Of a DNA stretch of 64,000 bases, positions 1-64,000 are shown piece by piece (within the stretch, counting starts at the first letter, position 1; every line of letters begins with the position of its first letter). Origin of the DNA: an uncultured Opitutia bacterium. GTDB lineage: Bacteria > Verrucomicrobiota > Verrucomicrobiia > Opitutales > UBA953. The notes beneath the pieces were generated by a model. It did not search any database, had not been told where the DNA came from, and saw nothing but the letters and a program-made list of their open reading frames with translations. Where the stretch lies: NCBI GenBank assembly GCA_903840355.1, contig CAIMFJ010000005.1, positions 62,001 to 126,000 of the forward strand. The letters run 5' to 3'. Position numbers and translations under genes: made by a program.

Positions 1-383
1 AGGGTACAGACGTAGGCCTTGCCGAGTTGAATCAGTTTAATCGCATCTTCGTGCATGCGCTTAAAATAATTGGAGGCCTGGTAATAGTGGTCGTGCCAAT
101 CAAAGCCTAACCAACGGACATCTTCTTTAATCGAATCGACGTATTCCACTTCTTCCTTGGTGGGATTGGTGTCATCCATCCGCAGGTGGCAGCGGCCTTT
201 AAATTCGAGGGCTAGGCCAAAATTCAGGCAGATCGACTTCGCATGGCCGACGTGCAGGTAGCCATTCGGTTCAGGGGGGAAGCGGGTGACGATGGACGTG
301 TGCTTGCCCGAGGCTAAATCAGCGTCGATGATTTGCTGGATGAAGTGGCGAGAAGGGTGTGCCGGTGCGGTAGGTTCGGACAT
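1..383 (-). CDS. glnS: Glutaminyl-tRNA synthetase, N-terminal part (cut by window edge)
   Basis: This cytoplasmic class I aminoacyl-tRNA synthetase charges tRNA-Gln with glutamine. About 127 codons are visible. The reading frame carries the class I signature as [16 protein letters not shown] at about residues 35-50, with HVGH in place of HIGH, followed by [10 protein letters not shown], which is characteristic of GlnRS as opposed to GluRS. The ATG at 383 gives the expected short N-terminal extension before the Rossmann fold. It lies 105 bp downstream of gltX on the same strand, so the two may be co-transcribed. The C-terminal part, including KMSKS, is outside the window. Confidence 0.95.
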
Positions 384-488
384 AGGAAGTAGGCCAAGGT
401 CTCCTCAATGGAGGCCACATTGATAGACGGACTTAGGCGGAGAGTGCAAGATAATGGGGAATCCCACCGCTTGCCCCCAGAAACTGGC

Positions 489-1844
489 TTAGAAGGCTCG
501 CAGACGGGCTAAAACCTTCGCTTGGCCGAGTAGGCGTAGGATACCTAGCAGGTGTGCTCCGCCCCCTTGGCCTGAAACTGCATAACGCACTGGGGCAAAG
601 TAATCGGTGGCCTTGCGTTGGTGGGCTAGACCGGTGGCGGTGAAGGCCGCATCGAGGTCGGTCTCGGTCCATGCACAGGTTTCGAGGGCGGGAAGGATTT
701 CGCAGAGGCGGGCGGCGGGGTCGCCCCCTTTTTTCGTCAAGTTCGCCAAGGCCGCCGGGTCTTTGGTAAATTGGTCCGTGAAGAAATAGCTCACGAATTC
801 AGGTAAGTGTTCGAGCGAGTTAACCTTCTCTTGGACAATCGCAAAAACTTCATTCAGCCGCTCCGTGGTAACTTGGTCATCGATGACTTGGGCCGATTTT
901 AGAATCGGTTGAGCCAGCGACACAAAGGTCTCGCGCGGTAAATGACGCAGGGTTTGCGTATTGATGTGGGCCATCTTCCGCTCGTCGAAACGGGCGTTGG
1001 ATTGGTGGATGTCTTTGAGTTCGAATTGCCGGATGATTTCTTCGATGGGCAGGACTTCTTGGCCGTTGGCAGGGGTCCAACCGAGCAGGCAAAGGTAATT
1101 GCGGACGGCTCCAGGTAAGTAGCGACGCTGTTGATATTCTTCAATCAAGGCCCCACGGTCACGCTTGGACATTTTGCCCGGACCGTCGGTTTTTAAAATT
1201 AAAGGAATGTGGGCGTAAGCGGGTGGGGTGACCCCGAAAGCTTTAAAGATTTCTAGGTGCTTTGAGGTGTTCGAAAGGTGATCTTCACCGCGAATCACGT
1301 GGGTGATTTGCATGGCGATATCATCCACCACATTGACGAAGTGAAAGACTGGTTCGCCATTGGAGCGAAAAATAACGAAGTCACGATCTTCGGCCCGTTC
1401 TACGCGGCCCCGGATGAGGTCATCCAAGACCATGGGTGCCGCTTCCACCTTTTCGATTTCGCGACCCAAGTGGTCGTCAAAAACTTTACTGCGTGCCCCT
1501 TCGAGGCGTAACCACCAAGCCCCATCCTTTTCATAAGCCCGACCTTTGGCCGCGAGCTCTTGGAGTTTCTGCCGATAAAAATCCGTGCGCTGCGATTGGA
1601 AGTAGGGGCCGTAATTGCCCCCAACATTGGGACCCTCATCCCAGTCCATGCCTAACCAATGCATGGAATCTAGAATAACTTTTAAGAAGGCCTCGGAGTT
1701 GCGCTCTTTGTCGGTGTCTTCAATGCGCAGGATGAATTTACCACCCGTGTGTCGGGCATAGAGCCAGTTAAAGAGAGCCGTGCGGGCGCTGCCGATGTGG
1801 AAGAAGCCGGTGGGACTGGGTGCAAAGCGGACGCGGACGGTCAT
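489..1844 (-). CDS. gltX: Glutamyl-tRNA synthetase
   Basis: This enzyme ligates glutamate to tRNA-Glu in the cytoplasm. The 451-residue protein has the class I nucleotide-binding signature [18 protein letters not shown] (HIGS at residues 16-19) and KMSKR at residues 224-228. RIEDTD at about 40-45 is typical of GluRS. The length is close to the usual 460-500 residues. The start at 1844 puts the first signature at its normal distance from the N-terminus. glnS follows on the same strand. With both enzymes present, direct charging of tRNA-Gln is expected; whether this GluRS is strictly discriminating cannot be read from the sequence. Confidence 0.96.
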
Positions 1845-1927
1845 AAGAGCGAGAGAATCAAAGTTTAGCAGGCATAGGCTCGGCTCTTAGAAAAGCAAGC
1901 CACAGCCCAAGAAACGTGAGGTGGGCT

Positions 1928-3454
1928 TTATTTTTTGATTTCGGGCCCACCTTCCCACGGCTTGATCCCGAGGGCTTCGAGGTGGGGCAGGAAGCCGGTG
2001 ACGCTTTGTTGGAAATGAGAGAAGTTCTTATACTCGGGCTTGGTCCAAGCGGCTTCGGCCACGGCGAGTAAGCGTGGGAAGGTCATGAAGTCGCGACGTT
2101 CTTGGGTGACGGTTGTTTCGGTCCAGAGGTTCGCTTGAAGGCCCAGGATTTTGGCATTCGGTGGTAGGGTGGCGCCGAGTGATTCGGGGAAAGCGTAAAC
2201 TGCCGCCATCTCGGCAAACTTCCCCGCCCACCGCCGTCCGCTTTGGTGTGTGGCGTCTTGTACGAAATCAAAATAAAGCGGAATACGTGGGCAAAGGACG
2301 ATGGCATAGCCTTTATTTACGGCATCTTTTAAGCCTTGGGGTTTGTCGTGGCGCCACCAGAAGAGCACGGTTTTCTCGGGAGGTAAGTCAAAGCGGGAGG
2401 CTTCGTCCCATAAGCCAATTTTATCCCAATCATGATGCAGGTGGTCAGCCATGCGTCGCACAAAGTAGCCCTCTACTTCATCGAGTTTGGTAAACGATTT
2501 TTCCTGCATCAGCTGTTTTACTTCCGGCAACTTAGGCCATTGTTCCCACCCGAAATGAACTTCGTCGCCTCCTAAGTGAAGCATCGGAGCATGCGGGAAG
2601 AGTTGGCGCACTTCGGTGAGGATGTCGTGCAGGTAAGTTTCAGTGGCTGGGCTGGCGGGGTTGAAGGTGAAGTCCGGATACTTTGCCGAACCGCCGCCTG
2701 AAAACTCTGGGTAAGAGCGGTTGGCCGCCGAGGCGTGTCCTGGCATATCGATTTCGGGAATCACGATGATTCCGCGTTCCGTAGCGTAAGCCACGATTTC
2801 TCGGATATCCTCTTGTGTGTAGTACGCCGGAGCGGCGGTGGGATCGGTGTGATTACCCGTGGCTCCAATCGTCGTGAGTTTAGGATACTTTTTAATTTCG
2901 ATTCGCCAGCCGCTGCCGTCCGTTAAGTGCCAATGGAAGACGTTTAGTTTCAAAAGCTCCATCGCATCGAGGAGACGTTTAACGCCGGTTTTGCCGGTGA
3001 AGTGACGCGATTCGTCGAGCATGTAGCCGCGATGCGGGTAACGCGGTGCATCGTAAAGTTTGCCAACAGGCACTTGCCATGAGGAGCCATGAGACCAAGC
3101 CAGCTGACGCAGCGTCGTGAGGGCGTAGTGTAGTTGTTCGTTGCTCGAAAACCCTACGGAGATTTTTTGAGAGGTGATATCGAGTGCATAGCCAAACTCA
3201 CCGCTCCACGCTGGGCCAAATTCAAGCTGTCCTTGGGCTGCGGGTTCAATGTGCTGCAAGGTGCCGTCGGCTAAGAGCACTCGACGGGCGAGGGCTAATT
3301 GCTCGGGCGTGGCACCACTGATGGTCAGCGTACCAGGCTGAGTCGGAGTGAGGCGCTCATCGGCGAAGTTGCTTTGAATTGGCCGAGGGAGGATGAGCGG
3401 ATCCGTTGCTCCGAAGGCCAGGAGGTTTACGCAAAGAAATAGACGCCACAGCAT
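1928..3454 (-). CDS. Family 20 beta-N-acetylhexosaminidase, exported
   Basis: This predicted secreted glycosidase releases terminal N-acetylglucosamine or N-acetylgalactosamine from oligosaccharides such as chitin or glycan fragments. The 508-residue protein opens with a short hydrophobic signal-like segment (MLWRLFLCVNLLAFGA). A GH20b-like N-terminal domain precedes the catalytic barrel. The barrel shows HWHLTDGSGWR at about 174-184, EIDMPGH at 234-240 and the catalytic pair in LHLGGDEVHF (Asp297-Glu298), where Glu is the acid/base and Asp assists the substrate acetamido group. It lies 78 bp downstream of the PpiD-like gene on the same strand. The exact substrate is not resolved. Confidence 0.93.
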   Translation of the reverse strand: MLWRLFLCVNLLAFGATDPLILPRPIQSNFADERLTPTQPGTLTISGATPEQLALARRVLLADGTLQHIEPAAQGQLEFGPAWSGEFGYALDITSQKISVGFSSNEQLHYALTTLRQLAWSHGSSWQVPVGKLYDAPRYPHRGYMLDESRHFTGKTGVKRLLDAMELLKLNVFHWHLTDGSGWRIEIKKYPKLTTIGATGNHTDPTAAPAYYTQEDIREIVAYATERGIIVIPEIDMPGHASAANRSYPEFSGGGSAKYPDFTFNPASPATETYLHDILTEVRQLFPHAPMLHLGGDEVHFGWEQWPKLPEVKQLMQEKSFTKLDEVEGYFVRRMADHLHHDWDKIGLWDEASRFDLPPEKTVLFWWRHDKPQGLKDAVNKGYAIVLCPRIPLYFDFVQDATHQSGRRWAGKFAEMAAVYAFPESLGATLPPNAKILGLQANLWTETTVTQERRDFMTFPRLLAVAEAAWTKPEYKNFSHFQQSVTGFLPHLEALGIKPWEGGPEIKK

Positions 3455-3532
3455 GAAGATGAGTCCATGCGGAGACGGGAAAGTGCCAAGTTAAATGCTA
3501 AGCCTTGGCCCTGACTTTATGCGTTGAAACGC

Positions 3533-5131
3533 TTATTTAGCCTCGGGCTCAGGGGCGGCCGTTAAGTCCAAGAGCAAGCCACGACCCGTAAAGTAGGCAT
3601 TGCGAGCGGCGATGCGCTGAATGAACAACTTCGTTTGATCTTCGGTAGAGCTTTCTTTCAGAACTTCGCTTTTAGCGGCTCGGAGGAAGACCGTGTCGGC
3701 GTTTCCGACGCGAATTGGGGCGGTGATTTTGCCGAGACCCGCAGCTTCAATCAGTTGCAAGGTGTTTTCGTGCACGCCTGTGAGGTTTTCGGGCAGATTG
3801 GCACTGGTGAAGGGTGCAGGAGTCGAGACCGTCAGACCGAGTTTCTTAGCGGCTTCCACGAACGATTTACCGCTCGCGGTTTCGGTTTGCAGGGCTTGGC
3901 TGATGCGACCGATTTCCTCGTTCAGCAGACGAGCCCGCTCGGCCGATTTCCAATTCGAAATCGCCAATGCTTTCACTTCATTGAATTCGGGTAAACGAGC
4001 TTCGACGCGTTTATTTAAGAATACAAAGAGTGCACCTTCTTCGGTGCGATAGACATCGGTGTGCCATTCCTTTTCGGTTAAGTCGCCGGCAGCGTTGAGA
4101 GCCGCGGCGGGAACTTTTTCAACGGTCGGAGGATTACCAGCGTCGAAAACGGGAATCGTTTTGAGGCGTGCGTTTTTGCTTTTCAGCCACTCGGTGAAAG
4201 CGGGCGAGCCCAACTTCGTCGTATCGAGTGGGAACTTTTCGGCGAGCTCGTCCGAGATTAAACCAGCCAAGTTGGTGACCGCACGATCAACGCGGATTAA
4301 CTTTTCTAATTCCGCGCGGTGCGCTAGGGCTTGTTCCTTCACCTTGCCCGTTTCGAATTTAAATTTCTCGGCGTAATTATAGCCATAGGTAACGACTTCG
4401 TCGTCAGAAATAGGCCCATTATCAGGGGTGAAATTGGTTAACGTGACTGCGGTCACTTCGACTTTGGCGGGTAGGCGGTAAGCTTCTTTGTTAGCCTCAA
4501 AAGCAATTTTCGCTTTGGCTTCGTCTTCCACGATAGTGGGTTTGAAGTTCGCATTCACGAAGGTTGCCGCATCGACCGTCCACTGGGTGTGTTCGCGATC
4601 CAACATCCGTTTGAGTTGGGCGGCGGAAGCGTGGCCATTGCCAGAGAGCAAGACCAACGTCTTATTGATACGCCACGCCGACTTGATGTAGCTTTCGAAA
4701 CGCACGCGCGTTTCTTCATCCGAGGCATTTAACTGTTTGGAGGCAAAATCAATGAACTTATCGAGACCCTCTTTGTCGCTGGTGGCGGTCGCAGGGGAAG
4801 TTAAGTTGCGGGCGATTTTCCGGATTTCGGTTTCGGAGGGGTTGGGGATATTGAGGGAGCGGGCGAGGCTGAGTTGGGCCACGTGCTCTTGGAGGGTGGG
4901 GCTTTCTTGGCGTTGGCCTGTCAGGTTGCTGAAGAAGAGGAAATCGCGGTAGTTGGCTTGAACCTTGGGGTCGGACAAATCGACACCCATATACATCACG
5001 CTCCCACCGAGGCGACCTCCTGTACGGCTCAGGAAGGGGGAGGACACGAAGGCCACGACGACGATCACGAGCAAGAAGCCGAAAATGGTGCGGTGGTGCT
5101 TAGAGGTGGCGGTTTGCAACCAGGTAATCAT
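3533..5131 (-). CDS. PpiD/SurA-like membrane-anchored periplasmic protein
   Basis: A 532-residue protein with a short cytoplasmic N-terminus, one transmembrane segment at about residues 15-34 (TIFGFLLVIVVVAFVSSPFL) and a long, charged, helical periplasmic part. This matches the layout of PpiD-type chaperones, which help fold proteins leaving the Sec translocon. I see SurA-N-like helical character but no clear parvulin (rotamase) core, so peptidyl-prolyl isomerase activity is uncertain. I chose the ATG at 5131 because the longer reading frame to 5299 would cover the start of the divergent folA gene and would bury the membrane anchor behind 56 uncharacteristic residues. Confidence 0.7.
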   Translation of the reverse strand: MITWLQTATSKHHRTIFGFLLVIVVVAFVSSPFLSRTGGRLGGSVMYMGVDLSDPKVQANYRDFLFFSNLTGQRQESPTLQEHVAQLSLARSLNIPNPSETEIRKIARNLTSPATATSDKEGLDKFIDFASKQLNASDEETRVRFESYIKSAWRINKTLVLLSGNGHASAAQLKRMLDREHTQWTVDAATFVNANFKPTIVEDEAKAKIAFEANKEAYRLPAKVEVTAVTLTNFTPDNGPISDDEVVTYGYNYAEKFKFETGKVKEQALAHRAELEKLIRVDRAVTNLAGLISDELAEKFPLDTTKLGSPAFTEWLKSKNARLKTIPVFDAGNPPTVEKVPAAALNAAGDLTEKEWHTDVYRTEEGALFVFLNKRVEARLPEFNEVKALAISNWKSAERARLLNEEIGRISQALQTETASGKSFVEAAKKLGLTVSTPAPFTSANLPENLTGVHENTLQLIEAAGLGKITAPIRVGNADTVFLRAAKSEVLKESSTEDQTKLFIQRIAARNAYFTGRGLLLDLTAAPEPEAK

Positions 5132-5221
5132 CCCTCGACCTTGGGAAGCCCTGAGGCGGCTGTCAATCAGTCCAAAAGCCCTTTGGCTTGCAGGGAGGAG
5201 ATTTGTTTTTAAGGTAAGGGC

Positions 5222-5713
5222 GTGCCAAAACCGATACATTGCATCGTAGCAGTGGCGCGCAACGGGGTCATCGGGCTCAAGGGGCGGTTGCCTTGGCATT
5301 TACCCCCTGATTTGGCTTGGTTTATGCGTCAAACCGAAGGGGGCGTGATGATTGAGGGGCCAGCTTGTTATGCCGAATTGGGCCGGGCATTGATGGGGCG
5401 GGGGACGGTGGTGGTGACGCGGGATGAGAGCAAAGTATTCCCTGGGGCCGAGGTAGCTCGCAACCTCACGCAGGCCTTGGCGGTCGCCGAGGGGATGAAT
5501 TGGGCGGGTCCTACTTGGATTACCGGAGGGGAGCGAATTTACGCCGAGGGCTTACCTTGGTGTTCCAAACTTTATATCACTCACCTGGAACGAGATTTTG
5601 AGGGCGATCGCTATTTCCCCTTAGATTGGAAGCGGTGGTTTAGTCGGTGCACTTGGTCACAAAAAGGCCAAGAAGGTGATCTATCTTATCGCTTTGAAGT
5701 GTGGGAGACCTGA
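5222..5713 (+). CDS. folA: Dihydrofolate reductase
   Basis: This enzyme reduces dihydrofolate to tetrahydrofolate with NADPH for thymidylate, purine and methionine synthesis. The 163-residue protein has the DHFR start IVAVARNGVIGLKGRLPWHLPPDLAWF, with the conserved active-site WHLPxDL region, and WITGGERIYAEGL matching the family GGxxxY motif near residue 100. It uses a GTG start at 5222. It is divergent from the PpiD-like gene, with 90 bp between the start codons. No thyA is adjacent. The downstream esterase start lies 25 bp after the stop, so the two may be co-transcribed although they are functionally unrelated. Confidence 0.92.
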   Translation: MPKPIHCIVAVARNGVIGLKGRLPWHLPPDLAWFMRQTEGGVMIEGPACYAELGRALMGRGTVVVTRDESKVFPGAEVARNLTQALAVAEGMNWAGPTWITGGERIYAEGLPWCSKLYITHLERDFEGDRYFPLDWKRWFSRCTWSQKGQEGDLSYRFEVWET

Positions 5714-5738
5714 CACCTGCCTTGCACTTTGGAGTAGG

Positions 5739-7031
5739 ATGGTTTGTTTAAGCGCTATGCTTTTACCCCTGCTTCTTTTGGCGGCGATGCCCCCCGTGAT
5801 TGATGACGAAGCGAAGGTGCCGCCTTACACGGTGCCTGACGTTTTAGTCTGTAATGATGGGCGCAAGGTTGATTCGCCCGTGATGTGGCAACAAGTGCGT
5901 CGTCCGGAGGTGGTGAAATTATTAGAGGACCATGTGTATGGTCATATTCCTGATACCACTGAGGCGCAGAAAAAATTTACTTACGAAGTTCGCGAAACCG
6001 ATCCCCAGGCCTTGGGCGGTAAGGCGACGCGTTCGCAATGGAAAGTGTGGCCCGTAGGTAAAACGGGTCCCGCTTTTGACCTTTTAGTTTACACGCCCAA
6101 TGAGGTGAAAGGGAAGGCACCGCTCTTTCTTGGTTTAAACTTTGGCGGCAATCACACCACGGTGGAAGATAAGGCGGTGTTTTTGCCCGCAACTTGGGTT
6201 TCCAAGCAATGGGCGGCGGTGGATGGCTCGAATCGTGCGACCGATAAAAGTCGAGGCGTGCAAGCCAGTCGCTGGCAGGTGGAGCGTTTAATCGCTCGGG
6301 GGTATGGTCTCGCGACGGTTTATTGTGGAGATTTTGAACCCGATCAGCCGCAGGGCTGGAAGGAAGGCGTGCGGGCGTATTTATCGCCTCAAGGCGTGAA
6401 CACGGTGTGGCACGATGGCGATTGGGCGGCGATTGGGGCTTGGTCTTGGGGACTCTCGCGTGCGTTGGATGCGTTAGCGCTGAATCCTAAGGTGGACGCG
6501 CAACGCGTCGCCGTTATTGGCCATTCTCGTTTAGGTAAAGCTGCACTTTGGGCTGGAGCACTCGACACGCGTTTTGCGGTGGTGATTTCGAATGAGTCCG
6601 GTTGTGGTGGGGCGGCCTTGAGCAAACGAATCTTTGGCGAAACTGTGGGCATTATTGCGGGTGCTTACCCAGGGCGTGGGTTTCCGTATTGGTTCACGCC
6701 TAAGTTCGTTACTTACTCGGAGAAGGAAGACCTGATGCCATTGGACCAGCATTACCTGCTCGCTCTCGTTGCCCCGCGTCCTTTATATGTGGCGAGTGCC
6801 GAGGGGGACCGTTGGTCGGACCCCAAAGGCGAGTATTTGGGGGCGTATTATGCAGACCCCGTTTTCCGTTTACTAGGTCAGCCTGGCTTAGGCGGAGCGG
6901 AGTTTCCGCCCGTCGGCCAAGCCGTGGGTAAGTCGATTGGTTACCATATGCGTCCCGGGAAGCACGATGTCACGGTAGAGGATTGGGAGCATTACCTGAC
7001 TTTTGCCGACGAGTGGATGAAGGCTAAGTAA
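5739..7031 (+). CDS. CE15-like (glucuronoyl esterase family) secreted esterase
   Basis: A predicted secreted alpha/beta hydrolase of 430 residues. A hydrophobic signal sequence (MVCLSAMLLPLLLLAAM) starts at the ATG at 5739, preceded by GGAGTAGG. The nucleophile elbow is GHSRLGKAALWAG (Ser at about residue 263), the G-x-S-R-x-G-K pattern of carbohydrate esterase family 15. NESGCGG follows, its Glu being a likely acid-site residue, and a late YHMRPGKHDVT segment supplies a candidate His. Characterised members cleave ester links between glucuronoxylan and lignin; bacterial homologues vary in substrate. The longer frame from 5676 overlaps folA and lacks a signal peptide at its start. Confidence 0.85.
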   Translation: MVCLSAMLLPLLLLAAMPPVIDDEAKVPPYTVPDVLVCNDGRKVDSPVMWQQVRRPEVVKLLEDHVYGHIPDTTEAQKKFTYEVRETDPQALGGKATRSQWKVWPVGKTGPAFDLLVYTPNEVKGKAPLFLGLNFGGNHTTVEDKAVFLPATWVSKQWAAVDGSNRATDKSRGVQASRWQVERLIARGYGLATVYCGDFEPDQPQGWKEGVRAYLSPQGVNTVWHDGDWAAIGAWSWGLSRALDALALNPKVDAQRVAVIGHSRLGKAALWAGALDTRFAVVISNESGCGGAALSKRIFGETVGIIAGAYPGRGFPYWFTPKFVTYSEKEDLMPLDQHYLLALVAPRPLYVASAEGDRWSDPKGEYLGAYYADPVFRLLGQPGLGGAEFPPVGQAVGKSIGYHMRPGKHDVTVEDWEHYLTFADEWMKAK

Positions 7032-7065
7032 GGCCGTCCTTCGGGTGGTGTTTGTGTGCCATTAT

Positions 7066-7107
7066 GGGGGTGTTGTGGGTTATTTTGATGTTGTTGTAAA
7101 CACCCCC
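7066..7107. promoter_or_regulatory. Hairpin upstream of the Verru_Chthon-A-like gene
   Basis: GGGGGTGTT (7066-7074) is perfectly complementary to AACACCCCC (7099-7107), a 9-bp GC-rich stem with a 24-base loop. It lies between the esterase stop at 7031 and the GTG at 7139. No T-run follows on the plus strand, so it is a weak candidate for a factor-independent terminator and could be a leader structure. Its function is inferred only. Confidence 0.4.
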
Positions 7108-7138
7108 CGAAAGTTACACTCTGCTGGACCAACAAACC

Positions 7139-10100
7139 GTGACTACCCCAAGTCCATCCCCAACTCATGTAAGCCCCCCGAACCGTCGTGGGTTCTCTCT
7201 CGTGTTGTCGTTAGTCATCATGTCGATGATGCTGATGATGGTGGTCGTTTTAGCGTCGTTTCTTAAAGTAGAAGCCTCGTTGGCGACCGTGAAGCAGGCG
7301 GAGATTATGGCCCGGATCAACGCTTTATCGTCCATGCGTTTGGCCAAGGCGGCATTGCAGCAACGTTTAGGTCCTGACACGCGCATTTCGGCCTCGGCGA
7401 CGATTTTTGCCGACTCCTCCATTTCCTCCCTCACTTCACCGGGCGCCGATCCGTTTCAGTATCAAGTCATGGGCGTGTGGCGGAGTTGGGAAGGGAATGA
7501 TCACGACATTCGGGCGGGGAGCCGCTATGCGGGTCGTCCGCAGAAGCCGGATTATTCCTCCAAGACGAAACAGTATAGTACGGCTTCGCCAGCGACGGGT
7601 CGTTTTTTGGGTTGGATGATTTCGAGTCAGTGGGGCTATGGCACGGCTAATAATATTTTAGTTTCCACCAGTGCGACGAAGCCGCCCACTCCGCCTTTAG
7701 TTATACCCTCGACGCAGACGGTCCCTTTGTTGGGGGCGGCGACGGATAGCGTGGCCACGCGCCAAATTAACACGACGCCTCTTTCGTTTGTCGATGGTCA
7801 GCCCGCCGCCGCAACTACAGATGGTTCGCAGGGATTCTTTGCTTGGTGGGTTGGGGGTGAGAATCAGAAAGTGCGTTTAAACATTCCAAACGTCGCGCCA
7901 AGTACGACGGGCACGAATTTAGATTGGGCTAATCGCCAAAGGACGTTTGGCGTCTCCGATTTAGAATCCATTGGTTACCCGGCTTTACTGGCGAGTGCTT
8001 ATCCCATGCCGGTGGATCAGCCACTGAGTGTGCCGTCGATTTCTTTTGTTCCTGCCGCTGCTAATCCGGCCCGTTTGACGACGGCTTTGAAGAATGCGTT
8101 ACCAGCTTCTTTGAGTAAGGCAGGGTATTTTGATGTTAGTTTATACAGTGAAGGTTTATTAACGAACACGGCGACGGGTGGTCTGCGTAAGGACTTGTCG
8201 CTTTTAACGGAGACTTGGGATTACGGCGTGTCCTTAGACCCGTCTGGTTTAGCGCAATTGCCCTTATTCCGTTTAAAGCCCGCTACCGTGACGCGCACGT
8301 CGCCGCTACCGGCTTACGATTTAACCTTCCAGCGTCCTCTGCCCGACAGCTTGCAACCTAGTGGCGTTGGTAATCGCCGTCGGCATGCTTTGCTTTATTG
8401 GTGGTCGGATTATGGCTCCCTCGGGGGTACCTCAGCGGGGGTGGCTAATGATGGAGGTACTGTTTTTGGGGGCTATAGTTGGTTATCGAGTTTTCCGCCC
8501 ATTCGTAGTTGGGCTTATGTAACCGACTACGCTCTGCACTATCGCAAATACGTGGTGAATCCTGATCCCACGTTGACGACGGTGCCCTCCATGGACCCTC
8601 CACGTCCTCCGGCTATTACTAACGGCGGCAACCTATATTGTTATTACGACCGCATTCACCGTCACCCCCTGATTGCTCGGATTCAGTATGTCTTTGCCAC
8701 CACGGCGACGGGCACGACTCCAGGCTTTATTGCTCAGCCCGTGGTGACCGTGTGGAATCCGTTTAATGTGCAACTCACCATTCCGAGTTTCCGGGTGTAT
8801 GTGAAGTGGCAGTCCTTGCCGATTTATATTAACTGTCGCGAGAAGAGTGGGGCGTTCACTTTGCTGCAGCCGGTAGCGAATTACTTTACGGGCGGAGTGA
8901 ATTTACAAGTCGGTGGCACCGGCACGATTTCGTTAGCTCCAGGGCAAACGCGCGTCTTTGCGATGAATGATGGCACGACCTATCCCATCGCCCAAGGAGC
9001 CGCTGCGGCGACTTATAATTTAACCCCAGGGTATATTGCCAGTGGACGTTCGGGTTGGGCGATGCCGCTGCCCATTACGACGGCCAATGCGACTTCGGTA
9101 TTACAGTACAGCATGGTGAAGAATATTGATAACGCTGGGATGGCGCGTGACGGGATTTACTACGATTACTATCCATTTAATTATCAATATTCTCCCGTGC
9201 GTTTCAGTTTCGTCGGTATGACGACGGCACAGTATGACCAACTCTATGGGGCTGATTACCCTTCGCCCTTTGACCAAACTTTAGCCGATGCCGCGGTGAA
9301 TCCTCGTCCGTTTGCGACGTTTACCTTTGGCCTTCGTTTGTCGAATGACGGCGTCTCGCAATTTGCCAGTCGGAATGGGATTCGCACCGTATCTAAGGGC
9401 TTCTTGATGTCATCGCCCTTCACGACCTACACTGAGTTGGGATGGAAGTCGGCCGAAGTATTAACCGCTTACCCCTATGCTTCCTCGAATTATGCCGATA
9501 CTTCGACGTTGAGCATGTCGGGGCAGATTGGCGCGACTTCGGGTCCTTCTTTCTATTCTTCGGCTAATACGGGAATCCAATACTCGGGTGCGGTGAACCC
9601 TGTTAATGCGCCGTACGACTTATATTTTTCGCCGATGACTGGTTGGGGTGATTTGAATGGCCCGCAGTCGGATGCCTCGACGGGGTACGGCGGTTTTATT
9701 CTAACAGGCTTAGATCCGACTTCCGGGATTGAATACGCGTCGGTGGCCGAGCTGCCGATTAAGCCGATTCAGTCCATTTTCGACCTGCAAGGTTGTGATG
9801 TGCGGGCTACCAATCCAGCGCCACCTTTCCAATATAATTTAATTGGCAATTCAGAAGCCTCGCCGATTTTGCCGCCTGATGATGCCGTAGGTCGCTGGAT
9901 TGATATGACCGGGGCGTTGCGCAGTCGCGATGAGTTGCACATGGCTTTCTTACAGCACGACGACAGCTACTGTTTAAATCACGTCTTCTTTGATGATTGG
10001 TTCTGTTCATCATTGGCTCCCCAACCGAGTGACTGGGCTTCCTTGCGTCCTTCAGCTGGGGCGGAGTTCGTGTGGAACCCCGCCGTGATGACCAGTCTCC

Positions 10101-11149
10101 AGAAAACCTGGACGGCGTTTGCGACTTCGGCTGCACCGTTGCCTAACGCTTGTTATCAACCTTCTTCTTACGCGAGTAATTTTGATATCACGGTCACGGG
10201 CCAAGGTCCGTACACGATGGGCCCGCCTCAACCCTTGGCCTACTTACGCATTGCCGAAGCTTTGCGGGTGGTGGGGCAGTTTAACGTCAACAGTACTTCG
10301 ATTCCTGCTTGGCGGGCTCTGTTGAGTAATCTCCGTACGACACAAGTACCGTACCTCAAGCCTGGCAATAGTTCGACCACTACCGTCAGTGCATCTAATG
10401 CCTTATCGCGCATGGCGGTGGGTGGCGAAGGTGCGGTTACGACTGACGGGACTTCTGGAGCGGCGTGCGGTTTTTCGGCGATGACCGATGCTCAACTTGA
10501 TTTGTTGGCGACGCAGATTGTGCAGCAAATCAAACTCCGTGGTCCGTTCCTTTCCCTTTCCGAGTTTATCAATCGCCAACTGGCATTGCCTCAGCCCAGC
10601 AATCCCTTGGATCCTTGTTTGAGTGGGGTGGTGGCTACGGCGATTAAAGCCCTCGAAAATATGGGTCCGAGTGCTAGCCTATCCGTGCAAGCGACCAATG
10701 TTGGTAAGCCTACGACCAAGGTCGGCGACTTTGGTGGCCTAGAGCAGACTTTACCGTTGGGAGATTGGACCAGTTCCTCACTAGCTTCAAAAGGTGATTT
10801 TACGAATCCTCAAGCAGCCGTAGGTTATTCAACTTTCGGTTTCCCGGGATGGCCGCGTCAGACCGAAGTGCTGAGCCGCTTGGCTCCGGTGATTTCCGTG
10901 CGCGATGAAACCTTCACGGTGCGTGCCATGGGCTCGTCGCCCGTGACAGGCGGTGGCTCGGTTAAGGTTTGGTGTGAGGCAGTGTTCCAGCGCATTCCTG
11001 ATTACGTTGATTCCTCGGTGCCGCCACACGAAGCCCCGCTGGGGGATATTGCTCCCACGAGCAATGGCACGTTGCACGAGGTGAACGTTGTTCTCGGTCG
11101 CCGTTTTAAGATGGTTTCTTTCCGCTGGTTGAATCAACAAGACTTATGA
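7139..11149 (+). CDS. Giant prepilin-like protein resembling Verru_Chthon cassette protein A
   Basis: A 1336-residue protein with a type IV-prepilin-like N-terminus: RRGFSLVLSLVIMSMMLMMVVVLASFLKV from residue 16, a basic patch then a hydrophobic helix, followed by alanine-rich helical residues. The rest is a long extracytoplasmic region rich in Thr, Ser, Pro, Gly and Tyr. This matches the layout of the Verru_Chthon cassette protein A family of Verrucomicrobia, whose function is unknown. There is no glutamate at the usual prepilin +5 position (GFSLVLSL). The start is GTG at 7139 without a convincing ribosome site. The downstream gene overlaps it by four bases (ATGA), suggesting translational coupling. 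The family call is from memory of the N-terminal pattern. Confidence 0.75.
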   Translation: MTTPSPSPTHVSPPNRRGFSLVLSLVIMSMMLMMVVVLASFLKVEASLATVKQAEIMARINALSSMRLAKAALQQRLGPDTRISASATIFADSSISSLTSPGADPFQYQVMGVWRSWEGNDHDIRAGSRYAGRPQKPDYSSKTKQYSTASPATGRFLGWMISSQWGYGTANNILVSTSATKPPTPPLVIPSTQTVPLLGAATDSVATRQINTTPLSFVDGQPAAATTDGSQGFFAWWVGGENQKVRLNIPNVAPSTTGTNLDWANRQRTFGVSDLESIGYPALLASAYPMPVDQPLSVPSISFVPAAANPARLTTALKNALPASLSKAGYFDVSLYSEGLLTNTATGGLRKDLSLLTETWDYGVSLDPSGLAQLPLFRLKPATVTRTSPLPAYDLTFQRPLPDSLQPSGVGNRRRHALLYWWSDYGSLGGTSAGVANDGGTVFGGYSWLSSFPPIRSWAYVTDYALHYRKYVVNPDPTLTTVPSMDPPRPPAITNGGNLYCYYDRIHRHPLIARIQYVFATTATGTTPGFIAQPVVTVWNPFNVQLTIPSFRVYVKWQSLPIYINCREKSGAFTLLQPVANYFTGGVNLQVGGTGTISLAPGQTRVFAMNDGTTYPIAQGAAAATYNLTPGYIASGRSGWAMPLPITTANATSVLQYSMVKNIDNAGMARDGIYYDYYPFNYQYSPVRFSFVGMTTAQYDQLYGADYPSPFDQTLADAAVNPRPFATFTFGLRLSNDGVSQFASRNGIRTVSKGFLMSSPFTTYTELGWKSAEVLTAYPYASSNYADTSTLSMSGQIGATSGPSFYSSANTGIQYSGAVNPVNAPYDLYFSPMTGWGDLNGPQSDASTGYGGFILTGLDPTSGIEYASVAELPIKPIQSIFDLQGCDVRATNPAPPFQYNLIGNSEASPILPPDDAVGRWIDMTGALRSRDELHMAFLQHDDSYCLNHVFFDDWFCSSLAPQPSDWASLRPSAGAEFVWNPAVMTSLQKTWTAFATSAAPLPNACYQPSSYASNFDITVTGQGPYTMGPPQPLAYLRIAEALRVVGQFNVNSTSIPAWRALLSNLRTTQVPYLKPGNSSTTTVSASNALSRMAVGGEGAVTTDGTSGAACGFSAMTDAQLDLLATQIVQQIKLRGPFLSLSEFINRQLALPQPSNPLDPCLSGVVATAIKALENMGPSASLSVQATNVGKPTTKVGDFGGLEQTLPLGDWTSSSLASKGDFTNPQAAVGYSTFGFPGWPRQTEVLSRLAPVISVRDETFTVRAMGSSPVTGGGSVKVWCEAVFQRIPDYVDSSVPPHEAPLGDIAPTSNGTLHEVNVVLGRRFKMVSFRWLNQQDL

Positions 11150-11922
11150 TGCGTTTTCTGACTATGGGCTTAGCTTGTCTAAGTCTGGTACTTCAAGCCG
11201 CCGATGAGGCCCCGGGCCGTTCGTTGCGCTTATTATTTATTCAGGCGCCAGAGGATTGCCCGAATTCGCTTTTTCTCGTTGCGGGCAAGGAAGTGAAGGA
11301 GATCGATTTGCCCCGACTCTCGATTTCTTCGAAGCGCTTTGGTTTGCCCGCGGGTCCGGTGCGGGTGTTTGTGGCTGAAAAAGCCCCGACCAAAGCGGAG
11401 CCGCTCCCCGCGGATGCCCCCTTTATTGATATTCCAGATACGATGACGGAAGTGTTGGTCATCCTCTTGCCGAATGGGCAGAAGGGGTACCTAGCGTTCC
11501 GCATGCTCCCCGTCGAGTTTTCGCGCGGTCGGGCTCCTGATGGGGCCGTTGTATGGTTTAACTTAAGCAACCGTACCGTGCATGCGAAGTTGGGCACCGC
11601 CCAAGGTGTCGTCGAGCCCCGTCAGTCGCTCATCATGATACCTTCTGGTCGAATGGGGGAAGTTTTCCCCGTCGTGGTGGATGTTTCGCCTTTGAATGGT
11701 GAAACCGATAATGTCCCGCTCATGCGTTCGAATTGGGTCAAGGAACCCAATCAACGTCACTTACTCTTTGTGGTGCCCGACGAAACCCGTGTGGTGCCTC
11801 GCGTGATGGCCGTGCCGGATCACATGGAGCCGGTGGCTCCTTTACCGATGCCAGGGGCTAAAAACCCGGCTACAAAGGGCAGTGAGAAAAAGGAAACCTC
11901 TAAGAATTCCGCAGTTAAATAG
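11146..11922 (+). CDS. Secreted protein of unknown function coupled to the A-like gene
   Basis: A 258-residue protein with a cleavable signal sequence (MMRFLTMGLACLSLVLQA, likely cut before ADEA). The mature part is beta-rich (RSLRLLFIQAPEDCPNSLFLVAG and similar stretches) and ends in a Lys/Ser/Thr-rich tail. I recognise no domain. The ATG overlaps the stop of the giant prepilin-like gene (ATGA), so the products are probably made together and may act at the same cell-surface structure. Confidence 0.8.
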   Translation: MMRFLTMGLACLSLVLQAADEAPGRSLRLLFIQAPEDCPNSLFLVAGKEVKEIDLPRLSISSKRFGLPAGPVRVFVAEKAPTKAEPLPADAPFIDIPDTMTEVLVILLPNGQKGYLAFRMLPVEFSRGRAPDGAVVWFNLSNRTVHAKLGTAQGVVEPRQSLIMIPSGRMGEVFPVVVDVSPLNGETDNVPLMRSNWVKEPNQRHLLFVVPDETRVVPRVMAVPDHMEPVAPLPMPGAKNPATKGSEKKETSKNSAVK

Positions 11923-11978
11923 GTAAGTCGAGGGGAAGGGATTGACTCCACCTTGGTGCCTTGCCTTGGTGGAAGCAC

Positions 11979-12053
11979 GCTTTCGTAGTTCAATGGATAG
12001 AATTCTGGCCTCCGAAGCCGGCGATTTGGGTTCGAGTCCCAACGGAAGCACCA
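11979..12053 (+). tRNA. tRNA-Arg (anticodon CCG)
   Basis: A 75-base cloverleaf. The acceptor GCTTTCG pairs with CGGAAGC (one G-T). The anticodon stem CTGGC/GCCGG encloses loop CTCCGAA with anticodon CCG. The T-arm has the TTCGAGT loop, and A plus CCA is encoded at the 3' end (12050-12053). Confidence 0.96.
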
Positions 12054-12070
12054 CTGGTCAGAGAGCCTAA

Positions 12071-13333
12071 TTAGGCCGTCGGCACGATTTCGTTAGCACC
12101 AGTTAAGCCACGTCGGCCCCAAATTAAGACTAGGGCTCCAATGACGGCATAGCAGAGGGCGGAACTGAACAGTACTTGGCGAATGCCAAAGTGGTCTGCC
12201 ATCCAGCCCATCATAAGGCCAGCAAAGGGCAAGAAGCCGAAGAAGCTGAGGCCAGCGATGGCCGAGACCCGTCCGCGGATTTCTGCTGGCGAGCGTTCTT
12301 GAACCACGGTGTTGGCTAGACCAACCAAAGTGGAAACCCCGAGGGCCAGACCAGTGAGCGATCCTGCGGCCCAGAAGAATTTATCAGCATAGCTCAGGCT
12401 GACGAGCGCGGCACAAATCAGGGCCACGGCGAAGGGGAAGACGAAGCGTCGAAAATCGCGCGGGTAAAAAATCATCGAGAGCGATCCGGTGACGGAACCA
12501 ATGCCTGAAGCTAACATCAGCCCACCCATTTGTTGCGGCGTGACTTGTAGGGTGTGTTGGCCGTAGAGGGGCAACAGTACAATCATCACCGGAAAAACAA
12601 AGAGCGTATTGGTCGCCAGCAGCGTAACCATCGACATACTGGCAGGATCGCGACGAAGGTGTTCAAACCCAGCACTCATGCCGCCTTGGCGTTTCTCTTC
12701 TTGCTCGGGCGTGCCCAGTGGGCGAGGGGGTAAGGTTGCTAGAGCGATAATCAGTGCTACAAAGGAGAGGGCATTTAAGTAGAAGGCCCATTCGGCGCCG
12801 AAGGACCCGACTAAATAGCCAGCCACTGCTGGACCGACTAAGCGCGTACCATGGAAGACCGCCCGATCGGCGGCGATAGCCCGACCAACGTTTTCTTTGC
12901 TGACCAGTTCGGGTACGATGGCCGATGCGGCGGGCATTTCGAAAGAATTAGAAATCCCTAAAAGTACCGACGTTAGAATGATGTGCCAAATCGTAAGGCT
13001 GTGGAGGGCGATAAGCGTGCCCAGCAAAAGGGCGAAGCAGATCTGAGCGACTTGGCAAATTTGCAGGATGATGCGCTTATCATATTTATCCGCGTACATC
13101 CCTCCGATACGGAATAAAATCAGCATCGGCAGGCCGCTCGCAAAATTAACCATCGCTAAGAGAAAACCGCTTTGGGTTAGACCTGCCATCACCCAGCCCA
13201 TCGCCATGGCTTGCATCCAGGTGCCCGTCATGGAAATCCCCTCGCCAATCATGTAGCGTACGAAGGGACCGTTGGGGAAGCGGGAGGAAGGGACTGCTGA
13301 TGCGGCTGCGTCGGATGAAGAACTCTCTGGCAT
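12071..13333 (-). CDS. MFS transporter (MFS_3/EntS-like)
   Basis: A 420-residue integral membrane protein with about 12 hydrophobic segments and a soluble central linker near PPRPLGTPEQEEKRQGGM, the usual two six-helix halves of the major facilitator superfamily. An early GMYADKYDKRIIL follows the MFS loop 2-3 pattern (G-x-x-x-D-x-x-x-R-R-x), and NSFEMPAASAIVPELV resembles the EntS/MFS_3 exporters. An export role is likely but the substrate is unknown. It ends 17 bp after tRNA-Arg(CCG), in convergent orientation. The start at 13333 leaves a 20-residue Ser/Ala-rich cytoplasmic tail; a later start is possible. Confidence 0.88.
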   Translation of the reverse strand: MPESSSSDAAASAVPSSRFPNGPFVRYMIGEGISMTGTWMQAMAMGWVMAGLTQSGFLLAMVNFASGLPMLILFRIGGMYADKYDKRIILQICQVAQICFALLLGTLIALHSLTIWHIILTSVLLGISNSFEMPAASAIVPELVSKENVGRAIAADRAVFHGTRLVGPAVAGYLVGSFGAEWAFYLNALSFVALIIALATLPPRPLGTPEQEEKRQGGMSAGFEHLRRDPASMSMVTLLATNTLFVFPVMIVLLPLYGQHTLQVTPQQMGGLMLASGIGSVTGSLSMIFYPRDFRRFVFPFAVALICAALVSLSYADKFFWAAGSLTGLALGVSTLVGLANTVVQERSPAEIRGRVSAIAGLSFFGFLPFAGLMMGWMADHFGIRQVLFSSALCYAVIGALVLIWGRRGLTGANEIVPTA

Positions 13334-13395
13334 GAATGTCGCCTAGGTAAGTGCCCTCGGACAAAGGCACAAATCAAACCGACATTATTTTAAAT

Positions 13396-14136
13396 TTATT
13401 TAGCAGCCGGCTTTTCAAAGGCGGCTGCGGTAGCCTTCCAAGCTTCATCTACTGCGGGACGGACTACCTTGGTAATCGCTTGATAGCCTAATTCGCTGGG
13501 GTGCAAGTTGTCCTTGAGGTAATGGTCCTTTTTGCCTTCGCCGTTGGCTTCGTTGAGGGCGGTGTTGATGTCCACAAACCAAACATTTTTCTCCTCTTTG
13601 CAGTAAGCGGCGAGTCCTTCGTTAAACTGATCCAGTTCAGCCCATTTGTTGCGACGCGAAGGGGCACGCGTGGTGGCCATGAAGACGACCGCCGTGTCAG
13701 GGTTTTCTTTGCGCAAGCGCTTCACGTATTCACGAATCCGACCGAGCGGAGCCGAGGGTGGGTCGCCTGCATTATTGACGTCGTTGCCACCGCAGTGAAA
13801 CAATACAACGCGGGGGTGATAGGGCAAAGTAATGCGATCCATGTAGCCGAGCACTTCGGTGGTGTAGGAACCACCAAAGCCGCGGTTGATCACGGGGTAG
13901 GGACTAAAGGCCTCGGCTGCACCTTTCCACATCCGGAGGGTACTGGCGCCACTGAGCAAGAGGGCGTGTTGGGGCGGAGGATTGGCCTTATCCTTGGCTT
14001 CGAAAGCCTGGATGTCCTTCTCCATGCGCAAGGGCTGCTCGGCGAGGGGCTTGCTGGCTGGCTTCGTGGTCTTCGGGGCATCGGCTGCAAACACGGCCAG
14101 GGTGAGCAGGGAGCAAATCCAGAGGGTGGGGCGCAT
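13396..14136 (-). CDS. SGNH/GDSL-family hydrolase, exported
   Basis: A 246-residue predicted secreted esterase or carbohydrate esterase. The signal sequence MRPTLWICSLLTLAVFA begins at the ATG at 14136; an upstream in-frame start would add 17 residues before it. SGNH blocks are present: LLLSGASTLRMW at about 59-70 (block I serine), NRGFGGS at 84-90 (Gly), CGGNDVN at 115-121 (Asn) and DNLHPSELGY near the C-terminus (Asp/His). This resembles the PAF acetylhydrolase-like GDSL proteins common in Verrucomicrobiota and Planctomycetota. The substrate is unknown. Confidence 0.87.
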   Translation of the reverse strand: MRPTLWICSLLTLAVFAADAPKTTKPASKPLAEQPLRMEKDIQAFEAKDKANPPPQHALLLSGASTLRMWKGAAEAFSPYPVINRGFGGSYTTEVLGYMDRITLPYHPRVVLFHCGGNDVNNAGDPPSAPLGRIREYVKRLRKENPDTAVVFMATTRAPSRRNKWAELDQFNEGLAAYCKEEKNVWFVDINTALNEANGEGKKDHYLKDNLHPSELGYQAITKVVRPAVDEAWKATAAAFEKPAAK

Positions 14137-14233
14137 ACGATTTTCTAATAGAACCAACTTTAAGAGGGCAAGAGGGATAAGCACCAAAGCCTCTAGTCTT
14201 GTCCTGGCCCTGTTTTGGCCTTTTTATCAGGGG

Positions 14234-14680
14234 ATGCCTATCGTTCCTGGTCTACGTAGCCCCTATGTCACGGTGGCTGGCTTTGTCTATTTCCCCCGGA
14301 TGGTGGATAAAATTCGCCTCCATGCGGCGGGTAAATTGCACCCTGATTTTATCAATAATCTGGGTAAAGCCTTTGACGATCGTTGCTGTCAGTACCTCGG
14401 CGTGGTCTACCCCGCTTTGGCCGATTGGGTCCGAGCTAACCCGCAAGCGACGGATGAGCAGGTTTGGGCGTGGGCCCAGCAGCACGGCCGGGTGGTCTCG
14501 CAAAATGATATCGAAATTTGGAATGGTTTTATGACCAAGCGTGGTTGGCGCGATGAGTCCAATGAAGTCCTGCAACGTCGCCTGAAAGAAAACGGGCTAA
14601 CGCCAGAGGCTGGGGTGGACACCATCTTTGATTACATCGAAGTGGATGAGGGTCGTCCCGCCCGACGTCAGTCGCTTTGA
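14234..14680 (+). CDS. DUF5069 family protein
   Basis: A 148-residue soluble protein matching the DUF5069 pattern: PGLRSPY near the start, FPRMVDKIRLHAAGKLHPDF, then FDDRCCQYLGV with a Cys-Cys pair. No function is established for the family, which is widespread in Verrucomicrobiota and Planctomycetota. The ATG at 14234 is preceded by CAGGGG. The longer open frame from 13982 runs antisense through the SGNH gene and is not used here. Confidence 0.85.
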   Translation: MPIVPGLRSPYVTVAGFVYFPRMVDKIRLHAAGKLHPDFINNLGKAFDDRCCQYLGVVYPALADWVRANPQATDEQVWAWAQQHGRVVSQNDIEIWNGFMTKRGWRDESNEVLQRRLKENGLTPEAGVDTIFDYIEVDEGRPARRQSL

Positions 14681-14807
14681 GGGTTGTCTCTGTCTGTAGA
14701 CCGAGTTTAATTTCCCCCGTCCCCCCACTGCATGGTAAAAAGTTTTTTCCATGTCTTGGAGTTTTTAGGTCAGGCACCTAAGCGAGAGGAGGAACGTTTC
14801 TAAGCGG

Positions 14808-15224
14808 ATGCTCGTCGCGACTACAGTCTTGCAGCCGATGATGGCTCAGCCCGCAGCGGTGGACACGTTTCACCTCACGTTACTGGCTTTTAAAAACGGA
14901 GGCTGGGTGGTGTCGTTAATCGGCGCTGCGGCGATGGTTGGTCGTCTGCTGATTGATGATGCTTCGATCACGAGTTGGAGTCGCTCCTTTAAACATGTCA
15001 TGGCCGCGGCCATTTTTGCCATCATTGCTTTTTTTGTGACTTTTCAGTGGGAGCTTTCGGCGATTAACAAAGCAATCATTCAAGGCTTAGCGGGTGCGTT
15101 AGCCCCGGAAATTGTCGATTGGTTAACGCAAACCATGAAAGAGAAGTTGGGCCTCGGTCGGTGGCGTCGCCGCATACGCGTGCGTCGTAAATTAGCCCAA
15201 CGCAAGAAAGCCGCCGGTGCTTGA
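14808..15224 (+). CDS. Small membrane protein, holin-like, unknown
   Basis: A 138-residue protein with hydrophobic stretches at about 30-47 and 66-82, a short amphipathic region (AIIQGLAGALAPEIVDWL) and a strongly basic C-terminal tail (GRWRRRIRVRRKLAQRKKA). The size, two or three membrane segments and charged tail resemble phage holins, but I cannot assign a family. AGGAGG lies about 17 bases before the ATG, with no nearer in-frame start. A second small membrane protein follows 44 bp downstream. Confidence 0.7.
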   Translation: MLVATTVLQPMMAQPAAVDTFHLTLLAFKNGGWVVSLIGAAAMVGRLLIDDASITSWSRSFKHVMAAAIFAIIAFFVTFQWELSAINKAIIQGLAGALAPEIVDWLTQTMKEKLGLGRWRRRIRVRRKLAQRKKAAGA

Positions 15225-15268
15225 TTTAGCATTTCGCTCCACCCCTGAATCGCCTAAGATTAACGCCT

Positions 15269-15721
15269 ATGTCAAAAACCCGTTCACCTGTTGCTCGCCC
15301 CCGGCGCGGACTTGTCCAAGCCGAGGTGGGGATTGTGGGGATGACGGTGGTGACGTTAATGGTGTCGTTGGCGGGGCTTTGGTTTAGTCATGATTTAAGA
15401 GAGACGACCCAAAAGGTCCGCGCCGCAACTCAGGAGATTCAGGGTTCCGTGGCCGCTTATAAGACGGCGATGCGGTCTTTGGACACCGCTGTGGTGATTA
15501 TCACCGACGAAGGGGCGAAGTCCGATAATAAACAAGTCGAAGAGGCGAATTATAAAATGCGCAATGTCTTTGATAAAGCTGAAGTCGAAACGAAAGATTG
15601 CTTGAAACTACTCGACGAGGTGTTGCGTCTGCTCAATACCTACGAAACCACCACGGTGACGTTTGCGGGCTGTGCCCTGATTTTTGCGCTCTTTGTGGTG
15701 ATCCGGCAGTTCCGCCTTTAG
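15269..15721 (+). CDS. Two-TM coiled-coil protein, unknown
   Basis: A 150-residue protein with a basic N-terminus, a membrane segment at about 21-41 (VGIVGMTVVTLMVSLAGLWF), about 80 residues of charged helical, probably coiled-coil sequence, and a second membrane segment at the C-terminus (FAGCALIFALFVVI). Both ends would sit in the membrane with the helical part on one side. No family is recognised. It follows the holin-like gene and converges on thiL, with the two stop codons overlapping (15718-15721). Confidence 0.7.
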   Translation: MSKTRSPVARPRRGLVQAEVGIVGMTVVTLMVSLAGLWFSHDLRETTQKVRAATQEIQGSVAAYKTAMRSLDTAVVIITDEGAKSDNKQVEEANYKMRNVFDKAEVETKDCLKLLDEVLRLLNTYETTTVTFAGCALIFALFVVIRQFRL

Positions 15722-16680
15722 CCGAAGTGCTTAAACCCTTTTTTGCCTAAGGTTTTTCCCGTTGCTTGGGAGATGATTTGGCCCGTGCCTACTTGCAAGG
15801 TGCCGAGGCAGGTGAGCGTTGTTTGCGGAAATTTCAGGCGGAATTGGCTGGCTATCCAATCAGCCCGGGAGGGGTGGGCGGTCCAAAGGAGTTCATAGTC
15901 TTCCCCGTCTTGTAAGGCATGCTCTAGGGCAGGTATGCCGTCCGCTTTAGACAGTGCCATCGCGGCCTCGCTTACAGGTAGCATTCGTTCGTCGAGGACG
16001 AGGTTCAGTTGCGGGCCCATGAGGTTGGTTAGGTCTTTGGAGAAGCCATCCGAGATGTCGGTACAGGCCGTCACCTCGCTTTGGGAACCAAGCCAAGCCC
16101 CTTCGGCTAGACGGGGCGTGAAGGTCAGGTGATGCCCGTAGCGCGAGCCCCCGAGTTGGCCCGTGACAAAGACCACGTCGCCGCTTTGAGCCTGTCGACG
16201 AGTCAGTACCCGTTGGGCAAAACCTTGCACGGCTAGCGTCGCCATAAAACTTTGGGCTGGCCCTTGGGCGACATCGCCCCCGACGACTTTTAAACCCGCA
16301 GCTTTGGCGGCACGGCCTACGCCATGGGCAAAATCGAGCAGCCAAGCTTGGCTGATTTCGCCGCCCATGACTAACGACAGTAGGCCATCGGACGGGGTCG
16401 CTCCCGCGGCGGCGAGGTCGGAGAGGTTGCGATTCACGAGTTTGATTCCCGCGAGGTAACCGCTGCAGGCCGCGTCGAAGTGTCGCCCCAAAATCACCGA
16501 GTCGACCGTGCTGATGCGCCAGCCTGCGGTCTCGGTGTTGGGCAGGTGAGCACAATCTCCACCTGGTCCTTCGGGAAAAGCCGGAGCCGCATCGGAGAGG
16601 TTTTGCACGACGCGTCGGATGATTTCTTCTTCATCCCACGCAGCGATGGAGTCCGCAGGCTGAGTGGTGAGGGCGCCCAT
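15718..16680 (-). CDS. thiL: Thiamine-monophosphate kinase
   Basis: The last step of thiamine pyrophosphate synthesis: ATP-dependent phosphorylation of thiamine monophosphate. The 320-residue protein has the PurM-like fold markers GGDCAHL near residue 40 and STVDSVILGRHF (metal-binding Asp), followed by NRNLSDLAAAGATP, GGDVAQG, DISDGFSKDL and DGEDYELLW, all ThiL signatures. The ATG at 16680 starts one base after the stop of the CPBP gene; an upstream extension to 16809 would overlap that gene. It is the last gene of the pyrB-pyrC'-CPBP-thiL run. Confidence 0.93.
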   Translation of the reverse strand: MGALTTQPADSIAAWDEEEIIRRVVQNLSDAAPAFPEGPGGDCAHLPNTETAGWRISTVDSVILGRHFDAACSGYLAGIKLVNRNLSDLAAAGATPSDGLLSLVMGGEISQAWLLDFAHGVGRAAKAAGLKVVGGDVAQGPAQSFMATLAVQGFAQRVLTRRQAQSGDVVFVTGQLGGSRYGHHLTFTPRLAEGAWLGSQSEVTACTDISDGFSKDLTNLMGPQLNLVLDERMLPVSEAAMALSKADGIPALEHALQDGEDYELLWTAHPSRADWIASQFRLKFPQTTLTCLGTLQVGTGQIISQATGKTLGKKGFKHFG

Positions 16681-16681
16681 C

Positions 16682-17635
16682 TTAGAAATGCGAAGAAGCT
16701 TCGGGGGCGACGAGTAACCAGAAGAACGTGTGGGCGTTGAGCAAGGCGTGGATGCCCATGCTCGTGAACAAGCCGTAACGATCGCGAACGAGGCAGAGGA
16801 ACGAACCAAAAACGAAGAGCGGGAAGAGCGCGCTTAAAGAGCCGTGGATGATGGCAAAAATTAGCCCCGTGATAATCACCGCATACCCGCGAGGCATCCA
16901 AGTTTTGAGCGATGGGTATAACGTGCCACGAAAGGCCAGTTCTTCGACCAAGGGTGCGCCGACGCCTAAGGCGAGGAACACGAAGATTAATTTATAACGT
17001 GGGCCTTCCCAGTTTAGAATTTCTTCAACTAGCACTTGCGGCTCGTCGGGTAAGGTGGTGCCTTGCAGGGAGCAGAACTTGATAAAAAGTTGAGTGAGTA
17101 AAGTGGCGATGACGAGCAGTGTCGCCGCGGCCAAGAAAGCATACAGCACATGACGACCCTTAAAGGATTTCGCTGCGGCCTGAATGTCTTTAGCGACCGA
17201 CGTGTGTTGGGTTTCGCCCACTAAGGACGGCCCCCAATGCACTGCACCTTTAAAGGTGAAACTGGCCACCACGTAGACTACGGCTCCGGCGATTTGCCCG
17301 GCAAATTGCGGCAGCATGCGATCGCCAAAGTTATTCCCGATTAATTGGAATTTCGTGGCCAGTCCCGTGAGTAAGCCCGCGACTAAATAAACCGTGCCGA
17401 AAAATAAAAAGATCACCGAACCGGCACCCCAGACGGAAGCCCCCCAGCCGTGTAGTCCGCCGTGATAAGGTTGGTCTTCGCCCGGTTGTCCATAGCCCTG
17501 ATTTAGGGCCCAGATACCTGCGATAAAGAGCAGTAAACTCCAGACTACGAACAACCAATCGCCCCAGCCGAAGAGGTTTAAAGCACCTACGTGGTCGGTG
17601 CCATCGGCAAGAATCGAAGCGAGGAGGGGCAGCAT
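16682..17635 (-). CDS. CPBP-family intramembrane metalloprotease
   Basis: A 317-residue multi-spanning membrane protein of the CPBP (CAAX protease/bacteriocin-processing, formerly Abi) family. Motif 1 is EELAFRGTLYPSL (Glu231, Glu232, Arg236). Motif 2 is FAIIHGSLSALFP (His264). Motif 3 is HALLNAHTFF (His296, Asn300). These are the glutamates and histidines that form the metal site. The substrate is unknown. One-base spacing to both pyrC' upstream and thiL downstream indicates a shared transcript, although no metabolic link is evident. Confidence 0.9.
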   Translation of the reverse strand: MLPLLASILADGTDHVGALNLFGWGDWLFVVWSLLLFIAGIWALNQGYGQPGEDQPYHGGLHGWGASVWGAGSVIFLFFGTVYLVAGLLTGLATKFQLIGNNFGDRMLPQFAGQIAGAVVYVVASFTFKGAVHWGPSLVGETQHTSVAKDIQAAAKSFKGRHVLYAFLAAATLLVIATLLTQLFIKFCSLQGTTLPDEPQVLVEEILNWEGPRYKLIFVFLALGVGAPLVEELAFRGTLYPSLKTWMPRGYAVIITGLIFAIIHGSLSALFPLFVFGSFLCLVRDRYGLFTSMGIHALLNAHTFFWLLVAPEASSHF

Positions 17636-17636
17636 T

Positions 17637-18935
17637 TTAGCTTACAGAGAAGACCTGTTGGCCGCCGACGAACGATTGCTGGATGCGACCTTGGAACGTG
17701 CGCCCGTTTAACGGATTGTTGCCTGACTTGGAGAACAGGGTTGCCGGGGTAACCGTCCAAGAAGTTTGCGGGTTGAAGAGTACCACGTCGCCCGAAGCAC
17801 CGGCTTTTAAGGTGCCGTACGGCAGGTTGAGGACGCGGGCTGGGCCGGTCGTGAAACGCGCGACGAGTAAAGGCAGGTCAGCCTTGCCACTTAAAACCAA
17901 CGTTTCGTAGGCAGCGGCAAAGGTGGTTTCTAAACTCGCGGCCCCAAAGGGGGCTAAGTCGAACTCACAATCCTTCTCGGTAGCCGTGCAAGGAGAGTGG
18001 TCGGAGCAAATCGCATCGATGGTTCCATCGACCACGGCGGTGATTAGTTTCTGGCGATCGCTTTCTTCGCGTAAGGGCGGGTTTAATTTCAACCGCGTGT
18101 CGTAGTTTTCCAAAGCCCCATCATTCAAGAGCAAGTGTAGGGCTGAAACTTCGCAGGTTAATTTCGAGCCGCGGGATTTGGCCCGTCGCACGATATCGGC
18201 CGTGTTCCCCGAGGATAAGTGTTGGAGGTGAATCCGAGCTTTCGTTAATTCCGCAAGGACGCAATCACTCGAGGCCACGATTTCCTCGGCCGCACGAGGT
18301 GAGCCGCGGAGACCTAAGCGGAGCGACCAAGCCCCTTCGTGCATTTGGGCTCCTTCGGTCATGCTGCTGTCTTGGCAATGGTCGAGAACGACTAAGTTAA
18401 ACATCGCCGCGTATTCTAAAGCGCGGCGCATGATCTCGTTATTTTGCACGCCAGAGGTCGTGTCGGTGACGGCTACGACGCCGGCTTTTTTCATCGAGCC
18501 TAAGGGGGCAAGTGCTTTGCCTTCGTGGCCCTTCGTTAAAGTCCCCGTCGGCAAGACGCGGACGCGAGCATCGCGAGCGCAGATTTCGCGCAGCAATTGC
18601 AGGGTTCCCACGTTGTCGAGGGCTGGCTTGCAATCTGGCATTGTCACCACCGTCGTAAAACCACCTGCGGCTGCGGCTAAAGTTCCGGTGAGGATGGTTT
18701 CGCGGGCGGACTGACCTGGTTCTCCCAAGCGACAATTTAAATCGATCAAGCCTGGAAAAGCTACGAGACCCGTGGCGTTTATTTTTCGGGCCCGCGTTTG
18801 TTCTTCAGCGGTTAACTTTTCCACGAACACCCCATCGCGAATGAAGACGTCGCTGTTTGGTTCGTCGCGTCCCGTCGCAGGGTCGATGACGCGGGCGCCG
18901 TGCAGCCAGAGGGGAGAAGGGTCGTGAGGGTTCAT
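17637..18935 (-). CDS. pyrC: Dihydroorotase-like PyrC', probably non-catalytic
   Basis: A 432-residue amidohydrolase of the dihydroorotase family, but the metal-binding D-x-H-x-H motif near the N-terminus reads FPGLIDLNCRLGEPGQ, with both histidines replaced (Asn, Arg). The later DHCQD and HLQHLS histidines and SDHSP aspartate remain, although the usual DHAPH is changed to DHSPC. It overlaps pyrB by four bases (ATGA). In Pseudomonas a pyrC' overlapping pyrB in this way encodes an inactive dihydroorotase that assembles with and stabilises aspartate carbamoyltransferase. By analogy I infer a structural role here; an active dihydroorotase would then be encoded elsewhere. Confidence 0.88.
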   Translation of the reverse strand: MNPHDPSPLWLHGARVIDPATGRDEPNSDVFIRDGVFVEKLTAEEQTRARKINATGLVAFPGLIDLNCRLGEPGQSARETILTGTLAAAAGGFTTVVTMPDCKPALDNVGTLQLLREICARDARVRVLPTGTLTKGHEGKALAPLGSMKKAGVVAVTDTTSGVQNNEIMRRALEYAAMFNLVVLDHCQDSSMTEGAQMHEGAWSLRLGLRGSPRAAEEIVASSDCVLAELTKARIHLQHLSSGNTADIVRRAKSRGSKLTCEVSALHLLLNDGALENYDTRLKLNPPLREESDRQKLITAVVDGTIDAICSDHSPCTATEKDCEFDLAPFGAASLETTFAAAYETLVLSGKADLPLLVARFTTGPARVLNLPYGTLKAGASGDVVLFNPQTSWTVTPATLFSKSGNNPLNGRTFQGRIQQSFVGGQQVFSVS

Positions 18936-19873
18936 CGGCTAATGGCTCGGGTGCAAAGGTGGAGAACGGCCATGCGCACGGCCACGCCGTTGTGTACTTG
19001 TTCTAAAATGACCGAGCGCGGGCCGTCGGCGACTTCGCTTTCAACTTCAACGCCTCGGTTAATAGGGCCGGGGTGCATCACGATGGTGTTGGGTTTGAGC
19101 CATGCAGCGCGTTCGGCATTGAGTCCGAATTGCGAAGTGTATTCCGCCAGGGAAGGGAAGTGGGTGGTCGTTTGACGCTCGTGTTGAATGCGCAGTAACA
19201 TCACCGCATCGCAATCCGTGAGGGCCTCTTTGAGGTCATGGATGATGCGTACTTGCGGGAAGGCTTCTTGTAGAGCGGCGGGCACTAAGGTGGCGGGACC
19301 CGCGAGGGTGACTTCGGCGCCTAGCTTTGAAAGACAGAGGATGTTGGAGCGTGCGACCCGGCTGAATAGGATGTCGCCGAGGATGGTGACTTTCAGTCCT
19401 TGGAGTTTCCCGAAATGTTTCCGCAGTGTGAACGCATCGAGGAGTGCTTGAGTGGGGTGTTCGTGGGCACCATCGCCTGCATTAATCACTGAAATATCCA
19501 GTGCCTTCCCGAGGTAGCGAGCTGCCCCGGCGGAGGAGTGACGCATCACGATCGCATCGACGCCCATGGCGCGGATGTTTTCGGCCGTGTCGCGGAGGGT
19601 TTCGCCTTTGACCAGAGAAGAGGCCGTGGTGTTGATCGAAACCACTTCGGCACCTAGTTTTTTGGCCGAAATCTCAAAAGCCGTGCGCGTGCGGGTGCTC
19701 GGTTCCAGGAAGAGGTTCACCACGGTCCGGCCGCGCATTAAATCCAGGCCCTTGCCCGGGGCGAGGGCGGGCAGGAATCCATCGGCTTGCGTAAAAAGGA
19801 ACTCGATTTCCGCTCGCGTGAGGTCGGCGATGCCTGTGAGGTCTTTTTTAGTCCAAGTATCTTGTAGAGCCAT
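18932..19873 (-). CDS. pyrB: Aspartate carbamoyltransferase, catalytic subunit
   Basis: The first committed pyrimidine step: carbamoyl phosphate plus aspartate to carbamoyl aspartate. The 313-residue protein has the carbamoyl-phosphate motif EPSTRTRTAFE at about 57-67, MRHSSAGAA, HPTQALLDAFT and the late MHPGPINRGVE, as in class I ATCases. The start at 19873 gives the usual N-terminus. No pyrI regulatory subunit is nearby; the partner appears to be PyrC', which overlaps by four bases. A structured leader with a TATAAT box lies upstream. Confidence 0.95.
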   Translation of the reverse strand: MALQDTWTKKDLTGIADLTRAEIEFLFTQADGFLPALAPGKGLDLMRGRTVVNLFLEPSTRTRTAFEISAKKLGAEVVSINTTASSLVKGETLRDTAENIRAMGVDAIVMRHSSAGAARYLGKALDISVINAGDGAHEHPTQALLDAFTLRKHFGKLQGLKVTILGDILFSRVARSNILCLSKLGAEVTLAGPATLVPAALQEAFPQVRIIHDLKEALTDCDAVMLLRIQHERQTTTHFPSLAEYTSQFGLNAERAAWLKPNTIVMHPGPINRGVEVESEVADGPRSVILEQVHNGVAVRMAVLHLCTRAISR

Positions 19874-19889
19874 GCGGTTTGATTCCGGT

Positions 19890-19995
19890 GGCCCTAACGA
19901 AGTTAGGACCAGCGGAAAAGTGAGTAAGATGGTCCCTTTGGCAATTCATTAACGCTAGACCAAAGGCCTGACCTAGGAAGGACAGGCTCATTATA
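19890..19995 (-). promoter_or_regulatory. pyrB promoter and structured leader
   Basis: On the minus strand an exact TATAAT lies at 19995-19990, with a weak -35. The leader then carries three stems. CCTTTGG (19966-19960) pairs with CCAAAGG (19940-19934). GGACCA (19935-19930) pairs with TGGTCC (19911-19906). GGTCCTAAC (19910-19902) pairs with GTTAGGGCC (19898-19890). The second and third stems share bases and exclude one another, and the third sits just before the pyrB start region. There is no T-run, so translational control or processing is as likely as attenuation. Confidence 0.5.
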
Positions 19996-20020
19996 AGCCT
20001 AATTAATCGCTTTTAGCCAT

Positions 20021-20042
20021 AAAATAAGGGGTGGCTGACCCC
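20021..20042 (-). terminator. Terminator after trpA
   Basis: On the minus strand GGGGT (20042-20038) pairs with ACCCC (20032-20028) around a five-base loop, followed by TTATTTT (20027-20021). It is a short factor-independent terminator 24 bp after the trpA stop and upstream of the pyrB promoter. Confidence 0.6.
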
Positions 20043-20065
20043 CTGAGCCGCATTCCCTGAGGAAA

Positions 20066-20857
20066 TTATTTACTCAGTAATTCGCGCACCTTGGCACCTA
20101 CTGCGGCCGGGATTGCTTGGGGCGTCTTTTGGTTGGCGGCGATCACGTTGACGAGGGCACTGCCGACCACCACGCCTTCGGCGACTTGGGCGATGGCTTT
20201 GACGTGGGCTGCCGTGGAGACACCGAAGCCGACGCACACTGGAAGTTTGGTATGTTGCTTAATCGCCTGAACCGACGCGGCCAGGTTTTGTGCTAACTCG
20301 GAACGCTCGCCGGTGACCCCTTCGCGGGAGACGTAATAAATGAAACCCGATGCGTGTTGCGTGATGAGGGCGATGCGTGCGGGTGGAGTCGTGGGCGCGA
20401 TGATAAAGATATTGGCTAGCTCGTGCTTTTTCGAAGCTACTAGCAATTCCGCTGCCTCTTCGGGAGGGCAGTCGAGGACGAGTAGCCCATCGGCTCCCGC
20501 TTCTTTGACCGCTGCACAATACTTTTCTACCCCGTGGGCAAAAAGTAGGTTATAATAACAATAAAGGATGAGCGGTTTAGCGGTGCCCGCGCGCACGGTG
20601 CGCAGCAGGTCGAGCAGTTTGGCAAAATTCATCCCGGCGGCGAGGGCACGTTGGGCCGCCAATTGATTCGTCAGGCCATCAGCCAGCGGGTCGGAGAAGG
20701 GGACACCCACTTCGAGGATATCGGCCCCAGCTTCGGCTAAGCTCAGCAGGATTTGCTTAGAAGTTTCCAGATCGGGGTCACCAGCGCAGACATAACTCAC
20801 AAAGGCAGGGCGACCTGCGGCTTGGCAGCTTGCGAAAGTATCAGTCAGGCGACTCAT
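20066..20857 (-). CDS. trpA: Tryptophan synthase alpha subunit
   Basis: The alpha subunit cleaves indole-3-glycerol phosphate to indole and glyceraldehyde 3-phosphate. The 263-residue TIM barrel shows LLSLAEAGADILEVGVPFSDPLADG (catalytic Glu in the ILEVGVPFSDP motif), LILYCYYNLLFAHG, DGLLVLDCPPEE, GFIYYVSREGVTG and VCVGFGVSTAAHV, all conserved. The ATG at 20857 fits the family start; a frame from 20872 adds five residues. trpB is not adjacent, unlike the usual trpBA arrangement. Confidence 0.94.
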   Translation of the reverse strand: MSRLTDTFASCQAAGRPAFVSYVCAGDPDLETSKQILLSLAEAGADILEVGVPFSDPLADGLTNQLAAQRALAAGMNFAKLLDLLRTVRAGTAKPLILYCYYNLLFAHGVEKYCAAVKEAGADGLLVLDCPPEEAAELLVASKKHELANIFIIAPTTPPARIALITQHASGFIYYVSREGVTGERSELAQNLAASVQAIKQHTKLPVCVGFGVSTAAHVKAIAQVAEGVVVGSALVNVIAANQKTPQAIPAAVGAKVRELLSK

Positions 20858-21037
20858 GCAGACATGAGGCAAACTTGGAAACCCCTTGGGGGCAAGGCGA
20901 CTTATTCAGAAGTCGGTAGGGTTGGTAGAATCAAAAACCAACGTAAAGCCTCAAAAGTAGGCTTCGCAGGCAATTTTTACCGTTAATCATTACCGTATTG
21001 CCAAGGACAACTTTCATCGCACGGTGTCGAATTGTCG

Positions 21038-21118
21038 GCCCAAGTGGTGGAATGGTATACACATCAGACTTAAAATCTGCCGCCGCAAGGCTTACCGGTT
21101 CGAGTCCGGTCTTGGGCA
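21038..21118 (+). tRNA. tRNA-Leu (anticodon TAA)
   Basis: A class II tRNA of 81 bases to the discriminator. Acceptor GCCCAAG pairs with CTTGGGC. The anticodon loop CTTAAAA gives TAA. A long variable arm (around GCCGCCGCAAGGC) is present, and the T-arm is CCGGT/TTCGAGT/CCGG-like. CCA is not encoded. Palindromic repeats begin 18 bases after its end. Confidence 0.95.
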
Positions 21119-21135
21119 CGACATTTTTATAAAAA

Positions 21136-21465
21136 GACGAGGACGCAGCCTCGTCCCTACCTTGTCGTGGGTGCGTATGATGTCGATTTGCCGACGTACA
21201 TACGTTGGTGAGAGCGGATGGCATGGCAATGCCATCCCTGCCCGATCCTGATGATGACGGTGTCTTGGGTAGGGACGTGATTGCCATCATGTCCGTTGGC
21301 AAAGTCCGACTTATTGGTAAGTCGATTTAAAAAGGTACCAGCCGACCCAAGGACGAGGACGCAGCCTCGTCCCTACCATAAGATCATGTTTGGGTAGGGA
21401 GGCTGCCGCGACAGCCTCCTTGTTCGTGGGTGAGCGCGGACGACATAGTGATGTCGTCCCTGCCG
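21136..21465. repeat. Palindromic repeat block 1 (six modules)
   Basis: This gene-free stretch after tRNA-Leu is filled with short palindromes. Each has a 7-9 bp stem, a 3-6 base loop and a flanking (G)GTAGGG or its complement CCCTACC/CCCTGCC. Modules: 21136-21161 (GACGAGG stem), 21216-21243 (GGATGGCAT stem), 21268-21294 (GGACGTGAT stem, one mismatch), 21352-21377 (GACGAGG again), 21392-21419 (GGAGGCTG stem) and 21438-21465 (GGACGACAT stem). A degenerate palindrome lies at about 21171-21206. The stems differ in sequence yet stay base-paired. Confidence 0.85.
21206..21377 (+). repeat. Long direct repeat, copy 1 (about 172 bp)
   Basis: This segment matches 23907-24078 at roughly 90 percent by eye in the same orientation. 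It includes two palindromic modules, a spacer (around CTTATTGGTAAGTCG and AAAAGGTACCAG) and a GACGAGG module at the end. Changes inside one stem are mostly in loops or preserve pairing. Confidence 0.85.
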
Positions 21466-21495
21466 GTTACAGATTATAAAGGATGTCGGCCTGAC

Positions 21496-21942
21496 TTATT
21501 TAGCAGGGGGGATTTTACAGGACTGCCAGGCGAGGAATTTCCATTGCCCGTTTTCAAGCCGCCAAACGGCGAGATAGCCAATCGTCGTCGTCATCGAGAC
21601 GCCATCTACCACGGCTTGCACTTCAAAGCGTCCCGTCATTAAGGCGAGTTCGGGGGCGGGGAGGGTGAAGGTGCGTTCGAAATATTTATAACTTATATAT
21701 TTAGCTTCGCCGTTAAGGAGTGAGGTCGTGAGGGAGGCCTTGGAGTCGACTTTGCCATTGGAGTGGGCGTAGTGCAGGTCGGGCGAAAGAACAGTATCGA
21801 GGGCGGCTGCGGTGGGGTGGAGCATGGCTGCCACTCGGGCGTCGTCGGCGGTGCGCAGGGCAATCATCTTAGGATCCTCGGCGGCACGGAGATGAGTCAG
21901 GAAACTGAGGCTGAGGATGAGTGAGGCGAGCAGGGCTTTCAT
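21496..21942 (-). CDS. Exported NTF2-like (DUF4440/SnoaL-type) protein
   Basis: A 148-residue protein with a signal sequence (MKALLASLILSLSFLTHLRA) and a mature part typical of the NTF2-like cone fold: an N-terminal helix (MIALRTADDARVAAML), LDTVLSPDLHYAHSNGKVDSKASL, and C-terminal strands ending YLAVWRLENGQWKFLAWQSCK. Such domains bind small molecules or stabilise partners; no specific activity can be assigned. It stands alone between repeat block 1 and the aminotransferase. Confidence 0.8.
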   Translation of the reverse strand: MKALLASLILSLSFLTHLRAAEDPKMIALRTADDARVAAMLHPTAAALDTVLSPDLHYAHSNGKVDSKASLTTSLLNGEAKYISYKYFERTFTLPAPELALMTGRFEVQAVVDGVSMTTTIGYLAVWRLENGQWKFLAWQSCKIPPAK

Positions 21943-22100
21943 AACTTCATAGCCTGTTTAAGGTACTGAGGTGTCAAGGGCCTTAGGAGGCTTGGTCAGC
22001 GCTGAAGCTGTCGTCAGGCGTTATGGGGTGACCGTCCACGACCTAGTAAGGCCGTTCCTAGCATCTTGAGTTGGGGGCAGAATGGAGTTTAGGGTGGGGG

Positions 22101-23252
22101 ATGCCTTCAACTGCACACCGCCTGACTGGTTTTACGGAATCTGTGATTAGGGGGATGACGCGCTTAGCCAATCAACACGGGGCGATTAATCTTTCTCAGG
22201 GGTTTCCAGATTTTGAGCCTCCAGAGGAATTGCTGGCGGCGTTGGAACGGGCGACGCGTGGGCCGAATCACCAGTATGCGGTGACATGGGGTGCACCTCG
22301 TTTTCGCCAAGCCTTAGCCGCCAAAATCAATCGCTTCACCGGGCTCACCTTGGATCCAGACCAACACCTTGTGGTCACTTGTGGCAGCACCGAGGCCATG
22401 ATGGTGGCGATGATGACGGCTTGTAATCCCGGGGACAAGGTCATCGTCTTCTCGCCGTTTTATGAAAATTATGCGGCCGACGCGATTTTGTCGGGAGCCG
22501 TCCCCCTCTACGTTTCCCTGCGCGCCCCAGATTTCAAATTTGATCCGGAGGAGCTCACTAAAGCTTTTGCACAAAAGCCCAAAGCCATCATCGTTTGCAA
22601 TCCTTCTAATCCTTGTGGTAAAGTTTTCACGCGCGAGGAATTGATGCAGATTCTCGAGTGGGCGGAGCAGTATGATACTTTTGTCATCACGGATGAACCT
22701 TATGAACACATCGTTTACGAACCCCAGCAGCACGTGCATTTCGCAGCTCTGCCAGGGGCTTTTGAACGCACCATTACCTGCAATTCGCTCTCTAAGACTT
22801 ATTCCATTACCGGTTGGCGCTTGGGTTATGTGCAGGCAGCCCCCCAAGTGATTGCGCAAGCCCGCAAGGTGCATGACTTTTTAACCGTTGGAGCAGCCGC
22901 TCCTTTGCAAGAAGCGGCGGTGGCGGGGCTGGAATTGCCGGATAGGTATTACCAAAATCTTCGTCAGCGTTACACGGCGAAGCGTGATTTATTTAACACG
23001 ATTCTGACCAAGACCGGTCTGAAGTTTACTGAACCTCAAGGAGCTTATTACACCTTGCTCGATATTTCACCGCTTGGTTTTAAAACGGATCTCGAAGCCG
23101 CGCAGTGGATGGTGCAAGAAATCGGCGTCGCCGGTGTGCCCGGCTCTTCTTTCTTTCGCGAGCCTGAGCATCGTTACCTTCGTTTCCATTTTGCGAAACA
23201 AGAAGCCACGCTTTTAGCGGCTGGCGAAAAACTCGCTAAGTTGCGTCGGTGA
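22101..23252 (+). CDS. Class I/II PLP-dependent aminotransferase
   Basis: A 383-residue fold-type I aminotransferase resembling the methionine/kynurenine aminotransferase group: INLSQGFPDFEPPEEL near the N-terminus, CGSTEAMM, NPSNPCGKVF (Asn contacting PLP), TDEPYEHIVY and the PLP lysine in SLSKTYSITGWRLGY, with a C-terminal HRYLRFHFAK arginine for the substrate carboxylate. The substrate is not resolved. The ATG at 22101 is preceded by GGGTGGGGG; a TTG at 22071 would add ten residues. Confidence 0.9.
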   Translation: MPSTAHRLTGFTESVIRGMTRLANQHGAINLSQGFPDFEPPEELLAALERATRGPNHQYAVTWGAPRFRQALAAKINRFTGLTLDPDQHLVVTCGSTEAMMVAMMTACNPGDKVIVFSPFYENYAADAILSGAVPLYVSLRAPDFKFDPEELTKAFAQKPKAIIVCNPSNPCGKVFTREELMQILEWAEQYDTFVITDEPYEHIVYEPQQHVHFAALPGAFERTITCNSLSKTYSITGWRLGYVQAAPQVIAQARKVHDFLTVGAAAPLQEAAVAGLELPDRYYQNLRQRYTAKRDLFNTILTKTGLKFTEPQGAYYTLLDISPLGFKTDLEAAQWMVQEIGVAGVPGSSFFREPEHRYLRFHFAKQEATLLAAGEKLAKLRR

Positions 23253-23305
23253 GGTACGAGTGTAACGTCGGAGAGTGAGGCCGTCAGTCTCTTGGGCGGA
23301 GGCGG

Positions 23306-23369
23306 AAATAATTATTATATAATTATTATAGATAAAGACTTGACGGTGCCGATCCGGTGAGCATATTGC
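23306..23369 (+). promoter_or_regulatory. Strong stable-RNA-type promoter with UP-like AT tract
   Basis: An A/T tract of about 32 bases (23306-23337, repeats of AATTATTATA) directly precedes TTGACG (23340-23345). Candidate -10 hexamers are CATATT (23362-23367, 16-bp spacer) or TATTGC (23364-23369, 18-bp spacer). An AT-rich UP element against a good -35 is the arrangement of rRNA promoters. No protein-coding frame follows. Confidence 0.6.
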
Positions 23370-23500
23370 TTTTCAGACGTTCAATTAATGCGAAGAAGAC
23401 TTTAATCATTACAAAACGTGCTAGGCAGTAGCACTTTGTAATCGCATTGGTTGGTGCTCCGTTCCGGAGCCCTAGAGTTTTTCCCATCCTTTAAGGATCT

Positions 23501-23512
23501 TGCTCTTTAACA
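23501..23512 (+). promoter_or_regulatory. boxA antitermination motif
   Basis: TGCTCTTTAACA is identical to the boxA core of E. coli rRNA operons, which binds NusB-NusE and protects untranslated transcripts from Rho. It lies about 130 bases after the predicted transcription start, as in rrn leaders, but no rRNA follows. Confidence 0.6.
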
Positions 23513-23596
23513 GTCTAACTTGAGGTGCGTGCGCTGGGCGTACGCGTGTCGATGAGACGTGCTTAGTTGCTTACAAGCAACTCATCTGTGATGATT

Positions 23597-23670
23597 TTGC
23601 AGGTAGAATTCTGGAGAATTCACGTGTTACCGAAACACGGTTAGGCGGGTTCGATTCCCGCGCCTGTGTC
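23597..23670 (+). ncRNA. Degenerate tRNA-like element
   Basis: The T-arm is canonical (GCGGG, TTCGATT, CCCGC at 23645-23661). The D-arm is GAAT/ATTC with GG in the loop. The anticodon arm is CGTGT/ACACG with loop TACCGAA, which puts A, not the near-universal T, at position 33 and gives a nominal CCG anticodon. Acceptor pairing (TTGCAGG with CCTGTG) requires a bulged G, and no CCA follows. It is best read as a pseudo-tRNA or tRNA mimic. Confidence 0.5.
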
Positions 23671-23673
23671 TTT

Positions 23674-23746
23674 GTTGGAACTGTTTATGGATCCTAACTG
23701 TTTACAGGAGCCTGGAGCTCTAGGCTTGGCCGCATGGCCTTCCAAC
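23674..23746 (+). other. 73-base element closed by a 7-bp stem
   Basis: GTTGGAA (23674-23680) is perfectly complementary to TTCCAAC (23740-23746), enclosing 59 bases with smaller hairpins (CTGT/ACAG, GCCT/AGGC, GGCC-GCAT-GGCC). The size and 7-bp closing stem match a tRNA acceptor, but no proper anticodon arm is present. Its function is unknown. Confidence 0.35.
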
Positions 23747-23791
23747 ATCCCCTTGATTGGCTACGCAGAATTAATCGTAGTCAAATTTTAT

Positions 23792-23866
23792 GACCTGGTA
23801 GTTCAACGGATAGAACAGTGGATTTCTAAATCACTTATACAGGTTCGAATCCTGTCCGGGTTACCA
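23792..23866 (+). tRNA. tRNA-Arg (anticodon TCT)
   Basis: A 75-base tRNA. Acceptor GACCTGG pairs with CCGGGTT (two G-T). The anticodon loop TTTCTAA gives TCT on stem GTGGA/ATCAC, with an A-A mismatch at the loop-closing pair. The T-arm contains TTCGAAT, and A plus CCA is encoded. It is the last element downstream of the boxA-containing region. Repeat block 2 starts five bases after it. Confidence 0.9.
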
Positions 23867-23871
23867 TTTGA

Positions 23872-24078
23872 GGTAGGGAGGCTGCTGCGACAGCCTCCTT
23901 GTACGTGAGTGAGAGCGGATGGCATGGTAATGCCATCCCTACCCAATCCTAATGATGACGATGTCTTGGGTAGGGACGTGATTACCATCACGTCCGTTGG
24001 CAAAGACCGACTTATTAGTAGCTCGATTTTAAAAGGTACCAGTTGACGCAAGGACGAGGACGCAGCCTCGTCCCTACC
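23872..24078. repeat. Palindromic repeat block 2 (four modules)
   Basis: The same module family as block 1: 23872-23898 (GGAGGCTG stem), 23917-23944 (GGATGGCAT stem, loop GGTA), 23969-23996 (GGACGTGAT stem, here perfect) and 24053-24078 (GACGAGG stem). It fills the gap between tRNA-Arg(TCT) and the DUF1501 gene. Confidence 0.85.
23907..24078 (+). repeat. Long direct repeat, copy 2 (about 172 bp)
   Basis: The second copy of the segment at 21206-21377, same orientation and equal length. It ends nine bases before the DUF1501 stop codon. The two copies bracket the NTF2-like gene, the aminotransferase and the structured RNA region. Confidence 0.85.
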
Positions 24079-24087
24079 TGATTCCGA

Positions 24088-25551
24088 TTACGCGAGCAGA
24101 GGCTTGATGACGTTGCCGTGAATGTCGGTCAGACGGAAGTCACGACCTTGATAACGGTACGTAAGTCGAGTGTGATCCACGCCCATGAGGTGCAGGATCG
24201 TCGCGTTGAGGTCGTGCACGTGGACGCCATCTTTGACGATGTTGTAACTAAAATCGTCCGTTTCCCCAAACGTCTTGCCGCGATTAACACCCGCCCCAGC
24301 CATGAGAACGGTAAAGCAACGTGGATGGTGGTCGCGCCCGTAATTCGTTTCAGTGAGCGTGCCTTGAGAGTAAGTCGTCCGTCCAAACTCGCCGCCCCAA
24401 ACGACTAAGGTGTCGTCGAGCAAGCCGCGTTGTTTCAAGTCCGTGAGCAAGCCAGCGGTGGCTTGGTCGGTGTCATTACACTGTCCTTTGATGGCCTTGG
24501 GCAAGCCGCCGTGGTGATCCCAGCCCATGTGGAAGAGTTGCACGAAGCGCACATCGCGTTCGCAGAGTCGACGTGCTAAGAGGCAGTTCGATGCATACGA
24601 GCCTGGTCGTTTGACATCGGGACCATAGAGGTCGAGCACGTGCTGAGGCTCTTTGGAGAGATCCAGTAAATCCGGCACACTGGTTTGCATGCGGAATGCC
24701 ATTTCATATTGGGAGATGCGCGTTTGAATCTCGGGATCACCTAGGACGCCATGGTGTTGGTTGTTGAGGGCAGCGATTTCATCGAGCTGTTCGCGCCGTA
24801 CTTCACGCGGGATACCTTCGGGGTCTTTGAGGTAGAGCACGCGCTCACCCTTATTCCGTAGCTTTACCCCTTGGTGACGTGAAGGCAGGAAGCCTGCCCC
24901 CCAAAGTCGGTCGTAGAGCGGTTGATCGTCGGGACGGCCGCTACCAAACGACGTCATCACGATGTAGGCTGGCAGGTCTGAATTTTCGCTCCCTAAACCA
25001 TAAGCAGACCAAGCTCCGATGCTAGGGCGACCCGCAAGTTGACTACCCGTTTGCATGAACGTGATCGCTGGGTCGTGGTTAATCGCCTCGGTGTACATGG
25101 CACGTACGACGCACCATTCGTCGGCCTTCGAGGCGATGTGGGGGATGAGTTCGCTGAACCAAGCCCCCGATTGGCCATGTTGTTTAAATTTAAAAATCGT
25201 GGGCGCAACGGGGAAGGATTTCTGCCCCGAAGTCATAGTGGTTAGTCGCTGACCTTTGCGGATTGATTCAGGTAAATCTTTCCCGCGCATGGCTTCCAGT
25301 TGGGGCTTGGGGTCGAAGAGATCCATCTGCGACGGAGCTCCCGATTGGAAGAGGTAGATGATGCGTTTCGCTTTAGGTTTAAAATTGGGGAAACCTAGAC
25401 CCGGGTTGCTGGCCAAAGCGGGCGAAGCCATCAGCGAGCCCAAGGCGGCTAAGCCGATGCCACCGGCTGAACCTTTGATAAAAGTTCGGCGGGATAAGGC
25501 CATCTGGGTGGCCGCATCCAGTCCGAGAAATTGGCGATCGTTGCAGTTCAT
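24088..25551 (-). CDS. DUF1501 protein with twin-arginine signal
   Basis: A 487-residue protein of the DUF1501 family, related in fold to sulfatases and alkaline phosphatases. The N-terminus carries a Tat signal (SRRTFIKGSAGGIGLAALGSL), so it is probably exported folded. Family stretches include FLFQSGAPSQMDLFDPK, HGQSGAWFSELIPHIA, FVQLFHMGWDHHGGL, VWGGEFGRTT and GRDHHPRCFTVLMAGAG, several with putative metal-binding His/Asp. The start at 25551 overlaps the PSD1 stop by four bases; an extension to 25605 would add residues before the usual start. Members almost always pair with PSD1 proteins; the reaction is unknown. Confidence 0.92.
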   Translation of the reverse strand: MNCNDRQFLGLDAATQMALSRRTFIKGSAGGIGLAALGSLMASPALASNPGLGFPNFKPKAKRIIYLFQSGAPSQMDLFDPKPQLEAMRGKDLPESIRKGQRLTTMTSGQKSFPVAPTIFKFKQHGQSGAWFSELIPHIASKADEWCVVRAMYTEAINHDPAITFMQTGSQLAGRPSIGAWSAYGLGSENSDLPAYIVMTSFGSGRPDDQPLYDRLWGAGFLPSRHQGVKLRNKGERVLYLKDPEGIPREVRREQLDEIAALNNQHHGVLGDPEIQTRISQYEMAFRMQTSVPDLLDLSKEPQHVLDLYGPDVKRPGSYASNCLLARRLCERDVRFVQLFHMGWDHHGGLPKAIKGQCNDTDQATAGLLTDLKQRGLLDDTLVVWGGEFGRTTYSQGTLTETNYGRDHHPRCFTVLMAGAGVNRGKTFGETDDFSYNIVKDGVHVHDLNATILHLMGVDHTRLTYRYQGRDFRLTDIHGNVIKPLLA

Positions 25552-28500
25552 TCGCGGGTAACGGTTTCGTCGAGGTTGAAGAGAATATTGGCCGTCGTCG
25601 TCCATACCGCCAATTGGGTACGGTCGAGGTCGGAGGGAAGTGGGCTCATGCCTTGGGCTAGCAGTTTAGGCGCGAGGGTAGGGTCGGCGGCATACGTGGT
25701 CAGGCGTCGCTCTAAGCCTTTACTCAAGACTTCCAATTCCGTGGCGCTGGCATCGCGACGTAGCACCTTGCGGAACATCCAACTTAACTTATCGCGGTTG
25801 TTACCGTTTTGCCGCAGCGTTTGTTCGGCAAGTTTGCGGGCGGCTTCGACGAAGGTGACTTCATTCAACAGCGAGAGTGCCTGCATCGGCGTGTTGGAAC
25901 GCGAACGTTTCACGGTGCACACTTCGCGGCCCGCGGAATCGAAGAGTAGCATTGTGGGTGGGGCAGCGGTGCGTTTCCAAATCGTGTAGAGCGAACGCCG
26001 CCACAGGCCTTCCCCGGTGTCTGCTTTGTAGTTACGCATGTCGCCGTAGACGCTGGTTTCGTCCCAGACAGCTTCGGGCATGTAAGGTTTGACGCTGGGG
26101 CCACCTTGTTGATCGACGAGTAAACCGGCGGCCCAAAGGGCTTGGTCGCGGATGACTTCGGCGGGCAGGCGGAAACGGGGGCCGCGAGCTAGCAAGCGAT
26201 TGTCGGGGTCTTTTTCGAGCATTTCAGCCGTCACCACGGCACTGCGACGGTAAGCCGCACTCGACATGATTAATTTATACATCGATTTCATATTCCACTT
26301 ACGATCGACGAATTCTACCGCGAGCCAGTCGAGCAAGGCGGGGTTGCTTGGCCATTCGGCTTGCGAGCCAAAGTTCTCGGAAGTTTTGACTAAACCAATG
26401 CCAAAGAAACGTTCCCAGGCACGGTTAACCCAAACGCGGGCCGTGAGCGGGTGTTTACCGTTAACTAACCAGCGCGCTAGGCCGAGTCGGTTGTTCGGTT
26501 CGCCCGCAGGCAGTGGAGGCAAGACGGCTGGCAGTTTGCGTTCCACCTTGGGTCCAATCTTGTCGTATTCGCCGCGCAAGAGAACATAGGCCTGACGTGG
26601 TTGGCTGATTTCTTTCATCACCATCACGTTAATTGGAGACCCTAAGGCATTGTCATGGGCGGCTTTTGCTTGCGTCACTTTAGCCATCGCTTGAGCACGA
26701 GGATTTTCAGGACTTTCAGCGTAGAGTTTTTCCAAGGCTTTGCGATCGGCGGCTGTCAGTTGCGTGGCCGGCTTAGTCAGCAAGCGTAGCGTCGCCTCCG
26801 TGGTGGGGTTGGTTTTGAGCGCAAGCAATTTAGGGTCTTGAGAGGACGTACTCAGTTTGAAGCGCCCGATGCTATGTCCTGAGACCGCTTCTTGGTGCAG
26901 TATGACGACTAATTTGGCTCCTGCAGGGATGGTCGTGGGCGTGATGGTAAAGATGGCCTTACGTGCGACGCGATTTTCGGCCACATTACCGCCAATGGCC
27001 CAGCCCGTCATGCCAGCCTCAGCCTTTTTTGCCTTACCCTTCGCCATGTCGGCAGCGGGTGCGAGTTTGGCGATGCTCCAGCCGGGTTGATCGAAGTCTG
27101 CTTCAGCTTTTAACAACGGCAGTTTGGTCGATTGGCCATCCGCGGTGACCATGCGGACTTCAAAGCCACTGAGCACGAAGTTGCCATTGTAGGCTCGTCC
27201 AAGGCTTTGGTTGGGCAAGGAGGCATCGGGTTGTACATCGAGTCGTAGAGCGGTGAGTAATCCAGCGGAGAGTGCCGCTTCGACGGTGTAGGTTTCTTTT
27301 ACCGGAGCTTTGCCCGAGACTAACCAAGAGCCATCCTCTTGATGTTTGAAGGTCGAGGCTTCGTTCGACAAAACCTTTTCGCTAAGCAGTGGTTGCCAAA
27401 TGGATCCTTCCTTGGCGAAGTTGGCCCGCTGTTGGTCTAGCCACTTGGTGAACAGTTCGGGTTGGGAGGCTGGAGTTCCTTGTAATGCGGCTTCGGCGGC
27501 GGCTAAGGCTGCGGCGGTGGCGTCGATTTGTTTTTGTTGTTCTGCGGTGGGTAAGGGGAGTACGGGAGGAGTGTTGCCGCCGCGTCGCGACGTGCCTGTG
27601 CCTCCGAATTCACCGAGCACACCGCTTTCATCGATGGAGTTGAAGTAAGCAAACAGTTGGTAGAATTCCTTTTGCGTGATGGGGTCGTATTTATGGTCGT
27701 GGCACCGGCAGCAATTCATCGTCAACGCCATCCACGTTGAGCCCGTGGTCTCGATGCGATCGATAATATTTTCGGCGAACCATTCTTCAACGATGCGACC
27801 TCCTTCGCCATTCAGGCGATGGTTGCGGTGGAAAGCAGTGGCGACGATTTGATCACGGGTGGGCTGGGGTAAGAGATCTCCGGCCAATTGCTCTATGGTG
27901 AAAACATTAAACGGCTTATTCTCGTTGAACGCTTTAATCACCCAATCGCGGTAGGGCCACATCGTGCGCTGCGTGTCGCTTTGGAAGCCGTTGGAGTCGG
28001 CATAGCGGGCGAAATCGAGCCACTGCATGGCCATGTTTTCACCGTAGTGAGGCGAAGCTAACAACCGATCTAAGGCTTTGGACCAAGCGTCGGCGGACGT
28101 GTCGGCCAGGAACGCTTGCAGGTCGGCATCGGATGGGGGGAGTCCGGTAAGGTCGAGTGCGGCGCGGCGGAGTAGGGTCGTTTTGGGAGCTTCGCCATTG
28201 GGTTTTAGGCCTTTAGCCACCAAGTTGGATTGGAGGAATCCATCGATTTCATTACCCCCTGCAGGGATGGCCGGCACGGCGGATTTGGTGGGCGTTTGGA
28301 AAGCCCAGTGACCTTGATACTCAGCGCCTTCTTTGATCCAGCGTTCCACTAAGACCACTTGTTCTTTCGAAAGCACCTTATGGAAGTCGGCCGGCGGCAT
28401 ATGATCATCGGCATCGGCCGTCAGCAATCGCTTCATCGCCAAACTTTTTTCGGGATGTCCGGGCGTGATTGCGGGCTCGCCCGATTTACCGCCTCGTTGG

Positions 28501-28685
28501 GCGGCTGCGAGCGAGTCGAGGCGAAGCTTACCCTTAACTTTATTTTCGTCGGGGCCGTGGCAGGCAAAGCAGGTGTCGGAGAAAATGGGGCGGATGTCGC
28601 GGTTGAATTGGACGCGCTCCTCGGCAAAAGAGGTAGCGGCGAGGCATACGCCCAGGGCGGCGAGACTTAGGCGAGAGAACTGCAT
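25548..28685 (-). CDS. PSD1 (DUF1549/DUF1553) protein with cytochrome-c-like domain
   Basis: A 1045-residue exported protein. The signal MQFSRLSLAALGVCLAATSFA is followed by a PSCyt1-type haem motif CFACHGP (CxxCH) with a later MPPADFHK segment. Then come DUF1549 (EIDGFLQSNLVAKGL, TLLRRAALDLTGLPP, WLDFARYADSNGFQSD) and, after a Ca-binding-like insert, DUF1553 (NRLGLARWLV, NRAWERFFGIGLVKTSENFG, RSRSNTPMQALSLLNEVTF). Such proteins are characteristic of Planctomycetota and Verrucomicrobiota and are co-encoded with DUF1501, as here (ATGA overlap). A periplasmic redox role in polysaccharide use is often proposed but not shown. The ATG at 28685 is preferred over a TTG 12 bases upstream. Confidence 0.92.
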   Translation of the reverse strand: MQFSRLSLAALGVCLAATSFAEERVQFNRDIRPIFSDTCFACHGPDENKVKGKLRLDSLAAAQRGGKSGEPAITPGHPEKSLAMKRLLTADADDHMPPADFHKVLSKEQVVLVERWIKEGAEYQGHWAFQTPTKSAVPAIPAGGNEIDGFLQSNLVAKGLKPNGEAPKTTLLRRAALDLTGLPPSDADLQAFLADTSADAWSKALDRLLASPHYGENMAMQWLDFARYADSNGFQSDTQRTMWPYRDWVIKAFNENKPFNVFTIEQLAGDLLPQPTRDQIVATAFHRNHRLNGEGGRIVEEWFAENIIDRIETTGSTWMALTMNCCRCHDHKYDPITQKEFYQLFAYFNSIDESGVLGEFGGTGTSRRGGNTPPVLPLPTAEQQKQIDATAAALAAAEAALQGTPASQPELFTKWLDQQRANFAKEGSIWQPLLSEKVLSNEASTFKHQEDGSWLVSGKAPVKETYTVEAALSAGLLTALRLDVQPDASLPNQSLGRAYNGNFVLSGFEVRMVTADGQSTKLPLLKAEADFDQPGWSIAKLAPAADMAKGKAKKAEAGMTGWAIGGNVAENRVARKAIFTITPTTIPAGAKLVVILHQEAVSGHSIGRFKLSTSSQDPKLLALKTNPTTEATLRLLTKPATQLTAADRKALEKLYAESPENPRAQAMAKVTQAKAAHDNALGSPINVMVMKEISQPRQAYVLLRGEYDKIGPKVERKLPAVLPPLPAGEPNNRLGLARWLVNGKHPLTARVWVNRAWERFFGIGLVKTSENFGSQAEWPSNPALLDWLAVEFVDRKWNMKSMYKLIMSSAAYRRSAVVTAEMLEKDPDNRLLARGPRFRLPAEVIRDQALWAAGLLVDQQGGPSVKPYMPEAVWDETSVYGDMRNYKADTGEGLWRRSLYTIWKRTAAPPTMLLFDSAGREVCTVKRSRSNTPMQALSLLNEVTFVEAARKLAEQTLRQNGNNRDKLSWMFRKVLRRDASATELEVLSKGLERRLTTYAADPTLAPKLLAQGMSPLPSDLDRTQLAVWTTTANILFNLDETVTRE

Positions 28686-28852
28686 AGGTCGGGGCAAGAT
28701 AGCTTAAGACCTAGAGGTAGGGTGATTTCTGGCAACGGTTAGTTAAGGAAAATAGTCAATTGAGGGGTTTTGACACCTGCTTGGTTTTTTTGGGCAGTTT
28801 AGCCTCGAGATGTCGCTAGCCTACCATGGTGTGCTCATTCGTACCCGAAGGG

Positions 28853-29347
28853 CTAAGGCCGGTCGTGTTTCTTAAGTCGCACCTGCAGCTCCGTAAAATC
28901 TTTCTCGGTCCATTTAGTTTGCACCGACTTTAGTTCCTTTAGCGCATCTTGATGGTTTTGTTTGGCGGCGAGGCTGAACCACACGGCAGCTTCCACCTCA
29001 TCGGCTTTGACGCTTTTACCTAGCAAGTATTCACGTCCCTGAAAGTATTGGGCACTCGCATTGCCATTTTCGGCTAACTCTCGGATCCAGTAGTAAGCGA
29101 CTCGAGGACGGCGCTCCAACGGCTGCGTCCCATCGGTGAGGTGAAAGTAAAGTAAACGTGCTTCAGCCAAGCCAGCTTCGGCGGCTAGTTTTAGTTCTTT
29201 AAGCCCTTGCGAGATTTGGGGTGCTTGCGGCGAAAGCAGGTAGTTTTTCGCTTGGTTAAAATGTTGGTAAGCCTCCGAGAGGTTGGGGTTGGCTTGAGCG
29301 GTTAAGCTCACGGCGGCGAAGCAAACGAGCCACAAGGTGCGAGTCAT
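28853..29347 (-). CDS. Exported Sel1-repeat-like protein
   Basis: A 164-residue protein with a signal sequence (MTRTLWLVCFAAVSLTAQA) and helical repeats of Sel1/TPR type: GLKELKLAAEAGLAEARLLYFHL, AYYWIRELAENGNASAQYFQGREYLLG and AAVWFSLAAKQNHQDALKEL, with the A-x-x-Y/F and G-x-x-x-A spacing. Such domains mediate protein contacts. It is preceded by a 100-bp AT-rich gap and probably transcribed separately from the genes upstream. Confidence 0.82.
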   Translation of the reverse strand: MTRTLWLVCFAAVSLTAQANPNLSEAYQHFNQAKNYLLSPQAPQISQGLKELKLAAEAGLAEARLLYFHLTDGTQPLERRPRVAYYWIRELAENGNASAQYFQGREYLLGKSVKADEVEAAVWFSLAAKQNHQDALKELKSVQTKWTEKDFTELQVRLKKHDRP

Positions 29348-29447
29348 ACTACTACCTCCGTAGGTTATTCTAAGGGGTCAACCTTAGGTACTCTGAATAG
29401 GTATTTTCACCCAATAAATACTAGAGTTTTAGACCTAATAAATAACC

Positions 29448-30083
29448 TCAGAGTGCCGTGCCCGTGGCGATGGCGAGGGCTTTTAAATCGGCGAGCGTTT
29501 TCTCGTATTGCTTTAAAGCCACGGCGTAATCGTCTTGGGCTTTTTGCGCCGCTTGTTGGGCTGGTTCGGCCGCTTTACGCACTTCTACCGCTTTATCTTT
29601 GGCCTTATCCGCTTGCTCTTCGGCGTAGTGAAGTTGGTTGGTGGCGTTGACGATTTCGTTGTCGATGCGCGTGAGGGTTTGCAGGTCGACATAGGGACTA
29701 GTGCGTACGGCGACGGATTGAGCACGAAGGGATTCAATCGTTTGGTGTAAGCGTTCGACTTTGGTGTTTTCGCGATTCGCTGCCGCGTCGGCACGTTTGA
29801 TCGACTCGTCGGCTTTGTTCTTATCAATCAGGGCCCGTTTGAGCGCATCAAAAAGATTTTTGGTGTGCACGTAATTGGCATCGGCAATGAAACGGGCCAC
29901 GGCTTCCTTGTTTTCATTCGGCAATTGATAACGTCGGTTATCGACACGGAGGATAAACTTGCCCCCTGGCTGATCGTAAATGATGGGTAGGGTCTGAGGC
30001 GGCGAGGGGTCGCCCTCGGCTGCGCCTATGCGACCACTGTATAGGGCGCAAAGTAATAGGAGGGCAGCGGGGTAAATCCTCAC
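29448..30083 (-). CDS. Exported coiled-coil protein, unknown
   Basis: A 211-residue protein with a signal sequence (MRIYPAALLLLCALYSGRIGAA) and a mature part that is largely charged helix: ADESIKRADAAANRENTKVERLHQTIESL then a second Ala/Lys/Glu-rich helix, suggesting an antiparallel coiled coil. The N-terminal GGKFILRVDNRRYQLPNENKEAVARF is less repetitive. It overlaps the tetR stop by four bases, so it is probably co-expressed with the regulator and may be linked to the cell envelope response. No family is recognised. Confidence 0.78.
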   Translation of the reverse strand: MRIYPAALLLLCALYSGRIGAAEGDPSPPQTLPIIYDQPGGKFILRVDNRRYQLPNENKEAVARFIADANYVHTKNLFDALKRALIDKNKADESIKRADAAANRENTKVERLHQTIESLRAQSVAVRTSPYVDLQTLTRIDNEIVNATNQLHYAEEQADKAKDKAVEVRKAAEPAQQAAQKAQDDYAVALKQYEKTLADLKALAIATGTAL

Positions 30084-30730
30084 GAGTTTGATTTAGGCTT
30101 TTGGCGCGACACGGTCAATGCGTGTTTACCCCATGCCTGTTTCTGTTGTAGGTATTGCGTGATTAATGGGCTCGCCTGCGGTCGAAACGACTGTGCCGCC
30201 GTGTCTGCTAACCATAATTTAAGCAGCCCTACAAAGAAACAAAACGTCTCACGGGCAAGGAGGAGAGTGTCTACCGCGGGATCAATTTGCCCTTCTTGTT
30301 GGGCGGTGCGGTAGAGTTTGGCTACCTCTTGTACAAAGTTTTCGCCGCCCAGCATGAGGTCGTCGCGCACGGGGCTAAACTCGCCTACGAATTCACATTT
30401 CCAGAGTATCACTTGATAGGTTTCCTGGGTGCCGCTTTCACCGGTGAGTCTTTGCAGGGCGTTTTGCAGACTCAGTTCGAGGCGCCGTAAGGGGGATTTT
30501 TCCGTGGGGTGACTTAATTGTAACAAAGACCCCGTGTCGGCTCGTACCGCCATAAAGAGGTCGCTCTTATTACGAAAATGCCAGTAGACCGCCCCACGAG
30601 TGACCTTAGCCTTCCGGGCGATGTCCTCCATGGACGTATTAGATACTCCCGCTTGGCTAAAAACCTGTCGGGCGCATTGGACAATTTTTTGCCGGGTGAG
30701 GGCAGCTTCTGCTTTCGTCTTGCGAGCCAT
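30080..30730 (-). CDS. TetR/AcrR-family repressor of the adjacent efflux genes
   Basis: A 216-residue regulator. The N-terminal HTH is typical of AcrR-like proteins: RQKIVQCARQVFSQAGVSNTSMEDIARKAKVTRGAVYWHFRNKSDLFMAV. The C-terminal helical domain would bind an inducing ligand. It is divergent from the RND efflux genes, with only 24 bases between the start codons. A perfect palindrome at 30746-30769 is the likely binding site, so repression of both directions is expected. Downstream it overlaps an exported coiled-coil gene. Confidence 0.93.
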   Translation of the reverse strand: MARKTKAEAALTRQKIVQCARQVFSQAGVSNTSMEDIARKAKVTRGAVYWHFRNKSDLFMAVRADTGSLLQLSHPTEKSPLRRLELSLQNALQRLTGESGTQETYQVILWKCEFVGEFSPVRDDLMLGGENFVQEVAKLYRTAQQEGQIDPAVDTLLLARETFCFFVGLLKLWLADTAAQSFRPQASPLITQYLQQKQAWGKHALTVSRQKPKSNS

Positions 30731-30745
30731 CGTGGAGTAACTAGA

Positions 30746-30769
30746 TTTACATACATGACTGTATGTAAA
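30746..30769. promoter_or_regulatory. Perfect palindromic operator (AcrR-type)
   Basis: TTTACATACA (30746-30755) and TGTATGTAAA (30760-30769) form a perfect inverted repeat around TGAC. The core TACATACA/TGTATGTA closely resembles the E. coli AcrR operator. The site overlaps the ATG (30755) of the efflux adaptor. Confidence 0.85.
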
Positions 30770-31876
30770 AGTCGCCCTGTCGAGACGCTTCTCGCTCTGA
30801 GCTTTATGATTTTAGGTCAGGCCTGTAAGCCTGCCGAGGCTCCTAAGATGCCCCCGGTGCCGGTGGGCTTTGTCAAAGTAGCCTCTTCGGAGGTGCCCCA
30901 AATCTCTGAATTGACCGCCAAAGTGCAGGGTACCCGCGAAGTTGAAATCCGGGCACGGGTGACGGGCGTCTTATTAAAGCAATTTTACCAAGAAGGTGCG
31001 GCCGTTAAAGCGGGCGACCTCTTGGTTCGCATCGACCCCGCCCCTTACCAAATTGCCCTCGCTCAAGCGAAGGCGACTTTGGCTCAGGAAGAAGCCCGGG
31101 CACAGCAAGCCAAGTCCGAGGCCCAGCGTCAAGCGGCCCTCTTAAAGCAAAAGGCCACGAGCGAAAAAGAATCCAGCGACGCTCAGTCGCTCGCTGTTTC
31201 AACCGAAGCCGCCCGTCAGTTGGCCGCCGCGAAAGTTGCCCAAGCCGCCTTGGATTTATCGTACTGCGAAGTCACTTCACCGATTGATGGCTATGCTGGT
31301 CGGATTATTCATACCGAAGGTTCGTTGGTGTCGCCTGGTGCGGATGGTCTGCTCACGACCTTGGTCCGTCGCGATCAAGTCTGGGTGACGTTTAATTTGT
31401 CGGAATTAGAATTCAGTCGGCTGTTCTTGGGCAAAGCTGCCCAAGCCAATCAAGCCAAGGTGCAAGTTTTAAAGCCTGATGGCGTGGCCTATGACTTAGT
31501 CGGCAAAGTTAATTTCGTCGCCGCCCAAGTTGATGCTAAGATGGGTACGGTCGAGATGCGGGCCGAGTTTCCGAATCCCAAGGCGACGTTGGTGCCAGGT
31601 CAGTATGTGCGCGTGCGTGTACAGGGCGTGACGGTACCTGCAGCTTACGTGATTCCTGCAGTGGCTTTACTCCAATCGCCTCAAGGTCGCTTTGTTTACG
31701 TCTTAGACGATAAAGACCTCCCCGCCATTCGCCCCGTCAAGATCGACGAAATTCAAGGTGATAAAGCGATTGTTTTGCAGGGCATCAAAGACGGCGACCG
31801 TTTGTTGGTCGATAATTTGCAAAAAGTGCGACCCGGCGTTCCCGTGGTACCTCACGCCTTCACTCCAACCAAATAA
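30755..31876 (+). CDS. RND efflux periplasmic adaptor (MFP), pump 1
   Basis: A 373-residue membrane-fusion protein linking an RND pump to an outer-membrane channel. The N-terminal export signal ends at Cys24 (MILGQAC), a possible lipid anchor although the lipobox is imperfect. It has the barrel-sandwich halves (VEIRARVTGVLLKQFYQEGAAVKAGDLLVRIDPAPYQ and DLSYCEVTSPIDGYAGRI), a helical hairpin (ALAQAKATLAQEEARAQQAKSEAQRQ) and the beta-barrel end (VPGQYVRVRVQG), as in AcrA/MexA. The ATG at 30755 lies inside the operator palindrome with no close ribosome site; an ATG at 30806 would remove the signal. Confidence 0.9.
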   Translation: MTVCKSRPVETLLALSFMILGQACKPAEAPKMPPVPVGFVKVASSEVPQISELTAKVQGTREVEIRARVTGVLLKQFYQEGAAVKAGDLLVRIDPAPYQIALAQAKATLAQEEARAQQAKSEAQRQAALLKQKATSEKESSDAQSLAVSTEAARQLAAAKVAQAALDLSYCEVTSPIDGYAGRIIHTEGSLVSPGADGLLTTLVRRDQVWVTFNLSELEFSRLFLGKAAQANQAKVQVLKPDGVAYDLVGKVNFVAAQVDAKMGTVEMRAEFPNPKATLVPGQYVRVRVQGVTVPAAYVIPAVALLQSPQGRFVYVLDDKDLPAIRPVKIDEIQGDKAIVLQGIKDGDRLLVDNLQKVRPGVPVVPHAFTPTK

Positions 31877-31893
31877 TTTTAAAAAGACTTATC

Positions 31894-34800
31894 ATGTCTT
31901 GGGATTTCTTCATTCGCCGACCTATTTTTGGTACGGTTCTCTCGTTGGTCGTAGTCATTGCAGGCTTGATGTCCTTGCGGGTCTTACCCGTGGCTCAATA
32001 CCCGCAGATTGCGCCGCCGACCGCGATTATTGCGGTGACGTATTTAGGGGCTTCGGCCGAAACCTTAATGCGCACCGTCGCGGCCCCGATTGAAGAAGAA
32101 ATCAACGGTACCGATAATCTCCTCTATTACTCTTCCACCGCTTCGTCGACCGGTTTGCTCACGATTACCGTGACCTTTGAGCCAGGTGCCGATCCTGACT
32201 TGTGCGTGATTAATCTCACCAATCGCGTCAAGATTGCGGAACCCCGTTTACCGCAGGAGGCTTTACGTCTCGGGGTGGTGGTGAAGAAGCGTTCGACGGA
32301 TATTTTGATGGCGTTGTCCGTGACTTCAGAAGATAGCAGTCGGGATACGGTTTTCTTAAGTAATTACGCCAGTGTTTACATTGTAGAAGAACTCAAACGC
32401 GTTCCAGGGGTGGGTGATTGCGGCGTTTTTGGGGCCCGCGATTATTCGATGCGTATCTGGTTAGAGCCCGACAAAATGGCCCGCTTAGGCGTGACCACGG
32501 GCGATGTCACCGAAGCCGTGCGGCAAACGAATAACCAGTATGCCGCGGGTCGATTAGGTCAGGAACCTACACCCGATGGCCAAGCGTTCTCGTTCCCCAT
32601 TATCACCCCTTCGCGCCTAGTGACCCCAGAGCAGTTTGGTAATATCATCATCCGCGCGGGTGGTCCTTCGGGGGTGTTGCGTTTACGGGATGTTGCCCGG
32701 GTTGAGTTAGGGGCACAAAGTTACGAGCAACAAGCGACCTTAGATGGTAAGAACGCCGTGGGTATCCGGGTGTTCTTGGTGCCAGGAGCTAATGCCTTGG
32801 ATGTTGCTGATGCCGTGAAAAAGCGGATGACCGAATTGGCCAAGCGTTTCCCTGCAGGCGTGAACTACGCCGTGCCTTTCGACACCACGCTCTTCGTCAG
32901 TGCCTCAATCCATGAAGTAGAACACACCTTGTTTGAAGCTGGTATCCTCGTCGTCTTAGTTGTCTTCCTCTTCTTGGGCAGCTGGCGGGCGACATTGATT
33001 CCGATGATTGCCGTGCCCGTCTCGCTGATTGGAAGTTTTGCCGGCTTATGGATTTTTGGTTTCGGGGTGAACACACTCACGCTCTTCGCCATGGTGATTG
33101 CGATCGGGATTGTGGTCGATGACGCCATCGTGATGTTGGAGAACGTCGAACGGTTGATGCACGAGAAGGGGATGACGCCCTTCGACGCCGCAGTGGCTTC
33201 AGTTCACGAAGTCTCGGGCGCCATCGTGGCGATTGTGTTGGTGTTGGTTTCGGTGTTCTTGCCCGTCGCCTTCCTCGGCGGGGTAGCAGGGGCACTTTAC
33301 CGTCAATTCGCCATCACCGTTTGCGTGTCGGTGATTATTTCGGGTTTCGTGGCTCTGACTTTAACGCCCGCCTTGTGCTCCATTATTTTGAAACCCAAGG
33401 ATGCGGAGCATGATGGGAATGCCTTCTTGCGCTGGTTCGAAAATAACTTCCGCAAGCTCGCCAACTGGCACAACCGTACGGTGCGCTGGTTGCTCGAGCA
33501 TCCTAAGACGGCGTTAGGCCTCTTCGGCGTAATCTTGGCGGCAAATGCAGTCTTGTTAGAGGTCATTCCGCACGGCTTTATTCCGAGCGAAGACCAAGGC
33601 TACGTCCTTGGCTTTGTCTCCTTGCCCGATGGGGCTAGCGTCTCGCGCACGCGAGCCTACATGGCTAAGATTGTGCCGAAGCTTATCACCACGCCGGAAG
33701 ATAAGCCTGCGGTCTTCCATGCTTTCGCCATCAGTGGCTTTGACTTAATTGGGGGCGGGGAGAAGACGAATGCCGGGACGATTTTCTTACCTCTGAAGCA
33801 ATGGGAGGATCGCAAGAACAGTGCGGACCAACTCGTCGGGATGTTGACGGGTGCCGCGTCGCCCGTCTCGGACGGCATGTGCTTCGTGGTTAACCCTCCG
33901 CCCATTCGGGGGATTGGTACCGCGGGGGGCTTTGAGTTTTATTTGCAGGCTCGGGAAAATGACGACCCCGTGAAGTTGAGCAAAGTTATGGAGTCCCTGA
34001 TTGCGGCCCTCCGTCAACGTCCTGAATTGATGGGCGTGACCTCGTTCTTCCGTACTGCGGTGCCGCAGTATAGCGTCGATGTTGATCAAGCGCATGCCGC
34101 CTCGTTGGGCATTCCGCTCTCGGATATTTACGATGCGTTGCAAACCACGGTTGGTTCCGTTTACGTCAATGACTTCAATCGTGCGGGCCGGACTTACCGT
34201 GTGCTGATGCAAGCCGAGCCTTCGGAGCGGATGGCCGTGAAGGACGTGAGCCGGATTTACGTTCGTTCGCGTGATGGCACCATGGTGCCGCTCTCGACCT
34301 TGGTGAAAATCACCGAGTCGACCGGCCCCGACCAAATTGATCGCTACAATGGTTTCGTCGCCGCCCGTGTGATTGGCAGTGGCATTCCAAGTATCAGTTC
34401 CAGTGAAGCCTTGCGCATCGTAGAAGAAGTGGCTGCCAAGAATTTACCCGAAGGGTATGTGCTCGATTGGACGGCTCAAGCCTTCCAAGAAAAACGTGCC
34501 GCCACCTCGGCGGTGCCGGCATTCTCGATGGCACTTCTCATGGTGTTCCTGATTTTAGCGGCTCTTTATGAAAAGTGGTCCTTGCCGATTGGGGTTATCT
34601 TCACAGTGCCATTTGCCCTGTTGGGAGCCTTGATTGCAATTTTCCTGCGTGGTAATGCCAATGACATCTACTTCCAAATCGGTCTTGTGACGTTGATTGG
34701 TCTGGCCGCTAAGAATGCTATTTTGATTGTCGAATTCGCCGTGAAAGCCCGCGATGAAGGTCGCTCGGCTGCGGAAGCCGCGGTGGAAGCTGCCCGGATT

Positions 34801-35007
34801 CGTTTCCGTCCGCTCGTCATGACTTCGATGGCCTTCGTCTTAGGTGTGGTGCCGCTCGTCATCGCGGTCGGTGCGGGGGCCGCGGCTCGTCGCTCGATGG
34901 GCACGGGGGTGTTCGGGGGCATGTTACTCGACACCTTTGTGGCAACTTTGTTTATTCCTCTCTTCTTTAAACTTTTGACGGGCGATCGCCAAAAAACACG
35001 CGTATGA
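31894..35007 (+). CDS. RND efflux transporter (AcrB/MexB, HAE1 family), pump 1
   Basis: A 1037-residue proton-driven inner-membrane pump for hydrophobic compounds. It starts MSWDFFIRRPIFGTVLSLVVVIAG, and has PVAQYPQIAPP, the TM4 proton-relay pair GIVVDDAIVMLENVERL (Asp409-Asp410) and TM10 LAAKNAILIVEFAVKARDEG (Lys940, Glu947), all standard for HAE1. The end RIRFRPLVMTSMAFVLGVVPL and GAGAAARRSMGTGVFGGM is conserved. Spacing to the adaptor is 17 bp, and it overlaps the outer-membrane gene by four bases. Confidence 0.97.
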   Translation: MSWDFFIRRPIFGTVLSLVVVIAGLMSLRVLPVAQYPQIAPPTAIIAVTYLGASAETLMRTVAAPIEEEINGTDNLLYYSSTASSTGLLTITVTFEPGADPDLCVINLTNRVKIAEPRLPQEALRLGVVVKKRSTDILMALSVTSEDSSRDTVFLSNYASVYIVEELKRVPGVGDCGVFGARDYSMRIWLEPDKMARLGVTTGDVTEAVRQTNNQYAAGRLGQEPTPDGQAFSFPIITPSRLVTPEQFGNIIIRAGGPSGVLRLRDVARVELGAQSYEQQATLDGKNAVGIRVFLVPGANALDVADAVKKRMTELAKRFPAGVNYAVPFDTTLFVSASIHEVEHTLFEAGILVVLVVFLFLGSWRATLIPMIAVPVSLIGSFAGLWIFGFGVNTLTLFAMVIAIGIVVDDAIVMLENVERLMHEKGMTPFDAAVASVHEVSGAIVAIVLVLVSVFLPVAFLGGVAGALYRQFAITVCVSVIISGFVALTLTPALCSIILKPKDAEHDGNAFLRWFENNFRKLANWHNRTVRWLLEHPKTALGLFGVILAANAVLLEVIPHGFIPSEDQGYVLGFVSLPDGASVSRTRAYMAKIVPKLITTPEDKPAVFHAFAISGFDLIGGGEKTNAGTIFLPLKQWEDRKNSADQLVGMLTGAASPVSDGMCFVVNPPPIRGIGTAGGFEFYLQARENDDPVKLSKVMESLIAALRQRPELMGVTSFFRTAVPQYSVDVDQAHAASLGIPLSDIYDALQTTVGSVYVNDFNRAGRTYRVLMQAEPSERMAVKDVSRIYVRSRDGTMVPLSTLVKITESTGPDQIDRYNGFVAARVIGSGIPSISSSEALRIVEEVAAKNLPEGYVLDWTAQAFQEKRAATSAVPAFSMALLMVFLILAALYEKWSLPIGVIFTVPFALLGALIAIFLRGNANDIYFQIGLVTLIGLAAKNAILIVEFAVKARDEGRSAAEAAVEAARIRFRPLVMTSMAFVLGVVPLVIAVGAGAAARRSMGTGVFGGMLLDTFVATLFIPLFFKLLTGDRQKTRV

Positions 35008-36428
35008 AAAAATCCCACCTTCTTTACATCCCGGTAGTCGTCTTGCTTGCGGCCTGCAAGGTCGGCCCTGACTACGAGCGCCCCGAGGTGCCTGCGATGC
35101 AGGCTTATCCCGAGGTGACCGCCTCGAGTGCTCAACCCGTGCAAGCGGAGTGGTGGAAGCAATTCAATGATAACGAACTCAATGACCTGGTGACCAAGGC
35201 GTTGAAGGCTAACGCGGACTTACAAGTGGCGGCGGCCAAAGTGGAACAAGCGACCGCAAGTTATGCTGATGTTTCCGGGGCCGCTCTGCCGCAAATTAAT
35301 GCCGGTGGAGGGGTGACGCAAACCCGCGTGAGCAATGATGGTTATTCGCCCATCACCAGTTATGCGGGGCGTAATCGCACCGACTTTACGGCGAATTTAT
35401 CCACGACCTTTGAACTCGATTTCTGGGGCAAGATTCGCCGTGCTTCCGAAGCCTCGCGTGCCCAATTGCTGGCGAGTTCTGAAGCCCGCTTGCAGGTCGA
35501 GTTAGCGATGGTTTCTTCGGTAGTACGCACTTATGCCTTAGTCGGGGCGTTGGATCTCCAAGTCGAGAACGCCACGCAGCTTCTGGCCATTCGTGCCGAG
35601 GAGTCGCGCATTATCGGTGAGCGGATTAAAGCGGGCGTGGGTAGTCCGAGCGAAAAAGTTCAAGCCGAAGTGCTTCATTCCGCCGCCGTTTCTGCCCTAA
35701 GTGATTTGCGTCGGGCTCGAGCTAACGCCGAGCATTTGTTGGGAGCCTTGATTTCACAGCCCGATTTAGTGGTTGCGCCAAAGTCCAAGGCTTTGCCGAT
35801 GAAAGTTGCCGCCCCCGCGGTGGGCCTACCTTCCGACCTGTTGCACCGTCGACCTGACGTGCTCGCTGCGGAGCAAACGCTCATCTCGGCCAATGCCCTG
35901 ATTGGCTACAATAAAGCCTTCTTCTTCCCCTCGTTCTCGTTGACGGGTAGTGGTGGGGTCGAAAGCCGCCAGTTGAATTCGCTCTTTAGCGTCGGTAATG
36001 ATACCGGCTTGGTGGGCTTAGGCTTCTCGGTGCCCTTGTTAGACTGGGGTCGTACGCAAGCCCACGTGGATGCCGCAGTTGGGGTTCGTAATGAGGCCGC
36101 GGCTAATTATAACCGTACTATCTTGAATGCTTTCCGCGAAGTGCGCGATGCCCTTACAGGGTTGAATGAATTAGGCGTTTCGGCCACGGCCGCGAAGCAA
36201 CGCCTGACATCGGCTCAAGAAGGACTTCGGATTGAGAAAGCTCGTTTAGCCCGTGGCGAGGTGACGCCACTGACCGAACTCGCCGCCCGTCGGACGGTGG
36301 CTGAGTCGCAAATCGCTTTAACGCAAGTGCTCCTCCAGCAATTGAGTGCAGAAGTGGATCTCGTGCAGGCCCTTGGTGGGGCTCGTCCAGATGTCACGCC
36401 TGCAGATGCCAACGCCAAGAAACTCTAA
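35004..36428 (+). CDS. Outer-membrane efflux lipoprotein (OprM/NodT family)
   Basis: A 474-residue TolC-like channel. A lipoprotein signal ends at LLAAC (Cys18), followed by KVGPDYERPEVP, the usual NodT/OprM start. WWKQFNDNELNDLVTKALKANADLQVA and a later repeat (DLLHRRPDVLAAEQTLISANALIGYNKAFFFPSFSLTG) mark the two halves of the alpha-helical barrel protomer. It lies between the two MFP-RND pairs and is the only channel in the locus, so it probably serves both pumps. Confidence 0.95.
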   Translation: MKKSHLLYIPVVVLLAACKVGPDYERPEVPAMQAYPEVTASSAQPVQAEWWKQFNDNELNDLVTKALKANADLQVAAAKVEQATASYADVSGAALPQINAGGGVTQTRVSNDGYSPITSYAGRNRTDFTANLSTTFELDFWGKIRRASEASRAQLLASSEARLQVELAMVSSVVRTYALVGALDLQVENATQLLAIRAEESRIIGERIKAGVGSPSEKVQAEVLHSAAVSALSDLRRARANAEHLLGALISQPDLVVAPKSKALPMKVAAPAVGLPSDLLHRRPDVLAAEQTLISANALIGYNKAFFFPSFSLTGSGGVESRQLNSLFSVGNDTGLVGLGFSVPLLDWGRTQAHVDAAVGVRNEAAANYNRTILNAFREVRDALTGLNELGVSATAAKQRLTSAQEGLRIEKARLARGEVTPLTELAARRTVAESQIALTQVLLQQLSAEVDLVQALGGARPDVTPADANAKKL

Positions 36429-36432
36429 TCTT

Positions 36433-37551
36433 ATGTCAAAATTTAACCAAGTTTGTGCCTTAGCCTGTGGCGTCCTGCTCCTCGGCGTGAGCGGTTGCAA
36501 GCCCCACGAAGAGGCTCCGCTTTCGGCACCGAAGGTCACCTTGAAAAAAATTAATATTGGGCCCTTGCCCCAAGTCATTGAGGTGACGGGTCAATTGGAA
36601 GGACCCCGCGAGGTTGAAGTGCGGGCTCGCGTGACGGGAATTCTCCTCGCCCAGTCTTATCAAGAAGGTGCTTATGTGCATGAGGGCGATGTGTTGTTCC
36701 AGATTGATCCCGCCCAATATCAAATCGCCGTGAATTTAGCTCGGGCAGAATTGGCTCAAGCCGAGGCCCAAGTTGGGCTCACGGCGGCCGAGGCTCGTCG
36801 CCAAGAGGGGCTGCAAAAGAAGAAAATCGGCAGTGCGAAAGAAGTGCAAGATGCCCAAGCCGCCGCCAAGACCGCCGTCGCCACGCGCGAGTTGGCGAAG
36901 GCCAAACTCAATGCCGCTGAATTAGACCTCTCGTACTGCAAAGTCCGGTCGCCGATTAACGGTTTTGCGGGCCGTATTATTCACTCCGAAGGTTCGTTGG
37001 TAACGCCAGGTGCGGACGGCCTTTTGACGACGGTAGTGCAACGCGATAAGGTTTGGGCCCGTTTCGGTTTATCCGAAGAGCAATTCAAGCGCCTCTTTGA
37101 CGGCGATGCGTCAAAGGCACGCGAAGCCAAAATTAATTTACTGACCTCGCGAGGTGAAGTTTATCCCGTCACGGGCAAAGTGAATTACGTCGCGGCCGAA
37201 GTGGAGCCTCAACTGGGTACGATTCAAATGCGGGCAGAATTTGATAATACGCAGGGCGGAATTTTACCTGGGCAATTTGTCAAAGTCCGCGTCGCGGGCC
37301 GCACTTTAGATAATAGGGTGCGAATTCCCGTAGAAGTGATTTTGCAATCCACTAAAGGACCCTTCGTGTTTGTAGCTGATGATAAGAACCAAGCAGGTTT
37401 AAAGTTCATCCAAATTGACGAAGTGTTGGACGGTCAGGCTACGGTGATTTCCGGTCTGAGTCAGGGTGATCGGGTGATCCTCGATAATCTCCAGCGCGTG
37501 CGCTCGGGGATGCAGGTGACTCCGTTGGAACCCACCGCGGAAACGAAATAA
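36433..37551 (+). CDS. RND efflux periplasmic adaptor (MFP), pump 2
   Basis: A 372-residue paralogue of the first adaptor. The lipoprotein signal ends at VSGC (Cys22). It has the same lipoyl halves (VEVRARVTGILLAQSYQEGAYVHEGDVLFQIDPAQYQ; DLSYCKVRSPINGFAGRI), a hairpin and barrel end (LPGQFVKVRVAG). The ATG at 36433 starts four bases after the channel gene stop; the longer frame from 36346 would overlap it. It forms a pair with the RND gene that begins five bases downstream. Confidence 0.93.
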   Translation: MSKFNQVCALACGVLLLGVSGCKPHEEAPLSAPKVTLKKINIGPLPQVIEVTGQLEGPREVEVRARVTGILLAQSYQEGAYVHEGDVLFQIDPAQYQIAVNLARAELAQAEAQVGLTAAEARRQEGLQKKKIGSAKEVQDAQAAAKTAVATRELAKAKLNAAELDLSYCKVRSPINGFAGRIIHSEGSLVTPGADGLLTTVVQRDKVWARFGLSEEQFKRLFDGDASKAREAKINLLTSRGEVYPVTGKVNYVAAEVEPQLGTIQMRAEFDNTQGGILPGQFVKVRVAGRTLDNRVRIPVEVILQSTKGPFVFVADDKNQAGLKFIQIDEVLDGQATVISGLSQGDRVILDNLQRVRSGMQVTPLEPTAETK

Positions 37552-37556
37552 TCGCC

Positions 37557-40500
37557 ATGTCCTGGGACTTCTTTGTAAAGCGACCAGTTTTTGCAACCGT
37601 CCTATCTCTGCTTATTTTACTCGGGGGGATTAATGCCTTCCGCGTTTTACCGGTCGCCCAGTATCCCCAAATTGCGCCACCGATTATAACCATCACGGCA
37701 AGTTATTTAGGGGCCTCGCCGGAGACCCTGATTAAGACCGTGGCGGCTCCTATTGAACAGCAAATCAATGGAGCGGAACACCTGCTCTATTTTGCGTCGA
37801 CCGCTTCCTCGACAGGGGCGTTGACGATCATGGTGACGTTTGAACCAGGGTCGGATGCGAATGCTGCGATGGTAGATTTGAACAACCGGGTGAACATTGC
37901 TTTACCTCGTTTACCGGAAGAGGTGCGGCGTAATGGGGTGGTCGTCAAACGACGCTCGAGCGACATTTTGCTGACCCTTACATTAAACTCTAAGGATGGC
38001 AGTCGGGATACGATTTTCTTAAGTAATTACGCTTCGGTTTACGTTTTAGAAGAAATCTTGCGGGTGCCGGGCGTGGCCGACGCGGGTCTCTTAGGTGGCC
38101 GGGATTACGCGATGCGGGTCTGGTTAGAGCCCGATAAAATGGCGCGTTTAGGGGTGACGGCGGGCGATGTCGCCAAGGCGATTCAAGTGGCCAATAATCA
38201 GTATGCTGCCGGCCGAGTAGGGCAGGAGCCCAGTTTGCCGAATCAAGCTTTGGCCGTTCCCATTATCACGGAAGGTCGTCTTACCAGTGCGCAGCAGTTC
38301 GGCCAAATTGTGGTCCGCTCGGGTGGGCCCCAAGGAACACTTTTCTTGAAGGACATTGCACGCCTGGAATTAGCGGCGGAGAGCTACGAGCAGCAGGCGA
38401 AGTTGGATGGCAATAACGCCGTCGCGATTCGGGTGTATTTAACTCCCGACGCTAATGCCCTCGTGGTAGGCGATGCCATTCGTGCCAAGTTGAAGGAGTT
38501 ATCCAAGCGATTCCCTGCCGGCGTCGATTACGATATCCCTTTTGACACAACCTTATTCATTAGTGCTTCGATGCACGAGGTGGCCCATACCTTAGTAGAA
38601 GCGGCTATCTTGGTGCTGTTAGTCGTTTTCCTATTCTTAGGGAATTGGCGGGCCACGATTATTCCGATGATTTCCGTGCCCGTCTCTCTGATTGGTGCGA
38701 TGATGGGGCTATGGTTTTTTGGGTTTGGGATTAACACGCTCACGATGTTCGCCTTGGTGGTGGCCATCGGGATTGTGGTCGATGACGCCATTGTGGTCTT
38801 AGAAAACGTTGAACGGTTGATGCAGGAGGAGCACATGACGCCATTGGAAGCGTCCACGGCTTCGGTGAAAGAGGTCGGGGGGGCTCTCATCGCGATTGTT
38901 CTGGTGTTGGTTTCGGTCTTCTTGCCCGTAGCCTTCTTGGGTGGCATTGCGGGTACGCTTTATCGGCAGTTTGCGGTGACGGTTTCCGTTGCCGTTATCA
39001 TTTCTGGCTTTGTGGCGTTAACGCTCACGCCGACACTTTGTGCTTACCTCTTAAAAGCCACGCAACACTATGGCTCGGAAAATCGTGGCGGTTTCTTGGG
39101 TTGGTTTGAGGATCGCTTTAAGACCGTGGCTCATTTTCACAATCGCACGGTCAAGTGGCTGGTAGCGCATCCTGTTACCGCGTTTAGCCTCTTTGGTCTG
39201 ATTTTATTAGCGAATGCCGTGTTATTAAAGGTCGTGCCGCGGGGCTTCATTCCCAATGAAGACCAAGGTTACCTCTTGGGTATTGTTTCTTTGCCGGATG
39301 GTGCCAGTGGCGGTCGGACCCGAAAGTATATGGATGATATTACGCCCGGGTTTATGAACTATACGGCAGCGGATAAGCCCGTGGTGGAACACGCTTTGGC
39401 GGTGAGTGGATTTGACCGGATTGGTGGCGGCGAAAAAACCAATGCCGGTACCATTTTCTTGCCCCTGATTGATTGGAAAGCCCGCGAGCAAAATGCGGAG
39501 ACAATTGCGAAGGGGTTGAATTTAGCGGCCGCTAAAATTCCTGATGGAAATTTTGTCGCGGTGAATCCACCCCCCATTCGAGGGATTGGGACGGCGGGTG
39601 GTTTTGAATTTTACCTGCAAGCACGTCAGGACGATGATCCGGTTAAACTGGGTTTAGCCCTGAATAAGCTCCTCGCGGCACTCCGGGCTCGTCCTGAGTT
39701 TTCACGAATCAACTCCTATTTCCGCACGACGGCTCCGGAATACCATGCTAAGGTGGATCAAGTGAAGGTCTCGGCGTTAGGCGTAGAATTAGCCGATGTT
39801 TATCAAGCACTCCAAGCGACCATTGGCACGTTATATGTGAACGACTTTAACCTCAACGGCCGTCCCTATCGGGTGTTCATGCAGGCAGAAACTGCGGAGC
39901 GGATGACGGCTCGGGATATTAGCCGTGCCTACGTGCGTTCGCGCCATGGTGACATGGTGCCACTCTCGACTTTTGTGACGATTACCGACGGTGTGGGTCC
40001 GGACCAAATTGATCGCTATCAAGGCTTCGTTTCCGCCTTGGTGTTGGGCGATCCAGTGCAGGGGATTAGTTCCGGCCAAGCGATTCAGATTGTCGAAGAA
40101 GTCGCCGAACAGGTCCTCCCTTCAGGCTATGAAGTCAATTGGACGGCTCAGGCCTTACAGGAAAAACGTTCAGCCTCATCGGCCGTGCCGGCCTTCACGA
40201 TGGCGATGTTGATGGTGTTCTTAATCCTCGCTGCTCTTTACGAAAAGTGGTCTTTGCCCTTTGGCGTTATTCTCACCGTGCCCTTTGCTTTATTAGGGGC
40301 TTTGATTGCCGTTTTTGTCCGCGGGATGCCCAATGATATTTATTTCCAAATCGGTCTCGTAACGCTCATCGGTCTGGCGGCCAAGAATGCTATTCTGATC
40401 GTCGCCTTTGCCGTTAAAGCTCGCGATGAAGGCCGTTCGGCTGCGGAAGCCGCGGTGGAAGCTGCGCGGATTCGTTTCCGTCCGCTTGTTATGACCTCGA

Positions 40501-40694
40501 TGGCCTTCGTGTTGGGCATTGTACCGCTCGCCATCGCTGTCGGTGCCGGGGCCGCGGCTCGTCGTTCCATGGGTACCGGCGTCTTCGGCGGGATGCTCTT
40601 GGATACGTTTGTCGCGACGCTCTTTATTCCGCTATTTTTTAAGGTGCTGACGGGTGATCGGAAGGAAACCCCATCTACCAAGCCCGCCGCTTAA
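37557..40694 (+). CDS. RND efflux transporter (HAE1 family), pump 2
   Basis: A 1045-residue paralogue of pump 1 with the same landmarks: MSWDFFVKRPVFATVLSL, PVAQYPQIAPP, GIVVDDAIVVLENVERL (Asp409-Asp410) and LAAKNAILIVAFAVKARDEG (Lys943). The residue equivalent to the conserved TM10 Glu (Glu947 in pump 1) is Ala950 here. The distal part is very similar to pump 1 even at nucleotide level, including a run of identical bases around GCGGAAGCCGCGGTGGAAGC. It is the last gene of the efflux run; the convergent DUF4832 gene ends three bases later. Confidence 0.97.
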   Translation: MSWDFFVKRPVFATVLSLLILLGGINAFRVLPVAQYPQIAPPIITITASYLGASPETLIKTVAAPIEQQINGAEHLLYFASTASSTGALTIMVTFEPGSDANAAMVDLNNRVNIALPRLPEEVRRNGVVVKRRSSDILLTLTLNSKDGSRDTIFLSNYASVYVLEEILRVPGVADAGLLGGRDYAMRVWLEPDKMARLGVTAGDVAKAIQVANNQYAAGRVGQEPSLPNQALAVPIITEGRLTSAQQFGQIVVRSGGPQGTLFLKDIARLELAAESYEQQAKLDGNNAVAIRVYLTPDANALVVGDAIRAKLKELSKRFPAGVDYDIPFDTTLFISASMHEVAHTLVEAAILVLLVVFLFLGNWRATIIPMISVPVSLIGAMMGLWFFGFGINTLTMFALVVAIGIVVDDAIVVLENVERLMQEEHMTPLEASTASVKEVGGALIAIVLVLVSVFLPVAFLGGIAGTLYRQFAVTVSVAVIISGFVALTLTPTLCAYLLKATQHYGSENRGGFLGWFEDRFKTVAHFHNRTVKWLVAHPVTAFSLFGLILLANAVLLKVVPRGFIPNEDQGYLLGIVSLPDGASGGRTRKYMDDITPGFMNYTAADKPVVEHALAVSGFDRIGGGEKTNAGTIFLPLIDWKAREQNAETIAKGLNLAAAKIPDGNFVAVNPPPIRGIGTAGGFEFYLQARQDDDPVKLGLALNKLLAALRARPEFSRINSYFRTTAPEYHAKVDQVKVSALGVELADVYQALQATIGTLYVNDFNLNGRPYRVFMQAETAERMTARDISRAYVRSRHGDMVPLSTFVTITDGVGPDQIDRYQGFVSALVLGDPVQGISSGQAIQIVEEVAEQVLPSGYEVNWTAQALQEKRSASSAVPAFTMAMLMVFLILAALYEKWSLPFGVILTVPFALLGALIAVFVRGMPNDIYFQIGLVTLIGLAAKNAILIVAFAVKARDEGRSAAEAAVEAARIRFRPLVMTSMAFVLGIVPLAIAVGAGAAARRSMGTGVFGGMLLDTFVATLFIPLFFKVLTGDRKETPSTKPAA

Positions 40695-40697
40695 GGC

Positions 40698-42365
40698 TTA
40701 GCGGGTTACGTCGATTTCACCTAGCACCGCGCCGAGGTATTTTTGGTCGCGTGATTGCCAGAGGGGGGCATCGCGGTTGGCGAAGCGAATCAACTGATGG
40801 TGGTCTTGGCGTAACTTGGCGAAATCCGTTTCCGGGAAGACCACAATCAACTGATACTTACCGGGGGAAAGGTTCGGGACGGTGGCACGCACCGTGATTT
40901 CATAGCCCTTTTCTTTATCTTGATAGGCACTGAGCGGGGAGATTTTGCGAATATCAAAAGCCTCACCCTCGCCCGGGGAGAGCGTATACTTCGTGGGCGA
41001 TTCGGCGTAGATTAAATCCAAAGTTCGTGGCGTGGGGCAACTCGCCATCCCGCGGTTGGCGACCCGGATTTTTAAATCATAGCGGGCAGCCAGTTTAACT
41101 TTACTGGGCCAGGTGCCGCTCAGGAGTTCGAAGCGGTAGCCCAAGTGATCGCGTAAGTAGTCATAGGCCGAGCGGCTGACGGGATTGCCTTTCGTATCCG
41201 TGAAGTAGCTGTCTGAAACCGTGAGACCTAAGGCGGTTACTTCCGCTTGGGTTTTCATTTGGGTCTTCCAGCCATCGACAATCCCGGCGGTTTTGGTGGG
41301 GTCAGATTCTGACCAGCCATGGCTGACTCCCAAGGTGAAGGCGTGCTCGCTGGTCAAAACTTGGGCCACTTGCCATCCATCGGAGGCGAGGGGTTGGGTC
41401 GTCGCTTTGGCGGATAGGTCGGCATCGTACGGGACGAAGAGGGTTTCTTGGCACATGGCCTTCCAGTCTTGATTCTGTACCCCGATGGCGGCTTCGAACT
41501 GACCGTTGTGGGTGGCATCGATGAGGAAGTTGGCATTCGTCAGCCCCGTGTGGGCACTGGGATTGCGGTCTTCAAAGGCGTTGGCCTGGGTCAGCGGGAA
41601 GGGCCACTTGAGTTCCGTGAGTAAGCTCTCGCGCATACTGTGCGATTGGACGAGAAGCGGGTGACCCGGGGGGAGGGCGTTATTGGCGGCCAGAAGCACG
41701 GCGGCATGTGTGGCGCTATTCTCCGGCAATTTGGCGGCATTAGGACCCTCGCCACGTCGGCCAATCGAGCCCAGTTGCAGGGCTGTGAGGATATCGGCGT
41801 TTTTGAGCAGTAGAGGCTTAAGTTGTGCCCAGTGACCTTGAATAATGGCCAAATCAGGTCCGGCCGTTTTGCTGTCGTCCAGTTCGTAGGCAAAGCGCAG
41901 TTGCAGTTTCAGGCCCGCGCGGCGGAAAGTTTCTAAAGAAGCATCCAGTCGTTTGAGAAAAATCGGGTCGAGCGGCTTGCTGACATATTCATCGAGCCAG
42001 ACGATGCCCAGGAAACTCGTAATCCCTTTGCTATCCCACGTTTTCAGAGCCGTGGCGAGGGTGCGATCGGAATAGCCCGTTTTGCTGATATCGAGTCCCA
42101 GCAACGGCAGTGCTTTCTCGTCGCTAGTGGTGGGAGCTTTTTTCCGCACGATGCGACCATCGGTATGTTCGACTAACAGTTGCCCTTCGCCGAGGGCGAG
42201 GGGGCATTCGAGACGGAAGCCGCGTTCTGGGTTGTGGAGTCCGAGGACGGCACTGGGATCATCGGCAAAGATTCCGTGAAAATCTTTGGTTACCAGTTTC
42301 ACATTTTCGTCTTTGGCCAGCACGCTGAGGCTGGTCAGGAGCAACAGATTCCAAGGCTTTAACAT
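40698..42365 (-). CDS. Exported DUF4874/DUF4832-type protein
   Basis: A 555-residue predicted secreted protein with a signal (MLKPWNLLLLTSLSVLA). The mature start contains LGLHNPERGFRLECP, the N-P-x-R-G-F pattern of DUF4874, and the C-terminal part SAYDYLRDHLGYRFEL...KLAARYDLKIRVANRGMASCPTPR fits DUF4832. These two domains usually occur together and resemble a glycoside-hydrolase barrel followed by a beta-sandwich; no activity is established. The ATG at 42365 is preferred because the extension to 42425 overlaps the divergent antiporter gene. Confidence 0.8.
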   Translation of the reverse strand: MLKPWNLLLLTSLSVLAKDENVKLVTKDFHGIFADDPSAVLGLHNPERGFRLECPLALGEGQLLVEHTDGRIVRKKAPTTSDEKALPLLGLDISKTGYSDRTLATALKTWDSKGITSFLGIVWLDEYVSKPLDPIFLKRLDASLETFRRAGLKLQLRFAYELDDSKTAGPDLAIIQGHWAQLKPLLLKNADILTALQLGSIGRRGEGPNAAKLPENSATHAAVLLAANNALPPGHPLLVQSHSMRESLLTELKWPFPLTQANAFEDRNPSAHTGLTNANFLIDATHNGQFEAAIGVQNQDWKAMCQETLFVPYDADLSAKATTQPLASDGWQVAQVLTSEHAFTLGVSHGWSESDPTKTAGIVDGWKTQMKTQAEVTALGLTVSDSYFTDTKGNPVSRSAYDYLRDHLGYRFELLSGTWPSKVKLAARYDLKIRVANRGMASCPTPRTLDLIYAESPTKYTLSPGEGEAFDIRKISPLSAYQDKEKGYEITVRATVPNLSPGKYQLIVVFPETDFAKLRQDHHQLIRFANRDAPLWQSRDQKYLGAVLGEIDVTR

Positions 42366-42417
42366 TTTAATAGAGGATTTAATAATCGGGTTTTCTTGCA
42401 ATACTGGATTAGGACGC

Positions 42418-43830
42418 ATGCTCATCAGTCCCTTGGCAAACCTGACCCAACTCAGTCAACAGACCGGCGCACCGGCGGGCTTTTTGGCGGTAGGCCTAAT
42501 CATTTTCATATTAGCCGTAGGGCACACCCTTTTAGCTTCTTGGGTGGGGCAGGGGTTAGAACGTTGGCATGGTAAGGCCGCTCGAACCAAGGTCGGTGTC
42601 TGGGCGCGAAAAATCCCCTTATCGAGTTGGCATCTCTTGGGGGAGGTGGAGTTAGTCTTCGGCTTTTGGGCCCTCGTGTTGTTGTTCGTCATGGCGTATT
42701 GGCCTGGCCAAGGATTCGGCGTCGCTTGGCATTATTTTCTCACCGGTAATTATTTTTCGCCGTCCGCAGGCACTGCCTCTAAATTAATAGAGCCCCTTTT
42801 CGTGCTGATTATCATGACCTTCGCTTCAACCACTCCGGTGGTGTCGGGGGCGAAGCGCTTGATTGTTTTTCTCGCGAATTTTTTAGGCGGAACCGTGGTG
42901 GCGCGCTGGTGGGTCACTTTAACCATCACCCCTTTGTTGGGATCTTGTATTACCGAGCCGGCGGCGATGACGATTGCGGCGAATTTATTGCTACAAGATT
43001 TCTACCCCTTAAATCCCAGTCGGGCTTTGCAGTATGCGACCTTGGCGTTGTTGTTCGTGAACATTTCTTTAGGCGGGGCCTTAACTCATTTTGCGGCACC
43101 TCCAGTTATCATGGTGGCGGGAGTGTGGGGGTGGAGCACCCCGATGATTTTTCAAAAATTCGGGACGGCGGTACTGACGGCGATTGGGTTGAGCAACACC
43201 TTGTATTATTTTTATTTTCGGCGTGAGTGGGCGGCCCTGCGGACGACTCCAGCGTCGGTGCCGTCACCGAACGAAGCCGTCCAACTGGGACGTCTAGTTT
43301 GGTATCTTGTCCTGATGGCGTGGACCGTTTGGGCTTTTAATCATCACGACATCATCGGGCTGATGGCCGGGTTAGGCGTTGAGGCTGCGGGGGTCGTCTG
43401 GTGGCACGGCAAGATCGACTGGCGAAGGTATCAGGGCCCTGCTTTAGTGGCGGTGTTTTTAGCCGGTCTGGTCATCGTCGGGGGACTACAGGGCTGGTGG
43501 CTCACGCCGCTCCTCAGTCGCTTAGACGAAAAAGGCCTTTTGGTCGGGGCGACACTGCTAACTGCCTTTAATGATAATGCCGCCGTGACCTATTTGGCGG
43601 CTCAGGTACCAGTTTTCGCTCAAGGTGACGCGGTAGGGCAGGGGTTGCGTCACGCCGTTTTGGCGGGTGCCTTGGCGGGCGGAGGTTTGACGGTGATGGC
43701 GAATGCGCCGAATCCAGCCGGCTTATCGATTTTAAAACCCTACTTTCCATCTGGGGTGGAGCCATGGCGACTCGTTCTCTGGGCAATCGTGCCAACTTTG
43801 GTGGCCCTCGGGTGCTTTATTTTGCTATAA
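42418..43830 (+). CDS. Putative Na+/H+ antiporter (Na_H_antiport_3-like)
   Basis: A 470-residue membrane protein with about 10-12 hydrophobic segments. Conserved stretches include EPLFVLIIMTFASTTPVV, CITEPAAMTIAANLLLQDFYPL, LGGALTHFAAPPVIMVAGVWGW, TAFNDNAAVTYLAAQVP and VMANAPNPAGLSIL, which match the putative Na+/H+ antiporter family I know as Na_H_antiport_3. Polar and charged residues within helices (NDN, TEP) suit ion transport. The ATG at 42418 is 52 bp from the divergent DUF4832 start; the frame from 42286 overlaps that gene. Confidence 0.8.
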   Translation: MLISPLANLTQLSQQTGAPAGFLAVGLIIFILAVGHTLLASWVGQGLERWHGKAARTKVGVWARKIPLSSWHLLGEVELVFGFWALVLLFVMAYWPGQGFGVAWHYFLTGNYFSPSAGTASKLIEPLFVLIIMTFASTTPVVSGAKRLIVFLANFLGGTVVARWWVTLTITPLLGSCITEPAAMTIAANLLLQDFYPLNPSRALQYATLALLFVNISLGGALTHFAAPPVIMVAGVWGWSTPMIFQKFGTAVLTAIGLSNTLYYFYFRREWAALRTTPASVPSPNEAVQLGRLVWYLVLMAWTVWAFNHHDIIGLMAGLGVEAAGVVWWHGKIDWRRYQGPALVAVFLAGLVIVGGLQGWWLTPLLSRLDEKGLLVGATLLTAFNDNAAVTYLAAQVPVFAQGDAVGQGLRHAVLAGALAGGGLTVMANAPNPAGLSILKPYFPSGVEPWRLVLWAIVPTLVALGCFILL

Positions 43831-43906
43831 CAAATTATTTTCGGGCCGTTTTTTTACTGTTCAAAGGCGGATTAAACCGAATAGACTCTGTCTCACCCTC
43901 TTATCT

Positions 43907-44560
43907 ATGCGTACCCGTTCCCGTTCAGGTTTCACGCTGGTCGAACTTTTGACGGTGATTGCCATCATCGGTATTCTCGTGGCGGTCATTTTCCCTGCCG
44001 TTGGTGGCGTCCGGAAGAAGTCGGTCATTGCCAGCTCCCAGGCCGCTTTTTCTCAGTGGGCCGCTGGCTGCAACCGTTATAAATCCGCCTACGGTTTTTA
44101 CCCCAATATTGGGACGACTTATAACACCACCGCGGACTCTTTGTTCAAGTTAGAGGCCTCGCCCAATTGCGTTAACTTTATTAAGTCCCTCTACGGTAAG
44201 TCGCCCCAAGGCCTTCCGCTCTCTGCGGGGGCGACGGGTGATCGGGCTAAGTTTAACCGTAACGCCGAAGAGTTCTGCGCGTTTGGCCAAGATGACTATG
44301 AATCTTATGCCACGATGACGGATGCCACCGCTCAATTGATGGACCGTTTTGGCAACCACAATATCCGCGTTATTTTTGACACCGATGGTACCGGTAACAT
44401 TAAGCAAATCTCGACGGCCTTGCCCAATGATTTGGCTTCGGTCGGGACGACCGTGGGTGTGCCAGCTCGCGTGATTATCTTTACGACCGTGAACGATGTC
44501 GGCTCTCTGAACAGCACCTTGGACCCTTCGGATGCTGCTGACATTTACGCGATCCAATAA
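43907..44560 (+). CDS. Type IV prepilin-like protein (first of four)
   Basis: A 217-residue protein with a classical prepilin signal: RSRSGFTLVELLTVIAIIGILVAVIFPAV (cleavage after Gly, Glu at +5). It continues with the GspG/pilin-like helix (SVIASSQAAFSQWAAGCNRYKSAYGFYPNIG). It is the first gene of a tight prepilin run with a nine-base gap to the next. It could be a pseudopilin of a type II-like secretion system or part of a Verru_Chthon-type cassette; no assembly ATPase or prepilin peptidase is nearby. Confidence 0.88.
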   Translation: MRTRSRSGFTLVELLTVIAIIGILVAVIFPAVGGVRKKSVIASSQAAFSQWAAGCNRYKSAYGFYPNIGTTYNTTADSLFKLEASPNCVNFIKSLYGKSPQGLPLSAGATGDRAKFNRNAEEFCAFGQDDYESYATMTDATAQLMDRFGNHNIRVIFDTDGTGNIKQISTALPNDLASVGTTVGVPARVIIFTTVNDVGSLNSTLDPSDAADIYAIQ

Positions 44561-44569
44561 GCTTTTAGC

Positions 44570-45424
44570 ATGTCCGCTTCCTCTTCTAAGTCTCGCGCTC
44601 TGCGGGGTGGTTTCACCCTCCTCGAGCTTTTAATCGTTATCACGATTATCCTCCTGATTTCGGGGCTCTTTTTGGGATTATCTCCCAGCAACAGTGCGGG
44701 CTTATCGACGGGGCAGCGCATGATTGGTTCTAATATTCGCTCCTTGCGGGCCATGGCCTTAATGAATCGCGGGGCCTTCTCGACGGGCGTGGTTTATAAT
44801 GCCCGCTATCGCCTTTTGATTTTGGACGATCCCACGGATCCGGAAAATCATTTGCGTCAATTTGTTATCGCCGTCGGGAGCGTTGACCCCTCGGCCGTTT
44901 CTGTTGGCACGGATCCTTCGACCGTCACGAATACCTCCGACCCTCGTTACAAGTGGTTTGCTCCAGATGCTCCTTCGACATTGCCGACGGGCGTCTTTTA
45001 TATCCCCGCTATCACGGATAAGGATACGGTGATTAACAATCCACCAGGCGTTTCCAGTTTGGCGGGTCGCCGCAGCATCACGGGTCAGTTGGCGGATACG
45101 GCCACTTCGAGTGCCGTAGATAGCCCCTCGAGCCCTCCTTGGATGATGTTTGCTCCGGTCAATCAACCGACGGCTTTAACGAACATGAGTTCCTTAGGGG
45201 CCAAGAAGTGGTATTACATCGAGCTTCAAACCAGCGGTGCCTTGAATCACCTCGGCCGCGTGTTGGTTATGTTGGCCAATGCCAATGCGCGCGTTGATGC
45301 CTCGGGTAAGGTGAATTTAGACTTGGTGAGCGACGCTCAATTTGCGGCTTTAGCCGTCCAACCGAATGGTGACATCGCTTACACGACTGATCCTAACGAA
45401 ATGGATTTAACCTCTTTAAAATAA
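44570..45424 (+). CDS. Prepilin-like protein, Verru_Chthon cassette D-like
   Basis: A 284-residue prepilin-type protein: RGGFTLLELLIVITIILLISGLFLGLSP, then STGQRMIGSNIRSLRAMALMNRGAFSTGVVYN, the helix-then-strand order of the Verru_Chthon D family (a conserved AR/RA region after the N-terminal helix followed by a strand). The rest is a beta-rich domain. Its stop shares one base with the next start (TAATG). The letter assignment is from pattern memory and is less certain than the prepilin call. Confidence 0.75.
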   Translation: MSASSSKSRALRGGFTLLELLIVITIILLISGLFLGLSPSNSAGLSTGQRMIGSNIRSLRAMALMNRGAFSTGVVYNARYRLLILDDPTDPENHLRQFVIAVGSVDPSAVSVGTDPSTVTNTSDPRYKWFAPDAPSTLPTGVFYIPAITDKDTVINNPPGVSSLAGRRSITGQLADTATSSAVDSPSSPPWMMFAPVNQPTALTNMSSLGAKKWYYIELQTSGALNHLGRVLVMLANANARVDASGKVNLDLVSDAQFAALAVQPNGDIAYTTDPNEMDLTSLK

Positions 45425-46224
45425 TGCATTCCTCTCCATTGCAGCCGGCCAAGCGCCGCGGTTTCTCGCTCGTAGAAGTTACCCTGGCGATTGGGATTAT
45501 TGGTTTAGCCGTTTTATCGCTCGTCGGGATTTTGGGTTCCACGTTCCAACAAGTGGACGACATCATGCAGACGAATCGGGCACTCTCAGGGGTGACGCGT
45601 CTGATTGGAGCCTTGGATAATCCTCGTTCGATTGTTTACCTAACCTCTTCGGCGGATACCAATGCCGCCAACACGGTTAATTTGCCGCAGGGGATTTCGA
45701 CCTTGGATCCTTCGCCCACCGTTCCGGCTTCTAACTTCGAAATCATTTACCGTTTACTTTACGGTGCCAAGGACCGCACGGCTGCCAATGCCGTCTGGCT
45801 TTATGTTTACGATCGTAAGTTGGTGATTGCGGTTGCCGATGCTCAGCCTGCGGGTGCCAACGTGGTTTATAATTTGTATTCCAACCCCTCGTCGATGGAA
45901 GTCGCTAGTTGCAAAGGCAACAATGACAACCTCACGGTGGCGGCAGCGAATACCCGCAACATCGTCGGGACGCCGATGCGCGTGCGCTTGTCGCTTTCGA
46001 ATCTCTTAGTCGGCCAACGTTTCCAAGTCGATACTACGACGGGCGAGCCTAGCCCCGCGGTTTGGGCTCCAGGTAATGCTTTGCCCAGCGATCCTAATTT
46101 ATACGCCTTAGCTTACTTGCCTGTCGTCGCGGAATTTTTCCCGCACGACTACTCTGACTCCTCCATCTTCAAGAATCGGGAAGAAACGCCCGTCTTGGTC
46201 CAAACCATTATTGTTAGCCGATGA
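45424..46224 (+). CDS. Prepilin-like protein, Verru_Chthon cassette B-like
   Basis: A 266-residue protein beginning RRGFSLVEVTLAIGIIGLAVLSLVGILGSTFQQ, a prepilin N-terminus with V-E-V at the +4 to +6 region, as in the B family of the cassette. The C-terminal domain is mixed alpha/beta with ATFVV-like strands (AYLPVVAEFF, PVLVQTIIVSR). It overlaps the next gene by four bases (ATGA). Minor pilin functions such as tip initiation are possible. Confidence 0.75.
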   Translation: MHSSPLQPAKRRGFSLVEVTLAIGIIGLAVLSLVGILGSTFQQVDDIMQTNRALSGVTRLIGALDNPRSIVYLTSSADTNAANTVNLPQGISTLDPSPTVPASNFEIIYRLLYGAKDRTAANAVWLYVYDRKLVIAVADAQPAGANVVYNLYSNPSSMEVASCKGNNDNLTVAAANTRNIVGTPMRVRLSLSNLLVGQRFQVDTTTGEPSPAVWAPGNALPSDPNLYALAYLPVVAEFFPHDYSDSSIFKNREETPVLVQTIIVSR

Positions 46225-47540
46225 AACCAACTTCCTTGAATCAGTGGCGCCGCGGTTTTACGCTGCTCGAAGTGATGGTCTCCACGGCCATCATGGTGGT
46301 AATTATTTTGGCGGTGGTCACGATGGCCTCGAGTACCTTTAAGGCCTATGATCGGGCGGTGGCCGATTTGACGACGCAATCCGAAGCCCGTGGGGTCTTG
46401 GATGCGATGGAGAACGATTTTCAGACGGCGGTGATTCGCCCAGATGGTCGTTGCTGGATGGAAATTATTTTACCAGGTGCCTCGGGTGCACCGGTTAATG
46501 CTCCGAAGAATGTCGGCAATTTGCAGCCTGTGGATCAGCCGATGATCATGCTCTTTGCCTCGCCTCCTGATCGCCCGCGCTGGTCACCCGTAGCTTCAAA
46601 CCCTCGCGTCGCCTTGAAAGGTGACGTTTGCGCCATCTGCTACCGCTTTGGGCAACGTTCGCCCTTCGATGCTCCGGGCGACCCCATTCAACAAGTCTAC
46701 GGGGTGTACCGCACGATTATCGATGCAGGTGACACGTTCAACGAAGCCTTACCGATTATTTACGCTTCGACTGCGGCCGCGCCTAAGTCCCCTTGGGATT
46801 ATTGGGCGAACACGGGTGCCCATACGGTGCCCAATTACAATGCCTCGGATGCGGGCGGTGCTTATCAAAGCCGGACCTTGATTGACACGAATCTCGTGAG
46901 TAGCCCGCTGTGCTGGACGTTGGACTTACAGAATTTTATCGGCTCGAACGTGGTATCGATGCAATTGGTCCTCTGGTGTTCTTCCTCGTTGCCCGCCACC
47001 GCCACGGCCCCCGCTTTGGCGGACCCCTTGCGTCGTACGCCCGACACCTTGCGTCCAGTGGTGCCTGCAGGTACCTCCGATAACTTTAAGTTTGGTACGG
47101 CCGCCTATGGTGGCTTCTACGGCGTTTACACGGCTAACACCTCTTCAACTGGGGCTACTTTAACTGCCGCCCAACGTTACTCGCCGACCTCGGGTGCGCC
47201 AGTGCCTGTCACGGCTCCCGCTACGGTTCAGCCTTACGATGTGTTTGGTAATCGCCTGCGGGTGTATTCCGATCGCATGTATCCTGACGCCTTAGGCCCA
47301 ACCTCGGTGGCTCCTTCGGGTCAAATTCCTTACCTGCCTTACACGTTGAAAGCCGTGGAAGTGTCTTTGACGGTTTTAACGCCTGAAGGTTCGAAGGAGT
47401 TACGTGGTTTGCAAAAACTCACGGGGTCGCAATCCGCAACGGGCGTCGCCTTGCCTACGGTGAATGACTACAAGCGCATCGTGAACCAATACGGTCGCAA
47501 CTACACGCGCTACATCCGCTTACTGTCCCTCGGCGGTTAA
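46221..47540 (+). CDS. Prepilin-like protein, Verru_Chthon cassette C-like
   Basis: A 439-residue prepilin-type protein: RRGFTLLEVMVSTAIMVVIILAVVTMASSTFKAYDRAVADLTTQSEARGVLDAMENDFQTAV. The long N-terminal helix followed by an EAR..LD.ME.D segment is typical of the C family and of GspJ-like minor pseudopilins. The large C-terminal domain is rich in Thr, Ser, Pro and Tyr. It is the last gene before a bidirectional terminator at 47561-47598. Confidence 0.78.
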   Translation: MKPTSLNQWRRGFTLLEVMVSTAIMVVIILAVVTMASSTFKAYDRAVADLTTQSEARGVLDAMENDFQTAVIRPDGRCWMEIILPGASGAPVNAPKNVGNLQPVDQPMIMLFASPPDRPRWSPVASNPRVALKGDVCAICYRFGQRSPFDAPGDPIQQVYGVYRTIIDAGDTFNEALPIIYASTAAAPKSPWDYWANTGAHTVPNYNASDAGGAYQSRTLIDTNLVSSPLCWTLDLQNFIGSNVVSMQLVLWCSSSLPATATAPALADPLRRTPDTLRPVVPAGTSDNFKFGTAAYGGFYGVYTANTSSTGATLTAAQRYSPTSGAPVPVTAPATVQPYDVFGNRLRVYSDRMYPDALGPTSVAPSGQIPYLPYTLKAVEVSLTVLTPEGSKELRGLQKLTGSQSATGVALPTVNDYKRIVNQYGRNYTRYIRLLSLGG

Positions 47541-47560
47541 GCTGTCGTACTGACTCTCTA

Positions 47561-47598
47561 AAAAAACCGGCGACAGGGCAGACCTTCGCCGGTTTTTT
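47561..47598. terminator. Bidirectional terminator between prepilin run and accA
   Basis: AAAAAACCGGCGA (47561-47573) is complementary to TCGCCGGTTTTTT (47586-47598) around a 12-base loop. The T-run on both strands allows termination of the prepilin operon (plus) and accA (minus), which converge here. Confidence 0.93.
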
Positions 47599-47601
47599 AT
47601 T

Positions 47602-48570
47602 TTATTCAGCGTACACGCCCATCTTGCGGAACTTGGCGTAGCGCAGGGCGATAAGTTTTTCGGGGCTGAATTTCGAGAGTTCGGTGAGCGAAGCTCGCAG
47701 GGTCTTACGGAGATTGGAGCCCGTGGTGGCGGGGTCTTCTTGGGCACCGCCTAAGGGTTCTTTGACGATGCCGTCGACTACTCCGAGCTTGAGTAAATTA
47801 GGGGCGTCGAGTCGCAAGGCTTCGGCCGCTTTCGGGGCATGGGCGCGATCCTTAAATAAAATCGCGGCACAACCTTCGGGTGAGATGACGGAGTAGTAAG
47901 CGTTCTCGAGAATATACACGCGGTTCGAAACGGCGATACCGAGGGCGCCTCCTGAACCACCTTCACCGATGACGAAGGTGATGATAGGAACGCGTAGTTC
48001 GCTCATCTCGCGTAAATTCACGGCAATCGCTTCGGCCACGTGACGCTCCTCTGAACCAATCCCTGGGAAGGCGCCAGGGGTGTCGACGAGGGTGATGATG
48101 GGTAGGCCAAAGGTATTGGCCATTTTCATCAAACGCAGGGCCTTGCGGTAGCCCTCAGGGTTGGGGCAACCAAAGTTACGGCGCAGGTTTTCTTTCGTGT
48201 CCCGCCCTTTTTGTTGTCCGATGACCATCACCGGGCGACCTTCAAAGAAAGCCGTGCCGCCGACCGTGGACTCGTCATCCATGAAGAGGCGGTCGCCGTG
48301 CAGTTCTTGGAAATCGTCAAAAATCATCCCGATATAATCGAGGGAGTAGGGACGGCGGGGGTGGCGGGCGACTTGCACGCGCTGCCAAGGGGTCAATTTT
48401 CCGTAGATTTCGCGACGCGTCTGCTCGATCTTGCTTTCCAGCGAGCGGATTTCTTTAGAGGCATCAACCCCGGTGGTTTCGGACGTAGTCCGGAGGGCGT
48501 TGATTTTATCTTCTAATTCGCGAATGGGTTTCTCGAACTCGAGGGTGAAGCGAGGCTTCTGTAAAGACAT
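47602..48570 (-). CDS. accA: Acetyl-CoA carboxylase, carboxyltransferase alpha subunit
   Basis: Part of the complex that carboxylates acetyl-CoA to malonyl-CoA for fatty acid synthesis. The 322-residue protein has the family length and motifs: FEKPIRELEDKI at the start, LHGDRLFMDDESTVGGTAFFEGRPVMVIGQQKGRDTKEN, NFGCPNPEGYRKALRLMKMA, DTPGAFPGIGSEERHVAEAIA and FVIGEGGSGGALGIAV. The carboxybiotin and CoA pockets are thus intact. Its stop is four bases from the bidirectional terminator. accD is not in the window. Confidence 0.96.
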   Translation of the reverse strand: MSLQKPRFTLEFEKPIRELEDKINALRTTSETTGVDASKEIRSLESKIEQTRREIYGKLTPWQRVQVARHPRRPYSLDYIGMIFDDFQELHGDRLFMDDESTVGGTAFFEGRPVMVIGQQKGRDTKENLRRNFGCPNPEGYRKALRLMKMANTFGLPIITLVDTPGAFPGIGSEERHVAEAIAVNLREMSELRVPIITFVIGEGGSGGALGIAVSNRVYILENAYYSVISPEGCAAILFKDRAHAPKAAEALRLDAPNLLKLGVVDGIVKEPLGGAQEDPATTGSNLRKTLRASLTELSKFSPEKLIALRYAKFRKMGVYAE

Positions 48571-48707
48571 GGCCAGATGATTGAGTCAAAAGGAGGGGTG
48601 GGGCAAGAGGGTAAAAGGCGTTTAAACCTCCAAAATCTGCATTTATTTAGAATTTATCCTTTTTAGGTGAACCTAGCTCCCCTAAGAGTGTCTGAAAATT
48701 ACCCCCT

Positions 48708-49499
48708 ATGCGATCCGCTGTTATCCTGACCCTGTTTAGCGCCGTTGGCTTGTTTGCCGAAGGCTACCTAGACACTCCACTCATCCCTGGCACCCAGTGG
48801 CACGTCCATGACTCCACCCGCCCTCAGCCTCCTCGTGCCGAGCCTTCGCAATTAAAGTGCACCACGACCCCTGCTCCGAAGGGTGCGATCGAGTTAATCA
48901 CCGGCACGGATTCCTCGGCCAACTGGGAGCCTGATAATGGCGCCAAGGGTAAGCATTGGCCCATCAAGGATGGCGTTATGACCGCCACCGCTAACTACAT
49001 TCACACCAAGGAAGCGTTTGGTGATATCGTTTTGCACGTCGAATGGCGTTCGGCTGAAGGCTACGACAAGAACGAGAAGAAAAAAGGCCAAGGTAATTCG
49101 AATAGCGGTGTTTTCTTCATGCGCACCTATGAGCTTCAAGTGCTCGATTGTTCTAAGACCGAAACTTACGCCGATGGCATGACCGCAGCCCTTTACGGTC
49201 AGAAGCCCCCGCTCTTTAACGCCTGCTTACCTTCGCGTGAATGGAATAGCTACGATGTCGAATGGACGGCCCCTCGTTTTGATAAAGATGGTAAAGTGGA
49301 GTCGAAGGCTAAAATCACCGTCGTGATGAATAGCGTGAAGGTGCAAGATGGTTCGGAATACATCGGTCCTTCGAGCCACAAGGTGAACCCTCCTTACAAG
49401 GCTCACGCTGCCAAGATGCCACTGGCTTTGCAGTACCACGGCGACCCTGTGGAGTTTCGCAACCTCTGGATCTTGCCGGTCGATAAAGCCACGCGCTAA
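48708..49499 (+). CDS. Exported DUF1080 (3-keto-disaccharide hydrolase-like) protein
   Basis: A 263-residue secreted protein with a signal (MRSAVILTLFSAVGLFA) and a concanavalin-like beta-sandwich of the DUF1080 family: WPIKDGVMTATANYIHTKEAFGDIVLHVEWRSAEG, NSGVFFMRTYELQVLDC, REWNSYDVEWTAPRFDKDGKV and LALQYHGDPVEFRNLWILPV. Some members hydrolyse 3-keto-glycosides; most are uncharacterised. The family is abundant in Verrucomicrobiota and Planctomycetota. A downstream desaturase-like gene begins two bases after its stop. Confidence 0.9.
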   Translation: MRSAVILTLFSAVGLFAEGYLDTPLIPGTQWHVHDSTRPQPPRAEPSQLKCTTTPAPKGAIELITGTDSSANWEPDNGAKGKHWPIKDGVMTATANYIHTKEAFGDIVLHVEWRSAEGYDKNEKKKGQGNSNSGVFFMRTYELQVLDCSKTETYADGMTAALYGQKPPLFNACLPSREWNSYDVEWTAPRFDKDGKVESKAKITVVMNSVKVQDGSEYIGPSSHKVNPPYKAHAAKMPLALQYHGDPVEFRNLWILPVDKATR

Positions 49500-49501
49500 A
49501 T

Positions 49502-50341
49502 TTGGAGCCAGTCGCACTGTTTCAAAAATCACTCCTCGGCCTTTTCGTGCTGGGAGTGATTTTCTTTTTAATCGAAAAGTTGCTCGGCCTCGCCCAACGA
49601 CAGTTTTGGCAACGTCCAGGCTGGCTGACGGATGTGGCGTTTTTCTTTTTAGCTCCCTTGGTGAAGGTCTTGGGACGTTTTCTCGTGGTAGTTCCAGCGG
49701 TAATTTTAATCGCCCTGGGTGTAATCGAGAAAGGGGCGATGGTTGCTGGACAGTATCAAGGTTATGGCCCCGTAGGTCACCAGCCTCTGTGGTGCCAGGT
49801 GATTGAGATTTATGTGGGTGCCGACTTTATCGGCTATTGGATGCACCGCTGGTTTCATGCTCCCGCCTTGTGGCCTTTTCATGCGGTGCATCATAGCTCC
49901 GAAGCTTTGGATTGGTTGGCCAGTGTCCGTGTGCATCCCGTGAATGAATGGGTGAATGCGTTCGTCCACGTGACGCCTTTATTGCTCTTAGGTTTTAACC
50001 CCTTGGCGACCCTTTCGGTGGCGCCGTTTTTAACTTTTTATGCCATCTTTTTACATGCCCAAGTGAATTGGGATTTTGGCCCCTTAAGAGGCGTCATTGC
50101 TTCTCCAGTTTTTCACCGCTGGCATCATTCTAAAGCCCCAGAGGCTTGGGATAAAAATTTTGCTGGGTTGCTGCCGCTTTGGGATATCCTGTTTGGCACC
50201 TACTACATGCCACGTGACCGTTGGCCGGAGGATTTTGGAATTCAAGAGCCGATGCCCCGAACCTTTTGGGGACAGATTTGGGCTCCTTTTGCTTGGAAAA
50301 GAACCCAGTCCGAGGTCAAAACGCCGGTTAGGCTAAATTGA
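49502..50341 (+). CDS. Sterol desaturase / fatty acid hydroxylase family protein
   Basis: A 279-residue membrane protein with several hydrophobic helices and the histidine clusters of the di-iron fatty acid hydroxylase superfamily: HRWFH, HAVHHSSEALDWL, HAQVNWDFG and FHRWHHSK. These bind two irons that activate O2 for hydroxylation or desaturation of a lipid. The lipid substrate is unknown. The start is TTG at 49502, the first in-frame start after the DUF1080 stop; no ATG occurs until about residue 79, after the first helices. Confidence 0.85.
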   Translation: MEPVALFQKSLLGLFVLGVIFFLIEKLLGLAQRQFWQRPGWLTDVAFFFLAPLVKVLGRFLVVVPAVILIALGVIEKGAMVAGQYQGYGPVGHQPLWCQVIEIYVGADFIGYWMHRWFHAPALWPFHAVHHSSEALDWLASVRVHPVNEWVNAFVHVTPLLLLGFNPLATLSVAPFLTFYAIFLHAQVNWDFGPLRGVIASPVFHRWHHSKAPEAWDKNFAGLLPLWDILFGTYYMPRDRWPEDFGIQEPMPRTFWGQIWAPFAWKRTQSEVKTPVRLN

Positions 50342-50370
50342 TAAGAAGTTCGCAAACCGTTTGCAAAGGG

Positions 50371-50388
50371 CAGGTTTCCTTTAACCTG
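50371..50388. other. Small hairpin upstream of the kamA-like gene
   Basis: CAGGTT and AACCTG form a 6-bp stem around TCCTTT, just after a second inverted repeat (GCAAAC-CG-TTTGC at about 50352). They fill the 66-base gap between the desaturase-like gene and the aminomutase. Neither has a clear T-run; leader or terminator function is uncertain. Confidence 0.3.
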
Positions 50389-50407
50389 TAAGAGTACTTT
50401 ATTCAGT

Positions 50408-51574
50408 ATGTACCCAATCGATCGACGCGAAAACTGGCATGCCGGACAAGGTCAGTGGTCGCATGTCTCGCCCGAAGATTGGAATGACTGGCACTGGCAG
50501 TTGCGGAATCGCATCACGACTTTGGAACAGTTGGAGGCCCGTTTGAAACTCTCTCCCGAAGAACGTGCCGGTTGCCTCTTTGCGCCTCATAAACTGGCTT
50601 TAGCCATCACCCCGCATTTCTTTAACCTCATCGACCCAGCGGACCCCAAGTGTCCGATTCGTCGCCAGTTGATTCCCAATATTGCGGAGTCAGTCGTGAG
50701 TTTTGGGGAGTCGGAAGATCCCGTGGGTGAAGAGTCCACTATGCCGGTTCCAGGTATCGTGCATCGCTACCCCGATCGCGTGCTTTTTCTGGTCACGGAT
50801 CGCTGCGCTTCCTATTGCCGCTACTGCACACGCAGTCGTTTGGTATCCAATGCTCAGGATTATCACTTTCACCCTGAATTAGAGCAGGGTTTGAAGTATA
50901 TTGAAAGTCACCCCGAGATTCGCGACGTGCTCTTATCGGGTGGGGATCCGCTGTTACTTTCGGACGAAAAACTCGATGCCTTGTTGGGCCGTTTGCGGGC
51001 CATTAAGCACGTAGAATTTATTCGTATTGGGTCCCGCATCCCGGTGTTTCTCCCGCAGCGTATCACGCCTGCTTTGGCCGAAATTTTTAAGAAGCACGGA
51101 CCGATTTGGATGAGCATTCACACAAACCACCCCCGGGAAGTCACGGCTGAGTTGGCGACCGCTTGCGAACGTTTGGCCTGTGCGGGCGTGCCGCTCGGCA
51201 ATCAGTCGGTCTTGCTCCAAGGGATTAATGATGACGCCGAGGTCATGAAGTCGCTCGTGCACCGCTTGCTGATGATTCGCGTCAGACCTTATTATTTATA
51301 TGCCTGCGATTTAATCGAAGGCTCGACCCATTTCCGGGCCCCGATTCAAAAGGGCATTGAGATTATCCGAGCCTTGCGCGGTCACACGACTGGCTATGCC
51401 GTGCCCCAACTGATTATCGATGGTCCGGGCGGTGGCGGGAAGATTCCGATTAACCCGGAATACGTCCAAGCCATCCATGACGGCATTGTTGAACTGCGGA
51501 ATTACGAAGACCGGGCCTATGTTTACCCCTCGGGGAGTCAGATGCCCGACCCTAAGCCCGAGCTTTTAGACTAA
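50408..51574 (+). CDS. KamA-family radical SAM aminomutase (lysine 2,3-aminomutase-like)
   Basis: A 388-residue radical SAM enzyme with the cluster motif CASYCRYC (Cys133, Cys137, Cys140) and PGGGGKIPI near residue 335, where the Lys would bind PLP, as in lysine 2,3-aminomutase. VLLSGGDPLLLSDEKL and THFRAP/RALRGHTTG are also family-like. The reaction would be conversion of alpha- to beta-lysine or a related amino migration. No lysine acetyltransferase (ablB) or EF-P genes are adjacent, so the route (compatible solute or EF-P modification) is unclear. Confidence 0.88.
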   Translation: MYPIDRRENWHAGQGQWSHVSPEDWNDWHWQLRNRITTLEQLEARLKLSPEERAGCLFAPHKLALAITPHFFNLIDPADPKCPIRRQLIPNIAESVVSFGESEDPVGEESTMPVPGIVHRYPDRVLFLVTDRCASYCRYCTRSRLVSNAQDYHFHPELEQGLKYIESHPEIRDVLLSGGDPLLLSDEKLDALLGRLRAIKHVEFIRIGSRIPVFLPQRITPALAEIFKKHGPIWMSIHTNHPREVTAELATACERLACAGVPLGNQSVLLQGINDDAEVMKSLVHRLLMIRVRPYYLYACDLIEGSTHFRAPIQKGIEIIRALRGHTTGYAVPQLIIDGPGGGGKIPINPEYVQAIHDGIVELRNYEDRAYVYPSGSQMPDPKPELLD

Positions 51575-51580
51575 AACGGA

Positions 51581-51611
51581 GGAGAGAACTGGGTTTTAAC
51601 CAGTCCTCTCC
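51581..51611. terminator. Hairpin between the kamA-like gene and tRNA-Arg(ACG)
   Basis: GGAGAG-A-ACTGG pairs with CCAGT-C-CTCTCC, with one A-C mismatch, around GTTTTAA. On the minus strand it is followed by TCCGTTTTAG, so it probably ends the tRNA transcript; on the plus strand there is no T-run. Confidence 0.55.
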
Positions 51612-51616
51612 GAGAG

Positions 51617-51688
51617 CGGGCCCGTAGGGATTCGAACCCCAAACGTCTGATCCGTAGTCAGAAATGATATCCATTTCACCACGGGCCC
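51617..51688 (-). tRNA. tRNA-Arg (anticodon ACG)
   Basis: A 72-base tRNA on the minus strand. Acceptor GGGCCCG/CGGGCCC, anticodon stem TCTGA/TCAGA with loop CTACGGA (anticodon ACG, normally deaminated to ICG by TadA), T-loop TTCGAAT, discriminator G. CCA is not encoded. Confidence 0.95.
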
Positions 51689-51743
51689 GTGATGAAGGTC
51701 TGAGCAAAGGGGTCGCATCCTTGTTGGCAAGGATTTTATGTGT

Positions 51744-52433
51744 TCAACGTTCGGCTTTGTGGAGCGCGATGGTGCCGAAAAGCATGCTTTCATAGCTAAC
51801 TTTTGCAAAACCCGCGGCTTTAAGTTCCTCGACCAGCCCTGGAGCGTCGGGAAAATCTCGAATGCTGGTGCCCAAATACCGGTAGGCTTTGAAGTCTCCA
51901 GTGAGTAGACCAGCTAGGATCGGCAGGATGCACCGGACGTGGATAAAGTGAAAGGGTCGGAACCAGAGGGTAGGTTGTGAGAATTCGAGAATCAGCACCT
52001 GGCCTCCTGGTTGGGTAATGCGGTGTAATTCTTGGAGCCCCTGGGAGCGGTTTTCAAAATTCCGCACCCCATACGCAATCGTGACCAGCTCGACCGAGGC
52101 ATCTGCGATGGGCAAGTGCATACAATCGCCCGTTGCAAAAGAAACGTTAGCCTTTTCCTGAGTGGCCCGTTGGCGAGCGAGGTCGAGCATCGGGACGCAG
52201 AAGTCGTAGCCGATGATTTGGGAAGTGCTCGGCAATGTTTGGCGCAAGGCAAACGCCACATCGCCACTGCCCGTTGCCAAGTCGGCCACCGTCTTCGGTT
52301 GGGCTTCATGGGCGCGTTGGATCAGGCGATTGCGCCATGCCACGCACATCCCGAGGCTCAGGATGCGGTTAACCAAATCATACCGGGAGGCGATTTGGGA
52401 GAACATCCCTTGGACTTTAACACCTTCGGGCAT
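51744..52433 (-). CDS. menG: Demethylmenaquinone methyltransferase (MenG/UbiE)
   Basis: The last step of menaquinone synthesis: SAM-dependent C-methylation of demethylmenaquinone. The 229-residue protein has VQGMFSQIASRYDLVNRILSLG (family motif 1), DLATGSGDVAFAL (SAM-binding Gly-rich loop) and ITIAYGVRNF plus ILEFSQP, all UbiE/MenG features. It starts one base after mnmA, suggesting co-transcription. menD at 61900-63624 supports menaquinone, not ubiquinone, as the product. Confidence 0.93.
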   Translation of the reverse strand: MPEGVKVQGMFSQIASRYDLVNRILSLGMCVAWRNRLIQRAHEAQPKTVADLATGSGDVAFALRQTLPSTSQIIGYDFCVPMLDLARQRATQEKANVSFATGDCMHLPIADASVELVTIAYGVRNFENRSQGLQELHRITQPGGQVLILEFSQPTLWFRPFHFIHVRCILPILAGLLTGDFKAYRYLGTSIRDFPDAPGLVEELKAAGFAKVSYESMLFGTIALHKAER

Positions 52434-52434
52434 G

Positions 52435-53511
52435 TTAGTAGAAAATACCTCCGCCGAGTAAGACTGGGCCGTCGTAAAGGGCGAGGACTTGTCCAGCGGC
52501 GAGACCGCGTTGCGTGTGGGTGAAGGTTAAGTCGGCTCCACCGTTTTCAGTTAATTTAAAATGAATGGGTGTCGCGGAATCGCGGTAACGCACCCGGGCC
52601 AATAAATCCCGGTCGGTGTTCACGGCATTATGAATCCAGCTCAACGAATGCACGCGGGCAGTTTGCGTGTAGAGTCCCGGCGTGTCGGGTTTATCGAAAG
52701 CGACCTGCAAGGTGTTGGCGGCAAAATCTTTTTTCACGACGACAAAGTATTCAAAGTCCGTGTTGGAAGGTAAGCCGATCCCTTTGCGTTGTCCAATTGT
52801 GTAACGATGTAAGCCGCGGTGTTGGCCGATAATCTGCCCCGCTGCATTCACGATGGGGCCAGTTTTATCAGGAATATGACGCTCTAAAAACGCTTGGACG
52901 GGAACCTGTCCTAAGAAGCAAATCCCTTGGCTGTCTTTGCGTCGGGCGTTGGGGAGTTGGGCCTTTTGGGCGATTTCACGGACTTGTGCTTTGTGCAGTT
53001 CGCCAATGGGAAACATGGCCTTGGCCAGTTGATCTTGGCGGAGTAGGGCGAGAAAGTACGATTGGTCTTTCAGCGGGTCGATGCCCTCCAATAAATCAAA
53101 ACTCCCGTCGGGGTTGGCACGTCGGCGGGCATAATGGCCCGTAGCGATTTGCTCGTAACCTTCCGCCATGGCGAGCCGGAGGAACGTCCCGAATTTCATC
53201 TCCCGATTGCAGATGACGTCAGGATTAGGGGTCAGTCCTTGGCGATACCCCTCGACCAAGTATTCGACCACCGTTTCCCGGTAATCCCGAATCAGGTCGA
53301 TGACCCGAAAGGGCAGGCCGAGGTGTTGGGCGGCGGCTTGGGCGTTTCGCACATCGTCTTCCCAAGGGCACTCGCCTGGAAAGGGCAGGCCTTCTTCGTT
53401 CATCCAGGTGCGAAAGTAGGCCGTGTGTACCGTGTGACCCGCTTCCTTGAGCAACAACGCCGCCACCGCGCTGTCGACGCCTCCGGATAGGGCTACAAGG
53501 ATTTTGGCCAT
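52435..53511 (-). CDS. mnmA: tRNA 2-thiouridine synthase MnmA
   Basis: This enzyme thiolates U34 of tRNA-Lys, -Glu and -Gln using ATP and a sulfur relay. The 358-residue protein has the PP-loop VALSGGVDSAVAAL at about 6-19, the TPNPDVICNREMKFG segment with the first catalytic Cys, GHYAR, the DQSYFLALL stretch and GICFLG with the second Cys, then RYTIGQRKGIGL. Its length matches the family. It converges on nothing and starts about 140 bp from the divergent LysM gene. Confidence 0.96.
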   Translation of the reverse strand: MAKILVALSGGVDSAVAALLLKEAGHTVHTAYFRTWMNEEGLPFPGECPWEDDVRNAQAAAQHLGLPFRVIDLIRDYRETVVEYLVEGYRQGLTPNPDVICNREMKFGTFLRLAMAEGYEQIATGHYARRRANPDGSFDLLEGIDPLKDQSYFLALLRQDQLAKAMFPIGELHKAQVREIAQKAQLPNARRKDSQGICFLGQVPVQAFLERHIPDKTGPIVNAAGQIIGQHRGLHRYTIGQRKGIGLPSNTDFEYFVVVKKDFAANTLQVAFDKPDTPGLYTQTARVHSLSWIHNAVNTDRDLLARVRYRDSATPIHFKLTENGGADLTFTHTQRGLAAGQVLALYDGPVLLGGGIFY

Positions 53512-53654
53512 TCTGGTGACCTTACCAAAGAGTCGGGTGAGGAACAGAAAGAAAATCGCCCCTGGTTGGCGGGGGTGTTTCGGGCATAAAACCTGCAGGG
53601 TAGCCTAAAGCATTCTGCTTTGCCCTCTGGGTCCACTTGTGTTTCAGTCGCACT

Positions 53655-54245
53655 ATGCGTTTCGGTCTCGTTTTAATCTTATTTTTAAGTTCCCCCCTTT
53701 GGGCTCAAACGAACCAGTTGGCCGGGATGCAACAGGATCTCGCCGAATTGCGTACCGAGGTGGAGAAATTGAAGTTAGAGAATGCCGATTTACGGGAAGC
53801 GTTGGCGAAGCAAAAGGCCAGCCAAGCCCCGACGATGAGTGCGGCCGACTCCCAAGCTCGTTTGCGTACCGAAATTTTAAATGAACTCGATCGTCGCTTG
53901 AAGCAACAGACGTCCGAAGTAAACGCCGCTTTGGCCGAGCAAACGCGGCAGGTGAACGCCGCCCTAGGAAAGAATCCGCCGGCGACTCGTCCCGCCCCCA
54001 ATCCTAATCCAGCACCCGGTGCAACGACTCCCCCTGTCGCCAACACTACGGACGGTTTGCCCCCTGGCATGCCCGAGACGGGCGTGAAATACCACGTGAA
54101 GTCTGGCGACAGCGTTTCGCGCATTGCTCGCCAATTAGGCTCTAAGGTCGAGTGGATTTTGGCCGCCAATAAACTTCCCAGTCCCGCAGCTTTGAAGGCT
54201 GACGTGGATATTTTTGTGCCCCAACCTGAAACCCCTGCTCGCTAA
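53655..54245 (+). CDS. Exported coiled-coil protein with C-terminal LysM domain
   Basis: A 196-residue protein with a signal (MRFGLVLILFLSSPLWA), a coiled coil (LAGMQQDLAELRTEVEKLKLENADLREALAKQ), a Pro/Asn/Ala-rich linker and a C-terminal LysM domain (KYHVKSGDSVSRIARQLGSKVEWILAANKL) that would bind peptidoglycan. This suggests a periplasmic cell-wall protein. The parB start follows six bases after its stop, an interesting pairing of wall-binding and chromosome-segregation genes. The ATG at 53655 fits the signal better than the frame from 53637. Confidence 0.87.
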   Translation: MRFGLVLILFLSSPLWAQTNQLAGMQQDLAELRTEVEKLKLENADLREALAKQKASQAPTMSAADSQARLRTEILNELDRRLKQQTSEVNAALAEQTRQVNAALGKNPPATRPAPNPNPAPGATTPPVANTTDGLPPGMPETGVKYHVKSGDSVSRIARQLGSKVEWILAANKLPSPAALKADVDIFVPQPETPAR

Positions 54246-54251
54246 TTTTAT

Positions 54252-55169
54252 ATGTCAAACCCTCCTAAAAAATCGCTTGGACGCGGTCTGAGTAACCTGA
54301 TTGGGGGCGGCGTTAATAAGCCCGAGGCTCCCGCCGCTAAGCCAGCCAGTGCGCCTGCCGCCGCCGCTCATGTGGCCCCGGTGCCACCGAGTTTGGTGAT
54401 TAGCGAAATTGCCCTGGGAGCTATCGTTCCCAATGCCCGACAGCCTCGTCGTGATTTTGATGATGCCGCGGTGAAGGAACTGTCCGAGTCGATTCGCTCC
54501 GAGGGTTTAATGCAGCCTATCGTGGTGCGTAAAGTAAGCACGGGCTATGAACTCATTGCGGGTGAACGTCGCTGGCGTGCCTTTAAATTGTTGGGTCAAA
54601 AGACCATTCCTGCTCGGGTGGTCGAAGCGAGCGACGCCACAAGTGCGGTGTTGGCCTTGGTCGAAAATTTACAACGCCAAGACTTAAATCCGGTGGACGA
54701 AGCCGTGGGCGTGGCCTCGTTGATGAAAGATTTTAATTTAACGCAAGATGCGGTGGCGGATCGCTTAGGTAAGCCTCGTGCGAGTATCGCCAACTTGGTG
54801 CGTCTTTTGAGTTTGGAATCCGAGGTCTTAGGTTTCTTGCGCAAAGGTCAAATTTCCGAAGGCCATGCCAAGGTATTGCTCGGTCTGGCTGAGCCTGCAC
54901 AGCGTATTTTGGTAGCTCGGAAGATCGTCGAAAAGGGTCTTTCGGTGCGGGCCACGGAAGCCGAGGTGAAAGTCATGTCGGCAAAGAAAAATGGAGACCG
55001 TAAGGCCAAGGAAAAGACGGTGTTGGCGGATCTCCAGAAGCGTCTTTCCAGTCACTTCAGTACGGAAGTCGCCGTGGTTCGTCAGGGTAAGAAAGGGAGC
55101 ATTGAGATTACCTTTAAGACGGATGATGAACTCGCCCGTTTGCTCGAAAAAATCGGCGTACAACTTTAA
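54252..55169 (+). CDS. parB: Chromosome partitioning protein ParB
   Basis: A 305-residue ParB/Spo0J-type CTP-dependent DNA clamp. It begins KKSLGRGLSNLIGG (the ParA-interacting N-terminus), an Ala/Pro linker, then the NTPase/clamp region PNARQPRRDFDDAAVKELSESIRSEGLMQPIVVR and GYELIAGERRWRAFKLLG (GERRxRA motif), VENLQRQDLNPVDEA and the HTH LTQDAVADRLGKPRASIANLVRLLSL. No parA gene and no obvious parS (TGTTTCACGTGAAACA-like) site were seen in the window. It overlaps no gene; the LysM gene is immediately upstream. Confidence 0.95.
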   Translation: MSNPPKKSLGRGLSNLIGGGVNKPEAPAAKPASAPAAAAHVAPVPPSLVISEIALGAIVPNARQPRRDFDDAAVKELSESIRSEGLMQPIVVRKVSTGYELIAGERRWRAFKLLGQKTIPARVVEASDATSAVLALVENLQRQDLNPVDEAVGVASLMKDFNLTQDAVADRLGKPRASIANLVRLLSLESEVLGFLRKGQISEGHAKVLLGLAEPAQRILVARKIVEKGLSVRATEAEVKVMSAKKNGDRKAKEKTVLADLQKRLSSHFSTEVAVVRQGKKGSIEITFKTDDELARLLEKIGVQL

Positions 55170-55222
55170 AGCCCTCGCGAGTTGAGATTGCTAGCGGGTG
55201 TCCAGTCCTTGATGCTTCATGC

Positions 55223-56059
55223 ATGAAGGCCTGGTTGTTTTTATGGTTCAGCGTAGGAGCATTGTGCGCGGAGGAAGCTCCGGTTTTCTTTGCGATGGAT
55301 ACGGCTGCGCGTGGGCAACCTGCCGACTGTGCGGTTTGGTTGTCACAATTAGGCTACGCAGGTTTCGGGGGCCGACCAGCAACGGCCAAGAGTTTTGTGC
55401 CGGAGTTAAGTAAACACGGCATCGCCTTCACCAATGCCTATCATGTCACTAAATTTAGTGCCGAAAATTCCGAAGTTCCTGCCGATGTGGTGCAGGCCTT
55501 GAATGCGTTGGAAGGGGTGAACACCACGTTGTGGCTTGGCATTCAACAAGTGTCGTTGCCTCAAGGTGTCAAAGCAGGCGCAGCCGAGGGTGATGCGATC
55601 GCAGTGCCGCTCTTAAAAAAGACGTTGGTCTTGGCGAAAGCGAAGCACGTCAAAATCTCCCTGTATCCGCACGCTGGCTTTTGGGCTGAAAGCGTGGAGA
55701 CGGTTTTACGCCTGGCGAATGCCGTGGATGATCCTGATTTAGGCGTGACCTTTAACCTTTGCCATTGGCTTAAAGTCGAAGGAGTCGAGCGCGATCCCGT
55801 GCCAGTCATCAAGGCCGCGTTGCCACGCTTGAATTTTATCACGATTAACGGAGCCGACACGGGCGACACACGGCACTTCGGGTGGGAGCGCTTGATTCAG
55901 CCTTTAGGTCGGGGTACGTATGACGTGAAAGCTTTTGTACATCACGCTCAGGAGGCCGGCTATCGCGGTTCTTTTGGCTTCCAGGGTTACGGCATTAAGA
56001 TGGACTCGCAGGAACTCCTGAAAGTCACCATGGACGGCTGGAAAGCGCTTTGGAAGTAG
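55223..56059 (+). CDS. Exported sugar phosphate isomerase/epimerase-like TIM barrel
   Basis: A 278-residue protein with a signal (MKAWLFLWFSVGALCA) followed by an AP-endonuclease-2/xylose isomerase-like barrel: LSQLGYAGFGG near the start, HVKISLYPHAGFWAES, DPDLGVTFNLCHWLKVEG, FITINGADTG and GYRGSFGFQGYGI. The conserved His and Glu/Asp positions of the fold are partly present. Exported members of this fold are common in Verrucomicrobiota and may isomerise sugars or be non-catalytic; no substrate is assigned. It converges with purH. Confidence 0.8.
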   Translation: MKAWLFLWFSVGALCAEEAPVFFAMDTAARGQPADCAVWLSQLGYAGFGGRPATAKSFVPELSKHGIAFTNAYHVTKFSAENSEVPADVVQALNALEGVNTTLWLGIQQVSLPQGVKAGAAEGDAIAVPLLKKTLVLAKAKHVKISLYPHAGFWAESVETVLRLANAVDDPDLGVTFNLCHWLKVEGVERDPVPVIKAALPRLNFITINGADTGDTRHFGWERLIQPLGRGTYDVKAFVHHAQEAGYRGSFGFQGYGIKMDSQELLKVTMDGWKALWK

Positions 56060-56064
56060 GTCGC

Positions 56065-57606
56065 TTAGTGGCGGAAGTGACGCATCCCGGTGAAGACCAT
56101 CGCCATGTTGCGGGCATCGGCCGCTGCGATGACTTCGGCGTCCTTGACGGAGCCACCGGGTTGAATCGCACAGGTAGCGCCCGCATCCGCGGCGGCTAAG
56201 AGACCATCAGGGAAGGGGAAGAAGGCGTCGGAACAGACAGCCGAACCCGCTAACGAAAGTTTCGCTTCGCCCGCTTTCCAAACGGCGATGCGGGAAGAAT
56301 CCACGCGCGACATTTGACCGGCGCCAATGCCTAAAGTCCGTTCGCGGCCCGCGTAGACAATCGCATTAGATTTAACGTGGCGAACCACGCGCCAGCCAAA
56401 GAGCAAGGCACTCATTTCATCGGCAGTCGGTACCCGCTTGGTGACCACTTTGAAGTCGCGGGGGTTGATGGGCTTTTGGTCGCGATCTTGGACGAGAACG
56501 CCGCCAATCACGGCGCGGATTTCTCGCAGCGTGTCGGCTCGCAGACCAACTTTGGCGCGCATTAAGCGCAGGTTTTTCTTTTTGCTCAAGATGGCCAAGG
56601 CGTCGGCATCAAACTCGGGGGCAATAATCACTTCCGAGAAAATTTCGGCAATGGCGCTCGCCAGACCTTGGTCGACGGTGCGGTTGGCCACGATGATGCC
56701 GCCAAACGGAGCTTGGCGGTCGGTTTCAAAAGCCAGTTGCCAAGCAGCCAATAAGGAGTCGGCCGAAGCCACGCCACAAGGGTTGGTGTGCTTGAGGATA
56801 GCGAGGGTCGGGCGTTCGAATTCGCCAATCAGGTAGGTCGCCGCCGTGATATCTAAAATATTGTTATAGCTGAGTTCCTTGCCTTGAAGTTGCTCAAACG
56901 CCTCGTGGAAGGAGCCGTATAAGGCGGCTTGTTGGTGGGGGTTTTCGCCGTAGCGCAAGCGTTGGGCGAGGGGCAGAGTGGTGGTGAAACGAGCGGGCAT
57001 CCCGAGCACGTTGCCCGTGCCGGGTTGGCTTTGCGTTTCGAGGTAATTGGCGATGGCGGCATCGTAGGCCGAGGTGCGTTGAAAAACTTTGAGGGCTAAT
57101 TCGCGACGCAGTTCGCTTAAGGCCGCAGGTTGGACTAAGGCCGCCAACACGCGCTCGTAGTCGGCGGGGTCCGTCACGACTGTGACCGCCGCGTGATTCT
57201 TGGCCGCACTGCGCAACATGGAAGGGCCACCGATGTCGATGTTTTCAATCGCATCTTCAAAAGAGCAGTTGGGCTTCGCAACCGTCGCTTCGAAGGGGTA
57301 GAGGTTGACGACCACTAAATCAATCAGGTCGATGTGGTGTTGTTTGGCTTGTTCGAGGTGTTCGTGTGAATCGCGGCGGCAGAGCAGACCCCCGTGTACT
57401 TTAGGGTGCAAGGTTTTGACCCGACCTTCCATGATTTCAGGGAAGCCGGTGTGTTCACCCACATCGGTGACGGGCAGGCCTGCATCGCGGAGCATTTTGG
57501 CCGTACCGCCCGTGGAGAGCAGTTTGTAGCCATGCTGTTCGACCAAGGATTTGGCGAAGGGCAGGAGGCCGGTTTTGTCGCTAACGGAGAGAAGTGCTAG
57601 AGGCAT
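56065..57606 (-). CDS. purH: Bifunctional purine synthesis protein PurH (AICAR transformylase / IMP cyclohydrolase)
   Basis: The last two steps of IMP synthesis. The 513-residue protein has the N-terminal MGS-like cyclohydrolase domain ([53 protein letters not shown]) and the C-terminal transformylase domain ([72 protein letters not shown]). Key Lys-His and Asn residues are present. The ATG at 57606 matches the family start; the frame from 57651 adds 15 residues. Confidence 0.96.
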
Positions 57607-57720
57607 GGCAAAGGATGGTATTGGGGTAGGGGCGAGGTCCCTGTAGGTCAAGGAAAGGCGTGGGTTGCTTGCATGAATCCCCCCTTGACGCTTCCGAGGT
57701 TTTTCCCTCCTTCAAGGGCT

Positions 57721-58629
57721 ATGTCCACCGCTCTCTTGTTCTCTGGTCAGGGTGCCCAAGTCGTTGGGATGGGAAAGTCGCTCTATGAAAATTCGAGCTT
57801 AGCCCGCGATTATTATGATCGGGCGTCGCAGGTTTTGCCCTTCGACCTCAAGAAAGCCTGCTTCGAGGGCCCGGTAGAGTTTTTGACCGAGACCCAAGTC
57901 TGTCAGCCGGCACTTTACGTTCAGGGTTATGTCATCGCACAGCTTCTTAAAGAACGCGGCAAGTTGGGTGACTTAAAAGCCTGCCTCGGGTTGTCGCTGG
58001 GCGAGCTCACGGCCTATGCCGTGGCGGGAGTTTGGGATTTTGAGACGGGTTTGAAAGTGGTCGCCGAGCGCGGTCGCCTAATGCAACAGGCCTGCAATCA
58101 GACGCAGGGAGCCATGGCGGCGGTGATTGGCGGCACGCGGGATGATATTAAGAAACTTTGCCAAGCGTTTGATATCGATGCGGCGAATTTCAATTGCCCT
58201 AGCCAAGTCGTGATTTCCGGTGAAGCTCCTAAGGTCGCCCAAGCCGTTGCCCGCGCCAAAGAGTTTGGTCCCTTTAAGTTGGTGAAACCCTTGGTCGTTG
58301 CGGGGGCTTACCACAGCCGGTTGATGGAATCGGCCCGAGTGGCGTTTACCGCTTATTTACAGACGGTGAACTTTAACCGCCCCCAAGTGACGGTCTATTC
58401 CAATACTACGGGTAGTACTTTATCGGAGCCTGCAGATCTTCGCACGGCCCTGACACAGCAAGTGGTCTCTTCGGTGCTCTGGGAAGATGACTGCCAAGCC
58501 GCAGCGGCTTCTGGCATCACGCAGTTCTATGAGTGCGGTCCAGGTGGCGTGCTGGCGGGGATGATGAAACGGACCGCCCCGATGGCTCCGGTGGCTTCCC
58601 TGCATGAATGGGCCGATATTCCTGCCTAA
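57721..58629 (+). CDS. fabD: Malonyl-CoA:ACP transacylase
   Basis: This enzyme transfers malonyl from CoA to acyl carrier protein to start fatty acid elongation. The 302-residue protein has LLFSGQGAQVVGMGKSL at the start, the nucleophile elbow GLSLGELTAYAVAG (Ser92; Leu replaces the His of the common GHSLGE), QGAMAAVIG, CPSQVVISGEA and the catalytic His in GAYHSRLMESA. The ATG at 57721 is the usual family start; a frame from 57673 adds 16 residues. accA is also in the window, but not in the same operon. Confidence 0.94.
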   Translation: MSTALLFSGQGAQVVGMGKSLYENSSLARDYYDRASQVLPFDLKKACFEGPVEFLTETQVCQPALYVQGYVIAQLLKERGKLGDLKACLGLSLGELTAYAVAGVWDFETGLKVVAERGRLMQQACNQTQGAMAAVIGGTRDDIKKLCQAFDIDAANFNCPSQVVISGEAPKVAQAVARAKEFGPFKLVKPLVVAGAYHSRLMESARVAFTAYLQTVNFNRPQVTVYSNTTGSTLSEPADLRTALTQQVVSSVLWEDDCQAAAASGITQFYECGPGGVLAGMMKRTAPMAPVASLHEWADIPA

Positions 58630-58704
58630 AAACGGATAAGTTGGGCTAACGCTCGACAATTCCGTAACAGTCTCCCTATTACTCACCTTTAGCCGATTAT
58701 TACC

Positions 58705-60504
58705 GTGTCCCTGAACCACATCCGAAATTTCTGTATCATTGCCCACGTGGACCATGGTAAAACCACGCTCTCGGATCGTCTGTTGGAGCACACGAAGACC
58801 ATCGAGAAGCGCCAGATGAAGGAGCAGTTACTCGATGCCATGGATTTGGAGCGCGAGAAGGGAATCACGATTAAGTGCCACCCCGTGACGATGAATTTCA
58901 CGGCTCCCGATGGGCAGAAGTATATTTTAAATTTAATCGATACTCCGGGTCACGTGGACTTCGCTTATGAAGTCTCGCGTTCGTTGGCGGCGTGCGAAGG
59001 AGCGGTGCTGCTGATTGACGCTTCCCAAGGCGTCGAAGCGCAAACGGTAGCCAATGCCACCTTGGCCATGCAGCAAGGGTTGGAAATCGTTCCCGTGATT
59101 AACAAGGTCGACTTGCCCAGTGCTCGTCCCGAAGAAGCCCGCCGCCAAGTCGAAGATATTTTGACCATTCCCGCTCAAGATGCCGTGTTGGCTTCTGGTA
59201 AATCGGGTATTGGCATTGACGATATTTTTGCGGCTATCATCAAGCGCGTGCCCGCCCCGCGTTGGTCGGAGTACCCCCAAGCGCGGGCCTTAGTGTTCGA
59301 TTCGCTGTTCGATTCTTATAAAGGCGTCATCAGTTATGTGCGCGTCTTCTCGGGTACCTTTAAAGCCGGGCAAACGATTGAACTCATGTTCAATGGCGTC
59401 CGCTCGGTGATTAAGGAAGTAGGGACGTTCTCCCCGAAGATGAAGCCGCAGGATGAATTAGGCCCAGGTTCGGTGGGTTACATGGTGATTAATATTCGCG
59501 AGGTCGCAGACGTGAAAGTCGGCGATACCATTACGTTAGCGGCTGACCCCGCCAAAGAACCCGTCCCAGGTTTCAAAGAAGTGCGTCCGATGGTCTTTAG
59601 CGGGATTTACCCTTTGGACACGGCTGATTACGAGAAACTCAAAACTTCGTTGTCGAAGTTAGCGATTAACGACTCCTCGCTCACGTACACGGCAGAAAGC
59701 TCGACCGCCTTGGGTTTTGGTTTCCGTTGTGGTTTCTTAGGCCTGCTGCACATGGAAATCGTGCAGGAGCGCTTACGTCGCGAGTATGATTTAGACATCA
59801 TCTCCACTTATCCCTCCGTCGTGTATAAAGTTTTCACGACTGATGGTAAGGAGCACATTTTAGATAACCCGGTGTTGATGCCCGATCCTTCGACGATTGA
59901 GCACATTGAAGAACCCACGATTCGGGCTCACATTCACATCCCGGGTACCTCGATTGGTGACATGCTTGCCTTGGTGCAAGAGAAGCGTGGGGTTTGTGAG
60001 CGCACGGAAACCATCGATGCCGACCGCGTGATGCTGGTCTGCCTGCTGCCCCTGAACGAAATCCTCGTTGATTTTAATGACCGCTTGAAATCCATCACCC
60101 GCGGTTATGGTTCGATGGATTATGAGTTGGGCGAGTATGTGACCTCGGATCTCGTAAAAATGGATATCCGGGTGAACGACGAACCCGTCGACGCCTTTTC
60201 CTCGATTGTGCACTCCACTAAAGCCGAAGGCCGGGGGCGGAGTTTGTGCGAAAAGCTTAAAGAACTTCTCCCGCGTCAGCTCTTTAAAGTCGCCATTCAA
60301 GCAGCCGTGGGCTCGCGCATCATTGCCCGGGAAACCATTGGTTCTGTGGGTAAGGATGTGACCGCAAAGTGTTACGGTGGTGATATTACCCGGAAGCGGA
60401 AACTTTTAGAAAAGCAGAAGGAAGGTAAGAAGCGGATGAAGCAGATTGGTAAAGTCGACATCCCGCAGGAGGCCTTCATTAAAATTCTGAAAAACGACGG
60501 GTAG
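58705..60504 (+). CDS. lepA: Elongation factor 4 (LepA)
   Basis: This ribosome-associated GTPase back-translocates stalled ribosomes. The 599-residue length is standard. It has P-loop AHVDHGKTTL at about residues 13-22, switch II DTPGHVDFAYE and NKVD, then the LepA-specific C-terminal part (GFRCGFLGLLHMEIVQERL, CYGGDITRKRKLLEKQKEGKKRMK). It starts with GTG at 58705. lepB follows 62 bp downstream, the classical lepA-lepB order. Confidence 0.97.
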   Translation: MSLNHIRNFCIIAHVDHGKTTLSDRLLEHTKTIEKRQMKEQLLDAMDLEREKGITIKCHPVTMNFTAPDGQKYILNLIDTPGHVDFAYEVSRSLAACEGAVLLIDASQGVEAQTVANATLAMQQGLEIVPVINKVDLPSARPEEARRQVEDILTIPAQDAVLASGKSGIGIDDIFAAIIKRVPAPRWSEYPQARALVFDSLFDSYKGVISYVRVFSGTFKAGQTIELMFNGVRSVIKEVGTFSPKMKPQDELGPGSVGYMVINIREVADVKVGDTITLAADPAKEPVPGFKEVRPMVFSGIYPLDTADYEKLKTSLSKLAINDSSLTYTAESSTALGFGFRCGFLGLLHMEIVQERLRREYDLDIISTYPSVVYKVFTTDGKEHILDNPVLMPDPSTIEHIEEPTIRAHIHIPGTSIGDMLALVQEKRGVCERTETIDADRVMLVCLLPLNEILVDFNDRLKSITRGYGSMDYELGEYVTSDLVKMDIRVNDEPVDAFSSIVHSTKAEGRGRSLCEKLKELLPRQLFKVAIQAAVGSRIIARETIGSVGKDVTAKCYGGDITRKRKLLEKQKEGKKRMKQIGKVDIPQEAFIKILKNDG

Positions 60505-60566
60505 GGCAGGACGGGCGATTCTGGGCTTTCCCTTCAGCGGTTTTGGCCTAAGTTGGCCCTGTTGCC

Positions 60567-61907
60567 ATGGGTTTCTTTCAACGTCGTAAATATCGCAAAA
60601 TCGGGAACTCGCTCCTCGAGGCCGCCGAAAAGGTGGAGCTCTACCGTCGCGATTTACTCTCCGCGGAAGCGTTGTCGCAACAACGTGCCGCCGCTGAGGC
60701 GTTGCGAAAGAAATTAGCCGAACCCTTCGTGCTCGAACAGTTCGAGCCAGCCCTGAATCAGTTGCATGATGTCTTAGTGAAGAACGGGGGGCAGATTTAC
60801 CCCGTGTCGACGGGAACCGATTACACCGAAATGATTATCATGGCAGCGATTGTTGCCGGCGGGATTCGCAGTTTCTTTTTACAGCCTTTTAAGATCCCCA
60901 CCAATTCGATGTGGCCGACTTACAACGGTATGACCGCCGAGGTGCGTCAGCCGAGTGAGCCGATTCCGAATTTAGTTACGCAAACCGCACAAGTGGTTCA
61001 GTGGACTTGGACTTACGCAATTCCTGCAGAAGCGAGCGGCGAAGTGGGCATTCCGATCAACATCCGCCGCTACGGCGATGGTTCGGTGGAATATAGTTTG
61101 CGCCCCAAGTCCCGCGATGTCGGTACGGGACTCTTTGGTTTAGGCATCATGCGCAGTGCCGTGGATAAAGTGGAAATCGTCGTCGGCCAAGACGTGCAAG
61201 TCGTCTCGGTGCCAGCTGATTTCGGTATGGATGGTGTGCTGTTGCGGACCTTTTACCCTGACATCGCCCGTTTGCCCATGCGTCGCCAGGATCAAGATCG
61301 CTGGCATGCCGTGATTCAGGCCGCCGCTAAAGACAATCGGATTAAGAATGGTCCGTTGGGCCCGATGTTGCTGACTGGTCGCTCCGTGAATCGCGGGCAG
61401 TTGCTTTTAAATTTTGATATTAAAACGGGCGACATGTTGTTCGTCGACCGCGTGTCCTATTATTTCCGCCAGCCCGAGCGCGGCGAAACGTTTGTTTTTC
61501 GGACGAATAATATCCCAGGGCTAAACGACCGCTTTGATAATCCTTCGCAGAATTATTTCGTGAAACGCCTCGTCGGCGTTCCAGGCGATCGTTTGAAAGT
61601 CAATGAGAAGGGTCAGTTAATCATTAACGGCCAAGTCGGCCAAACCCCCGAACCCTTGGCGATGAATAACCGTCAAGATGTCGAGCATGGCTACTATGGT
61701 TACCTCGCCGAGAATGGCGGTGACCGCTATGCCATTCCACTAACAGATGAACACTTAGTGACGGATCAGCACTACTTTGCCATGGGCGATAATTCCGCGA
61801 ACAGCTTCGACTCGCGTGGTTGGGGGGAAGTGCCGGCGATGGACGTCGTCGGTCGTCCGCTCTTCATCTTGCACCCCTTTACCAATCACTGGGGCCCGGC
61901 TAAGTAA
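60567..61907 (+). CDS. lepB: Signal peptidase I with a large internal insertion
   Basis: This membrane serine protease removes signal peptides after Sec/Tat export. The 446-residue protein has one membrane segment near 88-106 followed by box B IPTNSMWPT (Ser114) and the catalytic Lys in YFVKRLVGVPGD (Lys333), with box E MGDNSANSFDSRGWG. The Ser-Lys spacing is 219 residues, against about 55 in E. coli LepB, because of an extra domain at about 120-285. The N-terminal 85 residues are a charged cytoplasmic helix. Its stop overlaps that of the convergent menD by eight bases. Confidence 0.92.
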   Translation: MGFFQRRKYRKIGNSLLEAAEKVELYRRDLLSAEALSQQRAAAEALRKKLAEPFVLEQFEPALNQLHDVLVKNGGQIYPVSTGTDYTEMIIMAAIVAGGIRSFFLQPFKIPTNSMWPTYNGMTAEVRQPSEPIPNLVTQTAQVVQWTWTYAIPAEASGEVGIPINIRRYGDGSVEYSLRPKSRDVGTGLFGLGIMRSAVDKVEIVVGQDVQVVSVPADFGMDGVLLRTFYPDIARLPMRRQDQDRWHAVIQAAAKDNRIKNGPLGPMLLTGRSVNRGQLLLNFDIKTGDMLFVDRVSYYFRQPERGETFVFRTNNIPGLNDRFDNPSQNYFVKRLVGVPGDRLKVNEKGQLIINGQVGQTPEPLAMNNRQDVEHGYYGYLAENGGDRYAIPLTDEHLVTDQHYFAMGDNSANSFDSRGWGEVPAMDVVGRPLFILHPFTNHWGPAK

Positions 61908-63624
61908 GGCCGCGATTGAGGCTTTGCAGGCGGTAGGCCGCGTCTTTTTGGCGGTTCGTGCGAATTTCTAGGACGCGAACGCGGCTGGTTTTCTTTTTTA
62001 ATAACGCGCTGAACTGCGACCAGGTTTTTACTTTGGTATGGGACACTTGATGGGCGGCGCAGAGTTTGCCGAGGTCGGTGACTTGCGGCGTGCCCCAGAG
62101 TTTTTCAAAGAGGTCGGTTTCGGCACGAACTGGTAGGTGATTAAAAATTCCACCGCCTTGATTGTTGATCACGATAATCGTCAAAGGTGTTGTTCCTTGG
62201 GCACTCAATAGGGCGTTGCTATCGTGGAGGAAAGCCAAGTCGCCGCAGAGCAAGTAGGTGGGGCGTCCTTGCTGGGCTACCCCGAGAGCTGTCGAAACCG
62301 TGCCGTCGATGCCATTGGCACCGCGGTTGGTGATGACTATAGGGCCTGCTTCGGTGGGCTGGTAAAACCATTCGAGGTCGCGAATGGGCATGCTATTGCC
62401 GACGACCAGGAAATCTTGGGGCGAAAGGTGACGTGCGAGTTCGACGACCGTGCGTCCTTCAAAGGCCCAAGCGGTTTGCGAAATTTTATTTAAGTTCTTT
62501 TGCGCTTTAAGTTGCAGCGATTGCCAAGTCTTGAGCTGAGGGCTCGTTTTTACCTGCACGGGCTTACTTTGGGCTGAAGGCACTAAGTCCGCATCCACGC
62601 GACGCCACTTGCCATGCGTGGGATCAAGGTTCTCGCCTGGGCGACCGAGTTGTAGTCCCTCGGGCTCGTTCGCTGTTAACCAAGAACGCAAAACCTTGCT
62701 GGTAGGTAAGGGACCAATTTGTACGACCACTTTAGGCGCCAAAACGCGGGCGAATTTTTTCTGCCGTAAGATGAGGTCGTAGGTCGTCACTAAATTCGGA
62801 TGTGTTGCTAAGTCGCCGCGCAACGTTCCAGCACCATCTGCTAAAATCGGCCAACCGGTGACAGCGGATAATTCCGCAATCGCGTCGGCGGCATAAGTGC
62901 GTTGGCCGAAGTGATGAGGCCCCACGATGATTACGCCAGCGGACCTGAAGGGCAGGAGAGCCGCCACTTGGTTGACCGGGATGCCCGGTTGGAAGTGGGG
63001 AACTCGCAGGGCAGAGAAGAAACCCTCCTTCTGGACCTCTGGAGGCGTTTTAAAGCCCTTTTCTGGGGTGGACGGGGTAAGTGGGTCCCTGAAGGGCAAA
63101 TTGAGGTGCACGGGGCCAATCTGAGGCCCTAAGGAGCGTTGGAAGGCGTCGACCCAGAGCTGACGCCAGTGGCGGAGTAGTCCAACCTCTTGGCTGGGTA
63201 CCCCAGCTTCGACCGACCAGACAGGATAAGCACCAAAAAGACCGTTTTGTTCGATGGTTTGGCCCGAGTGGCAGTGGCGCAGTTCGGGTGGGCGGTCGGC
63301 AGTGAGCACCAGCAGGGGCGTTTGGCTAAGGCGGGCTTCGATGAGGGCGGGGAGGTAATTAGCACCCGCGGTGCCAGAGGTGCAGAGTAAGATCGAAGGA
63401 AAGCCTTGGGCCTTGGATTGTCCGAGGGCGATGAAACCGGCGGAACGTTCATCGAGGGCTACGGTGGCGGTGAAAGCGGGGTTGCTCGCGAAGGCACAGG
63501 CCAAGGGTGTGGAGCGCGAGCCCGGGGAAATGACCACCTGTTTCACGCCGAGTTTTTGGAGCGTCTGCGTCGCCACGGCAGCCCAGAGGGCGTTGGTGTT
63601 CGCAAATTTCGGCAGAGCGGCCAT
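61900..63624 (-). CDS. menD: SEPHCHC synthase MenD (menaquinone synthesis)
   Basis: This ThDP-dependent enzyme joins 2-oxoglutarate and isochorismate in menaquinone synthesis. The 574-residue protein has VISPGSRSTPLACAF near the N-terminus, GTAGANYLPALIEA, HLNLPFRDPL, and the C-terminal ThDP-binding region GNSMPIRDLEWF, NRGANGIDGTVSTALG and CGDLAFLHDSNALL plus NNQGGGIF. All are MenD signatures. It fits with menG at 51744 and the absence of ubiquinone genes. The other men genes are outside the window. Confidence 0.95.
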   Translation of the reverse strand: MAALPKFANTNALWAAVATQTLQKLGVKQVVISPGSRSTPLACAFASNPAFTATVALDERSAGFIALGQSKAQGFPSILLCTSGTAGANYLPALIEARLSQTPLLVLTADRPPELRHCHSGQTIEQNGLFGAYPVWSVEAGVPSQEVGLLRHWRQLWVDAFQRSLGPQIGPVHLNLPFRDPLTPSTPEKGFKTPPEVQKEGFFSALRVPHFQPGIPVNQVAALLPFRSAGVIIVGPHHFGQRTYAADAIAELSAVTGWPILADGAGTLRGDLATHPNLVTTYDLILRQKKFARVLAPKVVVQIGPLPTSKVLRSWLTANEPEGLQLGRPGENLDPTHGKWRRVDADLVPSAQSKPVQVKTSPQLKTWQSLQLKAQKNLNKISQTAWAFEGRTVVELARHLSPQDFLVVGNSMPIRDLEWFYQPTEAGPIVITNRGANGIDGTVSTALGVAQQGRPTYLLCGDLAFLHDSNALLSAQGTTPLTIIVINNQGGGIFNHLPVRAETDLFEKLWGTPQVTDLGKLCAAHQVSHTKVKTWSQFSALLKKKTSRVRVLEIRTNRQKDAAYRLQSLNRGLT

Positions 63625-63743
63625 GCGGTACTTAAATTAGATTACGGCCGGGGGACAACAGGGTTTAATTGTAAAATGCCTAAAAAAGTGGGGTTGAAGT
63701 TGAAAGTGACTGGGGAGGCTCTAGCAAAATAGCTCTACGCCCT

Positions 63744-64000
63744 ATGACCTTAGCAAATTGGCACCGTTTGTGGCCGTTTCTTTTTACCGTCGGAATCTTA
63801 ATCGTTTTGGTCTTCACCATCTTCTTTGCGATGACCTTTACGGTGGATGACGTTTATGTGCGCGTCCGGGTTTACGGGTGGACGGTGCGTAAGGTGGCTT
63901 TGGCTGACATTGCTTGGGCGGATCAAAAGGTGGTGTTCTGGAATGAGCATTACACCAGTTCGCTCAGTCCGCGTCGCGTGGTGCGCCTCCGCCGGCGCAC
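63744..64000 (+). CDS. Membrane protein, N-terminal part (cut by window edge)
   Basis: About 85 codons are visible. A hydrophobic segment (FLFTVGILIVLVFTIFFAMTF, residues about 13-33) is followed by a charged region (TVDDVYVRVRVYGWTVRKVALADIAW). The layout suggests an N-terminal anchor and a small PH-like or beta domain, but no family is assigned. It is divergent from menD. Confidence 0.65.
   Translation, partial: MTLANWHRLWPFLFTVGILIVLVFTIFFAMTFTVDDVYVRVRVYGWTVRKVALADIAWADQKVVFWNEHYTSSLSPRRVVRLRRR

Follow-up and report, generated by a model that had tools for sequence, protein, structure and literature searches.

A candidate phage-type, boxA-led stable-RNA operon on the chromosome of an uncultured Opitutia bacterium

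UP elements, boxA and NusB-dependent antitermination are hallmarks of rRNA operons, whose usual spacer tRNAs are those for Ile and Ala. The leader of these operons, with its UP element, its boxA and NusB-S10 antitermination, is one of the described systems closest to the locus reported here, which carries the same signals in the same order but has no rRNA downstream. Phage tRNA arrays, including those that bear GOLLD, form a second one. They share with our locus a promoter, a boxA, a structured RNA with tRNA-like parts and tRNA, whereas the unit described here has a single intact tRNA, lies on a bacterial chromosome with no phage genes nearby, and contains an RNA that matches no Rfam family. 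GOLLD and ROOL are ornate structured phage RNAs found near tRNA islands (PMC12286853). GOLLD (RF02032) is able to hold tRNAs, and the RNA of our locus is about half its length. Finally, a 17-nt T-arm of this RNA is identical to the consensus of tmRNA (RF00023), although the tmRNA core is absent.

In this study we focus on positions 23306-23898 of a window of 64,000 nt from an uncultured Opitutia bacterium, the window being part of contig C5 (660 kb) of a 99%-complete draft genome of 2.27 Mb. Features are on the plus strand unless stated otherwise. In our judgement the locus is probably, though by no means surely, a captured phage-type boxA-led stable-RNA operon, inserted in this single genome.

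The unit begins with an A/T-rich, UP-element-like tract (23306-23337, 30/32 A/T). The initial annotation had described a 32-base A/T tract, which is slightly too long, as two G lie within it and the pure A/T run covers 25 nt (23306-23330). The TTGACG reported at 23340 is indeed present (23340-23345), and the -10 element thought plausible is found as CATATT (23362-23367) after a spacing of 16 nt; together they make up a putative sigma-70-like promoter, TTGACG-16-CATATT (23340-23367), with 9/12 matches. This promoter is plausible but not proven, because shuffled sequences yield about one promoter-like site per 900 nt. On the minus strand, a promoter-like site TCGGCA-16-TATAAT (10/12 matches, 23325-23352) overlaps the A/T tract and is directed back at the aminotransferase gene.

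The exact boxA that had been noted is located at 23501-23512 and reads TGCTCTTTAACA. It fits the published consensus GYTCTTTAANA, which is a gamma-proteobacterial one (PMC5725501), and the interpretation in terms of UP element and boxA is reasonable. Under the assumption of equal base frequencies, the 12-mer would occur by chance in a transcript of ~500 nt with a probability of ~3e-5. The 11-mer GCTCTTTRACA has one copy genome-wide, compared with four copies of the reversed control, and a scan of the 29 further tRNA loci in the host did not find it in their flanks. Since it is no commoner than its control, its evidential weight comes from position and not from enrichment. In relatives, matches to the 11-mer fall in coding-looking stretches without a tRNA. 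Here, boxA stands in the leader of a tRNA unit, as in boxA-led phage-type tRNA operons, with a tRNA-like element ~85 nt and tRNA-Arg(UCU) ~280 nt downstream.

Between the promoter and the tRNA, the 417 nt of 23375-23791 are predicted to fold at -147.3 kcal/mol, while dinucleotide shuffles give -118.7 +/- 5.9 (z -4.86, with 0/100 shuffles equally good), which bears out the strong stems claimed earlier; sub-domains of this region reach z values of -1.9 to -3.6. The predicted fold comprises a long 5' hairpin at 23382-23453 (outer arms 23382-23393/23442-23453, inner 23408-23442), a GC-rich hairpin around GCTCCGTTCCGGAGC (23454-23472), a strong GC-rich hairpin TGAGGTGCGTGCGC-TGG-GCGTACGCGTGTCG (23519-23552), the hairpin AGTTGCTTACAAGCAACT (23565-23582) and, beyond the tRNA-like element, a second domain of four helices (23673-23747) closed by the helix TGTTGGAA/TTCCAACA. 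The 5' arm of the latter domain has an alternative predicted partner, AACAGTCTAAC, that overlaps the end of boxA; as both pairings use the same arm, the two folds are mutually exclusive. Another hairpin (23757-23783, z -3.1) is predicted directly 5' of tRNA-Arg(UCU).

The tRNA-like structure at 23598-23670, a cloverleaf, had been overlooked in the initial annotation. ARAGORN calls it tRNA-Arg(ccg), with an Rfam tRNA score under the cut-off, and we take it for a degenerate or repurposed tRNA-Arg(CCG). In our own alignment to the tRNA frame, from which the position numbers are taken, it displays a 7-bp acceptor stem (UGCAGGU/GCCUGUG) with three wobbles and no CCA, a D-arm with GG and A21, C15 opposite G48, an anticodon loop UACCGAA with A33 in place of U33, and a perfect T-arm, GCGGG-TTCGATT-CCCGC, of which ~0.0008 are expected in shuffles of this RNA. 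It fails as a functional tRNA on account of A33, the three acceptor wobbles, the missing CCA and the lack of an RF00005 match over threshold. Its unusual D-arm, AGAATTCTGGAGA, recurs just once among 725 distinct tRNAs, in a member of the viral array L178, which is itself led by a boxA. The locus had been described as the least explained stretch of the window, but a degenerate or repurposed tRNA accounts for part of its structured RNA, and phage counterparts of its layout exist.

The tRNA-Arg(TCT) annotated at the 3' end is retrieved by ARAGORN at 23792-23866 and by Rfam with 59.4 bits. It has the properties of a functional tRNA, being over the Rfam cut-off, with an encoded CCA and U33 (it is absent from the list of non-U33 tRNAs). 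A further, ordinary tRNA-Arg(UCU) is encoded by the host at C8:205211, so that the window copy, the second of this anticodon in the genome, is redundant by anticodon. Elsewhere the host carries an atypical second tRNA-Gly(TCC) with an unusual D-arm (G000 C5:54251-54319, L130).

The neighbours examined around 23306-23898 (aminotransferase, DUF1501, PSD1/PSCyt, trpA, carbamoyltransferase and dihydroorotase-like genes) are ordinary chromosomal genes, with no phage genes among them. From its gene content (DUF1501, PSD1/PSCyt), the host would be of a Planctomycetota/Verrucomicrobiota type. With such neighbours and no phage homologue, the unit does not qualify as carried by a phage or prophage. The aminotransferase gene adjoins DUF1501 in ~10 congeners as well, where the spacer contains short repeats but neither a tRNA nor anything like the unit. 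The initial annotation had proposed to compare these loci in relatives for conservation, and what the comparison returned is that the entire unit is missing from the syntenic spacer, which makes it an insertion or a lineage-specific gain. Among the genomes searched, the whole unit is present in this one only.

BLAST over genomes of the genus (55), the family (79) and the order (373) returned no homologue of the ~415-nt RNA, its only matches being to the tRNA and to scraps 16-34 nt in length; none was found in phage or plasmid records either, nor with exact patterns in viral contigs. A covariance model (R1), made of one sequence entered twice, retrieved its own genome and 48 others among 384 class genomes, these 48 with weak, tRNA-looking matches of 21-34 bits; those inspected (L205, L211, L212 and L217) are tRNAs, as is the best foreign match in viral loci (L178, 38 bits). 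With no homologues there is no covariation, and a phage origin would therefore rest on the architecture of the unit. The Infernal check against Rfam that had been suggested gives no family for the structured RNA, only the tRNA being over threshold. Membership of GOLLD or ROOL was ruled out, as cmscan returned no match to either model, the conserved 3' domain of GOLLD included, on 23200-24100 at E up to 10. A tmRNA or permuted tmRNA was rejected in the same way, the match being confined to the T-arm (17 bases, 17 bits for a cut-off of 47); a normal tmRNA is encoded elsewhere in the genome, at C7. A match to the tymovirus tRNA-like element (17 bits for a cut-off of 40) was judged to be due to chance.

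The architecture itself recurs in viruses. A pattern of boxA with a T-arm/T-loop 120-150 nt downstream is present in 48 viral contigs (36 distinct), against 7 (3 distinct) with a permuted boxA, a conservative control since the permuted motif retains CTTTRACA. A same-strand tRNA lies within 600 nt at 27 of the 36 distinct viral loci, 26 of which have at least two tRNAs. The scan demanded a T-arm, so that T-arms in these loci are partly selected for, a bias that the independent scan of family A (see below) lessens but does not remove. The distinct loci are mostly tRNA arrays, some of which extend to GOLLD, while some hold non-tRNA structured RNAs bearing T-arm hairpins; in several units such an RNA sits, as it does in our locus, between boxA and the tRNAs. 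Many of these viral contigs place boxA 17-32 nt upstream of the first tRNA, in part behind a good sigma-70 promoter. Phages DSS3_MAL1 and MD18 carry a tRNA array running on into GOLLD and tmRNA, with GCTCTTTGACAATTTGGCTGTCCA ~120 nt upstream of its first tRNA. A boxA or near variant is located ahead of phage tRNA/GOLLD arrays in L242 (DSS3_MAL1, 1521), L243 (MD18, 583), L145 and L149:5093; in L145 the match to the GOLLD model follows ~600 nt downstream of it. Bacterial and archaeal genomes yield 13 loci with the pattern of boxA and T-arm. Nine of these have tRNAs, among them multi-tRNA arrays from Terriglobia, Actinoplanes, a betaproteobacterium, a planctomycete and Methyloprofundus. A tRNA-Arg(UCU)-like element with G33 for U33 is found inside the GOLLD of both phages (L242:3059-3134 and L243:3059-3134), and T-arm sites that ARAGORN does not call as tRNAs occur in further boxA-led viral RNAs (L136, the L142 group with L147, L157, L166 and L171, L155/L160 and L180).

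One recurrent structured RNA, here termed family A, heads tRNA arrays in 13 viral contigs (GTAAGTAGA...CTCTACTTAC; L135:975-1222, L149:3601-3848, L151, L153, L231-L233, L235, L236 and L238-L241). All members have a boxA or near variant, followed by a CGNAAG hairpin, GTAAGTAGAG-hairpin-CTCTACTTACA, a variable part with 0-3 T-arm hairpins, and a second TGTAAGTAGAGTT that is able to pair with the same CTCTACTTACA strand, so that two long helices exclude each other. The internal hairpin shows compensatory changes, and T-arm hairpins number 12 in the 13 sequences, where shuffles would give 0.01. Family A has no Rfam match at gathering thresholds. Its alignment with the window RNA revealed no convincing homology, and the latter is not a clear member.

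These data suggest that phages have repeatedly used the rRNA-type boxA antitermination signal for long arrays of tRNAs and ncRNAs, among them those with GOLLD; a partial literature search found no paper linking boxA antitermination to such arrays. If this is true, phages are predicted to depend on host NusB when they express their tRNA arrays and ornate RNAs. The window would then present a boxA-led tRNA-array unit, or a look-alike, that sits in the chromosome of a bacterium with the phage itself missing.

Of the two readings offered in the initial annotation, a stable-RNA operon with a structured RNA fits the promoter, the boxA, the fold and the tRNA. In the captured operon that we favour, a strong promoter with its A/T-rich UP element would drive an untranslated RNA, and the NusB-S10 (boxA) complex would load on TGCTCTTTAACA and keep Rho from stopping the polymerase on this untranslated transcript. 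Host tRNA-processing enzymes could then free tRNA-Arg(UCU), and the upstream tRNA-like RNA would stay behind, either as a structured RNA of its own or in the role of a processing/leader element. Most likely, one lineage would have captured the unit from a phage or a similar element and received it between aminotransferase and DUF1501. The recurrence of the architecture in viral contigs, the D-arm shared with L178, the syntenic site without a tRNA in relatives and the redundant anticodon speak for this reading. Against this captured-operon reading are the promoter with only 9/12 matches, the absence of phage-gene neighbours and of an RNA homologue, and the affinities of the tRNA, which matches genus tRNA-Arg(CCU) at 76-78% and phage tRNAs at 74%, a marginal difference.

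Because of that slight nearness, a local duplication stays in play and is the main rival, although we hold it to be unlikely. A host-born tRNA-Arg(CCU) would have diverged and turned UCU, with a decayed tRNA-Arg upstream and with boxA and stems as an incidental leader. The pseudogene-like state of the tRNA-like structure and the lack of genome-wide enrichment of the boxA 11-mer are in line with it. On the other hand, the helices of that structure are intact beyond the acceptor, the fold is far better than in shuffles, an exact boxA would hardly fall by chance between promoter and tRNA, the host tRNA loci examined have no boxA, and the layout is found in phages.

It is rather less probable that the locus encodes a new structured RNA acting in trans, in which the tRNA-like structure is the functional part, serving for instance as a decoy of anticodon nucleases or of enzymes that bind tRNA, while the tRNA is a passenger. 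This would agree with the retention of tertiary signals (D-loop GG, C15-G48 complementarity and T-loop) next to a disabled anticodon loop, and with the G33 element that GOLLD likewise embeds in DSS3_MAL1 and MD18, but the absence of homologues, and hence of covariation, argues against it. More speculative still, the RNA could represent, on a chromosome, a class of boxA-led phage RNAs not described before, which carry T-arm modules or tRNA-like ones whose anticodon loops are disabled. Such RNAs would work in trans, as decoys that divert tRNA-binding enzymes or tRNA-cleaving defence nucleases, and the bacterium would have retained this one together with a spare tRNA-Arg(UCU).

An rRNA-operon relic, the other reading of the initial annotation, or a leader moved from such an operon is very improbable: the order of UP element, promoter, boxA and stems resembles such a leader, but the window contains no rRNA pieces, an Arg tRNA with an Arg-type tRNA-like element is not the usual spacer content, boxA is found only once in the assembly, which is 99% complete, and relatives lack the unit at the syntenic site. 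A search for 16S detected none in the host genome and 54 congeners, and missed 16S in 5 of 14 controls.

Downstream of the tRNA, a predicted hairpin GGAGGCTG/CAGCCTCC (23877-23898) followed by TTGT may mark the end of the unit. Short inverted repeats of the GTAGGGACGTGATTACCATCACGTCC type lie at 23867-24010, and are also present in the same spacer of the relatives L108 and L110.
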